Below are positions 1 to 64,000 of a DNA stretch of 64,000 nt, piece by piece. The notes below the pieces were generated by a model that had not been told where the DNA came from, made no database searches, and saw only the letters and a program-made list of their open reading frames with translations. The stretch comes from Aromatoleum anaerobium. GTDB taxonomy: Bacteria; Pseudomonadota; Gammaproteobacteria; Burkholderiales; Rhodocyclaceae. The stretch covers positions 1,054,001 to 1,118,000 of the forward strand of contig NZ_WTVG02000040.1 of NCBI RefSeq assembly GCF_012910705.2. The letters are read 5' to 3'. Made by a program: the position numbers and the translations under genes. Numbering within the stretch: position 1 is the first letter of the stretch; each line of letters starts with the position of its first letter.

Positions 1-124
1 CGTTGCGCTCGACCCGGCACGGTATCCGCTCCCACTCGCTGCGCGGGAAATGCGGGGCGAGCGCGGACACCTGGAAATAGTCTTCGACATCGATCGTCAG
101 CGCGTTCACGATCGCCGTGCTCAT
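1..124 (-). CDS. XrtA-associated polysaccharide deacetylase, N-terminal part
   Basis: Only the first 41 codons are inside the window; the gene runs off the left edge. The start ATG overlaps the wecB stop as ATGA. The visible N terminus reads [15 protein letters not shown] and later RVERN, the opening of the exosortase-A-locus polysaccharide deacetylase family (NodB-like carbohydrate esterase with a DUF3473 tail). The aspartates of TIDVEDYF are expected metal and catalytic residues in this family. The likely role is deacetylation of N-acetylated sugars in the exopolysaccharide made by this locus. Its place directly after wecB in the XrtA operon supports the call. The rest of the catalytic domain cannot be checked here. 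Confidence 0.85.
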
Positions 125-1275
125 GCCGGCTGCGCCTGTTTTTCATGCGCGTCGAGCCACGCCGCGAGGTGCGCGGCGATACGCTGCGCCGCCCGGCCGT
201 CCCAGTATTCCGGTATGCGCCCGCGCTTGCCCCCGCCCTCGAGAACCGTGTCGACTGCCGCCCGCAGCGCCGCCGGATCGACGCCGACCAGCGTGTTCGT
301 GCCCTGCTCGACGGTGATCGGGCGTTCGGTGTTCTCGCGGATCGTCAGGCACGGCACGCCGAGCGCGGTCGTCTCCTCCTGGATGCCGCCCGAATCAGTC
401 AGCACGACCGTCGCCCCCGCCATCAGGCCGAGCATCTCGAGATAGCCCTGTGGCGGCAGGATGACGAAACCCGGCGCGCCGAGCCGGTCGAGCATGCCGA
501 ACCGTTCGAGGTTGTTGCGCGTGCGCGGATGCAGCGCGATCACCAGCGGCAGGCGCGTGCTGATCTCGCGCAGCGCCTCGATGATCGGCCCGAGCGTTTG
601 CGGATGATCGACGTTCGACGGGCGGTGCAGCGTCACGACGCCGTAGCCGCCGGCGAGCCGTTCCGACGGATACCCCACGGCCCCGAGCAACGCGGCTGGT
701 GGCGCGGCCTTCGGCAGATTGGCGAGCAGGCTGTCGATCATGACGTTGCCGACGAACACCATGCGCTCGGGCGCAATCCCTTCGCGCGCGAGGTTGTCGT
801 GGGCGCTGCGTTCGGTCGTATACAGAAGGTCCGATATCTGGTCCGTCAGGACGCGATTGATCTCTTCCGGCATCCTGCGGTCATGGCTGCGCAGGCCGGA
901 TTCGACGTGCGCCACCGGCACGTGGCGCTTGACCGCGACCAGCGCGCACGCCAGCGTCGAGTTCACGTCGCCGACCACCAGCACTGCACGGGCGCCGTGT
1001 TCGTCGATCACCGGTTCAAAACGCCTCATCACCTCGGCGGTCTGCACCGCATGGCTGGCCGAACCCACTTCGAGGTTCACCTCCGGGTGCGGCAGATCGA
1101 GGTCGGCGAACAGGCGCTCGTTCATCGCGCTGTCGTAGTGCTGGCCGGTATGCACGAGCAGCGTCCGCAGCGGCGGCCGATGCGCCGCGAGGGCGCGGAT
1201 GATCGGCGCCATTTTCATGTAGTTCGGGCGCGCCCCGACGACGCAGATCACCGGCGCCGCCCCTGGCTCAATCAT
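121..1275 (-). CDS. wecB: UDP-N-acetylglucosamine 2-epimerase (non-hydrolysing)
   Basis: 384 residues. Interconverts UDP-GlcNAc and UDP-ManNAc in the cytoplasm, supplying an activated sugar for surface polysaccharide. Family signatures are visible: [15 protein letters not shown] near residues 12-26, HTGQHYD near 42-48, [16 protein letters not shown] in the middle and TDSGGIQEE near the C terminus. The open frame extends upstream to 1479, but the ATG at 1275 follows a good GGAGGA ribosome-binding site and starts the conserved domain, and it overlaps the end of the upstream ATPase gene by only 8 nt. It is embedded in the XrtA exopolysaccharide operon and followed by a deacetylase, so its product probably feeds that polymer rather than enterobacterial common antigen. 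Confidence 0.93.
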
Positions 1276-2347
1276 GAGGCGAATCCTCCGTCGTGCCGTC
1301 GCGCCGCACCGCCGCCAGGAGCTGGTTAAGGACGTCGAGAGTGGCCGACAGCGAATGTTCGAGCCCGGCAATGCGCGCCTCGATGCGCTGCACGTCGAAG
1401 CTGGCCGCCATGCCGGCGACCTGCCCGGCCAGCCCGTGGGGAACCACCAGGCGAGCCGGATCGATCGATCCCGGGGCAAAGGCGCCGCCCTGGAACGGAA
1501 CCGGTTTTCCGTTCGTGCCCTTCCGCGGCGCGGGGTCGAACTCTTCCTTCAGTTCGGCGACGATTTCGCGCACGTCTTCACCGGACACTTCGTGACGCTC
1601 GGCGAGGAACGCGGACAGCATCAGCCTGTCGCACAGCGCGTTGATGCGCCGCGGGATGCCGCCGGTGTAGCCATAGATCGCATCGAACGCCGCGGGGGCA
1701 AAAACCGGGTCGCTCTCCCAGCCGACGTGATGCAGGCGATGCTCGATATAGGCGCGCGTCTCCTCAGCGTCCATCGGACCGAGATGATACGAAGCGATCA
1801 CCCGCTGCCGCAGCTGCTGCATCTGCGGACTCTGCATGACCTCCCTGAACTCGGGCTGGCCGACGAGGAAGCTCTGCAACAGCGCGTGATCTTCGAGCTG
1901 GAAGTTCGACAGCATGCGAAGTTCCTCGACCGCTTCCTCGTAGAGGTTCTGCGCCTCATCGACGATCAGCAGCGCCCGCTTGCCGGCGGCGGCGAGCGAC
2001 ACGAAATAGGTTTCGAGCGCGAGCAGCAGGCCGGCCTTGTCGAGACCCCGGCTGGGCACGCCAAACGCCACCGCGACCATGCGCAGGATGTCGTTCTGAT
2101 CGACCTGCGTGCTGACCAGGTTCGCGGCGATGACCTTGCCCGGATCGAGACGTTCGAGCAGGCTGCGCACCAGCGTCGTCTTGCCGGCGCCGATTTCACC
2201 CGTCACGACGATGAACCCCTCGTTCTGGTGCAGCCCGTATTCGAGATACGCCATCGCCCGTCGATGACCCCGGCTGCCATAAAAAAAAGCTGGATCGGGA
2301 TTGAGCTGAAAGGGTTTTGCGCGGAGCTTGAAATACGATTCGTACAT
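1268..2347 (-). CDS. XrtA/PEP-CTERM locus-associated ATPase
   Basis: 359 residues, an AAA-type ATPase of the PEP-CTERM-locus secretion ATPase subfamily, related to ExeA/GspA. It opens with MYESYFKLRAKPFQLNPDP, typical of that subfamily. The Walker A motif GEIGAGKT is at residues 50-57 and Walker B LLIVDEAQ at about 126-133, followed by an AAA lid with YTGGIPRRINALCDR. The Pro/Gly-rich region after about residue 280 looks like a linker, and the C terminus may form a coiled coil. No membrane segment is seen. It probably energises assembly or secretion of the exopolysaccharide, but no exact reaction is established. It lies 11 nt after the outer-membrane protein gene and overlaps wecB by 8 nt. 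Confidence 0.9.
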   Translation of the reverse strand: MYESYFKLRAKPFQLNPDPAFFYGSRGHRRAMAYLEYGLHQNEGFIVVTGEIGAGKTTLVRSLLERLDPGKVIAANLVSTQVDQNDILRMVAVAFGVPSRGLDKAGLLLALETYFVSLAAAGKRALLIVDEAQNLYEEAVEELRMLSNFQLEDHALLQSFLVGQPEFREVMQSPQMQQLRQRVIASYHLGPMDAEETRAYIEHRLHHVGWESDPVFAPAAFDAIYGYTGGIPRRINALCDRLMLSAFLAERHEVSGEDVREIVAELKEEFDPAPRKGTNGKPVPFQGGAFAPGSIDPARLVVPHGLAGQVAGMAASFDVQRIEARIAGLEHSLSATLDVLNQLLAAVRRDGTTEDSPHD

Positions 2348-2358
2348 TCGACCCCCGG

Positions 2359-3900
2359 TCAGAACTGCATGCCGATATTGGCAGTGAGTACGTTTTCGGT
2401 GAAGTCGGACGCCCCGTCCGCTTGCTGGAAACGGTACGTCAATCCGCCCGTCGTGTCCGGGCCCAGCCGGGTGCTGATTCCGACGGACAGCAGGTTGCGG
2501 TTCGTGTGCGCACGGGACGGCCCGGAACCGCTGGAGCGGGAACGCACGAAGCTCGCGTTCATCGTCGCCAGGGGAGACAGGCTGTGGCTCAGCGCCACCG
2601 TGCCCGACTCCGTGCTGACGGTATCAAAGGAGGAGAGATCATCGCGGGGATCGCTGACGAGCGGGCTCCCCAGGCGGGAACGCTCGGAGCTTTGCAGCGC
2701 GAACGTCAGCACGTTGCGTACGCCGCGCAGAGACACGCTGGCGCGCAGGACACGGGCCAGGAAGAAATTGTTGGTCACGAACGCGTCGCGCACGCCGGGC
2801 GCCGGGTAACCGAGTTGCTGGCGGACGAACGCCTCCCGGTCGAACGGGTCCGGTATTTCGCCCGCCAATGCGTCAAAGAGGCTTCTGAACGCCGGATCGT
2901 CGAAAACGCTTCCGGTGGTCTGCAGCGACGACGAGATGTCGCGCGAAAACGATACATTCCACACCGACAACGCCTGCCGATGACTGACGCTCAGATTGTA
3001 GCCCCGACCGAAGATACGGTTCTCGGTGGCACCCGAAACGACGGTCCGGTCCGTCGGATACCAGTCGAACCCCATGCCGGTGATGTCGTCGCTCTCGCCG
3101 GAGCGGACCGAGTAATCGTTCGACTCATGGCCAACAATGCCGCGCAGGCGCAGTTGGGGTGTGACCGAAAAAAGCAGCGAGGCCCGCGCGGTTTCCTCGC
3201 TCACCTCATTATTCGCCGCGTCATCGTAGCTGCTGTCGGTACGGGAGTAATCCAGCGCCCAGCCCACGCGGCCGAACGCCAGCGGATTGCTGAGCTGGCC
3301 GCGCCAGTCTCCGACCGTGCGCCGGACTGTCGCACCGCCGCCATCGAACCAGCGAAACGCATAACTGACAACCCCCTGGGTCTCGCTGCCCAGCCTGAAA
3401 TGCAGGCGGGGGCCGATCGAAAACAGGCGTGTCTCGTTGGCGCTGTCGGTCCCGAGAAAGTCTTCCGACGCGCGACCAGTCAACCCCGAGCGGTTGTTGC
3501 GGCTGATCGTTGCACCCATGTCGACGAAAAACGTCCGTTCGACCGCTTCGATCTGCCCAAGCCCCTGCAGCGCGACGAAAGTCGCGTTGCGATCACTGTC
3601 GCTCGCGTGCGCGGTGTTGCGCAGCCGGGCATTGAGGTTTCCGCTGATACGACCACGATCGCGCGAAATGACAATGGCGGGCGACACCTCCCCGATCCAG
3701 TCGGCTTTCTTCTCCCCGGAGGCACTGGAATTGTCGGTAAAGGTCAATCGGGCGTCGACAGATGGCCTGACCGTGACGGTTTGCGCAGTCGCATTGGCGA
3801 ACACAACCATCGCGCCGACAAGCGCCAGTGCCTTCGCGCTTCCCGCCCCGCAAACGCGCGGGTCGCGATCAGGCCGCCGCGTCCGTCCGGGAACCGGCAT
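2359..3900 (-). CDS. PEP-CTERM system outer-membrane protein, TIGR03016-like
   Basis: 513 residues. The N terminus has an arginine-rich n-region, a hydrophobic stretch ALALVGAMVVFANATAQ and a plausible signal-peptidase cut after ATA. The mature part alternates polar and aromatic residues and ends in phenylalanine (NIGMQF), as outer-membrane beta-barrels do. It matches in character the uncharacterised TIGR03016 family found in exosortase-A polysaccharide loci. The role is unproven; an outer-membrane partner in export is the likely guess. The frame is open to 4122, but the ATG at 3900 gives the signal peptide, and the upstream part is only the overlap with the tyrosine kinase gene, with which it shares 32 nt. 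Confidence 0.8.
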   Translation of the reverse strand: MPVPGRTRRPDRDPRVCGAGSAKALALVGAMVVFANATAQTVTVRPSVDARLTFTDNSSASGEKKADWIGEVSPAIVISRDRGRISGNLNARLRNTAHASDSDRNATFVALQGLGQIEAVERTFFVDMGATISRNNRSGLTGRASEDFLGTDSANETRLFSIGPRLHFRLGSETQGVVSYAFRWFDGGGATVRRTVGDWRGQLSNPLAFGRVGWALDYSRTDSSYDDAANNEVSEETARASLLFSVTPQLRLRGIVGHESNDYSVRSGESDDITGMGFDWYPTDRTVVSGATENRIFGRGYNLSVSHRQALSVWNVSFSRDISSSLQTTGSVFDDPAFRSLFDALAGEIPDPFDREAFVRQQLGYPAPGVRDAFVTNNFFLARVLRASVSLRGVRNVLTFALQSSERSRLGSPLVSDPRDDLSSFDTVSTESGTVALSHSLSPLATMNASFVRSRSSGSGPSRAHTNRNLLSVGISTRLGPDTTGGLTYRFQQADGASDFTENVLTANIGMQF

Positions 3901-4864
3901 CCTGTCCTTCCGATCGATAACCTCCACCGTAACCATAACCATAGCCGTAACCGTATCCATATCCGTAAAGGCTGCCACGTCCGCCTGCGTCCGCCTTGTT
4001 GAGCACCAGGAGCTTGACCGGGCAGGCTTCGATCGTCGACAGCGCGTGCTGGACGGCACCATGGGTCGTCCGCTCGGATTCGACGACCACCACGACCTGC
4101 CCCATGTGGGTCGCAAGCACACGCGCCTCGGTGGTTGCCAGCAGCGGCGGGGAATCGAACACGATGATCCGTTCCGCGTAACGGCTGGCCATCTCCTCGA
4201 GCAGGCGGTTCATCGCATCCGAAGCGATCAGTTCGGTTGCCCGCTGATGAACCATTCCGGCGGGGAGAATCGAAAGCTTCTCGACATTGGTTCGCAGCAG
4301 GACTTCGGAAAGATCTCCGACGTCGCCAACCAGCACGTCCATGAGACCTTTCCTGGGCGGCAGGCCAAGGCGCGAAAGTATCGCCGGTCGAGAAAAATCG
4401 GCATCGACAAGCAGGACCGTGTGGTCAAGCTCCATCGCGATGCTCATCGCCAGATTGATCGCGGTAAACGATTTGCCTTCGCCGGGCAGCGCACTGGTGA
4501 TCATGATCAGGTTGCCATTGACCACCGCCGCTGCACCCTTGCCCTGCGCATTGTGAATCAGCGGGCGCTTGATCACCCGGTATTCCTCGGCGATCACCGA
4601 GCGCGGCTGGTTCGGCGTGACGAGTCCGAGCTGGGTCAGGCGGTCCAGATCGAGTTCGATGCTGGCAGCGTGTGCAGCGACCCACTGCGCCTCCGCTGCA
4701 CGTTCGCTCCGCGCGGAGCGCGCAAGCAATGCGCCTGATGCCGCAGCGCTGGACTCCGCCGGCTTTTCGGCTCCGCCGGCGTTGTCGGCCTCCCGCTCCG
4801 GCGCTTGCGCATCGGCGCGCTGCAACTGGCTGAGCCGTTCCACGGCTTTTTCGATGAGACTCAT
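3869..4864 (-). CDS. XrtA-associated bacterial tyrosine autokinase
   Basis: 331 residues, the separate cytoplasmic kinase half of a Wzc-type system. It carries Walker A SALPGEGKS at residues 124-132, Walker A' LLVDADFSRP at 151-160 and Walker B IIVFDSPPLL at 233-242, the three motifs of BY-kinases. The C-terminal tail has a run of Gly-Tyr dipeptides (about residues 300-316), the expected autophosphorylation cluster. Phosphorylation of such tails normally tunes polymer export or length through the cognate Wzz-like protein, which is encoded 13 nt upstream. The N-terminal 60 residues are Ala/Glu-rich and probably a flexible linker. The start is supported by MSLIEKAVERLSQLQ, usual for this family. 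Confidence 0.92.
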   Translation of the reverse strand: MSLIEKAVERLSQLQRADAQAPEREADNAGGAEKPAESSAAASGALLARSARSERAAEAQWVAAHAASIELDLDRLTQLGLVTPNQPRSVIAEEYRVIKRPLIHNAQGKGAAAVVNGNLIMITSALPGEGKSFTAINLAMSIAMELDHTVLLVDADFSRPAILSRLGLPPRKGLMDVLVGDVGDLSEVLLRTNVEKLSILPAGMVHQRATELIASDAMNRLLEEMASRYAERIIVFDSPPLLATTEARVLATHMGQVVVVVESERTTHGAVQHALSTIEACPVKLLVLNKADAGGRGSLYGYGYGYGYGYGYGGGYRSEGQDAGSRTDAAA

Positions 4865-4877
4865 GGTTTGATCTCTC

Positions 4878-6422
4878 CTAGCCCTGCAGCAACTGCACCA
4901 TTGCCGTCATTCCGGCAACCGCCATGACGAACCCGGTAACACCTCCGCCAAACGCCAGCAGGCCACGCCGCCTTCTTCTTTCGAACACCGGGTCGGCCAG
5001 CAGCGAAACCGCCCCGAGCACCGGCAAGCCGGTGATTTCCCGCAGCGAACGCACATCGCCGAAGGCCGGGCGAAGCTGCGAGAGCAGGAAAGTCAATGCG
5101 ATGCCGGCCACCAGCCCGACCAACCCGGCAAGCGGCATCAGCAGGGCGCGGTTAGGTGCCGCGGGCTTGTTCGGCAGGCTCGGCGGATCGATCACCCGGA
5201 ACTCGGTAATCCCGCCCTGGGCGGTCATTTCCACCGACATATTGGCCGACTCGCGGCGCGTCACCAGCGATTCGTAGTTGCGCTTATGCACTTCGTAATC
5301 GCGGTTCAACTGCGTCTGCTCGGCTTCGATCTTCGGCAGGAGTTCGGCCGACGAGCGCAACTGCGCGAGCCGCGAGCCGAATTCGGCCACCCGCGCCGCC
5401 AGCGATGCGACCCGCGCCTCGGCCTCGGCGAGCGAAATCTTCATCTGCTGGACGACGGGGTTCGCAGTCGGGGCCCACGGTGCGCCCGCGTCGGCCTTCT
5501 TCATCGCTTCGACTTCCTTCTGTTTCTGCTCCTCGAGCTGCGCAATCACGCGCCGTGCGCCGACTACGTCGGGATGTTCGTCGGTGTAGCGCAACAGCAG
5601 GCCGTCGAGGTTCTTCTTCAGCAAGTCGATCCGCCCGTCGATCTCGGGCAACGAGACCGGCGACGAGTTGGCCGGCGGCTCCAGCAGCACGGGGTCCTCG
5701 CCGGCCAACTGGCGCTTGAGCGAATCGCGGGAATTCTCCGCTTCCTTGAGTTCAAGTTCCGCCTGTCGCAGTTGCGCGGACAATTCCGTCATCTGTGAAA
5801 CGTAGTCGCGCCCGCCGTCCCCAAGGAGCGCCATGTTGCGCAGGCGAAAGTCCTTCAGGCGGTTTTCCGCTTCGGTGAGCTTTTGCTCATAACTGGCGAT
5901 CTGCTCGTCGATGAAGCGCCGCGCCGAGGTGGAATCCTGCCGCTTCCCCACCAGCCCCGACTCCACGAACAGCGACACCAGCGCCTGGACGATGCGCTGG
6001 GCGCGCTCGGGGTGAACGTCCTGGTAGGCCAGCGTAAACAGGTTGTCCCGGCCTGCCCCCAGAATCTGCAGCCCCCCGGTAAGCTCGGCGATGAGCGCCT
6101 CACGCTCACCGGGAGTGCGTGCAGCCAGATCGAGGTCGGCCATCGTGATGAGTTTTTCCACGTTCGGGCGCGTGATCAGTGTGCGGCTCAAAATCGCGAT
6201 CTGCTGGTTGGTGTTCGGCTGAACCGCGAGGCCCGACATCAACGGGCGCAGCACCGACTGCGTGTCGACGTAAATGCGCGCCGTGGATTCGTAACGATCG
6301 GGCATCGAATAGACCGCAAAGCCTCCCGCAATCCCGGCGATCCACGCAAATGCGAGCCCCCACCAGCGGAAACGCCACATTCCGCGCAGGTACCCGACCA
6401 TCTGAGAAAAGAGTTCTTCCAT
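4878..6422 (-). CDS. XrtA-associated chain-length determinant (Wzz-like)
   Basis: 514 residues, inner-membrane polysaccharide co-polymerase. There is one membrane segment at about residues 18-40, a large periplasmic domain with long coiled-coil stretches between about 170 and 400, the Pro-rich PPSLPNKPAAPNR element before the second membrane segment at about 428-452, and a further hydrophobic C-terminal segment (from about 488). It has no kinase domain; the kinase is the separate gene 13 nt downstream. Together the two should act like Wzc, setting chain length and gating export. The N terminus MEELFSQMVGYLRGMWRFRWW is family-like. It lies between the outer-membrane export gene and the kinase. 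Confidence 0.92.
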   Translation of the reverse strand: MEELFSQMVGYLRGMWRFRWWGLAFAWIAGIAGGFAVYSMPDRYESTARIYVDTQSVLRPLMSGLAVQPNTNQQIAILSRTLITRPNVEKLITMADLDLAARTPGEREALIAELTGGLQILGAGRDNLFTLAYQDVHPERAQRIVQALVSLFVESGLVGKRQDSTSARRFIDEQIASYEQKLTEAENRLKDFRLRNMALLGDGGRDYVSQMTELSAQLRQAELELKEAENSRDSLKRQLAGEDPVLLEPPANSSPVSLPEIDGRIDLLKKNLDGLLLRYTDEHPDVVGARRVIAQLEEQKQKEVEAMKKADAGAPWAPTANPVVQQMKISLAEAEARVASLAARVAEFGSRLAQLRSSAELLPKIEAEQTQLNRDYEVHKRNYESLVTRRESANMSVEMTAQGGITEFRVIDPPSLPNKPAAPNRALLMPLAGLVGLVAGIALTFLLSQLRPAFGDVRSLREITGLPVLGAVSLLADPVFERRRRRGLLAFGGGVTGFVMAVAGMTAMVQLLQG

Positions 6423-6500
6423 GAGCGCCCCCGTCCCTTGTTACCGTCCGAATCGATGTGTCCTGCCGTGTTGCGCAGGCACACAGCTCAAATCAGGGAA

Positions 6501-7136
6501 TCAGAACCAGCTCTGGGGAATGATCAGCACGTCACCCGGCCGCATTTCGACGTTCGCGGACACGTCGCCTCGCTTGATCAGATCCTCGATGCGAACGCTG
6601 TACTGCTTGTTTCCTTCACCGGTACGGAGAATCGACGCGCCGTTGCCGTCGGCAAACTCGGTGATGCCCCCCACCGCAATCATCACGTCGAGCAGCGTCA
6701 TCTTCTGCACGTAGGGCAGAGTCTGCGGCGTTGTCGCCTCGCCGACCACGCGGATCTGTTCGCTGTAGGGGCCGACAAAACCGGTCACGATCACGGTTAC
6801 GACCGGCTCGCGAATGAACTTCGCGAGCGCCTGCTCGATATCGCGCGCCAGCGTCGAGGAGTCCTTCCCGAGCGCGGGCAGGTCTTCGACGAGCGGCGTC
6901 GTGATCTTGCCGTCGGGCCGCACCGGCACCGCCATCGACAACTCGGGGTTTCGCCAGACGACGACATTCACGTTGTCGCCCGGCCCGATCACGTAGTTGT
7001 ATGCAGCATCCGACGCGACCGCCGGAGCAGGTGGAAACGAGGACGTCGCGCACCCCGACAACAGCCCCGCTGCAACCGTGAACCCAAGGAACTTGCGGAC
7101 ACTGTCCCCCGCCATCGATGCACTCTCTACCATCAT
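6501..7136 (-). CDS. XrtA-associated polysaccharide export lipoprotein (Wza-like)
   Basis: 211 residues, first gene of the minus-strand XrtA operon. It has a lipoprotein signal peptide with lipobox LLSGC near residues 25-29, then a poly-export domain (YVIGPGDNVNVVVWRNPELS) and a SLBB-like domain (IRVVGEATTPQTLPYVQ...MTLLDVMIAVGGITEFADG). The product should be an outer-membrane lipoprotein forming the export channel together with the Wzz-like protein downstream. ATG 7136 sits behind an AGGGGAG site at suitable distance; a second ATG at 7115 also gives an intact signal peptide. It is much shorter than Wza, as usual for this subfamily. Confidence 0.92.
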   Translation of the reverse strand: MMVESASMAGDSVRKFLGFTVAAGLLSGCATSSFPPAPAVASDAAYNYVIGPGDNVNVVVWRNPELSMAVPVRPDGKITTPLVEDLPALGKDSSTLARDIEQALAKFIREPVVTVIVTGFVGPYSEQIRVVGEATTPQTLPYVQKMTLLDVMIAVGGITEFADGNGASILRTGEGNKQYSVRIEDLIKRGDVSANVEMRPGDVLIIPQSWF

Positions 7137-7358
7137 CTATGCTCCCCTTCTGGATCGGCGCCCATCATGCCCCGAGCAAACTTCCTTCATGCTACGAATC
7201 GTAACCCCTTATGCCGCAGGAAAAAATACACAACCGCTTACAGTGTCCCTAATCCCCTGCCGGTAGAGTTCGGCGCGCGGCCTGAAACGGATCGCGCTCT
7301 TCTTGCCCCCGAATTCGTCCGGGCGGTTTTCTCCTCCAACGACGAGGCGCGAACACAA
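7137..7358. promoter_or_regulatory. Divergent promoter region of the XrtA locus
   Basis: Spacer between the export gene (minus) and the acyl amino acid synthase (plus), so it must hold both promoters. An 11-bp palindrome TACGAATCGTA (5+1+5) lies at 7193-7203 and could be an operator. I could not make out a convincing sigma-54 -24/-12 pair, which some PEP-CTERM loci use. Confidence 0.35.
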
Positions 7359-8129
7359 ATGACAGAATCAGCTTACCACGCCGAGGGCATTAAAAAAGCG
7401 AAGCAATCCCGCTTGAAACCGTCGCTTTCAATCGTCGACGACAGGTTCGGCGCGATCGACCCGGGCTTCGCGATCACGCGCGATGGATATCACGTTCGAA
7501 TTGTCCATGACGACATGGACGGCATGCACGGCAAAATCAGCAAGCTCATCCAGCGAATGTATTCATGGCGCGGGCTTGCGACGGATCAGCCGGCGAAGCT
7601 GTCGAAACACGCCGGCCAGACAACGCTGGCGGCTTGCAAGGGAGACCTTCTTTTCGGCACCTTGACGGTGGGCATCGATTCGCCCCGCGGCTTACTTGCC
7701 GACACACTTTACCAGGGCGAGATCGACGAGGCGCGCAGCAATGGCGCACGGGTATGCGAAGTGACCCGGCTGGCAATGGACCCGTCGCACAGTTCGCCGG
7801 AAGTGCTGGCGTCGGTTTTTCACCTCGCCTTCATGATCACGCGCCTCGTGCATCGCATGACGGATCTCTTTGTCGAGGTGCATCCCCGGCATACGGTTTT
7901 CTACAATCGCATGATGGGCTACGAGGTCGCGGGGCCGGAACGCATCTGCCCGCGCGTCGGCGCCCCCGCAGTGCTGATGCGGCTTTCACTCGAACACGCG
8001 GAACGCGAAATCCGGCGCATCGGCGGAAACGAGTCGGCGCGGGACCGCAGCCTCTACCGCTTGTTCTTCTCGCCCGCCGAACAAGACAGGATGCTGCGCG
8101 ACCTGCAAGGTCTGCGCTTCGCAGTCTGA
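7359..8129 (+). CDS. PEP-CTERM/exosortase system N-acyl amino acid synthase
   Basis: 256 residues, a GNAT-fold protein like FeeM and the exosortase-system acyltransferases (autoinducer-synthase-like). Visible family features are the central RVCEVTRLAMDP strand, VEVHPRHTVFYNRMMGYE and the final region with FFSPAEQDRML. By family it joins a long acyl chain, probably from acyl carrier protein, to an amino acid; the substrate cannot be read from the sequence. It is transcribed away from the XrtA operon across a 222-nt shared spacer, matching the usual genomic company of this family. There is no signal peptide, so it is cytoplasmic. The ATG at 7359 is chosen because the upstream extension is not conserved-looking. 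Confidence 0.85.
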   Translation: MTESAYHAEGIKKAKQSRLKPSLSIVDDRFGAIDPGFAITRDGYHVRIVHDDMDGMHGKISKLIQRMYSWRGLATDQPAKLSKHAGQTTLAACKGDLLFGTLTVGIDSPRGLLADTLYQGEIDEARSNGARVCEVTRLAMDPSHSSPEVLASVFHLAFMITRLVHRMTDLFVEVHPRHTVFYNRMMGYEVAGPERICPRVGAPAVLMRLSLEHAEREIRRIGGNESARDRSLYRLFFSPAEQDRMLRDLQGLRFAV

Positions 8130-8339
8130 ATCGACGGCGCCACATCGGGCGCCAGTCAGAATCGGTCCTCCACGTTTATTGTTCCTGACCAGCGGGACGA
8201 TCTCGCGGACGAATTCCGGCAAAGCTTCACACGATTCTCCGCAGCGTCATGGCGGCCGCAGTCGCCTCATGACGGTACAGGTCAGTCGTCCTCGCATGCG
8301 CAACGAGCGCATTCTTTCGGGGGTAAGCAGAAAAGAAAA

Positions 8340-8357
8340 CGGGCGCCGAAGCGCCCG
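8340..8357 (-). terminator. Rho-independent terminator of the porin gene
   Basis: A 7-bp GC stem (CGGGCGC/GCGCCCG) with a CGAA/TTCG tetraloop. On the minus strand it is followed by TTTTCTTTTC. It lies 26 nt after the porin stop codon, so it ends the porin transcript. Confidence 0.85.
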
Positions 8358-8382
8358 CGGGTTTCGAATCGTCAGGAGACGA

Positions 8383-9486
8383 TCAGAAGGCGTGGTTCAG
8401 GCCGATCAGGAAGTTGCGGCTGTCTTCGTCGTTGTTGGGAACGGTGACACCATTGACAACTTCCGTGCCGCGCGCGAGGACCGAGTAGTTGGTCGCATCA
8501 TCGTTCTGGACTTGCGTGTAACCCACGTAAGCGAGCGTGCGCTTCGACAGGCTGTGCGAGTACAGCAGCGACCAGGCAGCGGCGTCGCTGTCGTTCGTAT
8601 CCGCGTCCGTGCGACCATAGGACAGATGGACCTTGCCGACCGAGCTGACCGGGACCACGCTGCCGACCTGCCAGACCTTGTTGTCGTCTTCCGCAGCGGT
8701 GGCATCCTTGATGATCTGGTACGAGCCCATCAGCTTGAACATGCCGAAGTCGTAGGCGGCGCCCAGATACGCTTCCTTCTTGGTTTCGTCAGCAACCCCG
8801 TTGAACTTCTCGGTCGCAATCGCGCCGGCGTCCTGCTTCACCTGGCTGTAGACAAGGCCGATGGCGAGCGGACCGTTCGCGTAATCGGCGCCGATCGCTG
8901 CGAGGTCACCCGCTTGGCGGTTGTTGTCCTGGTTCTCTTCGTTGAAACCATAGATCGCGTTCAGCGTCAGGCCGCCGAAATCGGGCGACTTGTAGTTGAT
9001 CGAGTTGCTGACGCGCGCCGCACTGCCCGCGACGATGTTCGAACCCTGAGCACCCGCGAGAATGAACTGCGGGCTGAACGGAACGACGTTGATCGCGTCG
9101 TACTTGAGGACGTAGTAGCCCGGCGAGTACTGGCGGCCGAGGCCGATGAAGCCGAAGCCGCCCTGCAGACCGACGAACTGCTGACGCGCGCGCGTAGTAC
9201 TGTTGGCGGCGGTGCCGCGGCTGCCGACGCCTTCGTTCTGGTCGATATCGATCCCGTACTCGAGCGTGAACACGCCCTTCAGGCCGTTGCCGAGATCTTC
9301 GCTACCCTTGAAGCCTATGCGGGAACCCGCCCAGCCGCCGCTATTCACACCGGTGAACTTGTTGTCGTCCATCTTGCCGTAGCCGAAGTAGGCATCGGCA
9401 ACGCCGTACACGGTGACGTTCGATTGCGCGAAAACCGGGGCGGAGACCAGGCCGGCAACGGCCAGGGCAATCAGTTTCTTCTGCAT
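8383..9486 (-). CDS. Gram-negative general porin
   Basis: 367 residues. The signal peptide MQKKLIALAVAGLVSAPVFA is cut before QSNVTVYGVADAYFGY, the usual first strand of betaproteobacterial trimeric porins. The body alternates as beta strands with Gly/Asn/Asp-rich turns, and the last residues ...RNFLIGLNHAF end in the C-terminal phenylalanine recognised by the BAM machinery. The product should be an outer-membrane diffusion channel for small anions or general solutes. A GGAGAAAC-type ribosome site precedes the start. It stands alone as a single-gene unit with its own terminator. Which solutes it prefers cannot be said. Confidence 0.93.
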   Translation of the reverse strand: MQKKLIALAVAGLVSAPVFAQSNVTVYGVADAYFGYGKMDDNKFTGVNSGGWAGSRIGFKGSEDLGNGLKGVFTLEYGIDIDQNEGVGSRGTAANSTTRARQQFVGLQGGFGFIGLGRQYSPGYYVLKYDAINVVPFSPQFILAGAQGSNIVAGSAARVSNSINYKSPDFGGLTLNAIYGFNEENQDNNRQAGDLAAIGADYANGPLAIGLVYSQVKQDAGAIATEKFNGVADETKKEAYLGAAYDFGMFKLMGSYQIIKDATAAEDDNKVWQVGSVVPVSSVGKVHLSYGRTDADTNDSDAAAWSLLYSHSLSKRTLAYVGYTQVQNDDATNYSVLARGTEVVNGVTVPNNDEDSRNFLIGLNHAF

Positions 9487-9633
9487 GTATGTTTCTCCTC
9501 TAATTTGAAGCTGAGACCGGGGAATCCACCACGGCCCGACTTACCTCTCAAGCGAGAAGTTGAAGCGATTGTGCAAAACGGGAGCATGCAGGCGCAAGTC
9601 AAGCAGGCCCGGAATGCACCCTGTCGGCAAAAG

Positions 9634-9653
9634 ATGTTGCACCGACGCAACAT
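9634..9653. repeat. Inverted repeat ATGTTGC-N6-GCAACAT
   Basis: A perfect 7-bp inverted repeat with a 6-nt spacer, about 150 nt upstream of the porin start and 280 nt upstream of rpoH. The size suits a dimeric regulator site. No T-run follows, so it is not a typical terminator. Which factor binds is unknown. Confidence 0.5.
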
Positions 9654-9873
9654 GGATACCCGATGCAGCACACTCGGGCATTGCAGCCCTTTTCCGAGGG
9701 CGCGCCGGGCATATACCTTCGGCATTGCTGCACTGCGGACGCAACGTGATGCGCATGCCTGCGGAGTCCGGCGAAACCGGCAGACGGCAAAGATTTTCGG
9801 CGCCACGGACGTGGCGCCGCCGGTGCGGCACACCCCAATGCCGGATGCCCGCCACCGGAACTCGGGCATGCGC

Positions 9874-9900
9874 TTAGCACTCTCAGGCCATGAGTGCTAA
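9874..9900 (+). promoter_or_regulatory. CIRCE operator (HrcA site) upstream of rpoH
   Basis: The sequence is TTAGCACTC, nine bases, GAGTGCTAA: a perfect match to the CIRCE consensus recognised by the heat-shock repressor HrcA. It ends 27 nt before the rpoH start codon, so a bound repressor would block the promoter or early elongation. hrcA itself is not in the window. Confidence 0.93.
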
Positions 9901-9927
9901 CATTGGTTTCGAGGAGGACCCGTACAT

Positions 9928-10779
<852 letters not shown>

Positions 10780-10821
10780 GAGTCGGAGGCGCGAGCATGC
10801 GGCCTCACGCCGGAGGACCCG

Positions 10822-11409
10822 TCACTTCGGCGGCAGCAACGTCCTGATGTCCGCCGCGATGTTTTCGGCGGATTCTCCGTGCCGTACGTACAGGCGCAAC
10901 TGCCCTGCCGGATCGAAGACATAGGTCCCTGCGACGTGGTCGATGGTGTAGTTCGCACCTTCGGTATCGCCGCTTTTCTGGTAGAAAACCCGGAAATCCT
11001 TCGCCACCGCCTGCGTCTGCGCGGCATCGCCATACAAGCCGAGGAAGCGCGCGTCGAACTGCGGGACGTAGTTCGCGAGCAGCGCCTGCGTGTCGCGCTC
11101 GGGGTCGACGGTGACGAACAGCACTTGCACGCGCTCGGCGTCCGGCCCGAGCCGGCGCATCACTTCGCTCATCGTCGACAGCGTCGTCGGGCAGACGTCC
11201 GGGCATTGCGTATAGCCGAAGAACATCGTCACGACCTTGCCGCGGAAATCCGCCAGCGTGCGCGGCGTACCGTGGTGGTCGGTCAGCGAAAAGGTGCTGC
11301 CGTATTCGGCACCGGTGATGTCCGTGGCGTGGAAAGAAGGCTTGGGCGCGGAGGAATCGGTACAACCCGCGAGCGCAAGCGCGGTCGCGAGGATCAGGGT
11401 GCGTAGCAT
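10822..11409 (-). CDS. SCO1/SenC/PrrC-family copper chaperone lipoprotein
   Basis: 195 residues. A lipoprotein-type signal (LALAGC, Cys16) anchors it to the periplasmic face. The thioredoxin-like fold carries the SCO copper site CPDVC (Cys69, Cys73) and the distal histidine in DHVAGTYVFDP (His158). The protein delivers copper to, or reduces, the CuA centre of cytochrome oxidase subunit II. It is the last gene of the cox operon, 32 nt after ctaB. The frame is open much further upstream, but the ATG at 11409 gives the signal peptide. Confidence 0.93.
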   Translation of the reverse strand: MLRTLILATALALAGCTDSSAPKPSFHATDITGAEYGSTFSLTDHHGTPRTLADFRGKVVTMFFGYTQCPDVCPTTLSTMSEVMRRLGPDAERVQVLFVTVDPERDTQALLANYVPQFDARFLGLYGDAAQTQAVAKDFRVFYQKSGDTEGANYTIDHVAGTYVFDPAGQLRLYVRHGESAENIAADIRTLLPPK

Positions 11410-11441
11410 CGGGACGTCGGCGGGCTGCAAGGGCAGCGGGA

Positions 11442-12356
11442 TCAGAACGGGAGGTAATGATCCGCCAGGAGCGCTGCGAAGAGCAAGAACAGATACAGGA
11501 TCGAGAAGCGGAACGTGCGCCGCGCGAACGCGTCGCTGTAATCGACGTACAGACGCCAGGCGTGGCGCAGGAAGGCGCAGCCCAGCGCGATCGCGCAGAC
11601 GAGATACAGCGGACCGCTCATCCGCGTCGCGAACGGCAGCAGCGTGACGCCAAACAGGATGCAGGTGTAGAGCAACACCGACAGCCGGGTGAATTCCGGC
11701 CCGTGGGTCACCGGCAGCATCGGCAGGCCGGCGCGCGCATAGTCGGCGCTGCGATAGAGCGCCAGCGCCCAGAAATGCGGCGGCGTCCAGGCGAAGATGA
11801 TCAGGAACAGCAACAGGGCGTCGGCGCTGACTTCGCCGGTGACGGCGGCCCAGCCGAGCACCGGCGGCATTGCGCCGGATGCGCCCCCGATGACGATGTT
11901 CTGCGGCGTGCGCGGCTTGAGCAGGACCGTATAGACGACAGCGTAGCCGACGAAAGTCGCGAGCGTCAGCCACATCGTCAGCGGATTCACCCATTGATGC
12001 AGCACCGTCAGCCCGGTGCCGCCGAGCACGCCGGCAAAGAGCAGCGTCTCGGCCGGCGCAAGTTCGCCGCGGGGCAGCGGACGGTGGCGGGTGCGCGCCA
12101 TGCGGGCGTCGATGTGGGCCTCGATGAGGCAGTTCATCGCCGCGGCGGCGCCGGCGACGAAGGCGATGCCCAGCGTCGCGGCGGCGACGCTCTTCGGATC
12201 CGGCAGTCCTTCGGGCACCGCGAGGAACATCCCGATCACCGCGCAGAACACGATCAGCGTATTCACGCGCGGTTTCGTCAGCACGTAGAACGCATGCAGC
12301 CGCCGGCCGGCGGCATGGCGGTCAAGCGTAAGAGTTCTTGTGTTCAGCACGCTCAT
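11442..12356 (-). CDS. ctaB: Haem o synthase (protoheme IX farnesyltransferase)
   Basis: 304 residues, UbiA-superfamily membrane prenyltransferase with about nine hydrophobic segments. It farnesylates haem b to haem o, the first step to haem a. The prenyl-diphosphate binding site is visible as [20 protein letters not shown] (about residues 75-94; the first acidic residue is Glu rather than Asp), and a second motif [15 protein letters not shown] lies at about 214-228. It is also called cyoE. The gene starts inside the 3' end of ctaA (35-nt overlap) and so is likely translationally coupled to it. Confidence 0.95.
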
Positions 12357-13359
12357 GTTCGCTTCTCCCCACTGCGGCCAGGCGGGGCATGGCGCGCATC
12401 CGGTAGTTGATCGTCACCATCACGCCGACCAGCAGCGCCGCGCCCGCGTTGTGCGCGACGGCAAGCGGCAGCGGCAGGCTGAACAGGACATTCGCCACGC
12501 CGAGCGCCGTCTGCAGCGCGAGCGCGGCAAACAGCGCGAGGCCCGCCACCCGCGTCGCCCGACGCCGGGACAGCGCCCACGCGAGCAGGGACAGCACCAA
12601 GGCGGTCAGCGCGGCCCCCAGCCGGTGTGACCAGTGGATCGCGGTCAGTGCGGCAAACGACAGGATCTGGCCGTCGGCGGTCATGCCGAGTTCGCGCACG
12701 ACATGGAACGCACCGGCGTAGTCCGCAGGCGGCCAGAAGCTTCCCTGGCACGCAGGAAAATCGCTGCATGCGAGTGCTGCATAATTCGTGCTGGTCCAGC
12801 CGCCGAGCATGATCTGGACCGCGAGCAGCACGAACGCGAACCGCGCCGCACCCCGCAGGCTGCGCGACACGGTAACGGGCGGCATCCGCCACGCCTTCAG
12901 CGTGAGCCACGCGAGCAATCCCAGCGTCGCCAGGCCGCCGAGCAGATGCGCGGTGACGATCGCCGGCTTGAGCAGCAGCGTGACGGTCCATTTGCCGAGC
13001 AGCCCCTGGAAGATCACGATGCCGACGAGCGCGGCGGCGACCCGTGGCGAGCTCGCCGGGTCATCGCGCCTGCGCCACGCGAGCACGGCGATGGCAATGA
13101 TCAGCAGCCCGAGGCTCGCCGCCAGATAGCGGTGGATCATCTCCTTCCACGCCTTGGGCAGGCTCACCGGTCCGTGCGGATCGGCAGCATGCGTGTGCAG
13201 GATGTCCGTCGCCGCGTGGTGCGGCGTGAGCCGACCGTAGCACCCGGGCCAGTCGGGACAGCCGAGGCCGGCGTCGGAGAGCCGCACATAGGCGCCGAAC
13301 ACGACCACCAGCGTGGTCAGCGCCAGCGCAGCCAGCACCAGGCGGCGGTAGAACGTCAT
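12322..13359 (-). CDS. ctaA: Haem A synthase (COX15/CtaA family)
   Basis: 345 residues, polytopic inner-membrane protein with about eight hydrophobic segments. It oxidises haem o to haem a for the aa3 oxidase. Family features include [20 protein letters not shown] near residues 23-42 and histidine-bearing helices ([28 protein letters not shown]) that bind haem. A cysteine pair in the loop [12 protein letters not shown] is the type 2 periplasmic pair. The ATG at 13359 is chosen over 13392 because it starts directly at the first membrane segment after a GAGGCACC site. It lies between the SCO-like gene and ctaB. Confidence 0.95.
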
Positions 13360-13396
13360 CGGTGCCTCCTCGGCAGCGTTCGCAGCGCGCACGTCG

Positions 13397-13966
13397 TCAT
13401 CCCCGCCCGAGCCCGGAATACTTGAGCAGGCGCTCCAGGTCCTTGATCACCCCCTTGATGTCCGTCGGGACAGGGAAACGCATCATCACGTTGCCCAGCG
13501 GATCCACCAGGAACACATGAACGCCCCGCGCTGCGCCGGGAAAGCGGACGAGCCACGGCGAGCCGGCGCGCGCGACACGCAAGCCGTCGTGCCGGCCGAG
13601 CAGCGCCGCCGGCGGATCGACGTCGTCGGTGACGAGCCACAGGCGCGCGACGCGCGTCATCTCCTTGCCCTGCGCGAGACGTGACTGGCGCACCGCGTAC
13701 AAAGCCCGTTCACAATCGGCCCCGCAGGCGCCGGAGCCGGCATAGACGAGCGTCCAGCGGCCGTCCACCGCCTCTCGTCCGAACGGCGGCTGGCCGGCCA
13801 CGCCGGGGAAAACCGCGTCGGGCAGTGGCGCGGGCGGAATCAACTCGCCGTAATTCACCTGGCCCTGCGGCTGCCACACGTAATAGGCGAAATACGACGC
13901 CGCAACAGGAAGGGTGCATACCAGCACAAGCGCGGCGAGCGTGAGTTTTGCACTGCGTTGCGTCAC
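13397..13966 (-). CDS. Membrane-anchored SCO/thioredoxin-like oxidase-associated protein
   Basis: 189 residues with a GTG start whose TGA-containing overlap with surf1 is GTGA; AGGAGG stands just upstream. One N-terminal membrane segment (residues 8-27) is followed by a periplasmic domain. The pattern TLVYAGSGACGADCERAL places Cys81 and Cys85 in a CxxxC like the SCO copper site, and VFLVDPLGNVMMRF resembles the later SCO strands, but the SCO distal histidine does not align cleanly (His150 is a few residues away). The function is unproven; position in the cox operon suggests a redox or copper role in oxidase assembly. Similar genes sit between surf1 and ctaA in related bacteria. Confidence 0.75.
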   Translation of the reverse strand: MTQRSAKLTLAALVLVCTLPVAASYFAYYVWQPQGQVNYGELIPPAPLPDAVFPGVAGQPPFGREAVDGRWTLVYAGSGACGADCERALYAVRQSRLAQGKEMTRVARLWLVTDDVDPPAALLGRHDGLRVARAGSPWLVRFPGAARGVHVFLVDPLGNVMMRFPVPTDIKGVIKDLERLLKYSGLGRG

Positions 13967-14655
13967 GGCCTGAGCCTCCTGAAGACATACACGCCGGTCA
14001 TCACCAGCGACAATCCGGCGAGCGAGTACCACTGCAGCGCATAGCCGCGGTGGCGGTCGATGCCGGCGTCCGGTCGCGGCCAGTCGCGCTGCAGTCCATC
14101 GGCGGCAGCCGAGGTCTGCTGGACGATCCAGTCGCGCACCGCGAGCCCCGACAGCGCGCGATAGCGCTCCATGTCGAGGTACTGCCAGACTCGCCCCTGC
14201 GCAGCCTCCGGTGCAAGGGTGAAGGGGTCGACCTGCGGCATGCGGACGATACCGGCAAGGTTCACGCTCCCCGCCGCGGGCGCCGCATCGGGCAATACGG
14301 CGCGGTCCGCGCCCGCCGCGATCCAGCCGCGATTCACCAGCACCCAGCCCGCATCGCCTTCCAGGCGCAGCGGTGTCAGGACTTCGTAGCCTGCACGGCC
14401 GCGATGGACGCGGTTGTCGAGATAAATCGTCGCTGCCGGGCTCCATTCGCCGTGCAGGCGGACCGGCTGCCATTCGGCCATCTGCATCGATGCCGAAGGC
14501 GAAACCGGGGCGGTGGCAGCCGCGGATTCGATGCGCGCCTGCAGCGCGGTCTTCTCGGCCGCCCGGCCCAGCTGCCAGTTGCCGAGCTGCGCGGTCAGCA
14601 GCGCTAGCGCGACGCCGGCGATCAGCGGCAGCGGATGAAAGCGGTCGAAAATCAT
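13963..14655 (-). CDS. SURF1 family cytochrome oxidase assembly protein
   Basis: 230 residues, with two membrane segments at the ends (about 8-24 and 207-225) enclosing a periplasmic domain, the SURF1/Shy1 topology. Recognisable motifs are LGNWQLGRAAEK near the start, GYEVLTPLRL and WVLVNRGWIA in the middle, and HRGYALQWYSLAG before the last helix. It helps place haem a in subunit I. The ATG at 14655 is chosen because the longer frame to 14820 runs into the divergent small membrane gene. It overlaps the next gene by 4 nt. Confidence 0.93.
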   Translation of the reverse strand: MIFDRFHPLPLIAGVALALLTAQLGNWQLGRAAEKTALQARIESAAATAPVSPSASMQMAEWQPVRLHGEWSPAATIYLDNRVHRGRAGYEVLTPLRLEGDAGWVLVNRGWIAAGADRAVLPDAAPAAGSVNLAGIVRMPQVDPFTLAPEAAQGRVWQYLDMERYRALSGLAVRDWIVQQTSAAADGLQRDWPRPDAGIDRHRGYALQWYSLAGLSLVMTGVYVFRRLRP

Positions 14656-14715
14656 CGCCGCCGCCGTCCGTTTCGACCAGAATGGAACTCTTCGCCAGCT
14701 CGCCGGAGTCCCGTC

Positions 14716-14916
14716 ATGCACGTCGTCGTGATCGTCTTTCTGGTGCTCATCGTCGGCAGCCTCGCGTCGGCGCTGGTGTTCCTGCTGCGCGACCAGGGCA
14801 AGGGCCGGCGCACCGTGCATGCGCTTGCGCTGCGCGTCGCGCTGTCGATCGCGCTGTTCGTGCTGCTGATGGCGGGGTTCGCGTCGGGGCTGATCACGCA
14901 GCGCCTCGGTTCATAG
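14716..14916 (+). CDS. Small twin-transmembrane protein (DUF2909-like)
   Basis: 66 residues on the opposite strand from the surrounding cox genes. Two hydrophobic helices, about residues 3-23 and 40-60, are joined by a basic loop RDQGKGRRT. It resembles the DUF2909 twin-transmembrane family that accompanies cox operons in betaproteobacteria. The start lies 60 nt from the divergent surf1 start, and the stop overlaps the end of the subunit III gene by 6 nt. The function is unknown; a role in oxidase assembly or stability is inferred from location only. Confidence 0.8.
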   Translation: MHVVVIVFLVLIVGSLASALVFLLRDQGKGRRTVHALALRVALSIALFVLLMAGFASGLITQRLGS

Positions 14917-15762
14917 CCAATACACGACGACGAACAGCATCAGCCACACGACGTCGACAAAGTGCCAGTACCACGCGGTCGCCTCGAAGGCGAAATGGTG
15001 CTCCGGACTGAAGTGGCCGGCGAGCACGCGGCCGAGCGTCACCGTCAGCATGATCGCGCCGATCGTCACATGCAGGCCGTGGAAGCCGGTCAGCATGAAG
15101 AAGGTCGAGCCGTAGATGCCGGTGTCGAGCTGCAGATTGAGTTCCTGGTAGGCGTGGACGTATTCGTAGATCTGGAAGCCGAGGAACGTCACGCCGAGCA
15201 GGATCGTCACCAGCAGGCCGATCTTGAGCTGGCTGCGATTGTCTTTCAGCAGGCCGTAATGCGCCCACGTCAGCGTCGCGCCTGATGACAGAAGGATCAG
15301 CGTGTTCAGCGCCGGGATGCCCCAGGCGCCCATCGGCGTGAAAGGGTCCACCAGATAGGGGCCGTCGGACGGCCAGGCGCCGGTGAAACCCTGCCAGATC
15401 AATGCCTCGTTCGCGCCGCTCGCAAGCCACGGCACGCTCAGCACGCGGGCGTAGAACAGCGCGCCGAAGAACGCGGCAAAGAACATCACCTCCGAAAAAA
15501 TAAACCAGCCCATCGACCAGCGAAACGAGCGGTCGACCTGCTTGCCGTACTTGCCGCTCTGGGATTCGCGGATCACCTGTCCGAACCAGCCGAACAGCAT
15601 GTAGACGAGGGTCGCTGCGCCGAGGAACAGCACCCATCGCCCGGCGCCGATCCTGTTCAGCCACATCACCGCGCCGGACGCGGACAGCAGCAGCGCAATC
15701 GAGCCGAAGATCGGGTACTTCGACGGCTCCGGCACGAAGTATTTGTCCAGCGTGTGCGTCAT
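14911..15762 (-). CDS. coxC: Cytochrome c oxidase subunit III
   Basis: 283 residues with about seven membrane segments. Typical motifs are FIFSEVMFFAAFFGALFYAR (glutamate in the helix), LLSSGATLTWAHYGLL, and FMLTGFHGLHVTIGAIML, with AFEATAWYWHFVDVVWLMLF at the C terminus. Subunit III supports stability and proton uptake of the aa3 oxidase. It follows the DUF2970 gene by 18 nt on the minus strand. The start context GGGAGGCAGTC ATG is good. Confidence 0.97.
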   Translation of the reverse strand: MTHTLDKYFVPEPSKYPIFGSIALLLSASGAVMWLNRIGAGRWVLFLGAATLVYMLFGWFGQVIRESQSGKYGKQVDRSFRWSMGWFIFSEVMFFAAFFGALFYARVLSVPWLASGANEALIWQGFTGAWPSDGPYLVDPFTPMGAWGIPALNTLILLSSGATLTWAHYGLLKDNRSQLKIGLLVTILLGVTFLGFQIYEYVHAYQELNLQLDTGIYGSTFFMLTGFHGLHVTIGAIMLTVTLGRVLAGHFSPEHHFAFEATAWYWHFVDVVWLMLFVVVYWL

Positions 15763-15780
15763 GACTGCCTCCCAGGCCTT

Positions 15781-16032
15781 CTATGCTCCGACGACGAAGT
15801 GCACGACCGTGACGAGGCCGAGCACGAACAGCAATCCCGCCAGCAGCCCGACCGCGACGACCAGTTTCGGGTCCAGCGAAGTGGCGTCGCGGTGGTAGGC
15901 GTCGTGCCGCCGCACACCGAGAAACGACCACAGCACGGCCCTGAACGTCGCCCAGAAACCGGCCCGGCGCGGCTCGCCCCGCGGTTCCGGCCCCGGCCCC
16001 GGCAATGCGCCGTCGTCCCGCTCATCGCTCAA
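15781..16032 (-). CDS. Small membrane protein, DUF2970-like
   Basis: 83 residues. The proposed TTG start overlaps the ctaG stop as TTGA, which explains why a normal ATG is missing and implies translational coupling. The first 20 residues are Pro/Gly/Glu-rich, then FWATFRAVLWSFLGVRR and a single membrane helix at about residues 57-80. This matches the small DUF2970 proteins found between ctaG and coxC in betaproteobacteria. Its biochemical role is unknown. The exact start is the uncertain part. Confidence 0.75.
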   Translation of the reverse strand: MSDERDDGALPGPGPEPRGEPRRAGFWATFRAVLWSFLGVRRHDAYHRDATSLDPKLVVAVGLLAGLLFVLGLVTVVHFVVGA

Positions 16033-16586
16033 GACGCGGCTCCGCCTCCGGGCGCGCCGACCACCCGCCGACCCGCGATCTCGAAGAAGGTATAAGACAG
16101 CGTGATCGTCGTGATTTCGGCAGGCAGCTCGGCATCGACGACGAAGGCGACCGGCATCGTGCGCTTTTCGCCAGCCTGGAGCGTCTGCTGCGTGAAGCAG
16201 AAGCAGTCCAGCTTGCGGAAGAACTTCCCCGCGCGCTGCGGCCCGTAGCTCGGCACGGCCTGTCCGGTGACCGGCTCGTCGCGGGTGTTCGACACTTCGT
16301 ACGCGATCGTCACCAGTTCGCCGGGGTGGACCTTCACGGCCGCCTGCAGCGGGCGAAAGCGCCACGGCAGGTCGTGGGTGTTGGCATCGAACTGCACGGT
16401 GATCGTGCGCGAGGCGTCCACCTGCGAGTTCGCGACGCGGTCCGGCCGCAGCAGGTTGTTGACGCCGGCGACCTCGCAGATCTTTTCGTAGAACGGCACG
16501 AGCAGGAAGCCGAAGCCGAACATCACCACTGCCGCCAGCGCGAGGCGGAACAGCAGCCGGCGGTTCTCGGCAGCAATCATGCTCAT
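16029..16586 (-). CDS. ctaG: Cytochrome c oxidase assembly protein CtaG/Cox11
   Basis: 185 residues. One N-terminal membrane helix (about 10-29) anchors a periplasmic immunoglobulin-like domain. The copper motif CFCF follows FFRKLD near residue 127, and YEKICEVAGVNN follows the membrane helix. Cox11 delivers copper to CuB in subunit I. The gene starts inside the small assembly gene upstream and overlaps the next gene by TTGA, so the three are probably coupled in translation. Confidence 0.95.
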   Translation of the reverse strand: MSMIAAENRRLLFRLALAAVVMFGFGFLLVPFYEKICEVAGVNNLLRPDRVANSQVDASRTITVQFDANTHDLPWRFRPLQAAVKVHPGELVTIAYEVSNTRDEPVTGQAVPSYGPQRAGKFFRKLDCFCFTQQTLQAGEKRTMPVAFVVDAELPAEITTITLSYTFFEIAGRRVVGAPGGGAAS

Positions 16587-16705
16587 CGCGCGAACACTCC
16601 GTACTTGAGGATGACGGCGATGAAGAACGCGAGGGCGAGCGCCGCCAGCACCAGTGCGGTGCGGACGTTGGCCGAGCGGCGCGGATCCCTTGCCATGTTT
16701 CTCAT
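16583..16705 (-). CDS. Cytochrome oxidase small assembly protein
   Basis: 40 residues, beginning at an ATG that overlaps the coxA stop as ATGA and is preceded by GTGAGGTG. A second ATG at 16696 would give 37 residues. A short basic N terminus is followed by one membrane helix, [20 protein letters not shown]. Similar mini-proteins lie between coxA and ctaG in related bacteria. It overlaps ctaG by 4 nt. A role in assembly is inferred from position. Confidence 0.75.
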   Translation of the reverse strand: MRNMARDPRRSANVRTALVLAALALAFFIAVILKYGVFAR

Positions 16706-18282
16706 CACCTCACGACCGGTGCTTCCTCGAAGGTGTGGTACGGCGCCGGCGACGGCACCGTCCATTCCAGCCCGTCGGCGCCCTCCCACGCACGCGCCGC
16801 CGCCTTTGCGCCGCCCCGCACGCATTTCACTGCGACGACGATGAAGATCAGTTGCGACAGACCGAAGCCGAACGCGCCGATCGTCGCGAGCATGTTGAAA
16901 TCGGCAAACTGCAGCGCGTAGTCCGGGATGCGCCGCGGCATGCCGGCGAGCCCGAGGAAATGCATCGGGAAGAACGCAATGTTGAAGAACACCATCGAGC
17001 ACCAGAAGTGGATTTTGCCGAGCCGCTCGTCAGGCATGTGGCCGGTCCATTTCGGCAGCCAGTAGTACGCGCCACCGAACAGCGCAAACAGGCTGCCGGC
17101 CACCAGCACGTAGTGGAAATGCGCGACGACGTAATAGGTGTCCTGCACCTGGATGTCGATCGGCGCGACCGCGACGATCAGGCCGGTGAAGCCGCCGATC
17201 GTGAACACCAGGATGAAGCCGACCGCCCACAGCATCGGCGGCTCGAACGACAGCGAACCACGCCACATCGTCGCCACCCAGTTGAACACTTTCACGCCCG
17301 TCGGCACCGCGATCAGCATCGTCGCGTACATGAAGAACAGTTGCCCGACGGCCGGCATGCCGGTCGTGAACATGTGGTGTGCCCACACCGAGAAGCTCAG
17401 GATCGCGATCGCCGCGGTCGCATACACCATCGACGCATACCCGAACAGCGGCTTGCGGGCGAACGTCGGGATGATCTGGCTGATGATGCCGAAGGCCGGG
17501 AGAATCATGATGTACACCTCCGGGTGGCCGAAGAACCAGAAGATGTGCTGGTACATCACCGGGTCGCCGCCACCCGCGGCGTTGAAGAAGCTCGTGCCGA
17601 AGTGGCGGTCGGTGAGCACCATCGTCACCGCGCCGGCGAGCACCGGCATCACCGCGATCAGCAGATAGGCGGTGATGAGCCATGTCCAGCAGAATAGCGG
17701 CATCTTCATCAGGGTCATGCCGGGCGCGCGCATGTTCAGCACCGTGACGACGATGTTGATCGCGCCCATGATCGAGCTGATCCCCATGATGTGCACCGCG
17801 AAGATCGCCATGTCCTGGCCGATGCCCATCTGCACCGACAGCGGCGCGTACATCGTCCAGCCGGCCGCGGTGGCGCCGCCGGGAACGAAGAACGAGCCGA
17901 TCAGCAGGATCGCCGCCGGCGGCAGCAGCCAGAAGCTCCAGTTGTTCATGCGCGCGAAGGCCATGTCGCTGGCACCGATCATCAGCGGGATCTGCCAGTT
18001 CGCGAAGCCGACGAAGGCCGGCATGATCGCGCCGAAGATCATCACCAGGCCGTGCATCGTCGTCAGCTGGTTGAAGAATTCCGGCTGGACGATCTGCAGG
18101 CCGGGCTGGAACAGTTCAGCGCGGATCGTCAGCGCCAGCACGCCGCCGGACAGGAACATCACGAAGCTGAAGATCAGGTACATCGTGCCGATGTCCTTGT
18201 GATTCGTCGTCGTGACCCAGCGCATCAGCCCGGTCGGGCCGTGATGGTGGTCGTGCAACTGATCGGGGGTTACCGCGGCCAT
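16705..18282 (-). CDS. coxA: Cytochrome c oxidase subunit I (aa3-type)
   Basis: 525 residues, twelve hydrophobic segments. Catalytic hallmarks are visible: TTMHGLVMIFG with a haem a ligand, WFFGHPEVYIMILPAFG with the CuB histidine and cross-linked tyrosine, and VVAHFHYVLVAGSLFALFG with the haem a and a3 ligands. It reduces oxygen and pumps protons in the inner membrane. The frame extends to 18675, but ATG 18282 follows AAGGAGG and begins the normal N terminus, with the His-rich HDHHHG before MRWVTTTNHKDIGTMYL. It follows coxB by 65 nt and overlaps the small assembly gene by ATGA. Confidence 0.97.
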   Translation of the reverse strand: MAAVTPDQLHDHHHGPTGLMRWVTTTNHKDIGTMYLIFSFVMFLSGGVLALTIRAELFQPGLQIVQPEFFNQLTTMHGLVMIFGAIMPAFVGFANWQIPLMIGASDMAFARMNNWSFWLLPPAAILLIGSFFVPGGATAAGWTMYAPLSVQMGIGQDMAIFAVHIMGISSIMGAINIVVTVLNMRAPGMTLMKMPLFCWTWLITAYLLIAVMPVLAGAVTMVLTDRHFGTSFFNAAGGGDPVMYQHIFWFFGHPEVYIMILPAFGIISQIIPTFARKPLFGYASMVYATAAIAILSFSVWAHHMFTTGMPAVGQLFFMYATMLIAVPTGVKVFNWVATMWRGSLSFEPPMLWAVGFILVFTIGGFTGLIVAVAPIDIQVQDTYYVVAHFHYVLVAGSLFALFGGAYYWLPKWTGHMPDERLGKIHFWCSMVFFNIAFFPMHFLGLAGMPRRIPDYALQFADFNMLATIGAFGFGLSQLIFIVVAVKCVRGGAKAAARAWEGADGLEWTVPSPAPYHTFEEAPVVR

Positions 18283-18347
18283 GCTGCCTCCTTGACGTTC
18301 CGCTCCGGCTTGCTGGCCCGGACCGGTTGCTGCGCTCGTGCTGCCGT

Positions 18348-19262
18348 TCAGTTGCCTGCCGGGGCCGCGTTCGCCGGGGCGGGTTGCGCAGCCCCCTCTT
18401 CGGCAGCCGGTGCGGCCGGCATCGGGGTGGCGCCCTGCGCCGTTGCGCCTCCCGTGGCAGGCGCCGCCGCCCCTGCTGCAAGCTGGCGGGCGACCCATTC
18501 GGTGTAAGCCTGCTGCGACACGACGTGCACTTCGACCGGCATGAAGCCGTGGTCGCGGCCGCACAGTTCGGCGCAGTTGCCGCGATATACGCCTTCGGTA
18601 TCGGCGCGGAACCACGCGTCGCGGATGAAACCGGGGATCGCATCCTGCTTGACGCCGAACGCCGGCACCCACCACGAATGGATCACATCGTTGGCCGTCG
18701 TCAGCACCCGGATGCGCTTGCCGACCGGCACGACGAGCGGGTTGTCGACCTCGAGCAGGTAATGCTCGCCTTTCGGCGCATCGCCCTCGATCTGGTCGCG
18801 CGGCGTCGACAGGTTCGAGACGAAACGGATCCCCTGGCCTTCGCCCTGCAGGTAGTCATAGCCCCATTTCCACTGATAACCGGTGGCCTTGATCGTGATG
18901 TCGGGGTCCGCGGTGTTCTTCATGTCCAGCACCGTCTTCGTCGCCGGCCACGCCATCCCGAGCAGGATGAACACCGGGATGATCGTCCAGGCGATCTCCA
19001 CCGACGTGTTCTCGTGGAAATTCGCCGCCACCGCGCCGCGCGACTTGCGATGCCGGAATACCGCCCAGAACATGACGCCGAACACCGCGACGAAGATCAC
19101 CAGGCAGATGATCAGCATCAGGTTGTGCAGGTCGTAGATCTGGGCGCCGATCGGCGTGACGGGCGGCGGGAGGTTGAATTTGCTCGGTATGCTCTGCGCG
19201 ACGGCAGCGGAAGCTACGGGGAGCAAGATGACTGGAGCTGCAACGCGACCGGCAAGACGCAT
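18348..19262 (-). CDS. coxB: Cytochrome c oxidase subunit II (CuA)
   Basis: 304 residues. Signal peptide (cut near SAAVAQS), two membrane helices at about 50-70 and 90-110, then a periplasmic cupredoxin domain. The CuA ligands appear as YRGNCAELCGRDHGFM (two Cys, His, Met) with the upstream His in IHSWWVPAFGV. There is no fused cytochrome c domain; instead the C terminus has an Ala/Pro-rich tail of about 45 residues. It accepts electrons from cytochrome c. This is the first gene of the minus-strand cox operon; ATG 19262 gives the signal peptide. Confidence 0.97.
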   Translation of the reverse strand: MRLAGRVAAPVILLPVASAAVAQSIPSKFNLPPPVTPIGAQIYDLHNLMLIICLVIFVAVFGVMFWAVFRHRKSRGAVAANFHENTSVEIAWTIIPVFILLGMAWPATKTVLDMKNTADPDITIKATGYQWKWGYDYLQGEGQGIRFVSNLSTPRDQIEGDAPKGEHYLLEVDNPLVVPVGKRIRVLTTANDVIHSWWVPAFGVKQDAIPGFIRDAWFRADTEGVYRGNCAELCGRDHGFMPVEVHVVSQQAYTEWVARQLAAGAAAPATGGATAQGATPMPAAPAAEEGAAQPAPANAAPAGN

Positions 19263-19668
19263 GTCCCAACCTCTATCGAATGCAGTGTCGGCGTCGCCCA
19301 AGGAGGCGGAATCGCATCACGCGCGAGCCCGCTTCCCGAGCCGTGACGGCCGGCGCCGGAAGCCGCGGATCGGGGCGAACCGGCGAGAACCAACCGCTAC
19401 CCGGAAGGAATCGCAGCCTTGATGATGAAAGACTTTTCCGTGTAGTCGAACTGATCATGCCATAGCAAAATCAGCGTTCGCAATACGGGTTTTTGAGCAT
19501 CATCAATATTTTGCAGCGCAATACGTGCTAGCCGCTTACTGCCCGCAAGGAATGGCGAACGATGTCGGGGTTTTCCCGCAGGGGTGCGCACTGCAGTGCG
19601 CAACGGGCTGCCAGGCCGCAGAGGGTTCCGGGCTAGAATCGCGGGGCCCGTCCACTGCGACACGAAAA
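19263..19668. other. Divergent intergenic region, coxB and hldE
   Basis: 406 nt with no credible gene. It should contain the cox operon promoter (minus) and the hldE-recQ promoter (plus). An AT-richer patch lies at about 19420-19520, and an 18-bp perfect palindrome lies at 19585-19602. I could not identify a recognised operator. Confidence 0.55.
19585..19602. repeat. Perfect 18-bp palindrome upstream of hldE
   Basis: TGCGCACTGCAGTGCGCA is its own reverse complement and ends 66 nt before the hldE start codon. It could be a dimeric-regulator operator; as RNA it would be a hairpin without a T-run. No matching copy was noticed elsewhere in the window. Confidence 0.6.
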
Positions 19669-20157
19669 ATGCGCTATTCCCGCCCCGCTTTCGAGACCAA
19701 GATCTGCCCGCCGGAGGAACTCGCGGTTCGTGCCGCGGCGCTCCCCCACCCGCTCGTATTCACGAACGGCTGCTTCGACATCCTGCACCGCGGCCACGTC
19801 ACCTACCTCGCCCAGGCGCGCGCGCTCGGCGCCGCAATGGTCGTCGCGCTGAACACCGATGCGTCGGTGCGGCGCCTGGGCAAAGGCGACGAGCGGCCGG
19901 TCAATCCGCTCGAGGATCGCGCCGCGGTCATGGCCGCGCTCGAATGCGTGGACCTCGTGACCTGGTTCGACGCAGACACGCCGCTCGCGTGCATCCTCGA
20001 AGCCCGCCCGGACGTGCTCGTCAAGGGCGGCGACTGGGCGCCCGAACGGATCGTCGGCGCGGCCGAAGTGCGCGGCTGGGGCGGCGCCGTGCATTCGATT
20101 CCGTTCGAGCACGAGCGCTCGACGACGGCGCTGCTCGGCCGCATCCGGGGCGGCTGA
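19669..20157 (+). CDS. rfaE2: D-glycero-beta-D-manno-heptose 1-phosphate adenylyltransferase
   Basis: 162 residues, the separate nucleotidyltransferase half of HldE. It activates heptose-1-phosphate to ADP-heptose for the lipopolysaccharide core. The nucleotide-binding motif [16 protein letters not shown] contains the HxGH signature (residues 40-43), and [15 protein letters not shown] is the second conserved block; the end [16 protein letters not shown] is also family-typical. No kinase domain is fused, so a separate HldE1 kinase must exist elsewhere. The frame is open to 19525, but ATG 19669 starts the domain. It is followed by recQ after about 80 nt on the same strand. Confidence 0.93.
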
Positions 20158-20240
20158 AATCGCGCGCCGCAACGGCTCCGGTCGCCGCTGCGGCGGCGAC
20201 GGCCCGATCGGCCGCCCGCCGGCGCACGAGCGCCGGTAAA

Positions 20241-22073
20241 ATGCCGCCGATGACTCCCGCTTCAGCTTCCCCCTCCTCGCTCCACCTTCTCGAACACGTC
20301 TTCGGCTACACCGCATTCCGCGGCGAGCAGGAGGCGATCGTCGAACACGTCGCCGCCGGTGGCGACGCGCTGGTGCTGATGCCCACCGGCGGCGGCAAGT
20401 CGCTGTGCTTCCAGATCCCGGCGCTGATGCGCGCGGGCACCGCGGTGGTGGTGTCGCCGCTGATCGCGCTGATGCAGGACCAGGTCAGCGCGCTGCGTGA
20501 AGCCGGCGTCGCGGCCGCCTATCTGAACTCCAGCCAGGCCGCCGACGAATCCACCGCGGTCGAGCGCGACCTCGTCGCCGGACGGCTCGACCTGCTGTAC
20601 GTCGCGCCGGAGCGCCTGTTGACCGGGCGCCTGCTCGCGACGCTCGACCGGCTGCACGAGGCCGGACGCATCGCGCTGTTCGCGATCGACGAGGCGCACT
20701 GCGTGTCGCAGTGGGGCCATGACTTCCGCCCGGAATACCTGCAGCTGTCGGTGCTGTCCGAACGCTTCCCGGCGGTGCCGCGGATCGCGCTGACCGCGAC
20801 CGCCGACCCCGAAACCCGCGAGGAAATCGCCCAGCGCCTCGCGCTCGGCGACGCGCGCCGCTTCGTGTCGAGCTTCGACCGGCCGAACATCCGCTACCGC
20901 ATGGTCGACAAGGACAACCCGCGCGCGCAGCTGCTCGCGTTCATCCGCGACGATCACGCCGGCGAAGCGGGCATCGTGTATTGCCTGTCGCGACGCAAGG
21001 TCGAGGAGACCGCGGCATGGCTCGGCGAACAGGGCATCCGCGCGCTCGCCTACCACGCCGGCATGGCGCAGGAAATCCGCGCCGCGCACCAAAGCCGCTT
21101 CCTGCGCGAGGACGGCATCGTCATGGTCGCGACGATCGCGTTCGGCATGGGCATCGACAAGCCCGACGTGCGCTTCGTCGCGCACCTCGACCTGCCGCGC
21201 TCGATCGAAGGCTATTACCAGGAGACCGGCCGCGCCGGTCGCGACGGCCTCGCGGCGCAGGCGTGGATGGCGTGGGGCGCGCAGGACATCGTGCAGCAGC
21301 GGCGCATGATCGACGAATCCGAAGGCGCGGACGACTTCAAGTGGCGGGCGCGGGCGCGGCTCGACGCGCTGGTCGGCCTGGTCGAGACGACCGGCTGCCG
21401 GCGCCAGTTCCTGCTCGCGCATTTCGGCGAAGAGGGCGAGGCCTGCGGCAACTGCGACAACTGTCTCGAGCCGCCGCGCACGTGGGACGCGACCGACGCG
21501 GCGCGTCGCGCGCTGTCGGGCGTGTTCCGCACCGGCCAGCGCTTCGGCGCCGGCCACGTCATCGACGTGCTGCGCGGCGAACTCACCGACAAGGTGCGCG
21601 ACTGGAAGCACGACCAGGTCAGCACGTTCGGCATCGGCGCCGAGCTCGACGACAAGACCTGGCGCACGCTGTTCCGCCAGCTCGTCGCGCGGGGGCTGCT
21701 CGCGGTCGACCACGACCGCCACAGCGCGCTGACACTGACCGACCTCGCCCGCCCGCTGCTGCGCGGCGAAGCCGAATTCGCGCTGCGCCTGGCGCCGGAA
21801 AAGCGGCGTTCGAAGCGCAGCCGCAGCACCCGCCTGGAGATACCCGACGGCGTGCCGCTGACCTTGTTCGACCGCCTGCGCGCGTGGCGAGCGGCGACCG
21901 CGCGCGAACGCAACGTGCCTGCCTACGTGATCTTCCACGACGCGACGCTGCGCGAAATCGCGCTCGCCCGCCCGGTGAGCCTCGCCGAACTCGCGGGCAT
22001 CTCGGGCATCGGCGACCGCAAGCTCGAGGCGTACGGCGCGGACATCCTCGCCGAGATCGCGCGCGAAGTCTGA
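20241..22073 (+). CDS. recQ: ATP-dependent DNA helicase RecQ
   Basis: 610 residues, the full RecQ layout. Walker A PTGGGKS is at residues 48-54, DEAHC near 150, helicase motif VI has YYQETGRAGRDG, the four-cysteine zinc site includes CGNCDNC near 408-414, then a winged-helix RQC domain and a C-terminal HRDC domain (ARERNVPAYVIFHDATLREIA...LAGISGIGDRKLE). It unwinds DNA in recombination and fork repair. The frame is open far upstream; ATG 20241 or 20250 starts the real protein. Neither has a strong ribosome site. It may share the hldE promoter. Confidence 0.96.
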   Translation: MPPMTPASASPSSLHLLEHVFGYTAFRGEQEAIVEHVAAGGDALVLMPTGGGKSLCFQIPALMRAGTAVVVSPLIALMQDQVSALREAGVAAAYLNSSQAADESTAVERDLVAGRLDLLYVAPERLLTGRLLATLDRLHEAGRIALFAIDEAHCVSQWGHDFRPEYLQLSVLSERFPAVPRIALTATADPETREEIAQRLALGDARRFVSSFDRPNIRYRMVDKDNPRAQLLAFIRDDHAGEAGIVYCLSRRKVEETAAWLGEQGIRALAYHAGMAQEIRAAHQSRFLREDGIVMVATIAFGMGIDKPDVRFVAHLDLPRSIEGYYQETGRAGRDGLAAQAWMAWGAQDIVQQRRMIDESEGADDFKWRARARLDALVGLVETTGCRRQFLLAHFGEEGEACGNCDNCLEPPRTWDATDAARRALSGVFRTGQRFGAGHVIDVLRGELTDKVRDWKHDQVSTFGIGAELDDKTWRTLFRQLVARGLLAVDHDRHSALTLTDLARPLLRGEAEFALRLAPEKRRSKRSRSTRLEIPDGVPLTLFDRLRAWRAATARERNVPAYVIFHDATLREIALARPVSLAELAGISGIGDRKLEAYGADILAEIAREV

Positions 22074-22102
22074 AACGCCGGTGCGCGCCCGCCTGCTGCC
22101 CG

Positions 22103-23479
22103 CTAGCGCGAGCGCAGCAGGTCGAGATCCGCGCGGTTGCGCTCGTCGGTGTAGGGCTCGGCGGCCGGCGGCGGGGCGCCGGCAAAGCATTGCACCAGGA
22201 CGTTCGAGAGCGGGCGGTCGCGGAACAGGATTTCAACCGCGCAGGGGCCATATACCGACTGGATCGTGGCCAGCAGGTTGCGCGCGTACGGCGTCGCGAG
22301 GCGCGAATCGAGGATCAAGTTCGCGAACATCACGCCTTGCGGGGCCAACACGCGCTGCGTCCCCTGCCAGAATTCGCGCGTGACCAGGTGCGCGGGAATG
22401 CTCGTGAGCGCGCTGTAGGCGTCGACGACGACCGCGTCGAAGCGCTCGTCGGTGTCGGCGACGAAACGCCGCGCGTCGGCGGCGACGAAGCGCCCACGGC
22501 TGCCGGTACCGAGGAACTCCCGCTCCGCCAGTTCGCGTATTGCCGGGTCGATATCGACGTAGAGGTAGTCGTTGAGCGGTTCGCGATGTGAAAGCGTGAA
22601 GCCGCCGGCGCCGAGCACCAGGATGCTCCGGTTGCGAAAGCCCATTTCGTCGAGCATCACCGTGCGCAGCCGCTCGATGTAACGCGTGTAGCGCGGCGGC
22701 TCGCTGTCGTCGATTATCGAAGCGACCTGGTTGTTGATCCAGAACACCCGCGGGTCGGTCATGCCGGGCAGCGCCACCGGGCCGACCCTGTAGGTGGCGT
22801 AGGCGGTTTCGATCTGTTGCGGCAGCAGCACGTTGCCACTGAACGCCGCGACGGCGACCAGCGCGATGATCGGCAGGTCGGCCGCCACCGTCCGCTCCCG
22901 GGCATCCTGCAGCCATGGCACGAGGCAGAGGAGTAGCGCCGCGCAGACGAGGATCGCCGCGGCGACGCCGAGCCACTGCATGACCAGCAGCGATAGCGAC
23001 AGCGAACCGAGGAAAGACCCGAGCGTCGACCAGTACAACGCTGCGCCGCTGCGCGCCCCGACGCGATCGTCGCGCAGCAGGTTGGTCAGCACCGGCACCG
23101 TCTGACCGAGCAGCCAGGCGATCGGACACAGCACGCCAGCGACGAAGATCAGGTACGCGAGCGGCGCGGGAGTGACGTGCGCGAACAACGCGTCGATGAC
23201 CGGTCCGGCCAGTCCGACTGCGATCAATGCGGCGGCCAGCGCGAAGTTGCGCCGCACGCGCCCGAGGAAATCGCGCTCGACGCGTCCGCCCGCCTGGTAT
23301 CCGAGCGCGAGCGCGAGCAGGAAGAAGCCGATCGTCGGCGCCGTCACGGTGATCGCGCTGCCCAGATGCGGCACCAGGCGGCGCAACGCGATGATCTCCG
23401 CGCCGAGCGACGAAAAGCCTTCGACAAACACCGTGGCGAACAGGACGGCCGTGCGGACGGAACTTGCGGAGCGGGTCAT
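22103..23479 (-). CDS. Membrane-bound spermidine-synthase-like protein
   Basis: 458 residues. The first half has about seven hydrophobic segments (FVEGFSSLGAEIIALRRLVPHLGS is the typical opening). The second half is a methyltransferase-fold aminopropyltransferase-like domain with ILVLGAGGFTLS, the acidic LYVDIDPAIRELAE and FDAVVVDAYSAL. Such fused MFS/spermidine-synthase-like proteins are widespread, but most have no proven substrate. No S-adenosylmethionine decarboxylase gene is nearby, so polyamine synthesis is not implied. The gene converges with recQ (29-nt gap). The alternate view, a membrane methyltransferase, is possible. Confidence 0.8.
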   Translation of the reverse strand: MTRSASSVRTAVLFATVFVEGFSSLGAEIIALRRLVPHLGSAITVTAPTIGFFLLALALGYQAGGRVERDFLGRVRRNFALAAALIAVGLAGPVIDALFAHVTPAPLAYLIFVAGVLCPIAWLLGQTVPVLTNLLRDDRVGARSGAALYWSTLGSFLGSLSLSLLVMQWLGVAAAILVCAALLLCLVPWLQDARERTVAADLPIIALVAVAAFSGNVLLPQQIETAYATYRVGPVALPGMTDPRVFWINNQVASIIDDSEPPRYTRYIERLRTVMLDEMGFRNRSILVLGAGGFTLSHREPLNDYLYVDIDPAIRELAEREFLGTGSRGRFVAADARRFVADTDERFDAVVVDAYSALTSIPAHLVTREFWQGTQRVLAPQGVMFANLILDSRLATPYARNLLATIQSVYGPCAVEILFRDRPLSNVLVQCFAGAPPPAAEPYTDERNRADLDLLRSR

Positions 23480-23565
23480 CGGGTCGGGCGCATCATGGGG
23501 GAAGTTTCCGCAAGCGGGCCGCGCCGTGCGCGCGCGCGGGCGCGTGCCGCGATACAGTACGCTCC

Positions 23566-23682
23566 GTGCGTGATCTGCTGCATCCTCTCATCTTCATCGT
23601 CCTCGTCGCTGCGATCGGGCTCGCGGCGCACATCGGCGTGCGCCGCAGCCGGAAACGGTTCGACGACTCCCGCAAGGATTGA
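23566..23682 (+). CDS. Possible small membrane protein (38 aa)
   Basis: A short frame with a GTG start, one strong membrane helix (LLHPLIFIVLVAAIGLAAHI) and a basic-acidic tail RRSRKRFDDSRKD. The topology is believable for a small inner-membrane protein, but no ribosome site precedes the GTG and the family is not recognised. It lies between the divergent spermidine-synthase-like gene and the stress-type gene. Confidence 0.3.
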   Translation: MRDLLHPLIFIVLVAAIGLAAHIGVRRSRKRFDDSRKD

Positions 23683-23828
23683 GCCCGGACCGGCGCAGCG
23701 TGCATACGGGAGAGCCTTCGCGGGCCCGTTCCGTGCAGCGATCCGGAACGCGAGCCTCCCCGCCGCACTCTATTCCGGATACGGAGAACGCGTGCGACTG
23801 CGCACCGTCGGCCGGACAGGAGCACACG

Positions 23829-24344
23829 ATGGAAAACTACCTGCACAGAGTATTGGGTGTCTACGAGACGCGCGCGGCGGCCGAAGCCGCGCTGGAGCGG
23901 CTCGTTCAGCGCGGCCTGCCGCGAGACAAGGCGAGGCTGCTGGAACCGGGCCGCAGGCGCGAGAACGAGGACGCCACCGCCGACAGCGACGACGTGCTGA
24001 AGGAAGTGCTGCGCGACGGCGCGATCGGCACCGCGGTCGGAACGCTCGCCGGCGCCGCCGGGACTGTTGCGCTGGCGGCGGCGAACATCAGCCTGTTCGT
24101 CGCCAGCCCGGTGCTCGGCGCGCTGTCGATGCTCGGCTGGGGAGCGAGCCTCGGCGCGATCGTCGGGGCGGCCGCCGGCGCGGAGAACAGCAAGGGCGAC
24201 GTCGCCGATCTCGTCAAGGATGCGCTCGCGAGCGGCCACGTGGTCCTCGTCGCGCACACCGCGACCGAGGAGCAGACGACCTGGGCGCGGCAGATCATCG
24301 GCGAGTCGATGGCCGAACCGGGAGGGGCCGCGGCAACGACGTGA
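23829..24344 (+). CDS. General-stress-protein-17M-like glycine-zipper protein
   Basis: 171 residues. The N-terminal part (GVYETRAAAEAALERLVQRG) resembles the alpha/beta general stress protein 17M domain; the middle has a Gly/Ala-rich hydrophobic stretch (about 65-118, AIGTAVGTLAGAAGTVALAA) like a glycine zipper that may enter a membrane; the C terminus returns to the small domain with GHVVLVAHTATEEQTTWA. Its function is unknown. The ATG at 23829 follows a short AGGAG site. It converges with the cation efflux gene (21-nt gap). Confidence 0.7.
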   Translation: MENYLHRVLGVYETRAAAEAALERLVQRGLPRDKARLLEPGRRRENEDATADSDDVLKEVLRDGAIGTAVGTLAGAAGTVALAAANISLFVASPVLGALSMLGWGASLGAIVGAAAGAENSKGDVADLVKDALASGHVVLVAHTATEEQTTWARQIIGESMAEPGGAAATT

Positions 24345-24365
24345 GCGGCGCGGCGATCGCGGGCG

Positions 24366-25226
24366 CTACTCGACCGGCTCGATGTGGGTCGTCAGGCGCG
24401 TCCCGGTGTGCTTGCGCACGGCGTGCTCGGCCGAGTCGGCGAGGGCGTGGGCATGGGCAACGGTCCACTCTCCCGGCACGCGCAGATCGACATGCGCGAA
24501 CTGCATTGCGCCGGCGACGCGCGTCTTCAGGTTGACGAAGTGCCCTCCCTCGGTGCAACAGGACTGCAGCACCGCCTCGATGCGCCGGATTTCGGCGTCG
24601 TCGAGCGCGCGGTCCATCAGGCCGTCGACCGAGCGGTGCATCAGCCCCCAGCCTTCGCGCAGGATGTTCACCGCGACGCCGGCAGCGACGAGCGGATCGA
24701 GCCAGTTCCAGCCGCTGAGGCTCGCCAGGCCTACGCCGGCGACGACGCCCGCGGTCGTCCACACGTCGGTCATCAGATGACGCGCATCGGCTTCGAGCGC
24801 GAGCGAACGGTGCGCCCGCCCGACTTGGAACAGGATGCGTGCAACGACCAGGTTGACGAGGCTCGCGCCGACCGACAGCACCGTGCCGAGACCGAGCGCG
24901 CCGAGCGGCTGCGGATGGATCAGGCGTTCGACGGCCGTCGCGAGGATCACCAGCGCCGCGACGAAGATCAACATGCCTTCGAAAGCGGCCGAGAAATACT
25001 CCGCCTTGCCGTGGCCGTACGGGTGCCCGGGGTCGGCCGGAGCGTGCGCCAACGACACCATCAGCAGCGCGAACGACGCGCCGGCGAGATTGACGAGGGA
25101 CTCCAGCGCATCGGAGAGGAATCCGACCGACCCGGTCAGCCACCACGCCCCCGCCTTCATGCCGATCGTTATCAGCGCGGCGAGGATCGAGAGCAGCAGG
25201 GCCTGGTGCGGAGTGAGGGTGCGCAT
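24366..25226 (-). CDS. Cation diffusion facilitator (CDF) efflux transporter
   Basis: 286 residues, six predicted membrane helices and a cytoplasmic C-terminal domain. Metal-site motifs are SVGFLSDALESLVN in helix 2 and ADARHLMTDVWTT in helix 5, plus HPYGHGKAEYFSA between helices 2 and 3. The family exports Zn(II), Fe(II), Co(II) or Mn(II) by proton exchange; the site with Ser-Asp in helix 2 and His-Asp in helix 5 does not fix the metal. The frame runs to 25322; ATG 25226 (MRTLTPHQALLLS) is preferred because it sits right before helix 1. Confidence 0.92.
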   Translation of the reverse strand: MRTLTPHQALLLSILAALITIGMKAGAWWLTGSVGFLSDALESLVNLAGASFALLMVSLAHAPADPGHPYGHGKAEYFSAAFEGMLIFVAALVILATAVERLIHPQPLGALGLGTVLSVGASLVNLVVARILFQVGRAHRSLALEADARHLMTDVWTTAGVVAGVGLASLSGWNWLDPLVAAGVAVNILREGWGLMHRSVDGLMDRALDDAEIRRIEAVLQSCCTEGGHFVNLKTRVAGAMQFAHVDLRVPGEWTVAHAHALADSAEHAVRKHTGTRLTTHIEPVE

Positions 25227-25426
25227 GATGACGACGGGAACGGAACGGCGGACATGGTAAACCACGCCGGCTGCGGTCCGCGGGGCGATCGCCTCATCCT
25301 CGCCCGCATACGGCTGCATCATCTCTCGGACGGCGCGTTATCGAACCGGAAAAGAGGTCATGTCGCTCAGATGGCAGGATCCAACAGCCTGGCGGCCTCT
25401 GAACACGGAAAACCAAAGCTCGGCTG

Positions 25427-26464
25427 TCAGTCGCCTTTCGATGCGCGTACGGTTTTTCCGGTCTTTTCCCTGGCTGGGCTCGTAACCGCTTCCCTGGCCT
25501 TTCCACTTGCTGATTTGCTCGGCGTCGATCTGCGCTGCGAAGCAGGCGCTCCCGGGGTGCGCTGAGTGGCGGAATCCTGGGCGGGGGGTTTCGCCGCTAC
25601 GGGTTTTTTGGATGGTGCAGCCTTCCGGATCGCGGCGGGCTTCTTGCTCGTCTCGGCAGGGGTCCCGCTCGCTGCTTTGGGTGCCCTTTTCGCCCTGTCT
25701 TTGGTGGGTGCCGGCGCCTTCCGCGGGCTCGCGTCCTTCGTCGTCAGCGTGGTTTCGTCCAGCTCGATGCCGAACACATCTGCGAGCATCGAATCGTCGA
25801 GCACCTTGCCGGCCGCCGGGCCTTTGTTAGATTTCGGCAAACCGGCCCCCGCTTGACTGACGAGGTCCTCGGCATCGACCTGGCGCAAGCGGAAGAGCAA
25901 CTCGGGCTGTTGATCGAGGCGCGCGCCGACCCCGTAGAGCACGGCGGCAACGTGCTTGCACATCGAGGCCGAATCCGGGCAACTGCAACTGAAGCTGATT
26001 TCCTTCGGCGCAGGGAAGAGCCCGGTGCGCGGCGTACAGATACGCTGCATCACCGCCGTGGAAAGTTTCCCCTGGAGAAGTTCAACCAGCGAGTCAATCG
26101 AACCTGCGCAATCCGTGCCGATGGCTTGCCACTGTTCCAGCGAAACAGCCGCGACCTTGACGGCGACCTTGTAGAGGCTGGACCCCATTACCTGCGCCTG
26201 AACTTCGCCCTGGGCGATCTTGAGGTCGATCACCGAGCCGTTGCGCACATAGGTGCGCCCGCGGGGCAGACGGTTCGCGTAGTCGCTGTAAGCTTCCAGG
26301 TTTTCGCTCCAGGCCTTGCCCCAGAATGTTTTTGTGATGGCCCCGCGACAGGGCTCGATCGGCGAGAGGTCGGCGCCCGATTTCCGGGCCTTGGCGGCGA
26401 CTTTTTCTGCCTGTCTGCGGCGCTCGGCGACCGGAACATAGGGCTTCCATGCGTAATAGCTCAT
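25427..26464 (-). CDS. SWIM zinc-finger protein
   Basis: 345 residues. The first 200 residues form the globular part, with WGKAWSENLEAYSDYANRLPRGRTYVRNG near the start and the SWIM zinc finger SCSCPDSASMCKHVAAVLYG (CxCx(n)CxH) near residues 157-176. From about residue 235 the chain is a low-complexity Lys/Ala/Pro/Ser tail, probably disordered and nucleic-acid binding. Its exact role is unknown. It lies 9 nt after the SNF2 helicase gene, a pairing seen in many bacteria, so the two probably act together on DNA or chromatin-like substrates. Confidence 0.88.
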   Translation of the reverse strand: MSYYAWKPYVPVAERRRQAEKVAAKARKSGADLSPIEPCRGAITKTFWGKAWSENLEAYSDYANRLPRGRTYVRNGSVIDLKIAQGEVQAQVMGSSLYKVAVKVAAVSLEQWQAIGTDCAGSIDSLVELLQGKLSTAVMQRICTPRTGLFPAPKEISFSCSCPDSASMCKHVAAVLYGVGARLDQQPELLFRLRQVDAEDLVSQAGAGLPKSNKGPAAGKVLDDSMLADVFGIELDETTLTTKDASPRKAPAPTKDRAKRAPKAASGTPAETSKKPAAIRKAAPSKKPVAAKPPAQDSATQRTPGAPASQRRSTPSKSASGKAREAVTSPAREKTGKTVRASKGD

Positions 26465-26473
26465 GTGATCACC

Positions 26474-29173
26474 TCATCCTTCCTGTGCGGTGTGAATGTC
26501 GAGCCTGACCAGATCGAGGAGTTCGCGGTCGCTCAATTCGGTCAACAGGAGTTCCGCGCCGCCCTCCAGCACATCCTTGACCAGTTGCTGTTTCGATTCG
26601 ATCAACTGATCGATGCGCTCTTCGACCGTGCCGCGGCAGACGAACTTGTGTACCAGCACGTTCTTCCGCTGGCCGATGCGGAACGCGCGATCGGTGGCCT
26701 GGTTTTCGACGGCGGGGTTCCACCAGCGGTCGAAATGGATCACGTGCGACGCCGCGGCAAGATTGAGCCCCGCGCCGCCGGCCTTGAGCGAGAGGACGAA
26801 AAAGGGCGTCAGTTCGTCGTCCTGGAAGCGTTTGACCAGCGCGCGACGTTTGGCGACCGGGGTGCCGCCGTGCAGCACCAGACCATCACGGCCAAAGATG
26901 GCGCCAAGAAATGCCGCCAGCGGTTCGGTGGTTTCGCGAAACTGCGTGAACACCAGCACTTTTTCCTGCTTCGCTGCGATCACCTCGGCCAGCTCGCGCA
27001 AACGGGCGAACTTGCCGCTGTCGTCGGGTCGCCACGCGCCGTCGCCGAGCCATTGCGAGGGGTGGTTGCAAATCTGCTTGAAACGCATCAGGAAGGACAG
27101 CACGATCCCCTTGCGGCCGATCCCGTCGATGTTGCCTTCGGCGTCTTCCAGGGCGGCGGCCAGTTCCGTTACCGCGCGCTGATAGAGCGCCGCCTGGGCC
27201 GCACTCAGGTGGCACCAGGCTTTGAGCTCCGTCTTGTCCGGCAGATCGTCGATCACGCGCTTGTCGGCTTTCAGCCGGCGCAGGATATAGGGCTGCACCA
27301 GCAAGCGCAGCGGACCGAAATGCTCGGCCTTCGCCAGTCGCTTGGCGAACGTCGCGAACAGCTTGTCCGTGCCCAGCAGACCGGGGTTCGTGAAGTCGAA
27401 GATCGACCACAGATCGGACAGGCGGTTTTCAACGGGGGTGCCGGTCAGGGCGATGCGCGCCGCGGCCTTGAGCTTCTTCACCTGCCGCGTCTGCTGGGCT
27501 CCCGGGTTCTTGATGGCCTGCGCTTCATCGATGACGGCGAGGTGCCAATCGACGTTTTCCAGCAGCGGCAAGCGCAGCAGCGAGCCGTAACTGGTGATGA
27601 CGAGATCGGCGCCGGTCAGCGCTCCGGCATCCAGCGCGCGCAGGTCGGCGGCCGGCATTGCCGAAGGGTGCGCGATCAGCACGCGCAGGCCGGGCGCGAA
27701 GCGTTCGGCTTCCGATGCCCAGTTGGCCAGCAACGACGCGGGGGCGACCAACAGGCTGGGGCGAGCGTTTTTCTGCTCGCGTTTCAGAACCAGGAGCAGG
27801 GACAGCACTTGAATCGTCTTGCCCAGTCCCATGTCGTCGGCGAGACACGCGCCCAGACCCAGCCGGGTCAGCAGATATAGCCAGCGCACGCCTACCTGCT
27901 GATACGGCCGCAACGAGGCCCTGAGTTCCGGGCCGGGACTGACCTGTGCCAGGCCCTCGGGTCGGCGCAGCCCCTGCAAGGTCTCGGCCAGCCAGGGGCC
28001 GGCCACCAGTTGCGACCAATCGGCATCGGCAGGATCGATGCCATCGTCGTCGAGCGAGGCGCCTGCCATCAGGCGCATCGCCTCGGCAAAAGGCAGACCG
28101 GTGTCTGCCGCCGCCTGTTCGATCGCCTGGAAGCGTTCCAGCATGCGCCCAAGCTTGTTGCGGTCCACCTCGACCCAGCGCCCGCGAATCAATTGCAGGC
28201 CATCAGTGCCTTTCAGCAAGGCCTTGATCTCGGCAGCACCGAGCCGTTCGCCATCGAGCGTGACGTCGATGCTGAAATCGAGCAACGCATCCTTGCCCAG
28301 CAGCGAGGGCGGCCGCGCGCCCAGGCTGGCCTTGACCAGCGGCCGCGCAGGACGGCCCGCCTGCCAGCTTCCCGGCGCGCGCACGACGATGCCGGCGGCT
28401 TCGAGCTTCGGCACATCGGTGAGAAACCGGTAGGCCTCGGCCGGCGTCCAGCGCAGCGGGTGGTAGATTTCGCCGGCCTCCACCATTTCACGCAGCCAGC
28501 CGCATTGCTCGGCGCCGCCCTGCACCGGCTTGAGCAAGGACAGTAGCCGCGCCTGGCTCTTGCCATCGGAGAATTCGGTCAGTGCCTGCGATAGCGGCAG
28601 ATGCTGCGCCTTGCCATGGGCCGACAAGCGAGCGGTATAGGTGGCGAGAAAAGCGAACGGCGCTTCCGGATCCTTGCGATTCTCGGCCAGGTTGAAAACC
28701 ACCCTTCCAACCAGATTCCAGGCGGGATGGCGCGCCTTGAGGAAATCCTGAAGCGGGCACTTCGCGGCGGCAAGCTCGACGCGCAGCGCGGTATCGAGCG
28801 CAGCCCACAGGGCATCCAGGACTTCCGCCGTCAGATATTCCGCACCCGTCATCGGTGGCGCATCGGCAATCAGGGCATCGAGCACCTGATCGTCGGGTAC
28901 GGCAATGGCCACGTCGGCGCCTTCGGGGGTCGCGCACAGCGCCGTCACGTAACGCGAGGCGAAATCCCGCCACCAGCCGAGCGCGGGCGGCAAGACGGAC
29001 CCGATTTCCGCTGCACCCAGATGAAGCAGACCGTGCCCGGACCCGAGCGCAAAGCTGTCAGCGAGACGACACTGAAGCTCTGCGGGCAAGGGCGGCTCAT
29101 CGGGAACCGGCGCCAGCAACAGATGGCCTTGCGGCGTCAGCAGCAGCGTCAGGGCTGTGGTGGCGGATGACAT
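26474..29173 (-). CDS. SNF2-family DEAD/DEAH ATPase/helicase
   Basis: 899 residues. The C-terminal 500 residues hold both SNF2 ATPase lobes: Walker A ADDMGLGKTIQVLSLLL, DEAQAIKNPGAQQTRQ, LTGTPVENRLSDLWSIFDF, FVLSLKAGGAGLNL and ATDRAFRIGQRKNVLVHKF. The N-terminal 400 residues are a bacterial SNF2-specific region of unknown fold. These enzymes translocate on double-stranded DNA; the target here is unknown. The SWIM gene follows 9 nt downstream. No nuclease or methyltransferase domain is seen, which argues against a DISARM-type or restriction component. Confidence 0.92.
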   Translation of the reverse strand: MSSATTALTLLLTPQGHLLLAPVPDEPPLPAELQCRLADSFALGSGHGLLHLGAAEIGSVLPPALGWWRDFASRYVTALCATPEGADVAIAVPDDQVLDALIADAPPMTGAEYLTAEVLDALWAALDTALRVELAAAKCPLQDFLKARHPAWNLVGRVVFNLAENRKDPEAPFAFLATYTARLSAHGKAQHLPLSQALTEFSDGKSQARLLSLLKPVQGGAEQCGWLREMVEAGEIYHPLRWTPAEAYRFLTDVPKLEAAGIVVRAPGSWQAGRPARPLVKASLGARPPSLLGKDALLDFSIDVTLDGERLGAAEIKALLKGTDGLQLIRGRWVEVDRNKLGRMLERFQAIEQAAADTGLPFAEAMRLMAGASLDDDGIDPADADWSQLVAGPWLAETLQGLRRPEGLAQVSPGPELRASLRPYQQVGVRWLYLLTRLGLGACLADDMGLGKTIQVLSLLLVLKREQKNARPSLLVAPASLLANWASEAERFAPGLRVLIAHPSAMPAADLRALDAGALTGADLVITSYGSLLRLPLLENVDWHLAVIDEAQAIKNPGAQQTRQVKKLKAAARIALTGTPVENRLSDLWSIFDFTNPGLLGTDKLFATFAKRLAKAEHFGPLRLLVQPYILRRLKADKRVIDDLPDKTELKAWCHLSAAQAALYQRAVTELAAALEDAEGNIDGIGRKGIVLSFLMRFKQICNHPSQWLGDGAWRPDDSGKFARLRELAEVIAAKQEKVLVFTQFRETTEPLAAFLGAIFGRDGLVLHGGTPVAKRRALVKRFQDDELTPFFVLSLKAGGAGLNLAAASHVIHFDRWWNPAVENQATDRAFRIGQRKNVLVHKFVCRGTVEERIDQLIESKQQLVKDVLEGGAELLLTELSDRELLDLVRLDIHTAQEG

Positions 29174-29313
29174 GCGTTAATCGGGGTTCTGTCGCATTAA
29201 CCGGGTGAGTCGGGATTTCGGGGGGCAGTTTATCAATCGCGCAGTGGGTTTGAAGGCAATTGGCCCGCCAGTGCGTGAAATTGAACTGCGAAATGCCGCC
29301 GGGGGCTACGGCG

Positions 29314-30366
<1,053 letters not shown>

Positions 30367-30546
30367 GCTGGTCTCCTTCTTGGGTCTCGAGGGTGCGACA
30401 CGCCGGCCGCCGTCGCTTGTGGCGATGGCGGACGGAAGTGCCGCGGGGGGTGACCGGTCCGGGACGGGACCGGGAAAAACGCCCCCCGTGCAACGTCGGC
30501 CTTTCCCTTGCCGGATTGGACCGCTCGCAGCGCGGGAGGTTAGCTC

Positions 30547-33500
30547 TCAGGCGGGAATCACGGCGATCGTCCTGCGCGCCTTGCGTGGCTCCGCCACGGC
30601 AGGCGCCTCCTTGCCGCGGAAGGCGTCGAGCAGCGCCGCCTGGCGCGTCAAAGCGTTCGCCAGATAGCGCTCGCGGATGTGACCGAAACCGCGGATCTGC
30701 TCCGGCAGCGACGCGAGTTCGACGGCGGTGTCGTAGTTCGCCGCGGCGAGACCGGCGACGATCTCGTCGACGATGCGCTCGTAGTCGGCGATCAGCCGGC
30801 GATCGAGCTTGCGCTCGGCGGTGCGCGCGAACGGGTCGAGCACGCTGCCGCGCAGGCCCTTCATCTTCGCCAGCAGCCGCATCGCCTTCAGCATCCACGG
30901 TCCGTAGCTGCGCTTCTGCAGATGCCCCGTCGCGGGATCTGTTTTCGCGAGCGCCGGCGGCGCGAGGTGGAAGACGAGTCGGTAATCGCCTTCGAACTGC
31001 TCCCCGATGCGCTTGACGAAGTCGCTGCCGGTATAGAGCCGCGCGACCTCGTACTCGTCCTTGTACGCGAGCAGCTTGTGGTAGCCGCGCGCGACCGCCC
31101 CGGTCAGCCGCGTGGCGCCGGGCGCGACTTTCGCCTCGGCCGCGCGCACGCGCTCGACGAGCCGCAGGTAGCGCGCCGCGTACGCCGCGTCCTGGTAGTC
31201 GGCGAGGAAAGCGTGGCGCCGCGCGATGACTTCGTCGAGCGTTTGCGACAGCTTGTGATGCTCCGGCGTGCCGTGCTGCGGCTGCGCGGCGCGCGCGACC
31301 GCGTCCGGCTCGACCGCGGCGCGCCGGCCCCACTGGAACGCCGCCTTGTTCGCCTCGACCGCCGTGCCGTTGATCTCGATCGCGCGCAGGATCGCGTCGC
31401 GCTTGAGCGGCACGAGCCCGCGCTGCCACGCGAAGCCGAGCATGAAGAGGTTGGTCGCGATCGAGTCGCCGAGGATCGCCGTCGCAAGGCGTGTCGCGTC
31501 GAGGAACTCGACGTTCCCGCCGCCGACCGCGTCGATGACCTGCCCTTCCATCGACGCGGCCGGGAACTGCGGGTCGGGGTGCTTCGCCACGTCGCCGCTG
31601 CGCGCCTGGGCGGCAAAACCGCGGACGAACTCGCTGGTATTGGTCTGGTCGCGATTGATGACGACGCGGGTGTGCCCGGCACGCATCTTCGCGAGCGATT
31701 CGTCGCTCGCGGTGACGACAAGGTCGCAGCCGATCACGGCGTTCGCGTCGCCGGCCGCGACGCGCGCGGCGAAGATGTCCTCGGGCCGGTCGGCGATCTT
31801 CACGTGCGACGACACTGCCCCGCCTTTCTGCGCGAGGCCGGCCATGTCGAGCACCGACACGCCCTTGCCTTCGAGGTGCGCAGCCATGCCGAGCAGCGCG
31901 CCGATCGTCACGACGCCGGTGCCACCGACGCCGGTGATCAATATCCCCCATGCTGCGGTCGTCGCCGGCAGCACGGGTTCGGGCAGCGCGGCGAACACGT
32001 CGGCGCCAGCCGTCGCGGCCTTGCCCTTGCGCAGCTTGCCGCCTTCGACCGTGACGAAGCTCGGGCAGAAGCCTTTGACGCACGAGTAGTCCTTGTTGCA
32101 CGAGGACTGGTCGATCGTGCGCTTGCGGCCGAACTCGGTCTCGACCGCGGCGACCGACATGCAGTTCGACTTGTCGCTGCAGTCGCCGCAGCCTTCGCAG
32201 ACGAGGTCGTTGATGACGACGCGCCTGGCCGGGTCGGGGAAGGTGCCGCGCTTCCTGCGACGGCGTTTCTCGGCCGCACACGTCTGGTCGTAGATCAGCG
32301 CGGTCACGCCGGGAATTTCGCGCAGTTCGCGCTGCACCGCGTCGAGCTCGTCGCGGTGGCGGATCGGCACGCCATGCGGCAGATCGGACGGACCATATGC
32401 GCGCGGCGTGCCGTCATTGACGACGACGATGTTCGTGACGCCTTCCGCGAGCAGCTGGCGACTGATGATCGGCACCGACAGCATGCCGTCGTGCGGCTGG
32501 CCGCCGGTCATCGCGACCGCATCGTTGTAGAGGATCTTGTAGGTGATGCCGGAAGGCCGCGCGGTCGCCTCGGCGCCGCCGGCCGGGGAGGAGTTGAACG
32601 CCGCGACCGCCGCGCGGATCGCCAGTATCCCGGAGTGCATGTAAGTGCCGTCCCCGAGGTTCGCGAACACATGCTTCGTCGAGGTGAACGGTGCCTGCCC
32701 GACCCACGGCACGCCCTCGCCGCCCATCTGGCAGAAGGTCTGCGTCGTCTCCGGCGACAGCCAGGTTGCCATGTAGTGGCAGCCGATGCCGGCGATCGCG
32801 CGCGAGCCTTCGGGCACTTTCGTCGAGGTGTTGTGCGGGCAGCCGGAACAGTAGTGCGGCACGCGCGCGATCGACAGCCGCGGCTTGGCGAGCGCGGCGT
32901 CCTTCGCGTCGAAGAACGCAAGGCGCGCCCTGATCGCGTCCGACGTGTAGAAGCGGCCGATGCGCGCCGCGATTGCGCGCGCGATCATCGCTGGAGTCAG
33001 GTCGCCGGCTGCCGGCAAGAGCCAGTCGCCGTGCGGCAGGCTCCATTCGCCCTTCTCGTCGAACTTGCCGATGACGCGCGGGCGCACGTCCTCCTTCCAG
33101 TTGTAGAGCTCTTCCTTGAGCTGGTATTCGAGGAACTGGCGTTTCTCCTCGATGACGAGGATCTCGTCGAGGCCGTCGGCGAACTCGCGCACGCCTTCGG
33201 CTTCGAGCGGCCACACCATGCCGACCTTGTACAGGCGGATGCCGATCTCGGCGGCGAGCGCGTCGTCGATGCCGAGGTCTTCGAGCGCCTGGCGCACGTC
33301 GAGATAGCTCTTGCCCGCGGTGATGATGCCGAGCCTGGCAGCAGGGCTGTCGATGACCGTCCTGTTCAGCTGGTTCGCGCGGCAGTACGCGAGCGCGGCG
33401 TACAGCTTGTGGTGCATCAGCCGCTCTTCCTGCACGAGCGGCGGATCGGGCCAGCGCAGGTTCAGGCCGTCGGGCGGCAGCGGGAACTCGGCGGCGGACG

Positions 33501-34191
33501 GGATCACCGTCTGCACCGCGAACGGGTCGATGTTCACTGACGCGGACGTCTCGACGGTGTCGGTGAGCGCCTTGAACGCGACCCAGCACCCCGAGTAACG
33601 CGACAGCGCAAAGCCGTGCAGCCCGTATTCGAGATAATCCTGGATGCCCGCGGGCGCGAGCACCGGCATCATCATCGCCTTGAACACGTGCTCGGTCTGA
33701 TGCGGCAACGTCGAGGATTTCGCGCCGTGGTCGTCGCCGGCGATCACCAGCACGCCGCCGTGCTTCGACGTGCCCGCGGCGTTGGCGTGGCGGAACACGT
33801 CGCCGCTGCGGTCGACACCCGGCCCCTTGCCGTACCAGATCGAGAATACGCCGTCGTACAGCGCGTTCGGGTCGAGAGTGACCTGCTGCGTGCCCCATAC
33901 CGCGGTCGCCGCGAGGTCTTCGTTGAGGCCGGGCTGAAAGCGGATGTGATGCGGCTCGAGGTATTTCTTCGCCTTCCAGAACTCCTGGTCGACGTTGCCG
34001 AGCGGCGAGCCGCGATAGCCGGTGACGAAGCCGGCGGTGTTGAGCCCCGCCGCCTCGTCGCGCAGCCGCTGCATGATCGGCAGGCGCACCAGCGCCTGGA
34101 TGCCGGTCATGTACGCGCGGCCGGACGTCAGCGTGTATTTGTCGTCGAGCGAGACGGGGGCAAGAGCCCGGGGGGAAAGAGTATTCGTCAT
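30547..34191 (-). CDS. Fused indolepyruvate:ferredoxin oxidoreductase-type enzyme
   Basis: 1214 residues, alpha and gamma parts in one chain. The N terminus is the pyrimidine-binding part (TGYRGSPLGNVD), the TPP diphosphate site is GDGTYMHSG (513-521) with Asn556, the IOR signature GCPHNTST is at 450-457, clustered cysteines 665-677 and 698-709 can hold iron-sulfur clusters, and the gamma domain begins ITGVGGTGVVTIGALLG at 752. About 250 more residues follow the gamma domain, typical of this long proteobacterial form. It decarboxylates aryl- or branched 2-oxoacids to acyl-CoA, passing electrons on. Lrp-like DNA motifs lie upstream and the deaminating dehydrogenase follows. Confidence 0.93.
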   Translation of the reverse strand: MTNTLSPRALAPVSLDDKYTLTSGRAYMTGIQALVRLPIMQRLRDEAAGLNTAGFVTGYRGSPLGNVDQEFWKAKKYLEPHHIRFQPGLNEDLAATAVWGTQQVTLDPNALYDGVFSIWYGKGPGVDRSGDVFRHANAAGTSKHGGVLVIAGDDHGAKSSTLPHQTEHVFKAMMMPVLAPAGIQDYLEYGLHGFALSRYSGCWVAFKALTDTVETSASVNIDPFAVQTVIPSAAEFPLPPDGLNLRWPDPPLVQEERLMHHKLYAALAYCRANQLNRTVIDSPAARLGIITAGKSYLDVRQALEDLGIDDALAAEIGIRLYKVGMVWPLEAEGVREFADGLDEILVIEEKRQFLEYQLKEELYNWKEDVRPRVIGKFDEKGEWSLPHGDWLLPAAGDLTPAMIARAIAARIGRFYTSDAIRARLAFFDAKDAALAKPRLSIARVPHYCSGCPHNTSTKVPEGSRAIAGIGCHYMATWLSPETTQTFCQMGGEGVPWVGQAPFTSTKHVFANLGDGTYMHSGILAIRAAVAAFNSSPAGGAEATARPSGITYKILYNDAVAMTGGQPHDGMLSVPIISRQLLAEGVTNIVVVNDGTPRAYGPSDLPHGVPIRHRDELDAVQRELREIPGVTALIYDQTCAAEKRRRRKRGTFPDPARRVVINDLVCEGCGDCSDKSNCMSVAAVETEFGRKRTIDQSSCNKDYSCVKGFCPSFVTVEGGKLRKGKAATAGADVFAALPEPVLPATTAAWGILITGVGGTGVVTIGALLGMAAHLEGKGVSVLDMAGLAQKGGAVSSHVKIADRPEDIFAARVAAGDANAVIGCDLVVTASDESLAKMRAGHTRVVINRDQTNTSEFVRGFAAQARSGDVAKHPDPQFPAASMEGQVIDAVGGGNVEFLDATRLATAILGDSIATNLFMLGFAWQRGLVPLKRDAILRAIEINGTAVEANKAAFQWGRRAAVEPDAVARAAQPQHGTPEHHKLSQTLDEVIARRHAFLADYQDAAYAARYLRLVERVRAAEAKVAPGATRLTGAVARGYHKLLAYKDEYEVARLYTGSDFVKRIGEQFEGDYRLVFHLAPPALAKTDPATGHLQKRSYGPWMLKAMRLLAKMKGLRGSVLDPFARTAERKLDRRLIADYERIVDEIVAGLAAANYDTAVELASLPEQIRGFGHIRERYLANALTRQAALLDAFRGKEAPAVAEPRKARRTIAVIPA

Positions 34192-34573
34192 GGCGTGTCA
34201 CCGTCGCGGCCGCTCCTCGGGCGCTCGTGACGCCCGTATCCGGCCTGCCGACGTTGTCTCCTGTGTGGTTGCTGTTATTGCGCGTCCGCAGGTGCGAACG
34301 GCATGGCCACATCGTAAGGAGAAAGCGCGGCAAAAAATTTCCTTCTTCGCACCGGAACAGGCGTACCAAGGAAATAATATTTCCGTTTTCAGCGGATTTC
34401 GGGCAAGCGGGCAAACGGCAGCGAGTCGAGTCCATCCCGCAACGCCAATGCCATCAGAACTTGCCAAGGGGCCGCTGCGCCGGTTATGCGGGGCTTGGTC
34501 GACGTCAAAGCATTTAGAATGCCGATTTGTTGCAAGTCGTGACTGACCAGTGACGGTGGCAAAAGGGGGAGCA
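34192..34573. other. Divergent region between oxidoreductase and hsdR
   Basis: 382 nt with no gene. Promoters for the fused oxidoreductase (minus) and the restriction operon (plus) must be here. The patch 34329-34390 is strikingly AT-rich for this genome and holds the repeated GGAAA/TTTCC half-sites listed separately. The rest shows nothing recognisable. Confidence 0.55.
34338..34384. promoter_or_regulatory. Candidate Lrp/AsnC-type operator array
   Basis: Three half-sites: TTTCCTT at 34338-34344, AAGGAAA at 34368-34374 (a perfect 7-bp inverted pair), and the 15-bp palindrome GGAAATAATATTTCC at 34370-34384 sharing the second arm. It lies about 190 nt upstream of the oxidoreductase start and a similar distance from hsdR. 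A related 15-mer lies before the amino acid transporter at 42421. That an Lrp-type protein binds is inference. Confidence 0.4.
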
Positions 34574-37354
34574 ATGACGCCTGAAATCAGGGCGCGCCAG
34601 CAGATCGACCGGAAGCTGGAGCAGGCCGGCTGGACGATCCAGGATCTGACGCACATCAATCTCGGCGCCGGCGCCGGCATCGCCGTGCGGGAATTTCCCA
34701 CCGACACCGGCCCGGCCGACTACGTCCTGTTCGTCGATCGGCAGGCGGTCGGCGTCATCGAGGCCAAGCGCGACGAATCGGGCGAGAACATCACGGTCGT
34801 GGAGAACCAGACCGCGCGCTACGCGAACGCGACGCTGAAATGGCGCGTGGAAACCAACGTGCTGCCGTTCCTGTTCGAGAGCACCGGCCAGATCGTCCGC
34901 TTCACCGACGGCCGTGACCCGGTCCCTCGCTCGCGCGAGCTGTTTCACTTCTTTCGGCCGGACCAGCTTGCACGATGGCTCGCCCAGCCCGACACGCTGC
35001 GCCGCCGGCTCGCCGAGCACATGCCGGCACTGCCGCAACGCAATCTGCGCAACTGTCAGATCGGCGCCGTCACCGGGCTCGAAAAATCCCTCGCCCTGAA
35101 CAAGCCCCGTGCCCTCGTGCATATGGCCACCGGCGCGGGGAAGACCTTCACCGCGATCACCGCCGTGTATCGCCTGCTGAAGTTCGGTGGCGCCAGGCGC
35201 ATCCTGTTCCTTGTCGATACACGCAACCTCGGCAAGCAGGCGCATCAGGAGTTCATGGCCTACACGCCGCCCGACGACGCGCGAAAATTCACCGAGCTGT
35301 ACAACGTGCAGCGGCTGGCCGGCAGCACGATCGACCCGCATTCGCAGGTCTGCATCAGCACGATTCAGCGCATGTATTCGGTGCTCTCGGGCGAGCCGAT
35401 CGACGAATCGGCGGAAGACGTATCGCTGAACGAAGTGCGCCAGACCGGCAACCAGGCCAAGCTCGTGCGCTACAACCCGGCGATTCCGGTCGAAAGTTTC
35501 GATTTCATCATCATCGATGAATGCCATCGTTCGATCTACAACCTGTGGAAACAGGTGCTCGACTACTTCGACGCCTTCCTGATCGGACTCACCGCGACGC
35601 CCGACAAGCGCACCTTCGGCTTTTTCCACGAGAACATCGTCGCCGAGTACACCTACGAGCAATCCGTCGCCGACGGGGTGAACGTCGGCTACGACGTCTA
35701 CGAGATCGAAACCGAGGTCACGCACAAAGGCGCCGAACTCAAGGCCCGCGAGTGGGTCGACCACCGCGATCGCCAGACGCGCCGGAAGCGCTGGGCCGAA
35801 ACCGAGGAAGACATGCCCTACACCGGCAAGGACCTCGACAAGTCGGTCGTCAATCCGAGCCAGATCCGCCAGGTCATCCAGGCGATGAAGACGGCGGTGG
35901 AAACGCAGATCTTCCCCACCCGCGAGGAAACGCCGAAGACGCTGATCTTCGCCAAGACCGACAGCCACGCCGACGACATCATCAACACCGTGCGCGAGGT
36001 CTACGGCCAGGGCAACGCCTTCTGCAAGAAGGTCACCTACAAGGCCGCCGAGGACCCGGACAGCGTTCTTTCGAGCTTTCGCAACGACTACAACCCGCGC
36101 ATCGCCGTCACCGTGGACATGATCGCCACCGGCACCGACGTCAAGCCGCTCGAAGTGCTGCTCTTCATGCGCGACGTGCGTTCGCGCGGTTACTACGAGC
36201 AGATGAAGGGCCGCGGCGTGCGCTCGCTCGGATTCGACGATCTCAAGCGCGTCAGCAACAGCGCCGACAGCGCCAAGGCGCGCTTCGTGCTGATCGACGC
36301 CGTCGGCGTCGAAAAATCGCTCAAGACCGACAGCCGGCCGCTGGAAAAGAAGCCCGGCGTGCCGCTCAAGGATCTGCTGCAGGGAGTCGCGATGGGACAC
36401 CGCGACGACGACACGGTGCTGAGCCTCGCGAACCGGCTGGTGCGCCTCGCCAAGCAGCTCGACGACAAAGCCAAAACGCGCGTGGAGAAGGTGTCCGGTG
36501 GCGTTCCGGTGGCCGAACTCGGCCGTGCGCTGATCGCGGCGCTGAACCCGGACCGGATCGTCGAGGCCGCGCTCGCCACGGCGAAAGCCCGCGGCATCAC
36601 CCGCGCCGAAGACACCCTCACGGCCGACGAGATCGCCGCCGCGCGCGCCGAACGCGTCGCGGCCGCCTGCGCGCCGTTCGACAAGCCGGAACTGCGCGAG
36701 GAAATCGAATCCGCCCGGCGCGAGCGCGAACAGCTGATCGACCACGTGAATATCGACGAGGTCAGCTTTTCCGGCTTCAGCGCGCAGGCCGAAACGCAGG
36801 CGCAGAAAACCATCCAGGCGTTCGCCGACTACATCGCACTGCACAAGGACGAGATCGGCGCATTGAGTTTCTTCTACCAGCAACCGTATCGGCGCCGCGA
36901 GCTCACCTTCGACATGATCGAAGATCTGCACGAGCGCCTGAGCCGCCCGCCGCTGATGCTGACCACCGAACGACTATGGAGCGCCTACGCCCGCGTGCAG
37001 GCCTCGCAGGTCAAGGCCACCACCGCCCGCCGCCAGCTCACCGACCTGATCGCGCTGGTGCGTTTCGCGCTCGGTCTCGACGCCGAACTCAAGCCTTTCA
37101 GCGAGCAGGTCGACCGCCGCTTCCAGGAATGGATCTTCCGCCACAACGCGCAGCGCGCGACCGCCTTCACGCCCGAGCAGACCGAATGGCTGCGGCTCAT
37201 CAAGGACCACATCGCGAGCAGCTGCAGCATCGCCCGCGACGACTTCGACTACGCCGGCTTCGCCGACCGCGGTGGCCTGCAGCGCGCCTGGGGCATGTTC
37301 GGCACGGAACTGGATGGGCTGATGAAGGAGATGAATGAGGAGTTGGTGGCGTGA
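34574..37354 (+). CDS. hsdR: Type I restriction enzyme, R subunit
   Basis: 926 residues. The N-terminal nuclease of the PD-(D/E)xK type reads GPADYVLFVDRQAVGVIEAK (Asp49, Glu63, Lys65). The helicase core has Walker A MATGAGKT (184-191), DECHRS near 314 and LIGLTATPDKRTFGFF soon after. The C terminus is the usual helical region that docks on the methylase. It cuts and translocates unmethylated DNA as part of an R2M2S complex. ATG 34574 follows GGGGGAGCA and is preferred to 34550. The stop overlaps the hsdS GTG by 4 nt. Confidence 0.96.
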   Translation: MTPEIRARQQIDRKLEQAGWTIQDLTHINLGAGAGIAVREFPTDTGPADYVLFVDRQAVGVIEAKRDESGENITVVENQTARYANATLKWRVETNVLPFLFESTGQIVRFTDGRDPVPRSRELFHFFRPDQLARWLAQPDTLRRRLAEHMPALPQRNLRNCQIGAVTGLEKSLALNKPRALVHMATGAGKTFTAITAVYRLLKFGGARRILFLVDTRNLGKQAHQEFMAYTPPDDARKFTELYNVQRLAGSTIDPHSQVCISTIQRMYSVLSGEPIDESAEDVSLNEVRQTGNQAKLVRYNPAIPVESFDFIIIDECHRSIYNLWKQVLDYFDAFLIGLTATPDKRTFGFFHENIVAEYTYEQSVADGVNVGYDVYEIETEVTHKGAELKAREWVDHRDRQTRRKRWAETEEDMPYTGKDLDKSVVNPSQIRQVIQAMKTAVETQIFPTREETPKTLIFAKTDSHADDIINTVREVYGQGNAFCKKVTYKAAEDPDSVLSSFRNDYNPRIAVTVDMIATGTDVKPLEVLLFMRDVRSRGYYEQMKGRGVRSLGFDDLKRVSNSADSAKARFVLIDAVGVEKSLKTDSRPLEKKPGVPLKDLLQGVAMGHRDDDTVLSLANRLVRLAKQLDDKAKTRVEKVSGGVPVAELGRALIAALNPDRIVEAALATAKARGITRAEDTLTADEIAAARAERVAAACAPFDKPELREEIESARREREQLIDHVNIDEVSFSGFSAQAETQAQKTIQAFADYIALHKDEIGALSFFYQQPYRRRELTFDMIEDLHERLSRPPLMLTTERLWSAYARVQASQVKATTARRQLTDLIALVRFALGLDAELKPFSEQVDRRFQEWIFRHNAQRATAFTPEQTEWLRLIKDHIASSCSIARDDFDYAGFADRGGLQRAWGMFGTELDGLMKEMNEELVA

Positions 37355-38904
37355 GCCGCAGCGAACTGCTACCCGCTGGATGGGCTATTTCGACCCTCGA
37401 TGACGTCGCGAAATCAGCGGGAGGAAGCACACCGTCTAAAGCGGACCACTCATATTGGTTGAACGGCAGCATCCCGTGGGTATCGCCAAAGGACATGAAG
37501 GTGTTCGCTCTGCAGACCGCGGAGGATACCATCACCGAGAAGGCTCTCGAACGGCTGACGGTGATCCCGCCGGAAAGTGTCCTCGTCGTCGTCCGGTCCG
37601 GAATCCTTTCCCGGACGCTTCCCGTCGCGCTAAACAGTATGGCTGTGACCATCAATCAAGACATGCGCGCATTTATTCCTGAAGTGGATATCTCCGCGCG
37701 TTACCTGGCATGGCATCTGATCGCTAACGAACGGGACATCTTGGCGGCCTGCTCGAAGCATGGCACCACAGTGGCGAGTATCGAAGGCCCGGCGTTGGCT
37801 CGCTTTCCCTTACGCATCGCACCTGCTGCCGAACAAACCCGCATCGTCGAAAAACTCGAGGAACTCCTCTCCGACCTCGACGCCGCGGTCGCCGAACTGA
37901 AGGCCGCGCAGAAAAAACTCGCGCAGTACCGCCAGTCATTGTTGAAAGCCGCGGTCGAAGGCAAGCTCACCGCCGCGTGGCGGGTGGAACGCGCGCAGCG
38001 CGGGGACGCGACCGAAACCGGCGCGCAACTGCTCGCCCGCATCCTCACGGAGCGCCGCACGCGCTGGGAAGCCAGACAGCGGGCGAAATTCGACGAGCAA
38101 GGCAAGGCTCCGCCCAAGGGCTGGCAGGACAAATACCCCGAGCCGGTGGCGCCGGATATCCAAGACTTGCCGGACCTGCCGGAAGGGTGGGTGTGGGCGA
38201 CGGTGGATCAACTATCACCTGACGATCTCGCAAATGGCCGTTCCGTCCCCAGCGCGACGGTTGGCGCGAAAGTGCTTCGGTTAACCGCTGTCAAGGACGG
38301 CTGTATCGACTTGAATGAATACAAGACCGGCGACTGGTCTGATGAGGAAGCAAAGCCATTTGCCGTGGTCGATGGCGATCTGCTGATTGTTCGCGGCAAC
38401 GGCTCTCTTTCTTTGGTCGGCCGTGCCGGCTTGGTGACTAACGCGGCTGAGCAGGTGGCTTATCCCGACACGATGATTCGGCTCCGCGTGCTGAACTCGA
38501 TCATTCGACCTGAGTGGGTAGCACTGCTGTGGGATGCATCCTTCACGCGGTCGCACATTGAGCGGCGAGCACGAACGTCTGCCGGCATCTACAAGATCTC
38601 GCAGCCAGATATCTTGTCGGTCGTGATACCTGTACCCCCACTGGAAGAGCAGTCTCAAATCCTGTTCATATTCGAACGAGCAGGCAAAGAGATGCATTCG
38701 GTCGCAGCGATGTTGGATCAGGCCCTCAAACAATCCGCCGCCCAACGCCAGAACATCCTGCGCGCCGCCTTCTCCGGCCAGCTGGTGCCGCAAGACTCCG
38801 ACGACGAACCGGCCAGCGTGCTGCTGGAACGCATCCGCGCCGAGCGGGCGGAACAGGCGGCGGTGAAGAAACCCCGCAGCCGGCGCGCTAGGGAGACGGC
38901 ATGA
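37351..38904 (+). CDS. hsdS: Type I restriction enzyme, specificity subunit
   Basis: 517 residues, GTG start within GTGA at the hsdR stop and behind GAGGAG. Two target recognition domains (about residues 1-155 and 275-435) each end in a conserved helix: IEKLEELLSDLDAAVAE-like at about 165-200 and a second with AMLDQALKQSAAQRQNIL at about 450-470. The central spacer carries charged sequence with GKAPPKGWQDKYPEP. The two domains read a bipartite DNA target that cannot be predicted here. It overlaps the next gene by ATGA. Confidence 0.95.
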   Translation: MSRSELLPAGWAISTLDDVAKSAGGSTPSKADHSYWLNGSIPWVSPKDMKVFALQTAEDTITEKALERLTVIPPESVLVVVRSGILSRTLPVALNSMAVTINQDMRAFIPEVDISARYLAWHLIANERDILAACSKHGTTVASIEGPALARFPLRIAPAAEQTRIVEKLEELLSDLDAAVAELKAAQKKLAQYRQSLLKAAVEGKLTAAWRVERAQRGDATETGAQLLARILTERRTRWEARQRAKFDEQGKAPPKGWQDKYPEPVAPDIQDLPDLPEGWVWATVDQLSPDDLANGRSVPSATVGAKVLRLTAVKDGCIDLNEYKTGDWSDEEAKPFAVVDGDLLIVRGNGSLSLVGRAGLVTNAAEQVAYPDTMIRLRVLNSIIRPEWVALLWDASFTRSHIERRARTSAGIYKISQPDILSVVIPVPPLEEQSQILFIFERAGKEMHSVAAMLDQALKQSAAQRQNILRAAFSGQLVPQDSDDEPASVLLERIRAERAEQAAVKKPRSRRARETA

Positions 38905-40844
38905 GCGAGCGATTGAGCAGCCTCGATCTGGCCGGGCTTTCGGAGTCGGTCGACCTCGAATGCAAGGCCGCCCAAGGGCGCGATGGGCGAGGCGAGTTGC
39001 CGGAGGATTTCTGGAAGAGCTACAGCGCCATGGCCAACACCGATGGCGGGGTGATCCTGCTCGGTGTGCAGGAAAAGCCGCGCGGCCGCTTTCGGGCGCT
39101 CGGCCTTGCCGAGGTGGAGCGGGTGCGCAAGGCGCTGTGGGATAACCTGCATAACCGCAAGCAGATCAGCGCCAACCTGTTGAGCGAGCAGGACGTCGAA
39201 CCCATTGCGGTGGATGACAAGACCGTGCTGCGCATTCGGGTGCCGCGCGCCCCGCGTCAGGTCCGGCCGGTTCATCTGGGCAGCAACCCCTTTGGCGGCA
39301 CCTACCTGCGCCGCTACGAAGGCGATTACGCAGCCGACGACGAAGCCGTGCGCCGCCTGATGGCAGAACGCGTCGAGGATTCGCGCGACGAGCGGGTGCT
39401 CAAGGGCTTCGACTTCGGCGATCTCGACATGGAGTCGGTAGCGGCCTACCGCAACCGCTTCGCGGCGGTAAAGCCGGGGCACGTATGGACCGACCTTCCG
39501 CTGCCTGAGTTTCTGGAACGTATCGGTGCCTGGGGCAAGAACCGCGAGGAAGGCCTCAGCGCACTGCGCCTGGCCGGCCTGCTGATGTTCGGCCGTGCCG
39601 AGGTGATCCGCGATGCTCTGCCGCACTACATGGTCGACTATCAGGAGCGGCCGGAGGCCCGTGCCGAGAAACGCTGGATTGACCGCCTGGTGCCCGACGG
39701 CAGCTGGTCGGGCAACGTGTACGACTTCTTCCGCAAGGTTTACCAGAAGCTGACGGCCGACCTGAAAGTGCCTTTCCAGTTGCATGCCGGGCAGCGTATC
39801 GAAGACACGCCGGTGCATGAGGCGCTGCGCGAAGCCTTGGTCAATACGCTGATCCACGCCGATTTTTCGGGGCGCGTTTCGGTGCTGGTGGTCAAGCGCC
39901 CGGACATGTTCGGCTTCCGCAACCCGGGACGCATGCGCATTCCGCCCGAGCTGGCGATCCACGGCGGCAACAGCGATTGCCGTAACCGGCGGCTCCAGAC
40001 CATGTTCCAGCTGGTGGGGTATGGTGACCATGCCGGCTCGGGGCTGCCGAAGATCTACAGGAACTGGGCGGGGCAACATTGGCGCCGGCCAGTCCTCTAT
40101 GAAATGCCCGAGCCGGAACAGACGCTGATGGAATTGCGCATGAGCAGTCTGGTGCCGGAGCGGGCAGTCGCCGAATTGACGGCACAACTTGGTTCGCGGG
40201 TCGCTGCCTTGCCCGAAACCGCGCGACTCGCGCTGATTACCGCGCAGGTGGAAGGTTCGGTCAGCCATGACCGGCTCAAGCAGATCACGACCGATCACCC
40301 GGCCGATTTGACCAAGCTGCTGGGGCAATTGGTGCGTGACGGCCTGCTGATCCCGGACGGTGCAGGGCGCGGCATGGTCTACTTCCTGCCCTGGCAGCGC
40401 CAGACCGTGGGGGCGGCCTTTGATGCGGCGGACTTCGGAAATCGGGGGCTTGGGGCCAAACCACCGGAGCTCGACGCCAAACCACCGGAGCTCGACGCCA
40501 AACCACCGGAGCTCGACGCCAAACCACCGGAGCTTGTGACCTATCACGACTGGAGCGCCATTCCGGCCCAGTTGCAGGAAGAGTTGCTGGCACTGGCCGC
40601 GCCAGTTGCGCGGCGGCGGAAGGCGAGTCCCGATGTCCTGCGCGCCACAATCCAGGCGCTGTGCACCAGGCGCTTCCTTGGACTACGGGTCTTGGCCCAC
40701 GTCCTGCAGCGCGACCTCGACGACCTGCGCAAGCGGACGCTGACGCCCATGGTTCAGGAAGGTGCATTGCTTCCCGCTTTCGCCTCGACTCGCGATCCGC
40801 GGCAGGCGTACATCGCTCCCATGACAGAAAACGAATCGAAATGA
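38901..40844 (+). CDS. AlbA_2 (Schlafen-like) and HATPase domain protein in RM operon
   Basis: 647 residues, placed between hsdS and hsdM with ATGA overlaps at both ends. The N terminus resembles the AlbA_2/Schlafen-like domain (SVDLECKAAQ...YSAMANTDGGVILLGVQE). Residues about 300-410 look like the HATPase_c_4 domain (HEALREALVNTLIHADFSG, GYGDHAGSGLPKI). A winged-helix-like region follows, then four AKPPELD repeats (about residues 519-546), then a final DNA-binding-like helix region. It has no nuclease or methylase motif. Restriction-linked genes with such domains are known in type I loci, but their role is unclear; control or an added defence function is possible. Confidence 0.8.
   Translation: MSERLSSLDLAGLSESVDLECKAAQGRDGRGELPEDFWKSYSAMANTDGGVILLGVQEKPRGRFRALGLAEVERVRKALWDNLHNRKQISANLLSEQDVEPIAVDDKTVLRIRVPRAPRQVRPVHLGSNPFGGTYLRRYEGDYAADDEAVRRLMAERVEDSRDERVLKGFDFGDLDMESVAAYRNRFAAVKPGHVWTDLPLPEFLERIGAWGKNREEGLSALRLAGLLMFGRAEVIRDALPHYMVDYQERPEARAEKRWIDRLVPDGSWSGNVYDFFRKVYQKLTADLKVPFQLHAGQRIEDTPVHEALREALVNTLIHADFSGRVSVLVVKRPDMFGFRNPGRMRIPPELAIHGGNSDCRNRRLQTMFQLVGYGDHAGSGLPKIYRNWAGQHWRRPVLYEMPEPEQTLMELRMSSLVPERAVAELTAQLGSRVAALPETARLALITAQVEGSVSHDRLKQITTDHPADLTKLLGQLVRDGLLIPDGAGRGMVYFLPWQRQTVGAAFDAADFGNRGLGAKPPELDAKPPELDAKPPELDAKPPELVTYHDWSAIPAQLQEELLALAAPVARRRKASPDVLRATIQALCTRRFLGLRVLAHVLQRDLDDLRKRTLTPMVQEGALLPAFASTRDPRQAYIAPMTENESK
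40455..40538 (+). repeat. Four tandem 21-bp repeats inside the AlbA_2 gene
   Basis: Units at 40455-40475, 40476-40496, 40497-40517 and 40518-40538, three nearly identical and the last diverged at its end. Each unit encodes seven residues (AKPPELD). Because 21 is divisible by three, gain or loss of units changes linker length without breaking the frame. Confidence 0.95.
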
Positions 40845-42301
40845 ACACCTCCGCTCTCGTCCAGAAAGTCTGGAACTTCTGCCACACGCTGCGTGACGAC
40901 GGCGTCGGCTACGGCGACTATCTCGAGCAGCTCACCTATCTGCTGTTCCTGAAGATGGCGCATGAATACGCGCAGGAACCGTACAGGCGCGACACGCACA
41001 TCCCGGCGGGCTACGACTGGGCGGCGCTGCGCAGCCGGGTCGGCGAGCCGCTGGAAGCGCAATACCTGGCAACGCTGCACCGCCTCGGTGGCGAGCCCGG
41101 CATGCTGGGCGCGATCTTCTTCAAGGCGCAGAACAAGATCCAGGACCCGGCGAAGCTCTCCCGCCTGGTGCAGATGATCGATGCGGAAAGCTGGGTCGGC
41201 ATGGACACCGACACGAAAGGAGACCTGTACGAAGGGCTGCTGCAGAAGAACGCCGAAGACACGAAAAGCGGCGCCGGCCAGTATTTCACGCCGCGCGCGC
41301 TGATTCAGGCGATGGTCGAGTGCGTCCGCCCCGAACCGATGAAATCGATTGCCGATCCGGCTTGCGGCACCGGCGGATTCTTTCTCGGCGCCTACAACTG
41401 GCTGACGCGGCCGGGCCGGACGCTGGACAGGCGGCAGAAGGAGTTCCTGCGCCACAGCACCTTCCACGGCAACGAGATCGTGCCGAACGCCCGTCGCATG
41501 TGCCTGATGAACCTGTTCCTGCACAACATCGGCGAACTGGACGGCGAGCCGGCGGTGGAGCGATCCGATGCGTTGATCGCCGATGCCGGCAAGCGCTTCG
41601 ACTACGTGCTCGCCAATCCGCCCTTCGGCAAGAAAAGCAGCATGACGATCACCAACGAGGAAGGCGAGGAGGACCGTGACGCGCTGACCTACGAGCGGCA
41701 GGATTTCTGGGAAACCACGTCGAACAAGCAGCTCAACTTCCTGCAGCACATCGTCACGATCCTGAAGGACAGCGGCCTGGCGGCGGTCGTGCTGCCGGAC
41801 AACGTGCTGTTCGAAGGGGGCGCGGGCGAGAAGATCCGCAGGAAGCTGCTGGAGAACTGCGACGTGCATACGCTGCTGCGCCTGCCGACCGGGATCTTCT
41901 ACGCGCAGGGCGTGAAGGCGAACGTACTGTTCTTCGATGCCCGGCCAAAAGACGGCGCGGTGCACACGAAAGGCGTGTGGATCTACGACCTGCGCACCAA
42001 CAAGCATTTCACGCTGAAGACCAGGACGCTGAAGCTCGATGATCTGCGCGACTTCATCACCTGCTATCACCCCGAAAACCGCCACGAGCGCAAGGAAACA
42101 GAGCGCTTCAGGTACTTCGGTTACGAGGAGCTGGTCGCGCGCGACAAGGCCAGTCTCGACATCTTCTGGCTGAAGGACGACAGCCTCGACAATCTCGACG
42201 ATCTGCCGGCGCCGGAAGTCTTGCAGCAGGAGATCATCGAACACCTGGAAGCGGCGCTGAGCGCCTTCCGCGATGTGGCCGCAGGACTGCGCAGCCATTG
42301 A
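40841..42301 (+). CDS. hsdM: Type I restriction enzyme, methylase subunit
   Basis: 486 residues, N6-adenine methyltransferase of the type I complex. The N-terminal helical domain is followed by motif I PACGTGGFF near residues 172-180 and catalytic motif IV NPPFG near 257-261; the upstream SGAGQYFTPRALI is the usual type I signature. The C-terminal helices dock with HsdS. ATG 40841 overlaps the stop of the previous gene (ATGA), so although the frame is open to 40661 the start is firm. It is the last gene of the four-gene operon. Confidence 0.96.
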   Translation: MNTSALVQKVWNFCHTLRDDGVGYGDYLEQLTYLLFLKMAHEYAQEPYRRDTHIPAGYDWAALRSRVGEPLEAQYLATLHRLGGEPGMLGAIFFKAQNKIQDPAKLSRLVQMIDAESWVGMDTDTKGDLYEGLLQKNAEDTKSGAGQYFTPRALIQAMVECVRPEPMKSIADPACGTGGFFLGAYNWLTRPGRTLDRRQKEFLRHSTFHGNEIVPNARRMCLMNLFLHNIGELDGEPAVERSDALIADAGKRFDYVLANPPFGKKSSMTITNEEGEEDRDALTYERQDFWETTSNKQLNFLQHIVTILKDSGLAAVVLPDNVLFEGGAGEKIRRKLLENCDVHTLLRLPTGIFYAQGVKANVLFFDARPKDGAVHTKGVWIYDLRTNKHFTLKTRTLKLDDLRDFITCYHPENRHERKETERFRYFGYEELVARDKASLDIFWLKDDSLDNLDDLPAPEVLQQEIIEHLEAALSAFRDVAAGLRSH

Positions 42302-42614
42302 ACGCTCGGCGCCGGCGAGAGCCGATGCCGCACTGCAAGAACCCGACATGCAACGATTTGGCCGAATTCCGGCGTTGAACGAAAGTATCTTTCCCGCCGC
42401 CCCCCGGCCACGGGCAAGATCGAAATATTTTTTCCCCCTTGCCTGATTAGCATTTCCGCTCCTCATCCGCCGGCCACGACGGCGATGAATACAACAATGC
42501 GAGGTGGAGACGCTTCATCGTGGGCAGGCGAACGTCGCGGCCACCGCCGCGTCGAACGTGCTGCATGATCTCCCCTTGACCGTGTGCCCACGAGGCCAAC
42601 CGGAGGAGACATTC
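42302..42614. other. Intergenic region after hsdM with candidate operator
   Basis: Mostly featureless spacer between the restriction operon and the transporter leader. An AT-rich 15-mer CGAAATATTTTTTCC at 42421-42435 matches 12 of 15 positions of the palindrome at 34370 and could be a regulator site or promoter element for the transporter. No clear terminator for hsdM was found. Confidence 0.4.
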
Positions 42615-42677
42615 ATGCGATTTTCTGTCCGATTTCCCGCCCCTGCAGCCTGCGTTGCCGTCCGTGGAGGATGTTGA
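42615..42677 (+). CDS. Possible 20-residue leader ORF of the transporter gene
   Basis: ATG behind a strong GGAGGAGA site encodes MRFSVRFPAPAACVAVRGGC and stops one nucleotide before the transporter ATG. The arrangement suggests translational coupling or a leader peptide. It has two Phe codons but no run of a single amino acid, so attenuation is not evident. Confidence 0.35.
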   Translation: MRFSVRFPAPAACVAVRGGC

Positions 42678-42678
42678 C

Positions 42679-44058
42679 ATGGCTGCGATCGAAACCACGC
42701 ACGGAGCACTCGCGATGGACGCGACGAAGGTGCACGACCACTGGTCCTCGCGGCTCGGCTTCATCATCGCCGCGGTCGGCTCCGCCGTCGGACTCGGCAA
42801 CATATGGAAATTCCCGTACATGGTGGGCCAGAGCGGCGGCGCGGCGTTCGTCCTCGTCTATCTCGGCTGCATCGCGCTGATCGGCCTGCCGATCATCATC
42901 GCCGAGTGGCTGATCGGACGGCGCGGCCAGAAGAACCCGGTCAACACCATGGCCGAACTGGCGAAAAAGAATGGCCGCGGACGCGGCTGGATGCTGGTCG
43001 GCGCGGGCGGCACGCTCGCCGCGTTCCTGATCCTGTCGTTCTACAGCGTGATTGGCGGCTGGGCGCTGTCGTACCTCGCCGAAGCGGGCGCCGGCAGCTT
43101 CTCCGGCATCGGGAAGGACGCGGCCGCGGCGCTGTTCTCGGGCCTGCTCGCGAGTCCCGCCCGGCTCCTCGCGTGGCATTCGGTGTTCATGTTGCTGACG
43201 GTCGGCGTCGTCGCGATGGGCGTGTCGGGCGGGCTCGAGCGCGCAACGAAGCTGCTGATGCCCGCGCTCGGCGTGATCCTGCTCGGCATGGTCGGTTATG
43301 GCATGACGACCGGCAGTTTTGGCGCCGCGGTCGATTACCTGTTCACGCCGGACTGGAGCAAGCTCGACAGCACCGTCGTGCTCGCGGCACTCGGCCACGC
43401 GTTCTTCACGCTGTCGCTCGGCATGGGCGTGATGATCGCGTACGGGTCTTATCTCGGCCAGGACATCAACCTGGTCCGCGCCGCAGGCACCGTCGCAGTG
43501 GCGGACACGACGATCGCGCTGTGCGCGGGTCTCGCGATCTTCCCGATCGTGTTCGCGAACGGACTCGACCCGGCATCCGGCCCCGGCCTCGTATTCGTCA
43601 CGCTGCCGCTCGCGTTCGGCAAGATCGCCGGCGGGCTCGTGCTAGGGGTGCTGTTCTTCGCATTGCTGATCTTCGCCGCGCTGACCTCGTCGATCTCGCT
43701 GCTCGAGCCGGTCGTCGAACTGCTCGAGGAGCGCACACCGATGGGCCGCGTCGCCTCGACCGTCGTCGCTGGCGTCGCGACCTGGGCGCTCGGCGTCGCC
43801 GCGCTGCTGTCGTTCAACGCGTGGAGCGAGGTGCTGATTTTCGGCCAGAACATCTTCGACCTGCTCGACAAACTGACCAGCAAGTTCCTGCTGCCGGCCT
43901 GCGGCCTCGGCGCGATCGTGTTCGTCGCGTGGTTCCTCGACCGCGAAGGCGTGCGCCAGGATCTGGGGCTCGGCCGCGCCGGGTTCAGCGTGTGGAATGT
44001 GCTGGCGCGTTATGTCGCGCCGGCCGGCGTCATCGCGGTGTTCTGGCACAGCCTCTGA
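42679..44058 (+). CDS. Sodium-dependent amino acid transporter (NSS/SNF family)
   Basis: 459 residues with eleven or twelve membrane helices. The hallmark helix 1 reads LGFIIAAVGSAVGLGNIWKFPYM, with the unwound GLGNIW sodium and substrate site; FFTLSLGMGVMIAYGSYL is helix 6. Bacterial relatives (LeuT, TnaT, MhsT) take up leucine, tryptophan or tyrosine with sodium. The ATG at 42679 follows GGAGG. With a convergent Lrp-type gene next door and an aryl/branched-chain oxidation operon on the other side of the restriction genes, import of aromatic or branched amino acids for catabolism is the likely job. Confidence 0.92.
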   Translation: MAAIETTHGALAMDATKVHDHWSSRLGFIIAAVGSAVGLGNIWKFPYMVGQSGGAAFVLVYLGCIALIGLPIIIAEWLIGRRGQKNPVNTMAELAKKNGRGRGWMLVGAGGTLAAFLILSFYSVIGGWALSYLAEAGAGSFSGIGKDAAAALFSGLLASPARLLAWHSVFMLLTVGVVAMGVSGGLERATKLLMPALGVILLGMVGYGMTTGSFGAAVDYLFTPDWSKLDSTVVLAALGHAFFTLSLGMGVMIAYGSYLGQDINLVRAAGTVAVADTTIALCAGLAIFPIVFANGLDPASGPGLVFVTLPLAFGKIAGGLVLGVLFFALLIFAALTSSISLLEPVVELLEERTPMGRVASTVVAGVATWALGVAALLSFNAWSEVLIFGQNIFDLLDKLTSKFLLPACGLGAIVFVAWFLDREGVRQDLGLGRAGFSVWNVLARYVAPAGVIAVFWHSL

Positions 44059-44075
44059 CGCGTGTCGCGCAAAAT

Positions 44076-44100
44076 GGCCCTGTCTCAAAGCGGCAGGGCC
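44076..44100. terminator. Bidirectional terminator between transporter and Lrp gene
   Basis: A 7-bp stem GGCCCTG/CAGGGCC with an 11-nt loop. It is followed by GTTTCGTT on the plus strand and ATTTT on the minus strand, so it can end both convergent transcripts. The Lrp gene's stop codon lies in the loop. Confidence 0.7.
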
Positions 44101-44543
44101 GTTTCGTTCTTGATCTCGCGTAGCGCGACGCTCGAATGGGTGATGTCGACTTCCGGGATCTTCAGCAGGAAGTTGTGCATGAACGACGAGAACGCCTCGA
44201 GGTTCGGCAGGTAGAGCTTGAGCAGGCAGTCCGTCTCGCCCAGAAGCTCGTAGCACTCGACGACTTCGTTGCAGCTCTTCACCACCGCCTCGAAACGGTC
44301 GAGCACCTCGCTGCTGTGCTTCGTCAGCTTGACCCGCACCCATACGCAGGTACCCAGCCCGAGTTTCTCGCGGTCGAGCAGCGCGACGTAGCCGCGGATC
44401 AGGCCCGCCTCCTCGAGTTCGCGCACCCGCCGCCAGCACGGCGACGGCGACAGGCCGACCTTCTCGGCGAGGTTCTGCGTGCTGATCGAGGAATCCTTCT
44501 GCAGCAGCGCGAGGATGCGCCGCTGGGCCTGGTCGAGCTTCAT
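44085..44543 (-). CDS. Lrp/AsnC-family transcriptional regulator
   Basis: 152 residues. The N-terminal helix-turn-helix is STQNLAEKVGLSPSPCWRRVRELEEAGLI; the C-terminal RAM (ligand) domain includes VVECYELLGETDCLLKLYLP. These proteins bind amino acids and form octamers that regulate amino acid transport and catabolism. ATG 44543 follows GGGAGG at the right distance; the open frame to 44606 is not used. It is convergent with the amino acid transporter, the most likely target along with the oxidoreductase operon. It lies 74 nt downstream of the FKBP gene. Confidence 0.93.
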   Translation of the reverse strand: MKLDQAQRRILALLQKDSSISTQNLAEKVGLSPSPCWRRVRELEEAGLIRGYVALLDREKLGLGTCVWVRVKLTKHSSEVLDRFEAVVKSCNEVVECYELLGETDCLLKLYLPNLEAFSSFMHNFLLKIPEVDITHSSVALREIKNETALPL

Positions 44544-44617
44544 CGCGCCTCCCTGGCTTTGCTGCCCGGCCGCCCGGCCAGCAACCGGCGCTCGACTCGT
44601 CGCCACATGAGCCGTGC

Positions 44618-44962
44618 TCAGCGGACCTTCAGCAGCTCCACTTCGAACACCAGCGTCGCGTTTGGCGGGATCACGCCACCGGCGCCGCGCGCGCCGTAGC
44701 CGAGTTCGGGCGGAATCGTCAGCTTGCGCCGGCCGCCTTCCTGCATGCCCTGCACGCCCTCGTCCCAGCCGCGGATGACGTGGCCGGCGCCGAGCGGAAA
44801 CTCGAACGGATCGTTGCGATCCTTGCTCGAATCGAACTTGCGGCCGTCGGTGAGCCAGCCGGTGTAATGCACCGATACGCTCTTGCCTTTCTCGGCCGTC
44901 GCGCCGCTGCCGACCTCCATGTCTTCGATGATGAGGCCGCTGGCGGTCGTGGTCTGGGACAT
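44618..44962 (-). CDS. FKBP-type peptidyl-prolyl isomerase
   Basis: 114 residues, a single FKBP domain without signal peptide, so cytoplasmic. Active-site blocks are [38 protein letters not shown] and [19 protein letters not shown]. It catalyses cis-trans isomerisation of X-Pro bonds. The ATG at 44962 ([10 protein letters not shown]) follows AGGAGAGTACCG; the longer frame overlaps msrA and is not used. It lies 34 nt after msrA on the same strand, so the two probably form an operon. Confidence 0.95.
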
Positions 44963-44996
44963 CGGTACTCTCCTGGTTGAGGCGAAAACCCGGATT

Positions 44997-45560
44997 CTAC
45001 CCGCCCTGCTTGCGCCGGCTGGCGAAGTTCTCGCGGAATTTCGCGATCTTCGGCGCAACGACGTACTGGCAATACGACTGGTCCGAGTTACGCGCGTAAT
45101 AATCGCGGTGCACATCCTCCGCCGGCCAGAACGTGCCGGCACGCTCGACCTTGGTCACGATCGCCGACGGGTACACGCGCATCTCGCCCATTTCCTCGAT
45201 CAGCGCGAGCGCCTCGTGCAACTGCTCATCCGTCGTCGCGAAGATCGCGGAACGGTATTGCGTGCCGACGTCGTTACCCTGCCGGTTGAGGCTCGTCGGG
45301 TCATGGATGACGAAGAATATCTCCAGCAGATCGCGATAGCCGATCACTTCGGGATCGAACACGATGCGCACGGCTTCCGCGTGGCCCGTTCCACCCTCGC
45401 AGACCTGGCGATAGGACGGAGAATCGACGCGTCCGCCGGTATAGCCGGACGTCACCGCCTCCACGCCTTCCACATCCTTGAACACGGCCTCGAGGCACCA
45501 GAAACAGCCACCGGCCAGAATGGCGGTTTCACGTGCCGCGGGCATTTCCTGTTCCGTCAT
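44997..45560 (-). CDS. msrA: Peptide methionine sulfoxide reductase MsrA
   Basis: 187 residues. The catalytic motif GCFWC has the active Cys19; [20 protein letters not shown] and [15 protein letters not shown] follow as expected. It reduces methionine-S-sulfoxide in oxidised proteins, with thioredoxin as the electron donor. No MsrB domain is fused. No signal peptide is seen, so it is cytoplasmic. It lies 61 nt after tamB and before the FKBP gene, on the same strand. Confidence 0.96.
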
Positions 45561-45621
45561 ACGGATTACCTCCTTGGGAATCGCTGCTGGTATGACAGCG
45601 CCGCGGCACGTCCATTCCCGG

Positions 45622-48600
45622 TTATTTGAAGGAGATTGTGTAATAGACGTCGGCCGAGTTGTCGTTGCCGCCGCGCGCCACGACGGAGACCTGCCGGGTC
45701 AGCTGGTAGGTCAGCTTGACGAGGCTTTCGGCGCCGCCGAGGCTCTGCTCGAACGACAGGAAAAGGTCCGACGACAGGCGCTTGCCGAGCGACAGCACCT
45801 GTCCGCTGACGGTGCCTTCGCCGGTCACGACCGAACCTTCGCCGACGACGCGGCTCGTCGCGCCGCGCGTGACGCTGGTGAGTTCTCCCTGCCCGATCGA
45901 GAACTGGTCGAAGCCGAGGCTGCGCGACAGCTGTTCGGTCATGCCGCCGCCGGGCCCGCCGAGCAGGGCCTGAGCGGCCGGCAGCAGCAGACCGAGGTCC
46001 GCTCCGCCGCCGGCCGTCGGCGGGCGGCCGAGGACGAGCCACGACAGCTTCTCCGGATCGGGCACGTTCGGCTCGGACACCAGCCGCACCTGCGGCCGCC
46101 TCGCGCTGCCGACGATCGCGACCCCGGCTTCGACTGCGAGCCCCTTGCGCAACGCAACGATATTCAGGCCCGGGTTGTTCAGTGGCCCCTGGAAATTGAT
46201 CCGGCCGCGCTCGATCACGAGGCTCTGGCCATAGCCTTGATAGGTGCCGCCGACCGTCGCGATCGTACCGACCGCGCTCAGCGGCTCGCCATCGCGCACA
46301 CGCAGCCGCAGCTCGCCCGCGAGCCGCGTGTCGACGCCGAGCGCCGACAGGTACAGGTTGTCGCCGAGCGTGACCTGCACGTCGGCAGCGAGCTTGAAGC
46401 CGCCTTTGCCGGACGGCGTTTCGCGCCCGAGGATCACGACATCCTCGGAGAGGCTCGGCGGCGGCGAATCGGCCAGCTCGATGTATCCCGCGTCGGCACG
46501 AAACTCTGCCTCCAGGTCGAGGCTGGTCCACGTGCTGCGCGCGGTGCCGCCGCCGGACAGGATCAGCCAGCGGTCGGGGCGCTGCAGGATCGGCAGGCGG
46601 TCGGCCTGGTAGCGAAAACTGCCCGTTCCGCTGTCGAGCGCGATTTCACCCGACGCGGTGAGGCGACCCGGCTCGCGCGTGAAGCGCGCCACCGGCACGC
46701 GCCCGTCGGCGGGCCGGACGCGATTCGGCGACACGAACTCGAGCCGGACGAGGCGCAGCCGGTCGCGATCGAACTCCGCGCGGAGTTCGCCGCCCGTCAG
46801 CTGCAGCCCTTGGTCGACGAGGGCGACCGACAGCCCGCGGCCATCGATGCTGCCGCTCGCGCGCGGGTCGGACGGCGTGCCGGCGAGCGCAAAATCGGCC
46901 GCGAGGCTGCCGCCGGTGACGATGTTTTCCTGCATCAGGCGCCCGAGCCACGCAATCGACGGCATCGCCAGCCGCGCCGAGCCGAGCAGCGCCGCGTCCG
47001 GCGCGAGCCGCCAGCCCGCGCTCGGGTCGCGCTCGGCCAGCGCAGTCGCGGAACCCACCAGTTCGCCGAGTTCGGACCCTCGCGCGTCCCACGACAGCGC
47101 CAGGCGGTTGTCGCGCGCAGTCAACCGGGCTTCGAGATGTTCGAGGCCGAGCCGCGCCGGGAGCTCGCCGCTGACGGTCAGGTCGCCCGACTCGCGGAAT
47201 ACCCGCGCCGTCCCGTTCGCGCTCTGGCCGAGCTGCAGGTCCCATTCGGCGCCGAGCACCAGCGCCCCCCGCTCGCGCCCGATGCGTCCCTCGCGGCGTC
47301 CGTCCGGCCGGCTCGCGAGGCGCAGCGCGAGACCGGTCAGCGAACCGCGTGCGGCGATGAGCTGCGGCGTCCATTGCGTCTCGTCGAGCCGGATGCGGCC
47401 GCGCTCGCCGGCATCGAACGCGGCGGTCCCGAGCGCGATGCGTTCGGAGCCGATGTAGAGCTGCGCCGGCGAAGTCAGCCGCGCGACGAACCGCCCGCCG
47501 GTCTCGAGCGCCGCGGCGCGCCCCTGCCACGCGAAGCGGGCGCGCGGCTCGCCGGGCGGCGCGGAGTCCGGCCCGGCCGCGCCCCCCGCTTCGCCTGCGG
47601 CGTCCGCCGAACCGCCAGCATTGGGCTTCCTCACGAGGCCGCCTGCGAGGCGCATGCGCAGCGTGTCGTCCTCGAGGCCGCTCGCCGTGAAGTCGAGGAC
47701 GTGGTCCGTACCCTTCCCGCTGACGCCGAGCTTCGCGCGGTCGATGAGGTTCTCGTCCTCGCCGCGGCCCAATCCGGTGACGTCGAGCGCGAGTTCGAGC
47801 GGCCCGTCGATGCCGTCGGCGAACCGCCCCTGCGCGTCGAGTCCCGCAACCCGCAGCCCGCCCGGCAGGCGCAGCGCCGCCGCCGAAAGGTCGAACGTCG
47901 CGCCGGGGCGTTCGAGCGTGCCGCTGACAGCCCCCTCGATCCGTGCGCGGCCGCCGAATTCATTGCCGAGCGCGGCGAGCGCCGGGGCATCGACGTCGAT
48001 CTCCAGCTCGTCGCCGCGCCCGCCCCAGGCGCCTTTCACCTGCACCCGGTTGCCGGCGAGCGTCAGGTCGAGGTCGCTGTCGGCGAGCCGCTCGCCGTCG
48101 ATGACGACGTGGCCGCCTCCGCTCAGCGGCCGGCCTTCGAGCCGGCTCGGCTGCAGTTGCCAGCGGGCATCGAAACGCCGCCGCTCGCCCAGCTCGCCAC
48201 GCAATTCGAAGCTCATATTCAGGCTCGCGGCAGGCGCACGGGCGAGCAGCGCGTGCGGATCGAACGCCGCAAGCTGGCCGGTTGCGACGAGAGTTCGCGC
48301 GCCGTCGTCCGCCGTCGCCGTCACCGTCAGTCCGCCATCGGCACGAATCCGCGCAGCGCCGACGCGCAGGTCGAGCCGCGCCGTCTGACGCGACGCGTCG
48401 CCTGCCGCTTCGACGGTGCCGGCGACCTTGCTTTTCGGCAGTCGCGCGTCGAGCCGGGCAGGATCGATGCCGGCGAGCTGCAGCATCGCGCTCACGCGCC
48501 CGAACGCCGTGCCGGTGTCGGGCGACCAGTGGACGTTTCCCGCGACGGTGCCGGCGCCGGGCAGCTCGACGAGCAGCGCATCGGCACTCGTTTCGGCCGG

Positions 48601-49629
48601 TGTCCAGCGCAGTTGCGCCGCGATGCGCTCGACCGGCAGCGCGTTGCGGTCGATCGTGCCGGGCGCCCGGTTTTCGATCGTGACCGGCCCGGAGAGCACC
48701 CACGCTTCGCCGGGGGCCGACGTGAGGTCGGCTTCGACGCGCAGCGCGGCCTTGGGCACGGCCGGCTGGAACGCGGACGGATCGATGTCGCCGAGCGCGG
48801 CCCGCAGGCGGCGCAGCGGCACCGGCTCGAACGGCGCGGCGACGACATCGGCGCTGCCGGCAAGCCCCGCGCCTTCGGCCTCGACGAGCAGGTGCGGAGT
48901 GACCAGGTCGCCGTCGGCACGGAGGTTCAGCGTGTAGGCACGGCCGGCCCGCTCGCCCTGCAGCACGCCGCTGGCGGACAACGCGAACGGCGCGGCGCGG
49001 CCGTCCATTTCGCCCGACAGGCTGGCGTGGCCGAACGGCAGCGTCGCGGAGAGGGCTTCGATGCGATGGTGCCGGCCGTCACTCGCGAGCGTGGCCGCGA
49101 GCGACGAGAGTTCGAACTTCACTGCCTCGGCCGGCGCCGCATCGCCGCCTTCGGCCGGCCAGTCGAGCACCGCGATGCGCCCGACCTGCAGCGCCCGCAG
49201 CGATAGCGAGAACGGCAGTTCGAGCGTCGCGGGAGGGCCTTGCGCGGGAGCGGGCGCGTCAGCCGGGCGGCGTGCAAGCGTGATTTCGTCGATCGCGACA
49301 GACGCGATGTCGAGATGGCGGTCGAACAGCGCCGCCGCGTTCCACTGCAGCGCCAGGTTGCCGATCCGCAGCCGCAGGTCCGGGGTAACGACGCGCAGCG
49401 CATCGAGCTGCAGCGGCCCGGCGAGACGGCCGGACGCGTTCACAACGACGACCTGCCCGCCGCTCAGGCGTCCGACGGCCTCGGCGGCAAAGCGCAGGCC
49501 GGACTCGGTGCGCACCAGCCACGTCGCAAACAGCGCCGCCGCCACGACGAGCAGCAGCACGACCAGCAGCAGTCCGCCCGCGATGCGGAAAAACCGGCGC
49601 CGCACCGAAGTCTCGACTGCGGGCGCCAT
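45622..49629 (-). CDS. tamB: Translocation and assembly module subunit TamB
   Basis: 1335 residues. A single N-terminal membrane anchor (about residues 14-37, AGGLLLVVLLLVVAAALF) precedes a very long periplasmic beta-rich chain and the conserved C-terminal TamB/DUF490 domain (from about 1000 on, with GRINFQGPLNNPGLNIVALRK and VSEPNVPDPEKLSWLVLGR), ending in YYTISFK. These proteins bridge inner and outer membranes and move phospholipid or help fold outer-membrane proteins. TamA is usually encoded upstream; here the upstream neighbour is trpC (12-nt gap), so tamA must lie elsewhere. Cotranscription with trpC is likely. Confidence 0.95.
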   Translation of the reverse strand: MAPAVETSVRRRFFRIAGGLLLVVLLLVVAAALFATWLVRTESGLRFAAEAVGRLSGGQVVVVNASGRLAGPLQLDALRVVTPDLRLRIGNLALQWNAAALFDRHLDIASVAIDEITLARRPADAPAPAQGPPATLELPFSLSLRALQVGRIAVLDWPAEGGDAAPAEAVKFELSSLAATLASDGRHHRIEALSATLPFGHASLSGEMDGRAAPFALSASGVLQGERAGRAYTLNLRADGDLVTPHLLVEAEGAGLAGSADVVAAPFEPVPLRRLRAALGDIDPSAFQPAVPKAALRVEADLTSAPGEAWVLSGPVTIENRAPGTIDRNALPVERIAAQLRWTPAETSADALLVELPGAGTVAGNVHWSPDTGTAFGRVSAMLQLAGIDPARLDARLPKSKVAGTVEAAGDASRQTARLDLRVGAARIRADGGLTVTATADDGARTLVATGQLAAFDPHALLARAPAASLNMSFELRGELGERRRFDARWQLQPSRLEGRPLSGGGHVVIDGERLADSDLDLTLAGNRVQVKGAWGGRGDELEIDVDAPALAALGNEFGGRARIEGAVSGTLERPGATFDLSAAALRLPGGLRVAGLDAQGRFADGIDGPLELALDVTGLGRGEDENLIDRAKLGVSGKGTDHVLDFTASGLEDDTLRMRLAGGLVRKPNAGGSADAAGEAGGAAGPDSAPPGEPRARFAWQGRAAALETGGRFVARLTSPAQLYIGSERIALGTAAFDAGERGRIRLDETQWTPQLIAARGSLTGLALRLASRPDGRREGRIGRERGALVLGAEWDLQLGQSANGTARVFRESGDLTVSGELPARLGLEHLEARLTARDNRLALSWDARGSELGELVGSATALAERDPSAGWRLAPDAALLGSARLAMPSIAWLGRLMQENIVTGGSLAADFALAGTPSDPRASGSIDGRGLSVALVDQGLQLTGGELRAEFDRDRLRLVRLEFVSPNRVRPADGRVPVARFTREPGRLTASGEIALDSGTGSFRYQADRLPILQRPDRWLILSGGGTARSTWTSLDLEAEFRADAGYIELADSPPPSLSEDVVILGRETPSGKGGFKLAADVQVTLGDNLYLSALGVDTRLAGELRLRVRDGEPLSAVGTIATVGGTYQGYGQSLVIERGRINFQGPLNNPGLNIVALRKGLAVEAGVAIVGSARRPQVRLVSEPNVPDPEKLSWLVLGRPPTAGGGADLGLLLPAAQALLGGPGGGMTEQLSRSLGFDQFSIGQGELTSVTRGATSRVVGEGSVVTGEGTVSGQVLSLGKRLSSDLFLSFEQSLGGAESLVKLTYQLTRQVSVVARGGNDNSADVYYTISFK

Positions 49630-49641
49630 CGTCGGTCCGGC

Positions 49642-50430
49642 TCAGCCGAACAGCGAGCGCAATCCCTCACCCGGGTCCGGCACGCGCATGAACGCTTCGC
49701 CGACGAGGAAGGCATTGACCGCGTTCGCCCGCATCAGCGCGACGTCCGCGGGCGCGAGGATGCCCGACTCGGTGACGACGATGCGCTCCGCCGGCACGCG
49801 CGCGAGCAGATCGAGCGTCGTCTGCAGGCTGACGTCGAACGTGCGCAGGTTGCGGTTGTTGATGCCGACGAGCGGCGTGGAGAGCTGCAGCGCAACATCG
49901 AGTTCGGCCGCGTCGTGCGCCTCCACCAGCACCGCCATGCCGAGGCTCCCGGCGACCGCCTCCATGTCGCGCATCGCCGCGAGGTCGAGCGCTGCGACGA
50001 TCAGCAGCACCGCATCCGCGCCCATCGCACGCGCCTCATACACCTGCCACGGGTCGACGAGGAAATCCTTGCGCAGCACCGGCAGGCTGCAGGCCGCCCG
50101 CGCCGCCTGCAGATACGCCGGCGCCCCCTGGAAGAACTGCTGGTCGGTCAGCACCGACAGGCAGGCCGCGCCGCCGCGCTCGTACTGCAACGCGATCTCG
50201 GCGGGGCGGAAATCCTCGCGGATCACCCCTTTCGACGGGCTCGCCTTCTTGATCTCGGCGATCACCGCGGCGTCTCCCGCGGCGATCTTCGCGCGGATCG
50301 CGCCGACGAAATCGCGCGGCGCAGCGAGCGCTTCGGCCTCGGCGCGGACTTGCGCGAGGGGGCGCGCCGCGCTGCCGGCGGCGACTTCGTCGCGCTTGAC
50401 CGCGAGGATCTTGTTCAGGATGTCGCTCAT
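49642..50430 (-). CDS. trpC: Indole-3-glycerol phosphate synthase
   Basis: 262 residues, TIM barrel that closes the indole ring in tryptophan synthesis. Motifs: [63 protein letters not shown], and VTESGI near the end. It is monofunctional (no TrpF fusion). The start is ATG 50430; a GTG at 50442 overlapping the trpD stop as GTGA is an alternative. It follows trpD directly and precedes tamB. Confidence 0.96.
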
Positions 50431-50438
50431 CGTTGCGC

Positions 50439-51470
50439 TCACGCGAACTTGCGGTTGAAGGTGATGAACTCGTCGAGCTTCGCGCGCGCCGCGCCGCTCG
50501 CGATCAGCTCGCGCGCACGCCGGATGCCGATGTCGATCGAATCGGCGAGGTTCGCGGTGTAGAGCGCCACGCCGGCGTTGAGGATGACGATCTCGCGCGC
50601 CGGACCGGGCTGGTTGTCGAGCACGCCGAGCAGCACCGCCTTCGATTCCTCGGCAGTTTCGACCCGCAGGTTGCGGCTGCCGACCATCTGCAGATCGAAG
50701 TCCTCCGGGTGGATCTGGTATTCGCGGATCTCGCCGTCCTTCAGCTCGCCGACCATCGTCGCCGCGCCGAGGCTCACTTCGTCCATGCCGTCGAGCCCAT
50801 GGACGACCAGCACGTGATCCGCGCCGAGACGCTGCATCACGCGCGCCTGGATGCCGACGAGGTCGGGATGGAACACCCCCATCAGCGTGTTCGGCGCGCC
50901 GGCCGGGTTGGTGAGCGGCCCGAGGATGTTGAAGATCGTGCGCACGCCCATTTCGCGGCGCACCGGCGCGACGTTCTTCATCGCGCTGTGGTGGGCCGGT
51001 GCGTACATGAAGCCGATGCCGGTCGCCTCGATCGATTCCGCGACCTGCTCCGGCGTTAGCCCGAGCTTCACGCCGAGCGCCTCGAGCACGTCGGCGGCGC
51101 CGCTCTTCGACGACACGCTGCGCCCGCCGTGCTTCGCGACGCGCGCGCCGCCGGCCGCGGCGACGAAGATCGTCGTCGTCGAGATATTGAACGTGTTGGC
51201 GCCGTCGCCGCCGGTGCCGACGACATCGAGGAAGTTCTGGTCCGCCCCCGGGACGCGCACCGGCGTCGACATCTCGCGCATCACCGTCGCCGCCGCGGTG
51301 ATCTCGCCGATCGTCTCCTTCTTGACGCGCAGGCCGGTGAGGATCGCCGCGGTCATCACCGGCGAGATCTCGCCGGCCATGATCTGGCGCATCAGCGACA
51401 GCATTTCGTCATAGAAGATCTCGCGGTGGTCGATCGTGCGCTGCAGCGCTTCCTGGGCGGTGATGGTCAT
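50439..51470 (-). CDS. trpD: Anthranilate phosphoribosyltransferase
   Basis: 343 residues, second step of tryptophan synthesis. The phosphoribosyl site is [17 protein letters not shown] and [21 protein letters not shown]; the anthranilate site region contains [23 protein letters not shown] 51470 begins the usual [19 protein letters not shown]; the frame continues upstream through trpG in another reading and is not used. The gap to trpG is 65 nt. It is a separate protein, not fused to TrpG. Confidence 0.97.
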
Positions 51471-51535
51471 GGTGGGCCTGTAGGAGCAATTCGTAAAAGT
51501 GCGCGGGAGCGTTTCACGGCGTCCCGCCGCCGGTT

Positions 51536-52102
51536 TCAGTTCTGTTCGAGGAAGTTCCGCAACAGCTGGTGGCCGTGGTCGGAAAGGATCGACTCGGGGT
51601 GGAACTGCACCCCCTCGACCGCGAGCGTCCGGTGCCGCACGCCCATGATCTCGCCGTCTTCGGTCCACGCCGTAATCTCGAGACAGTCGGGCAGGCTCTC
51701 GCGTTCGATCGCGAGCGAATGATAGCGGGTGCAGGTGACCGGGTTCGGCAGCCCGCGGAACACGCCCTGCCCTTCGTGAAACACCGGCGACGTCTTGCCG
51801 TGCATCAGGCGCTTCGCATGGACGACCCGGCCGCCAAACGCCGCGCCGATGCTCTGGTGCCCGAGGCAGACGCCGAGGATCGGGAGCTTGCCGGCGAACT
51901 CGCGAATCGCCGCCACCGAGATGCCCGCTTCGGCCGGCGTGCACGGGCCGGGCGAAATCACCAGCTGCGCGGGTTTCATCAGCGCAAGCTGTTCGAGCGT
52001 GATCTCGTCGTTGCGATACACCTTGACGTCCGCCCCGAGCTCACCGAAGTACTGGACGAGGTTGTAGGTGAAGCTGTCGTAGTTGTCGATCATCAGCAGC
52101 AT
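51536..52102 (-). CDS. trpG: Anthranilate synthase component II (glutamine amidotransferase)
   Basis: 188 residues, class I amidotransferase that gives ammonia to TrpE. The catalytic cysteine is Cys79 in GVCLGHQ; the His-Glu pair is in [10 protein letters not shown]. The N terminus [21 protein letters not shown] is canonical. It starts the trpGDC run on the minus strand. Its partner trpE lies about 9 kb away at 61129-62616 rather than directly upstream. A 116-nt AT-rich spacer precedes it and must contain its own promoter. Confidence 0.97.
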
Positions 52103-52218
52103 ATTCTATATATCCTATTGATTTGATTGTGTTGTTAATCACAACCCTCATTTCGATACCCGCTTTTTTTGCTTACTGGGTATTTTTCTACACAGCAGGC
52201 ATTACTTTGACATTGGTC
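52103..52218. promoter_or_regulatory. AT-rich spacer upstream of trpG
   Basis: This spacer is far richer in A and T than its neighbours (for example ATTCTATATATCC, CTTTTTTTGC and GGTATTTTTC). It sits between trpG and a toxin remnant. It probably holds the trpG promoter and may mark the junction of inserted DNA. No Trp-codon leader was found in it. Confidence 0.4.
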
Positions 52219-52452
52219 TTACCGCCCCCAATGCCCCTCGAAATCGAACGACAATTGCCGCTGATGGCGGATCGCGAGCAGGTAAATGGCGTCGTCGATC
52301 AATGCGTAGAGCAGCAGATAATCCTTGAGGACGTATTCACGCAGCGCGTCCATGTCCTGTGTCAGCGCCGACAATTTTGCACGGAGCGTTGCCAGTGCGT
52401 TAGTGGTCTCGACGAAAGGGGGTGCAGTCATCCCGGCGGATTCTGTTGTCAC
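52219..52452 (-). pseudogene. RelE/ParE-type toxin, C-terminal remnant
   Basis: 77 codons. Residues 20-72 (ATLRAKLSALTQ... LREYVLKDYLLLYALIDDA... IRHQRQLSFDF) match in pattern the C-terminal half of RelE/ParE toxins. The N-terminal strand and helices are missing; the first 18 residues look unrelated. The usual length is about 95-110. It therefore seems to be a truncated, probably inactive toxin. It follows vapC by 11 nt. A short novel relative is the alternative. Confidence 0.55.
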
Positions 52453-52463
52453 CGACTACAACT

Positions 52464-52907
52464 TCAATGGATGCCGCGTGAGGCGGAGATTTTCAGGAGC
52501 GTGGCTGCTTTCAGAAGGCCGGCATCGAGGGTCAGGATTTTATCAGCCCCCTGATTCTTGGCGATTGCGAGATGAAGGGCATCGCCGCCACGCAGGCCGG
52601 AGTCGAAATGTGCCACGAAGCTCCGGGCCAGGTCGTAGTCGGCCACGCTCGGCAACCAGACCTGACACGATTCCCGAATCAAAGCCTCGAACTCCGCGAT
52701 GACCACTTCCGCCGTGTGGGTGTTGAAGTGCTTCATCCGCACCTCCCGGGCCACCAAGCTGCAAAACTCGACGCGCGTCCATTGGCTGACCGCCAGACTG
52801 CCGGCCGCTTGTTTCGCCAGGAAGGCCTCGACCTGGAGACTCGCGTCCTCGTTCAACACCAAAGGGGCGACGAAACTGGTGTCCAGGTAGAGCATCTCAG
52901 CGCTCAT
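52464..52907 (-). CDS. vapC: PIN-domain ribonuclease toxin (VapC-like)
   Basis: 147 residues. PIN acidic residues are visible: Asp9 in LYLDTSF, Glu in RVEFCSL near 47, Asp in GGDALHLA near 108 and Asp in LTLDAGLL near 127. The family cuts RNA (often tRNA or rRNA) when its antitoxin is lost. The start is ATG 52907, which overlaps the antitoxin end, or ATG 52895 (MLYLDTSF), just after the antitoxin stop. The antitoxin gene is directly upstream, as in a standard two-gene module. Confidence 0.88.
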   Translation of the reverse strand: MSAEMLYLDTSFVAPLVLNEDASLQVEAFLAKQAAGSLAVSQWTRVEFCSLVAREVRMKHFNTHTAEVVIAEFEALIRESCQVWLPSVADYDLARSFVAHFDSGLRGGDALHLAIAKNQGADKILTLDAGLLKAATLLKISASRGIH

Positions 52908-53130
52908 CGTCGCGCAGGCTGCGAATCAAGGTCGCGGAGGGCTTCTCGAGACATGGCAACTGGGCGCGAAACTGCGCGCGAGAGGCAAGCTGAACTTTCG
53001 TCTTTTCAACCCCGCACAGGCGAACGATGGGTTGTCCGTGTCGGGTAATGACCACTTCTTCGCCTCCGGCGACCTGGGTGACGAGTTCGCTAAAGTGAGC
53101 TTTGGCTTCCGCCAGACTGACTGTACGCAT
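52897..53130 (-). CDS. Phd/YefM-family antitoxin
   Basis: 77 residues. The N terminus MRTVSLAEAKAHFSELVTQV with GGEEVVITRHGQPIVRL is the Phd/YefM DNA-binding fold; the C-terminal tail after residue 50 would wrap the toxin. It should neutralise the PIN toxin and repress the operon. ATG 53130 follows GGAG seven bases upstream; the longer frame to 53163 is less likely. It overlaps the toxin start by 11 nt. Confidence 0.88.
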   Translation of the reverse strand: MRTVSLAEAKAHFSELVTQVAGGEEVVITRHGQPIVRLCGVEKTKVQLASRAQFRAQLPCLEKPSATLIRSLRDDER

Positions 53131-53219
53131 GACATGCTCCAAATTGGTCATAAAACTGGTCAAATCATACGCCGGTGGATGCCACGTTCAAAGTAGCGGC
53201 GTGGCGCCGGAAGCCGCGC

Positions 53220-53405
53220 TCAGTCGTTGCCCTTCAACCATTCCGGCAGCTCGCGGCTGCCCGCGTTCTCCTGGACGTACTGGCGGATCAGGCGGCGCAC
53301 GACCTGCGACGGGGTCAGGTCCTTGCTCGCGCAGATTTCCTCGAAAAGCTTCTTCTTCTGCGGATCGATCAGCAGCGTCAGGCGGGCGGTACGGCTTTCT
53401 TTCAT
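53220..53405 (-). CDS. Ribbon-helix-helix (CopG-like) protein
   Basis: 61 residues from MKESRTARLTLLIDPQKKK; a start at 53417 would add four residues. The pattern beta strand (ARLTLLID), helix (PQKKKLFEEICASKD) and helix (TPSQVVRRLIRQYVQEN) is a ribbon-helix-helix DNA-binding fold. It could be the orphan antitoxin of the ParE-like remnant or a free regulator. It is 89 nt upstream of the Phd antitoxin and divergent from the aminopropyltransferase-like gene. Confidence 0.75.
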   Translation of the reverse strand: MKESRTARLTLLIDPQKKKLFEEICASKDLTPSQVVRRLIRQYVQENAGSRELPEWLKGND

Positions 53406-53500
53406 ATCGATTAACATGAAATTAACATTGAAAGTGCTATTGCTTGCAATGTAGTGTGCACCTGTTGCGAACGCAATGGGCAAACGCAAGGAGGGCGCGG

Positions 53501-54322
53501 GTGAGCGACAGAGAAACCCTTCCGGGCTGGTGCGGTTTGCTGTCGCTGCGCGGCGACGGTCATCCGTTCGTCGTCGACGCCGACGGCCAGCGCACGCTGC
53601 AGTTCGACGGCCTGACGATCCAGAGCCAGATGGCGCTGGACGATCCGGACGCGCTCGCGCTCGACTACACCCGCACGATGATGGGCTTCCTGCTGTTCCA
53701 CCCCGCGCCGCGTCATGTGGCGATGATCGGCCTCGGCGGCGGTTCGCTGCTCAAGTACTGTTTCAAGACGATGCCCGAAACCCGCGTCACCGCCGTCGAG
53801 ATCAACCCCGAGGTGATCGCGCTGCGCGATGCGTTCGGGATTCCGCCGGACGGCCCGCGATTGCGGGTGGTGTGTCGCGACGGAGCCGAATACATGCGCG
53901 ACCCGGGCGAGGCACCGGACGTGCTGATCGTCGACGGCTTCGATGCCGGGGGGATGCCGGAGCAGCTGGGCTCGGCCGGCTTCTACGATCACTGCTGCGG
54001 GATGCTTGCGGAGGGCGGCATGATGGTGGTGAACCTGTGGGCGGGCGACCGGCGCTACGGGCTTTATGCGTCACGCATCCGCGACAGCTTCGAGGGCAGG
54101 ATCGTCGCCGTGCGCGCCGACGAAGATTCGAACCGCATCGTGTTCGCGAGCAAGGACCGGCGTTTTCCGCCGGGCCGGGCGCAATTGCTCGATCGCGCCC
54201 GGGCGCTCGCCCTCGACCATCCGTTCGGCCTCGTTCCGCTGGCGCAGCGGATCCGGCACCGGCTCGACCACCGCCGCGAGGATCGCGACGACCCGTGGCC
54301 GTCCGGCAAGCGCCGGCGCTGA
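53501..54322 (+). CDS. Spermidine-synthase-like (aminopropyltransferase-fold) protein
   Basis: 273 residues, GTG start behind AAGGAGGGC. The Rossmann core has MIGLGGGSLLKYCFKTMP, TAVEINPEVIALRDAFGIP, VCRDGAEYM and DVLIVDGFDAGG, as in spermidine synthases and their uncharacterised relatives. Several substrate residues of true SpeE cannot be confirmed. No SpeD or arginine/ornithine decarboxylase gene is nearby. It is soluble and unlike the membrane-fused relative at 22103-23479. Function left open. Confidence 0.8.
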   Translation: MSDRETLPGWCGLLSLRGDGHPFVVDADGQRTLQFDGLTIQSQMALDDPDALALDYTRTMMGFLLFHPAPRHVAMIGLGGGSLLKYCFKTMPETRVTAVEINPEVIALRDAFGIPPDGPRLRVVCRDGAEYMRDPGEAPDVLIVDGFDAGGMPEQLGSAGFYDHCCGMLAEGGMMVVNLWAGDRRYGLYASRIRDSFEGRIVAVRADEDSNRIVFASKDRRFPPGRAQLLDRARALALDHPFGLVPLAQRIRHRLDHRREDRDDPWPSGKRRR

Positions 54323-54628
54323 AAGCCCCGCCGCCGGGCACCGCGCCCGATTTCATACCCGCTTCAACTGAACCTTGCGCACGCCGCAGGCGCGGCACGA
54401 ACGCCTGTCGCCGCGGTGACAAAACCCGCCCGCGGCGCCCCTCGCAACAGCTGAGGACCGGCAACAGGCAGCGGGAACGACACGGCTCGGCCGCTGCCCG
54501 GCGAGACTGTAAGCGGATGAATACCTGCATGAGTTTTCGCCGCCGGAATGCTTCAATAGGCGTACGCAGCTCATCCACTTAATCCGTCCGTCAAGTCGAC
54601 GCGCTGCGGCGAGGAAGGAGACAGGCAC
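54323..54628. other. Intergenic region upstream of the Wzz-recombinase gene
   Basis: 306 nt; I see no gene, hairpin terminator or known operator. It should contain the promoter for the genes at 54629-56736. Confidence 0.5.
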
Positions 54629-54742
54629 ATGGAAGGATTCGCTTTGCGCGTTTGCGCACTGGATCGTGCAGCGGTGACCTGCCGCGGCCCTTCACCCACC
54701 GCAGCATGCTGCTCGGCTATTCTGCACGGATCGAGAGCATGA
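54629..54742 (+). CDS. Possible 37-residue upstream ORF
   Basis: ATG eight bases after GAGGAAGGAG, the best ribosome site in the area. It encodes a 37-residue Ala/Cys-rich peptide (starting MEGFALRVCALDR) whose TGA overlaps the next gene's ATG as ATGA at 54739-54742. It looks like a coupling ORF for the large protein rather than a functional protein. Confidence 0.4.
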   Translation: MEGFALRVCALDRAAVTCRGPSPTAACCSAILHGSRA

Positions 54743-56736
54743 TCCGCGACGACTCCGGCCCCACTACTGTCGATCCGTTCTGGACCGGCCTCGCCCCGAC
54801 CGCCCACCCGGCCCCGCCCAAGCGGCGGCGCATCGCCGTCTTCGGCCTGAGCTTCCTGCTGTTCGCCGCCGCGAGCCTGATCTACGACTACTCGCGTCCG
54901 GCCGAATACCGCACCACCGCGCGGCTGCGGATCGACATGCCGGGCAACGGCGACACCGCCGACGAGCGCAGGGCCGCAGTCCAGGCGGCGTTCCTGACCG
55001 AAGTCGAAGTGCTCACGAGCCGCCCACTCGTCGAAAAAGCGGCCGCCCGGCTCGCCGGCATCGGCACGCCGCTGCCGGCGGGAGCCGGCGACAGCGGCGA
55101 TGGCGTCGAGGACTATCGGCGGATGCTCGAGGCGACACCGGTCGAGGGAACCGACGTCGTCGAGCTTACAGCGAGTGGCAGGCCAGCCGACGCGCTTGCT
55201 CCGCTCGTCAACGCGTTGATCGACACTTACCGCGGCCAGCTCGCCGAACGGTATCGCGAGGATTCGGGCAGCCGTGCGATCAAGGCGCAGGACGAGGCCG
55301 ACAAGCTCGAAGAGCGTGTCGCCGAAAAGCGGCGTGCGCTCGACGACTATCGCCTCAGCCACGACATCGTCTCGCTCGAGCGCGACGAAAACCGCGTCCT
55401 GAGCCAGGTCAAGGGCGTCGGACAATCGCTGAACGCGGCGAACGACCGGCTCGTCACAGCCGAAGCGAAACTACGTTCGCTGCGCGAGTCGATCGCGGCC
55501 GGCAAGTCGATCGTCCGGGCGCGCGACAACCCGACGCTGTCCAATCTCGAGCAGCGTGCGTCGCAGTTGCGCGAGGAGCAGCACGAGTTGGAGCGGGCCT
55601 ACACGCCGGACTTCCTCGCGTTCGATCCGCGCGCCAAGGCCTTGCGCATGCGGATCGCGAGCCTGGACGAACAGATGAAGCAGGTCCGCGAAGGCGGGCA
55701 GCAGGCAGCGCTGAGCGACGCCGAGGAGGAAGTCGCGGCGGCGCGCGCGGCCGTCGACCGGCTGGCTCAACAGGCGGGCGGCGAGCGGCGGACGGTCCAG
55801 GCGTTCACTGCGCGCCTGGGCGAGTTCAAGGCCATGCAGGAGGAGCTGACCGGACTCGAGGAGATGCACCGGGCGGCGGTCGTCAGGGCGACCGGGCTGC
55901 AGGCCGCGGAGCGAATCCGCGTCCCGGAAGTGACGACGCTCGAAGCGGCTTTCCCGCCGGGCGAGCCGTGGCGGCCCCAATACGGCCGGGACGCGGCGAT
56001 CGGCGTGACGGCGTCGCTGCTGCTGGCGCTGCTGACGACCTGGATCGTCGAGCTTTTCAACCGCACTGCCCCGGCTCCGTCGCTCGTCATTGCGCCCGCG
56101 TGGCTGCGCAGCGTGCAGCTGCCGGTAGCGCGCTCACCCGAGGCGCTCGGCCAGTTCGCGCCGTCGGCGCTGCTCGCGGGCGCCGCGCAACTGCCGCGCG
56201 AACTCGACGAAGCCGAGATCGCGCAGCTGCTCGACGAACTGCCCGACGACGCCCGCATCGGCGCGCTCGCGCTGCTTTCCGGCCTGTCGTTCGATGAACT
56301 CGCGCGGCTGAAATGGCCGACGGTCGATCTGGCCGGCCACCGCATTCTCCTGCCGGACCGCGCCGTGCCGCTGTCTGCAGCGTTCGAGGCGCAACTCGGC
56401 CGGTACCGGGAACACCCTCCGCAAACGGACGACGGCCCTGTCGTCCCCGCCGCGAGTGGCGAGACGTCCGACGCGCTCGATGCGACGCTTCTTTACGCCG
56501 CGCATGATGCCGGCATCCCCGGCGCGGACGAGATCACGTCCGCGGCGCTGCGTCACAGCTACATCGCCTATCTGGTGCGCCAGGGCGTGCGTTTCGCGGA
56601 CCTGTTCGGCATCGTCGGGCGGCTCCCCGCCGACATGCTGGGCGCCTACACAGCGCTGTCGCCCGCGGGCAAGAAGCGCCCGCTCGAAGAGATCGACCGG
56701 ACTCATCCGGTGCTGCGCCACGTACGCTCCGCTTGA
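54739..56736 (+). CDS. Wzz/GumC-like protein fused to degenerate tyrosine recombinase domain
   Basis: 665 residues. Membrane helix 1 is at about 31-49, a periplasmic Wzz-like part with long coiled coils at about 180-390, and membrane helix 2 at about 418-440. The cytoplasmic tail, where kinases normally sit, is instead integrase-like: IAQLLDELPDDARIGALALL, GLSFDELARLKWPTVDLAG, RAVPLSAAFEAQL, ALRHSYIAYLVRQGV and GAYTAL. Against the recombinase consensus, Arg I is Ser517, the box II His is Ala602, Arg605 is kept, the third His/Trp is Arg and Tyr637 is kept, so catalysis is unlikely. ATG 54739 overlaps an upstream ORF. Confidence 0.8.
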   Translation: MIRDDSGPTTVDPFWTGLAPTAHPAPPKRRRIAVFGLSFLLFAAASLIYDYSRPAEYRTTARLRIDMPGNGDTADERRAAVQAAFLTEVEVLTSRPLVEKAAARLAGIGTPLPAGAGDSGDGVEDYRRMLEATPVEGTDVVELTASGRPADALAPLVNALIDTYRGQLAERYREDSGSRAIKAQDEADKLEERVAEKRRALDDYRLSHDIVSLERDENRVLSQVKGVGQSLNAANDRLVTAEAKLRSLRESIAAGKSIVRARDNPTLSNLEQRASQLREEQHELERAYTPDFLAFDPRAKALRMRIASLDEQMKQVREGGQQAALSDAEEEVAAARAAVDRLAQQAGGERRTVQAFTARLGEFKAMQEELTGLEEMHRAAVVRATGLQAAERIRVPEVTTLEAAFPPGEPWRPQYGRDAAIGVTASLLLALLTTWIVELFNRTAPAPSLVIAPAWLRSVQLPVARSPEALGQFAPSALLAGAAQLPRELDEAEIAQLLDELPDDARIGALALLSGLSFDELARLKWPTVDLAGHRILLPDRAVPLSAAFEAQLGRYREHPPQTDDGPVVPAASGETSDALDATLLYAAHDAGIPGADEITSAALRHSYIAYLVRQGVRFADLFGIVGRLPADMLGAYTALSPAGKKRPLEEIDRTHPVLRHVRSA

Positions 56737-56767
56737 CCCCAGCCGCGGCCGGCAGGAAGAAAACCGC

Positions 56768-57109
56768 TCAGACCTTTTTCAGGTAGCAGGCCTTCAGCAT
56801 GAAGCTGCCGGCGTCCATCCTGCAGTCGACCTCGTGGTCTCCGCCGACAAGGCGGATGCTCTTGACCTTCGTGCCGACCTTCAGCGTGATCGAGGACCCC
56901 TTGACCTTCAGGTCCTTGATCAGCACGACCGAGTCGCCATCCGCCAGCACGTTGCCGTTGGCATCCTTCACGAGCGCATCGGCCTCATCATCCGCGTCGG
57001 CGGCTGCCGCGATCGGCCACTCGTGGGCGCAATCGGCGCAGATGTAATTGCCGCCGTCCGGGTAGGTGTTCTCCATCGCGCATCGGGGGCAAGCGGGGAT
57101 CGTGGACAT
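56768..57109 (-). CDS. PhnA/YjdM-family zinc-ribbon protein
   Basis: 113 residues. An N-terminal zinc ribbon (Cys7, Cys10, Cys24, Cys27; [10 protein letters not shown] and ICADCAHEW) precedes the PhnA domain with [20 protein letters not shown] and ends in [10 protein letters not shown]. It was once linked to alkylphosphonate use, but the real function is unsettled and no phn genes are nearby. It is cytoplasmic. An acidic linker of about 15 residues joins the two parts. It converges with the Wzz-recombinase gene. Confidence 0.93.
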
Positions 57110-57214
57110 GGTTCCTCAGGCTATCGGGTTCGAAGGCCGGCAGTATCCGCGCCCCGCCCGGCCTCGGCAACCCTTGCGTCGCGCGGCAGCGTCGTTGCAG
57201 GCGGGCGGACGCCC

Positions 57215-57655
57215 TCACAGTCCCTGTGCCTTCGCCCACTGCAGGATCTGCCCGGTGTTTATCGCCCCGGACTGGCGCGCGACTTCGCGCCCGGCGCGGA
57301 ACAGCACCATCGTCGGGATGCTGCGGATCGCGTAGCGCGCCGCGAGATCCTGCGCCTCCTCGGTATTGACTTTCGCGAGCCGAACATGCGGCTCGAGCTT
57401 CGCCGCGGCCTCCTCGAACGCAGGCGCCATCGTCCGGCACGGGCCGCACCACGACGCCCAGAAATCGACGAGCAGCGGCAGATCGCCGTGACCGGCGTGC
57501 ACGTCGAAGCTCGTGGCGTCGAGTTCGACCGGATGGCCGGTGAAGAGCGGCTGATGGCATTTGCCGCAGTTCGGGTCGTCGCTGAGACGGCCGCCCGGCA
57601 AGCGGTTCAGGACGTGGCAGTGCGGACAGGCAATGGTCAGGGTTTCGGTGGTCAT
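57215..57655 (-). CDS. trxC: Thioredoxin 2 (zinc-ribbon thioredoxin)
   Basis: 146 residues. The N-terminal zinc site has Cys10/Cys13 and Cys30/Cys33 (ACPHC, NCGKC), then the thioredoxin domain with active site WCGPC at 69-73 and the cis-proline strand SIPTMVLF. It reduces disulfides in the cytoplasm and in the TrxC class is often induced by oxidants. ATG 57655 follows GGGAGG; the frame to 57718 is not used. It lies 105 nt upstream of phnA on the same strand. Confidence 0.96.
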   Translation of the reverse strand: MTTETLTIACPHCHVLNRLPGGRLSDDPNCGKCHQPLFTGHPVELDATSFDVHAGHGDLPLLVDFWASWCGPCRTMAPAFEEAAAKLEPHVRLAKVNTEEAQDLAARYAIRSIPTMVLFRAGREVARQSGAINTGQILQWAKAQGL

Positions 57656-57819
57656 CGGGGCCTCCCAGGTTGTGCAGAGTGACGGGGAAAGAACATCCGG
57701 TGAAAGCGATCGCGGCATCGCTCATTCAGAGGCTCTCCGGACGATCCGGTTCAATACGCCTTCCGGACTCCGCCCGCTGCGCTCCGCACTGCCTGCCCCA
57801 GCCGGCACGGCGACAGAAA

Positions 57820-57851
57820 GGCGGACCGCGCGGAAACTCGCGCGGTCCGCC
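57820..57851 (-). terminator. Strong Rho-independent terminator of the SPW gene
   Basis: Perfect 13-bp stem (GGCGGACCGCGCG/CGCGCGGTCCGCC) with a 6-nt loop, followed on the minus strand by TTTCTGTC. It lies 44 nt after the SPW gene stop and separates it from trxC. Confidence 0.85.
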
Positions 57852-57895
57852 CGAAAGCAGCCCGGCCACCGGCCGGACTGCCCGCCCGACTCGTC

Positions 57896-58258
57896 TCAGG
57901 CCGCGTGGCTCCACCATCCGCCGATATCCCTGTCGGTGGCCAGCGCCCACAGCGCAAGCGCGGCAACCGCAAGACCGACGATCACGGCGTTCCACATCGC
58001 CCCGGCGCTCGTCGCGAAGCCCAGCACCCACGGCGAGATCACCATCCAGAGGCCGAGGGCCATGTTGCCCCATTCCTCCCAGGCCTTGACCTGGAAGAGC
58101 TCGAACAGCGCGAGCGCAGCAACCAGTGCGCCGGCGATCACGGCACTCCACACCGCGTTCGTTTCCGCCTGATAGGCCAGCGCCCAGGGCGAAACCACCA
58201 TCCACAACCCCAGCACGAGGTTGGCGGGATCCTGCCAGTGCTTCACTTTCATCGTCAT
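57896..58258 (-). CDS. SPW-repeat membrane protein
   Basis: 120 residues, two tandem copies of a two-helix unit: NLVLGLWMVVSPWALAYQ with WSAVIAGALVAALALFELF, then NMALGLWMVISPWVLGF with WNAVIVGLAVAALALWAL. The SPW motif in each copy names the family. Four membrane helices. Function is unknown. ATG 58258 follows GGAGGGAAATGGT. It is divergent from cbs and ends before a strong terminator. Confidence 0.92.
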   Translation of the reverse strand: MTMKVKHWQDPANLVLGLWMVVSPWALAYQAETNAVWSAVIAGALVAALALFELFQVKAWEEWGNMALGLWMVISPWVLGFATSAGAMWNAVIVGLAVAALALWALATDRDIGGWWSHAA

Positions 58259-58575
58259 ACCATTTCCCTCCATCAGCCGCACAGGTCGGCGCCCGAGAGA
58301 AGTGCTGCGCCGCTGCGGCCGGCAAAGCACTCCACCTGACGATGCCGTGCCGCGCGGTGGGCAGATTCTCGGCTTCACCTCATCCGGACACCTCCCGTAC
58401 ATTTGACTGCGCCATGCGCCTGCTGTTCCGGTCCCGCGATGCCGGAACGGCCCGAATCGCAGCGGCCCTGCGAACTCCGCGCACCGCTGCGCTGTCGCAT
58501 GTTTGCGGCGGGTTTGCGACTCGCCACCACGTTTCGTCCAAGCCACGTCCGGCCCCGGTTCGGGAGGAGGCATCG
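58259..58575. other. Divergent region between SPW gene and cbs
   Basis: 317 nt that should hold promoters in both directions. The cbs frame stays open across part of it, but codons lack the family N terminus, so it is not coding. No riboswitch or operator was recognised. Confidence 0.5.
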
Positions 58576-59946
58576 ATGGCGCCCGCAAGCCTGCTCGACC
58601 TCATCGGCAACACGCCGCTGCTGCCGGTCACCCGCATCGATACCGGGCCGTGCGAGCTCTTCATCAAGCTCGAAAGCCAGAATCCCGGCGGCTCGATCAA
58701 GGATCGCATCGCCGTATCGATGATCGACGCCGCCGAGCGCGACGGCCGCATCCGCGCCGGCGGCACGCTGATCGAGGCGACCGCCGGCAACACGGGTCTC
58801 GCGCTGGCGCTGGTCGGCCTCGCGAAAGGCTACCGCACGAAGCTCGTGATCCCGGACAAGATGAGCCAGGAGAAGATCTTCCACCTGCGCGCGCTCGGCG
58901 CCGAGATCGTCATGACGCGCTCGGATGTCGGCAAGGGCCATCCCGAGTATTACCAGGACATGGCCGAGGCGATCGCCGCGCGCACGCCGAACTCGGTCTA
59001 TATCAACCAGTTCGGCAACCCGGCGAACCCGGACGCGCACGAGAAGACGACCGGCCCGGAGATCTGGGCGCAGACCGGCGGGCGGCTCGACGCGGTGGTC
59101 TGCGGCGTCGGCAGCGGCGGCACGCTGACCGGACTCACGCGCTATTTCCGCAGCCGTGCGCCGCACGTAAAAATGGTGCTCGCCGACCCGGCCGGTTCGG
59201 TGCTCGCGCATTTCGTCAGGACCGGCGAGATGACCGACGCCGGCGCGTGGCTCGTCGAAGGCATCGGCGAGGATTTCATCCCGCCGATCGCCGACCTCTC
59301 CGGCGTCGCCGAGGCCTACACGATCGACGACGCCGAGAGTTTCGCGACCGCGCGCGAGCTGCTCGCGACCGAAGGCATCCTCGCCGGCTCGTCGTCCGGC
59401 ACGCTGCTCGCGGGCGCCTTGCGCTACTGCCGCAGCCGCGAGCGGCCCGAGCGCGTCGTGACCTTCGCCTGCGACAGCGGCAACAAGTACCTGTCGAAAA
59501 TGTTCAACGACTTCTGGATGTACGACCAGGGCTTCCTGACGCATCCGGCGGCGGGCGGGCTGACCGACCTCGTGCAGCGCCGCTACGCCGAAGGCTCGGT
59601 CGTCACGGTGCGCCCGGACGACACGCTGCTGACCGCGTTCGGCCGCTTCAAGCTGTACCAGGTGTCGCAGCTGCCGGTGCTCGACGACGGCCACGTCGTC
59701 GGCATCATCGACGAATCGGACGTGCTGCATGCAGTCGTCAGCGAGACGACGCACTTCGGCGACACGGTGTCGTCGGTGATGAGCACGCGCCTCGAAACCC
59801 TGCAGCCGGACGCGCCGCTCGCTCGCGTGATGCAGATCCTCGACCAGGGCATGGTCGCGATCGTCATGGACGGCGACAGCTTCGTCGGCCTGATCACGCG
59901 CATCGACCTGCTGAACCACCTGCGCCGCCGGATCAAGCGACCATGA
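58576..59946 (+). CDS. cbs: Cystathionine beta-synthase
   Basis: 456 residues. The PLP domain has Lys42 in NPGGSIKDR, the phosphate loop region EATAGNTG and the glycine motif GVGSGGTLTG. Two C-terminal CBS domains (about residues 335-456: RPDDTLLTAFGRFKLYQVSQLPVLDD and MVAIVMDGDSFVGLITRIDLL) probably bind adenosyl ligands. It joins homocysteine and serine to make cystathionine. There is no haem-binding N terminus. ATG 58576 follows GGGAGGAGG. Its stop overlaps the next gene's ATG by 4 nt. Confidence 0.95.
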   Translation: MAPASLLDLIGNTPLLPVTRIDTGPCELFIKLESQNPGGSIKDRIAVSMIDAAERDGRIRAGGTLIEATAGNTGLALALVGLAKGYRTKLVIPDKMSQEKIFHLRALGAEIVMTRSDVGKGHPEYYQDMAEAIAARTPNSVYINQFGNPANPDAHEKTTGPEIWAQTGGRLDAVVCGVGSGGTLTGLTRYFRSRAPHVKMVLADPAGSVLAHFVRTGEMTDAGAWLVEGIGEDFIPPIADLSGVAEAYTIDDAESFATARELLATEGILAGSSSGTLLAGALRYCRSRERPERVVTFACDSGNKYLSKMFNDFWMYDQGFLTHPAAGGLTDLVQRRYAEGSVVTVRPDDTLLTAFGRFKLYQVSQLPVLDDGHVVGIIDESDVLHAVVSETTHFGDTVSSVMSTRLETLQPDAPLARVMQILDQGMVAIVMDGDSFVGLITRIDLLNHLRRRIKRP

Positions 59947-61100
59947 CCGGCAAGGCGGGATTCTCGACCCTCGCGGTGCACGCCGGCCAGGCACCGGACC
60001 CGGCGACCGGCGCGGTGATCACGCCGATCTACGCGACCTCGACGTATGCGCAGACGAGCCCCGGCGTGCATCAGGGCCTCGACTACGCGCGCAGCCACAA
60101 CCCGACGCGCTGGGCGTACGAGCGCTGCGTCGCGGCGCTCGAGGACGGCAGCGCGGGCTTCGCGTTCGGCTCCGGCATGGCGGCGATCGCGACGGTGCTT
60201 GAACTCCTCGACGCCGGCACCCACGTCGTCGCGCTCGACGATCTCTACGGCGGCACGCGGCGGCTGTTCGAGCGCGTGCGGCGGCGCTCGGCGGGCCTGC
60301 GCTTCAGCTATTCGACGCTCGCCTCCGAAGCCGAACTCGAAGCGGCGATCACGCCCGAGACGCGGATGATATGGGTCGAGTCGCCGAGCAATCCGCTGCT
60401 GAAGCTCGTCGACCTCGAAGTCGTTGCGCGCGTCGCGAAGCGCCACGGGCTGCTCGCCGTCGCCGACAACACGTTCGCGTCGCCGTGGGTGCAGCGCCCG
60501 CTCGCGCTCGGCTTCGACGTCGTCGTGCATTCGGCGACGAAGTACCTCAACGGCCACTCGGACGTCGTCGGCGGCGTCGCCGTCGTGCGCGACGCGGCGC
60601 TCGCCGAGCGGCTCGGCTTCCTGCAAAACGCGGTCGGCGCGATTCCCGGCGCGTTCGACTGCTTCCTCGTCAACCGCGGCCTGAAGACGCTCGCGCTGCG
60701 CATGGAACGCCACTGCGCCAACGGCCTCGCGGTCGCGCAGTGGCTCGAACGCCATCCGAAGGTCGAGCGCGTGATCTATCCCGGCCTCCCGAGCCACCCG
60801 CAGCATGAACTCGCGTGCCGTCAGATGCGCGGCTTCGGCGGCATGGTGACGGCGGTGCTCAAGGGCGGAGAGGCCGAGGCGCGGCGCTTTCTCGAACATT
60901 GCGAGCTGTTCACGCTCGCCGAGAGCCTCGGCGGCGTCGAGAGCCTCATCGAACACCCGGCGATCATGACGCACGCGTCGGTGCCGGCAGAGGTGCGCGC
61001 CGCGCTCGGCATCGGCGACGCGCTGGTGCGGCTGTCGGTCGGCATCGAGGACATCGACGACCTGGTCGCGGACCTCGAGCGCGCCCTCGCAGCGGTCTAG
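59943..61100 (+). CDS. Cystathionine gamma-lyase/synthase-type PLP enzyme
   Basis: 385 residues, Cys/Met metabolism PLP family. The Schiff-base lysine is Lys200 in SATKYLNGHSD; YARSHNPTRWAYE and ESPSNPLLKL are typical. With cbs overlapping by ATGA directly upstream, it most likely cleaves cystathionine to cysteine, completing reverse transsulfuration from homocysteine. Gamma-synthase (MetB) is the family alternative. The gene converges with trpE over a 28-nt gap. Confidence 0.93.
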   Translation: MTGKAGFSTLAVHAGQAPDPATGAVITPIYATSTYAQTSPGVHQGLDYARSHNPTRWAYERCVAALEDGSAGFAFGSGMAAIATVLELLDAGTHVVALDDLYGGTRRLFERVRRRSAGLRFSYSTLASEAELEAAITPETRMIWVESPSNPLLKLVDLEVVARVAKRHGLLAVADNTFASPWVQRPLALGFDVVVHSATKYLNGHSDVVGGVAVVRDAALAERLGFLQNAVGAIPGAFDCFLVNRGLKTLALRMERHCANGLAVAQWLERHPKVERVIYPGLPSHPQHELACRQMRGFGGMVTAVLKGGEAEARRFLEHCELFTLAESLGGVESLIEHPAIMTHASVPAEVRAALGIGDALVRLSVGIEDIDDLVADLERALAAV

Positions 61101-61128
61101 GGAGCGGGCCGCGCAGCCGGCCGCGCGT

Positions 61129-62616
61129 TCAGTCGACCCGCGTGTCGAGCCCCGATTCCGCCATTTCGGCGGCACGCAGCATCGCGCGCGCCTTGTTCTG
61201 CGTCTCGGTCCATTCGGCGTCCGGGTTCGAGTCCGCGACGATGCCGGCCCCGGCCTGGACGTGGATGTGGCCGTCCTTGATGACGGCGGTGCGGATCGCG
61301 ATCGCCAGATCCATGTCGCCATGAAAACCGATGTAGCCGGCGGCACCGGCGTAGATGCCGCGTTTGACCGGCTCGAGCTCGTCGATGATCTCCATCGCAC
61401 GCAGCTTCGGCGCGCCGGACACGGTGCCTGCGGGGAAGGTCGCGCGCAGCACGGCGAGCGCGTTGAGCCCGTCCTTGAGGCGCCCTTCGACGTTCGAGAC
61501 GATGTGCATCACGTGCGAGTAACGCTCGACCGTGAATTGCTCGGTGACCTTCACGCTGCCGATCTCGGCGACGCGGCCGGCGTCGTTGCGCCCGAGGTCG
61601 AGCAGCTGCAGGTGCTCGGCGCGTTCCTTCTCGTCGGACAGCAGGTCCGCCTCGAGCGCCAGGTCGTCGGCAGCGGTCGCGCCGCGCGGGCGCGTGCCGG
61701 CAATCGGGCGCACCGTGACGCGCTTCGCGTTGCCGTCCTGGTCGAGCCGGACGAGGATTTCGGGCGATGCGCCGACGACGTGGAAATCCTCGAAGTTGAA
61801 ATAGAACATGTAAGGCGACGGGTTCAGCGTGCGGATCGCGCGGTACAGCGCCATCGGGCTCGCCGCGTAGGGCTTGCTCATGCGCTGCGACAGCACGACC
61901 TGCATGATGTCGCCGTCGATGATGTACTGCTTCGCGCGGTTCACCGCCGCCTTGAACGCGTCCTCGCCGAAGCTGGACACTGCGGGCTGCGATTCGGCAT
62001 GCACGTCTTCGGGGATCGTCGCCGGCGCGCGCAGCCGTGCGAGCAGGTCGCGCAGGCGTTTTTTCGCGCGCTTGAACGCGCCCGGCACTTCGGGTTCCGC
62101 ATAGACCACCAGCGTCAGCTTGCCGGAGAGGTTGTCGACGATCGCGATTTCCTCGGACAGCAGCAGCAGGATGTCGGGCGTGCCCAAGGTGTCGGTCTTT
62201 TCGGTCTTCGCGAGGCGCGGCTCGATGTAGCGCACCGTGTCGTAGCCGAAGCAGCCCACCAGCCCGCCGGCAAAGCGCGGCAGACCGTCGCGCGGGGGCA
62301 CCTTGATACGTGCCATGAACTCGGCGACGTAGTTCAGCGGGTCGCCGTAGTCGCGCCGCTCGACGAGGCGGTTGCCGGTCAGCAGCAGCGCCGAGCGGCC
62401 ATACACTTCGATGCGCGTCGAGGCCGCGAGACCGATCATCGAATAGCGGCCGAAGCGTTCGCCGCCCTGCACCGATTCGAGCAGGTAGGAATACGGTTCG
62501 TTGGCGAGTTTCAGGTAGATCGACAGCGGCGTGTCGAGGTCGGCGAAGGTTTCGAGCGTGACCGGGATGCGGTTGTAGCCCTGCGCGGCCAGCGCGTTGA
62601 ATTCGTGCTCAAGCAT
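61129..62616 (-). CDS. trpE: Anthranilate synthase component I
   Basis: 495 residues. The chorismate-binding domain occupies the C-terminal half with [52 protein letters not shown] and [15 protein letters not shown]; the N-terminal half carries the tryptophan feedback site ([17 protein letters not shown]). It makes anthranilate with TrpG. It stands apart from trpGDC here and is preceded by a leader with three Trp codons. The ribosome site is weak, fitting structural control. Confidence 0.97.
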
Positions 62617-62691
62617 GGAGATTCCACAAAAAACGGTTCAATCGGAACAAGGAGTGCGGGCGCGTGACCGGCCCGCGAAAGCGGTCGTGTT
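62617..62691 (-). promoter_or_regulatory. Attenuator region between trpL and trpE
   Basis: On the minus strand, three hairpins can form: 62710-62695 (GTGGCC/GGCCAC, covering the last Trp codon and the leader stop), 62684-62673 (CCGC-TTTC-GCGG) and 62676-62656 (GCGGGC/GCCCGC, 9-nt loop). The last two share bases and exclude each other. Six T follow at 62633-62628, close to the trpE start, not right after a hairpin, so whether control is by termination or by hiding the ribosome site is open. Confidence 0.6.
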
Positions 62692-62790
62692 TTAGTGGCC
62701 CGCAGGCCACGAGCACCAGCGCCGCCAACAGCGCAGCACTGCGGCAGACTCGTTGCGTTCCTTGTCCGAAGCCCGGTCGTTGTGGGTCAT
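62692..62790 (-). CDS. trpL: trp leader peptide
   Basis: A 32-residue ORF ending 75 nt before trpE, on the same strand. Near its end it reads CWRRWCSW, with Trp22, Trp25 and Trp28 in seven residues, an unlikely density by chance. The Trp codons lie just before a hairpin overlapping the stop. Ribosome stalling at these codons when Trp-tRNA is scarce would shift the downstream hairpins. The ribosome site is weak (AACGAG). Confidence 0.8.
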   Translation of the reverse strand: MTHNDRASDKERNESAAVLRCWRRWCSWPAGH

Positions 62791-62832
62791 GTCGACTCGT
62801 TCATGATGGATGCAAGCGGGGCGGCAGAGCGG

Positions 62833-63510
62833 TCAGACGACTTCGATGCGCTCGAGCGCCCCGGTGGCGATCGATAGTAGCCCATCGCATTCGATGGTGT
62901 CCACGGGCATGCCTTCGCTATATCCATAGGTCACGAGCAGCACCGGCATGCCGGCGGCGCGCGCCGCGAGCGCGTCGTTGGCCGAGTCGCCGATCATCAG
63001 CGCCTGCGCGCTGGCAACCCCGAGCAGGCCGCACGCATGGTGCAGCACCGCGGGGTCGGGCTTCTTCACCGGCAGCGTGTCGCCGCTGACGACGGCGTCG
63101 AAGTAGCGGTCGAGCCGCATGCGTTCGAGCAGCGGCAGCGTGAAGGCTTCGGCCTTGTTCGTCACGCATGCGAGCCGCAGAGCCATCGCCCGCATCGCCT
63201 CGAGAGTCTCGGTAACGCCGGGGTAGATCGTCGTGTGCCGGCCGTTCACTTCAGAGTAGTGACGACGGAAGACCACCACCGCGCTTTCGATCTCGGCCTC
63301 GCTCGCCCGGGCGTTCTCGGTCATGCAGCGCCGCACGAGGTGCGGGATGCCTTTGCCGACGAAGGAATGGATCTCGGCGAGTGGCCGCGTCGGCCGGCCG
63401 AGTTCGGCGAGCATGCGGTTCGCGCCTTCGGCGAGATCCGCGATCGTGTCGAGCAGCGTGCCGTCAAGATCGAACAGCACCGCCCGCACCGGGAAGCGAC
63501 GCGCGTTCAC
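62833..63510 (-). CDS. gph: Phosphoglycolate phosphatase (HAD family)
   Basis: 225 residues. HAD motif I is FDLDGTLLDT (Asp14, Asp16), motif III has VKKPDP, and motif IV is MIGDSANDALAA. It removes phosphate from 2-phosphoglycolate. The start is GTG 63510 behind AAGGTG; an earlier GTG at 63555 overlapping the rpe stop as GTGA would add 15 residues. It is followed by trpL after 42 nt, with no room for a separate promoter unless it lies inside gph. Confidence 0.94.
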   Translation of the reverse strand: MNARRFPVRAVLFDLDGTLLDTIADLAEGANRMLAELGRPTRPLAEIHSFVGKGIPHLVRRCMTENARASEAEIESAVVVFRRHYSEVNGRHTTIYPGVTETLEAMRAMALRLACVTNKAEAFTLPLLERMRLDRYFDAVVSGDTLPVKKPDPAVLHHACGLLGVASAQALMIGDSANDALAARAAGMPVLLVTYGYSEGMPVDTIECDGLLSIATGALERIEVV

Positions 63511-63551
63511 TGCTGCACCTTCGCAGTTCTTCGGGCAGCCTGGCGAAGCAC

Positions 63552-64000
63552 TCACGCCCCCACCTTCGCGAGCTCGGCGCGCAGCGCGGCGATCACGCTG
63601 TCGTAGCGGTGCGGGTCGGCATCGCGGCCGGCGCCGAACACGGCCGAGCCGGCGACGAAGGTGTCCGCGCCGGCGGCGGCGATCTGCGCGATGTTGTCGA
63701 CCTTCACGCCGCCGTCGATCTGCAGCAGGATCCGCCGCCCGCTCGCGGCCTCGTACGCATCGAGCTTCTCGCGCGCCGCACGCAGTTTCGGCAGCGTGCC
63801 GGGAATGAACTTCTGCCCGCCGAAGCCGGGATTGACGCTCATCAGCAGCACGATGTCGATGCCATCGAGCGCATGGTCGAGATAATGCAGCGGCGTTGCG
63901 GGGTTGAACACCAGGCCCGCCTGGCAGCCGCAGTCGCGGATCAGCTGCAGCGTGCGGTCGACGTGCTCGGACGCCTCGGGATGGAAGGTGATGATGTTCG
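63552..64000 (-). CDS. rpe: Ribulose-phosphate 3-epimerase, C-terminal part
   Basis: About 148 C-terminal codons; the gene continues beyond the right end. Visible motifs are [44 protein letters not shown] and [13 protein letters not shown], which include the metal-binding histidine and catalytic aspartate of the TIM barrel. It interconverts ribulose-5-phosphate and xylulose-5-phosphate. It leads the rpe-gph-trpL-trpE run on the minus strand. Confidence 0.95.

Follow-up and report, generated by a model that had tools for sequence, protein, structure and literature searches.

Polysaccharide co-polymerases (PCPs) have a part in determining how long capsules, O antigens and exopolysaccharides become; in Wzc, two transmembrane segments are combined with a cytoplasmic C-terminal domain. 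The closest described systems for the protein considered here are Wzc, a PCP-2a with a fused BY-kinase (PDB 9xgv, 7ni2), PslE of the Psl system (PDB 9v75), the PCP of the XrtA/PEP-CTERM system (TIGR03007) and, for the cytoplasmic part, XerA and XerD (PDB 4a8e, 1a0p), of the tyrosine recombinases (YR), whose catalytic set is R-K-H-R-H/W-Y. How PCPs are controlled from the cytoplasmic side without a kinase is, to our knowledge, an open question. Here, for a fusion protein from Aromatoleum anaerobium, sequence comparison shows which families its parts are homologous to, how it crosses the membrane, that its catalytic set is lost and its C-domain acidic, and how the fusion evolved. It is encoded in a stretch of 64,000 nucleotides (contig NZ_WTVG02000040.1; hereafter the window).

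The protein resembles Wzc in its periplasmic part, its two transmembrane segments and the presence of a cytoplasmic C-terminal domain, but no kinase was found in it, and the cytoplasmic domain is a dead YR fold instead. PslE is likewise similar in the periplasmic part, and its solved chain is of comparable length (662 aa), whereas the C-domain profile of the fusion family has no PslE match even at E 10, so that no concealed kinship between PslE and the tail came to light. The XrtA-system model TIGR03007 matches all 18 fusion members compared (E ≤ 0.01), yet the window fusion scores 35.9 bits against a cut-off of 278.85, and the true TIGR03007 protein of the window is another gene. With XerA and XerD the similarity lies in the catalytic domain; unlike them, the fusion family lacks Arg I and the box II His (53/53 members), is acidic, has no core-binding domain and is anchored in the inner membrane.

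The component families are known, but no description of the pairing, or of a YR fold that shows no sign of acting on DNA, was found in the open-access literature on fusion or dead recombinases, PslE and PEP-CTERM systems, as covered by titles and abstract openings among the matches listed. The words "integrase" and "recombinase" are absent from the text of PMC1569441.

Two halves of one protein

The gene is an open and intact ORF that starts with ATG (Table 1), and comparison with its relatives confirms that a chain-length-determinant-like protein and a non-catalytic YR domain are truly fused in it. An origin by frameshift or by an assembly join, which the sequence-only reading had itself named among the possible refutations, is rejected: many other genomes encode both parts in one ORF, and the fusion is no artefact because it recurs in the order of the window and in at least three other orders of the same class. 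Aromatoleum buckelii carries a copy with 89% identity.

Table 1. Position of the fusion gene, its parts and the XrtA-system genes in the window
Feature	Position	Strand	Basis
Whole gene, 665 aa, PCP-like with C-terminal dead tyrosine recombinase (YR) domain	54739..56736	+	single ORF; full-length relatives elsewhere
Transmembrane segment 1, residues ~32-51, KRRR (28-31) just before	54832..54891	+	hydropathy
Periplasmic part, residues ~52-417, kin of Wzc, PslE and XrtA-system PCP	54892..55989	+	profile match; TIGR03007
Transmembrane segment 2, residues ~418-441	55990..56061	+	hydropathy
Variable linker, residues ~442-477	56062..56169	+	alignment
Cytoplasmic domain, homologous to YR catalytic domain, residues 478-665, acidic, without catalytic set	56170..56733	+	profile/family matches; charge counts
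Ser517 at the Arg I place (Arg in 0/53 members)	56287..56289	+	alignment
Ala602 at the box II His place (His in 0/53; gap in one row)	56542..56544	+	alignment
Arg605 as Arg II, kept in 47/53	56551..56553	+	alignment
Tyr637 at the nucleophile place, Tyr in 41/53	56647..56649	+	alignment
XrtA-system PCP, 514 aa, TIGR03007 650 bits	4878-6422	-	NCBIfam
XrtA tyrosine autokinase, stand-alone	3869-4864	-	family scan
XrtA ATPase	1268-2347	-	family scan

Hydropathy places the two transmembrane segments on either side of a large periplasmic part, which is the topology of a PCP; residues 52–417 should therefore be periplasmic and residues 442–665 cytoplasmic, and the Wzz/GumC topology suggested earlier stands. 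A profile of the periplasmic parts of 18 members finds Wzc (E 1.4e-12) and PslE (E 2.3e-12), the latter aligned across profile positions 80–402. The Pfam family Wzz (PF02706) itself remains below threshold on the window protein (16.8–17.6 bits, cut-off 25.5) and matches 6 of the 18 members at E ≤ 0.01, at best with 1.2e-5. TIGR03007, the most frequent NCBIfam match among the members, reaches 2.4e-9 on the window protein. We assign the protein to the PCPs because of the Wzc and PslE profile match, the topology and TIGR03007. No kinase family was found after the second transmembrane segment by Pfam or NCBIfam scans of the tail, and PRK09841, a kinase model that includes the PCP part, matches one of the 18 members in a full-length scan.

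Taken singly, the tail of the window protein falls below the cut-off of PF00589 (Phage_integrase), with E 0.0029 and 17.8 bits against 27.1, and single-sequence scans of the protein span 15.0–17.8 bits; the PHROGs integrase family phrog_1 is matched at 3.8e-10, and phmmer finds XerA (4a8e) at 6e-4. A relative with 42% identity (L009) clears the PF00589 cut-off (34.9 bits, E 1.7e-8), PF00589 is found at E ≤ 0.01 in 16 of the 18 members, and phrog_1 also matches 16. Against the PDB, a profile of the 18 tails retrieves XerA (4a8e, 5.9e-14; 5hxy, 9.5e-13) and XerD (1a0p, 4e-9), and it also matches integrase-family proteins of the same genome. Judging by these matches, which are beyond chance, the tail is homologous to the YR catalytic domain, as had been proposed from the window sequence. 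An AlphaFold2 model from a two-row alignment was uninformative (pLDDT 40.7), and Foldseek returned nothing at E ≤ 0.001; the predicted order of helices and strands in this low-confidence model is compatible with a YR domain and proves nothing. The core-binding domain, N-terminal in tyrosine recombinases, is missing from the window protein, because all that stands ahead of the C-domain is the second transmembrane segment and a short variable linker. A C-terminal "HP" motif may be shared with XerC/XerD, and no weight is placed on it here.

Catalytic residues, charge and DNA binding

The residues named in the sequence-only reading were all recovered in the alignment: besides the four listed in Table 1, the window protein has Arg628 at the place of the third His/Trp. 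Across 53 full-length rows, from which L078 is left out, the Arg I place is taken by Thr, Ser, Ala, Gly, Leu, Lys or Asp, and His survives at the third His/Trp place in 4 rows; L079, whose gene is split over two frames in its genome, is a partial row. Where the nucleophile Tyr is absent, 11 rows have Leu and one has Cys, and Arg II and Tyr occur together in 39. By eye, the profile alignment contains no Lys opposite the catalytic Lys of XerA. Outside the catalytic set, Glu520 and Arg541 are each kept in 52 rows. By alignment, then, the C-domain is without its catalytic set, and catalysis is gone.

The charge of the domain also departs from that of integrase-family domains in the same genome. 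Residues 478–658 are net negative, with a pI below 7, in 53 of 53 members. When the extreme C-terminus is included, 17 of 18 tails are acidic (median net charge -7.5, pI 5.05), and the sole basic one, L032 (+3, pI 9.03), is acidic when cut at residue 658. The nine integrase-family catalytic domains compared from the same genome are all net positive (median +8, pI 9.9); these were picked by hand from 32 PF00589 matches, leaving out repeated copies and partial or lower-scoring ones, and are presumed recombinases by family match.

Could the recombinase fold still bind DNA without cutting it, and thereby anchor the protein to the chromosome or regulate transcription? In favour of this idea, the YR fold is one that binds DNA, and most members retain Arg II. 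Against this, the C-domain is acidic throughout the family and opposite in charge to the nine integrase-family domains, Arg I and the box II His are lost in every member, and no core-binding domain lies ahead of it. We regard DNA binding by the C-domain as unlikely, as judged from overall charge, and anchoring to DNA as unlikely because of the acidic charge together with the residue loss; a DNA-based role of this kind is in our view highly improbable, and the suggestion that polymer export is tied to the chromosome is not borne out.

A role for Tyr637 has also been put forward. In this alternative a BY-kinase acting in trans, namely the XrtA autokinase, would phosphorylate the tail or dock onto it, and Tyr637 or a different Tyr would serve as the switch. 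The genome does encode a stand-alone XrtA tyrosine autokinase, and a further tyrosine, Y608, is conserved in 15 of 16 diverse rows. However, Tyr637 itself gives way to Leu or Cys in 12 of the 53 members, and Y608 lies opposite a Phe of XerA in the helix after Arg II and is therefore probably a core residue. Phosphorylation of Tyr as a general function is unlikely, the earlier proposal of action through Tyr637 is not supported, and we consider it very unlikely that the tail serves as a target of a kinase in trans.

Among the recombinase matches of the same genome, a trio of adjacent tyrosine recombinase matches is present in four copies with identical scores (C2:177616-180028, C2:938480-940892, C8:783-3195 and C13:380469-382881), presumably a recombinase-in-trio element.

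Distribution, selection and history

The two-part architecture, whose presence in other genomes the sequence-only reading had suggested checking, occurs under at least 10 family codes. Matches that reach the C-domain were found in 7 of 41 relatives, including 5 of 17 genomes of the genus, with one more relative matching in the N-part only. In the order of the window, 10 of 399 genomes reach the C-domain and three more match in the N-part only; the corresponding counts are 6 of 369 plus one in a draw from the class, and 3 of 398 (one of them new) plus one in a draw from the phylum. Three other orders contain it as well: 7 of 36 genomes in that of G734, 4 of 148 in that of G1086, and about 50 of 161 in that of G669, where 64 genomes have any match, 13 stop short of the C-domain and one has a weak match in the N-part. 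A few genomes occur in more than one of these draws. Of the roughly 50 in the order of G669, 28 were examined, and 12 of the 13 shorter ones were fetched (all but G1278). One genome (G1420) has two full-length fused copies (C65:5652-7514 and C113:19311-21182). Spread via plasmids or viruses was rejected, with no tblastn match to the window protein in 72,556 plasmid records and no relative in viral contigs by patterns from the alignment.

Pairwise distances in the N-part and the C-domain are correlated (Mantel r 0.83, p 1e-4, 16 rows), and by this measure the halves have changed in step. Averaged over 16 diverse rows, identity is 34% for the periplasmic part and 32% for the C-domain, in which Q615, D590 and P642 are each kept in 15 rows and G616 in all 16. 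The term "decayed" that had been applied to the domain therefore fits the lost catalysis but would mislead if applied to the entire domain. Nei-Gojobori estimates for five orthologues from the genus give a median pairwise dN/dS of 0.16 in the periplasmic part and 0.33 in the C-domain, which indicates that the C-domain is under purifying selection, though at twice the periplasmic value.

The 12 fetched shorter members (L141–L152, genus g662) end after the second transmembrane segment with a short tail, at 485–538 aa in total. In a FastTree tree of the N-part with two outgroups, also without L078, they group as a single clade (support 0.949) that branches from among the full-length L153–L160, which have Leu in place of the Tyr. 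The simplest history consistent with this tree and the alignment would be a single fusion, catalysis lost early on, and the domain itself lost once thereafter.

What does this mean for the possibility that the tail is a functionless relic, carried along by a useful periplasmic part? The ratio of 0.33 against 0.16 and the 12 members without the domain mean that the domain can be lost, and both Tyr and Arg II vary among members. Against a relic stand a mean identity near that of the periplasmic part, four near-invariant or invariant residues, a dN/dS below 1 and the persistence of the fusion under at least ten family codes. We therefore consider a relic unlikely. The fusion probably has a job, since the same pairing is found in many related bacteria.

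Gene neighbourhood and possible role

In the window, the neighbours of the gene are a polyamine aminopropyltransferase-like gene and yjdM, and no glycan gene adjoins it. Over 18 loci, neighbours are held in common only within the genus, within the f6 group, or as one gene (G079, G124, G513). Five of 20 flanking ORFs from 11 other loci match no family at 1e-5, and the sole glycan gene among the 20 is a UDP-glucose/GDP-mannose dehydrogenase (L034), the rest being a transglycosylase and unrelated genes. Elsewhere, an ABC exporter on the same strand adjoins or overlaps the gene in six loci under two family codes (L127, L131, L133, L136, L138, L139; that of L127 carries PF00664 and PF00005), a GT2 glycosyltransferase lies directly downstream in L044, L125 and L135 and 421 bp off in L121, an SLT transglycosylase lies directly upstream in L034 and L035, and a mannose-1-phosphate guanylyltransferase-type gene is found near some other loci. 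Pfam identified each of these neighbour families in one or two loci (L127, L135, L121, L034), and the remaining assignments are via blastp cluster. Two GT9 heptosyltransferase genes are present in the fetched stretch of all 12 domain-less members. An HD-domain (DUF3391) gene lies near 11 of these 12.

The neighbourhood bears on whether the protein, though PCP-shaped, might instead scaffold some other envelope process that is unrelated to glycan length, for example the export of lipids together with the adjoining ABC exporter. The six exporter loci would fit such a scaffold, as would the finding that no Wzx, Wzy or OPX family was seen among the flanks scanned, a scan that was not systematic. 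However, the GT2 genes downstream in four loci, and the guanylyltransferase-type and dehydrogenase genes near others, point to glycans, and we find the scaffold alternative quite improbable.

The window itself contains an XrtA exopolysaccharide/PEP-CTERM locus (1268-6422, minus strand), 48 kb from the fusion gene, and the exosortase of the genome lies about 7.5 kb to the left of the window. An exosortase is present in 27 of 28 carriers tested, the exception being a genome in 450 contigs, and in 23 of 27 hand-chosen relatives without the fusion gene. In an even draw from the class, 127 of 369 genomes have one, all six carriers among them, for which a hand reckoning that ignores relatedness gives a chance of about 0.0015. 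A link between exosortase and fusion is suggestive, and could be by descent. A regulon in common with the PEP-CTERM genes was rejected: the sigma-54 consensus is a -24/-12 site, and none was found before 24 members at ≤2 mismatches (0/24; background 2.3%; one upstream stretch short, start codons as predicted).

What might the protein do? We give roughly even chances to the reading in which a PCP-type ring carries the dead YR fold as a cytoplasmic binding or oligomerising module that replaces the kinase. The fusion protein would form an oligomeric PCP ring, with the YR fold kept under the membrane as a protein–protein module that may hold the ring together, dock a partner, or both. The partner could in some lineages be the adjoining ABC exporter or family 2 glycosyltransferase, and the length of a glycan chain, or its hand-over, would be set without tyrosine phosphorylation. 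In its own genome, the fusion would be an accessory, orphan PCP, with the XrtA-system PCP and its separate kinase encoded in the same window. More tentatively, a YR catalytic domain may have been captured once by a PCP, have lost both catalysis and DNA binding, and have become the cytoplasmic oligomerisation or partner-docking ring of a kinase-free export machine for glycan or lipid-linked glycan, in effect a pseudo-recombinase at the membrane without DNA; this fuller scenario we hold to be possible but rather doubtful.

If true, this would be a case of a DNA recombinase fold put to non-DNA use. The family is a natural one in which the position of the kinase is taken by a dead recombinase fold and in which one genus has partly dropped the domain, and it offers a ready comparison of PCP-like proteins with and without a cytoplasmic module.

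The surroundings of the gene also vary between its relatives. In G011 and G005 (L038, L048), and by coordinates in G007, about 7 kb lie between the fusion gene and the polyamine aminopropyltransferase-like gene, which are adjacent in the window; one ORF of this stretch resembles, by eye, a membrane subunit of hydrogenase-4/formate hydrogenlyase.
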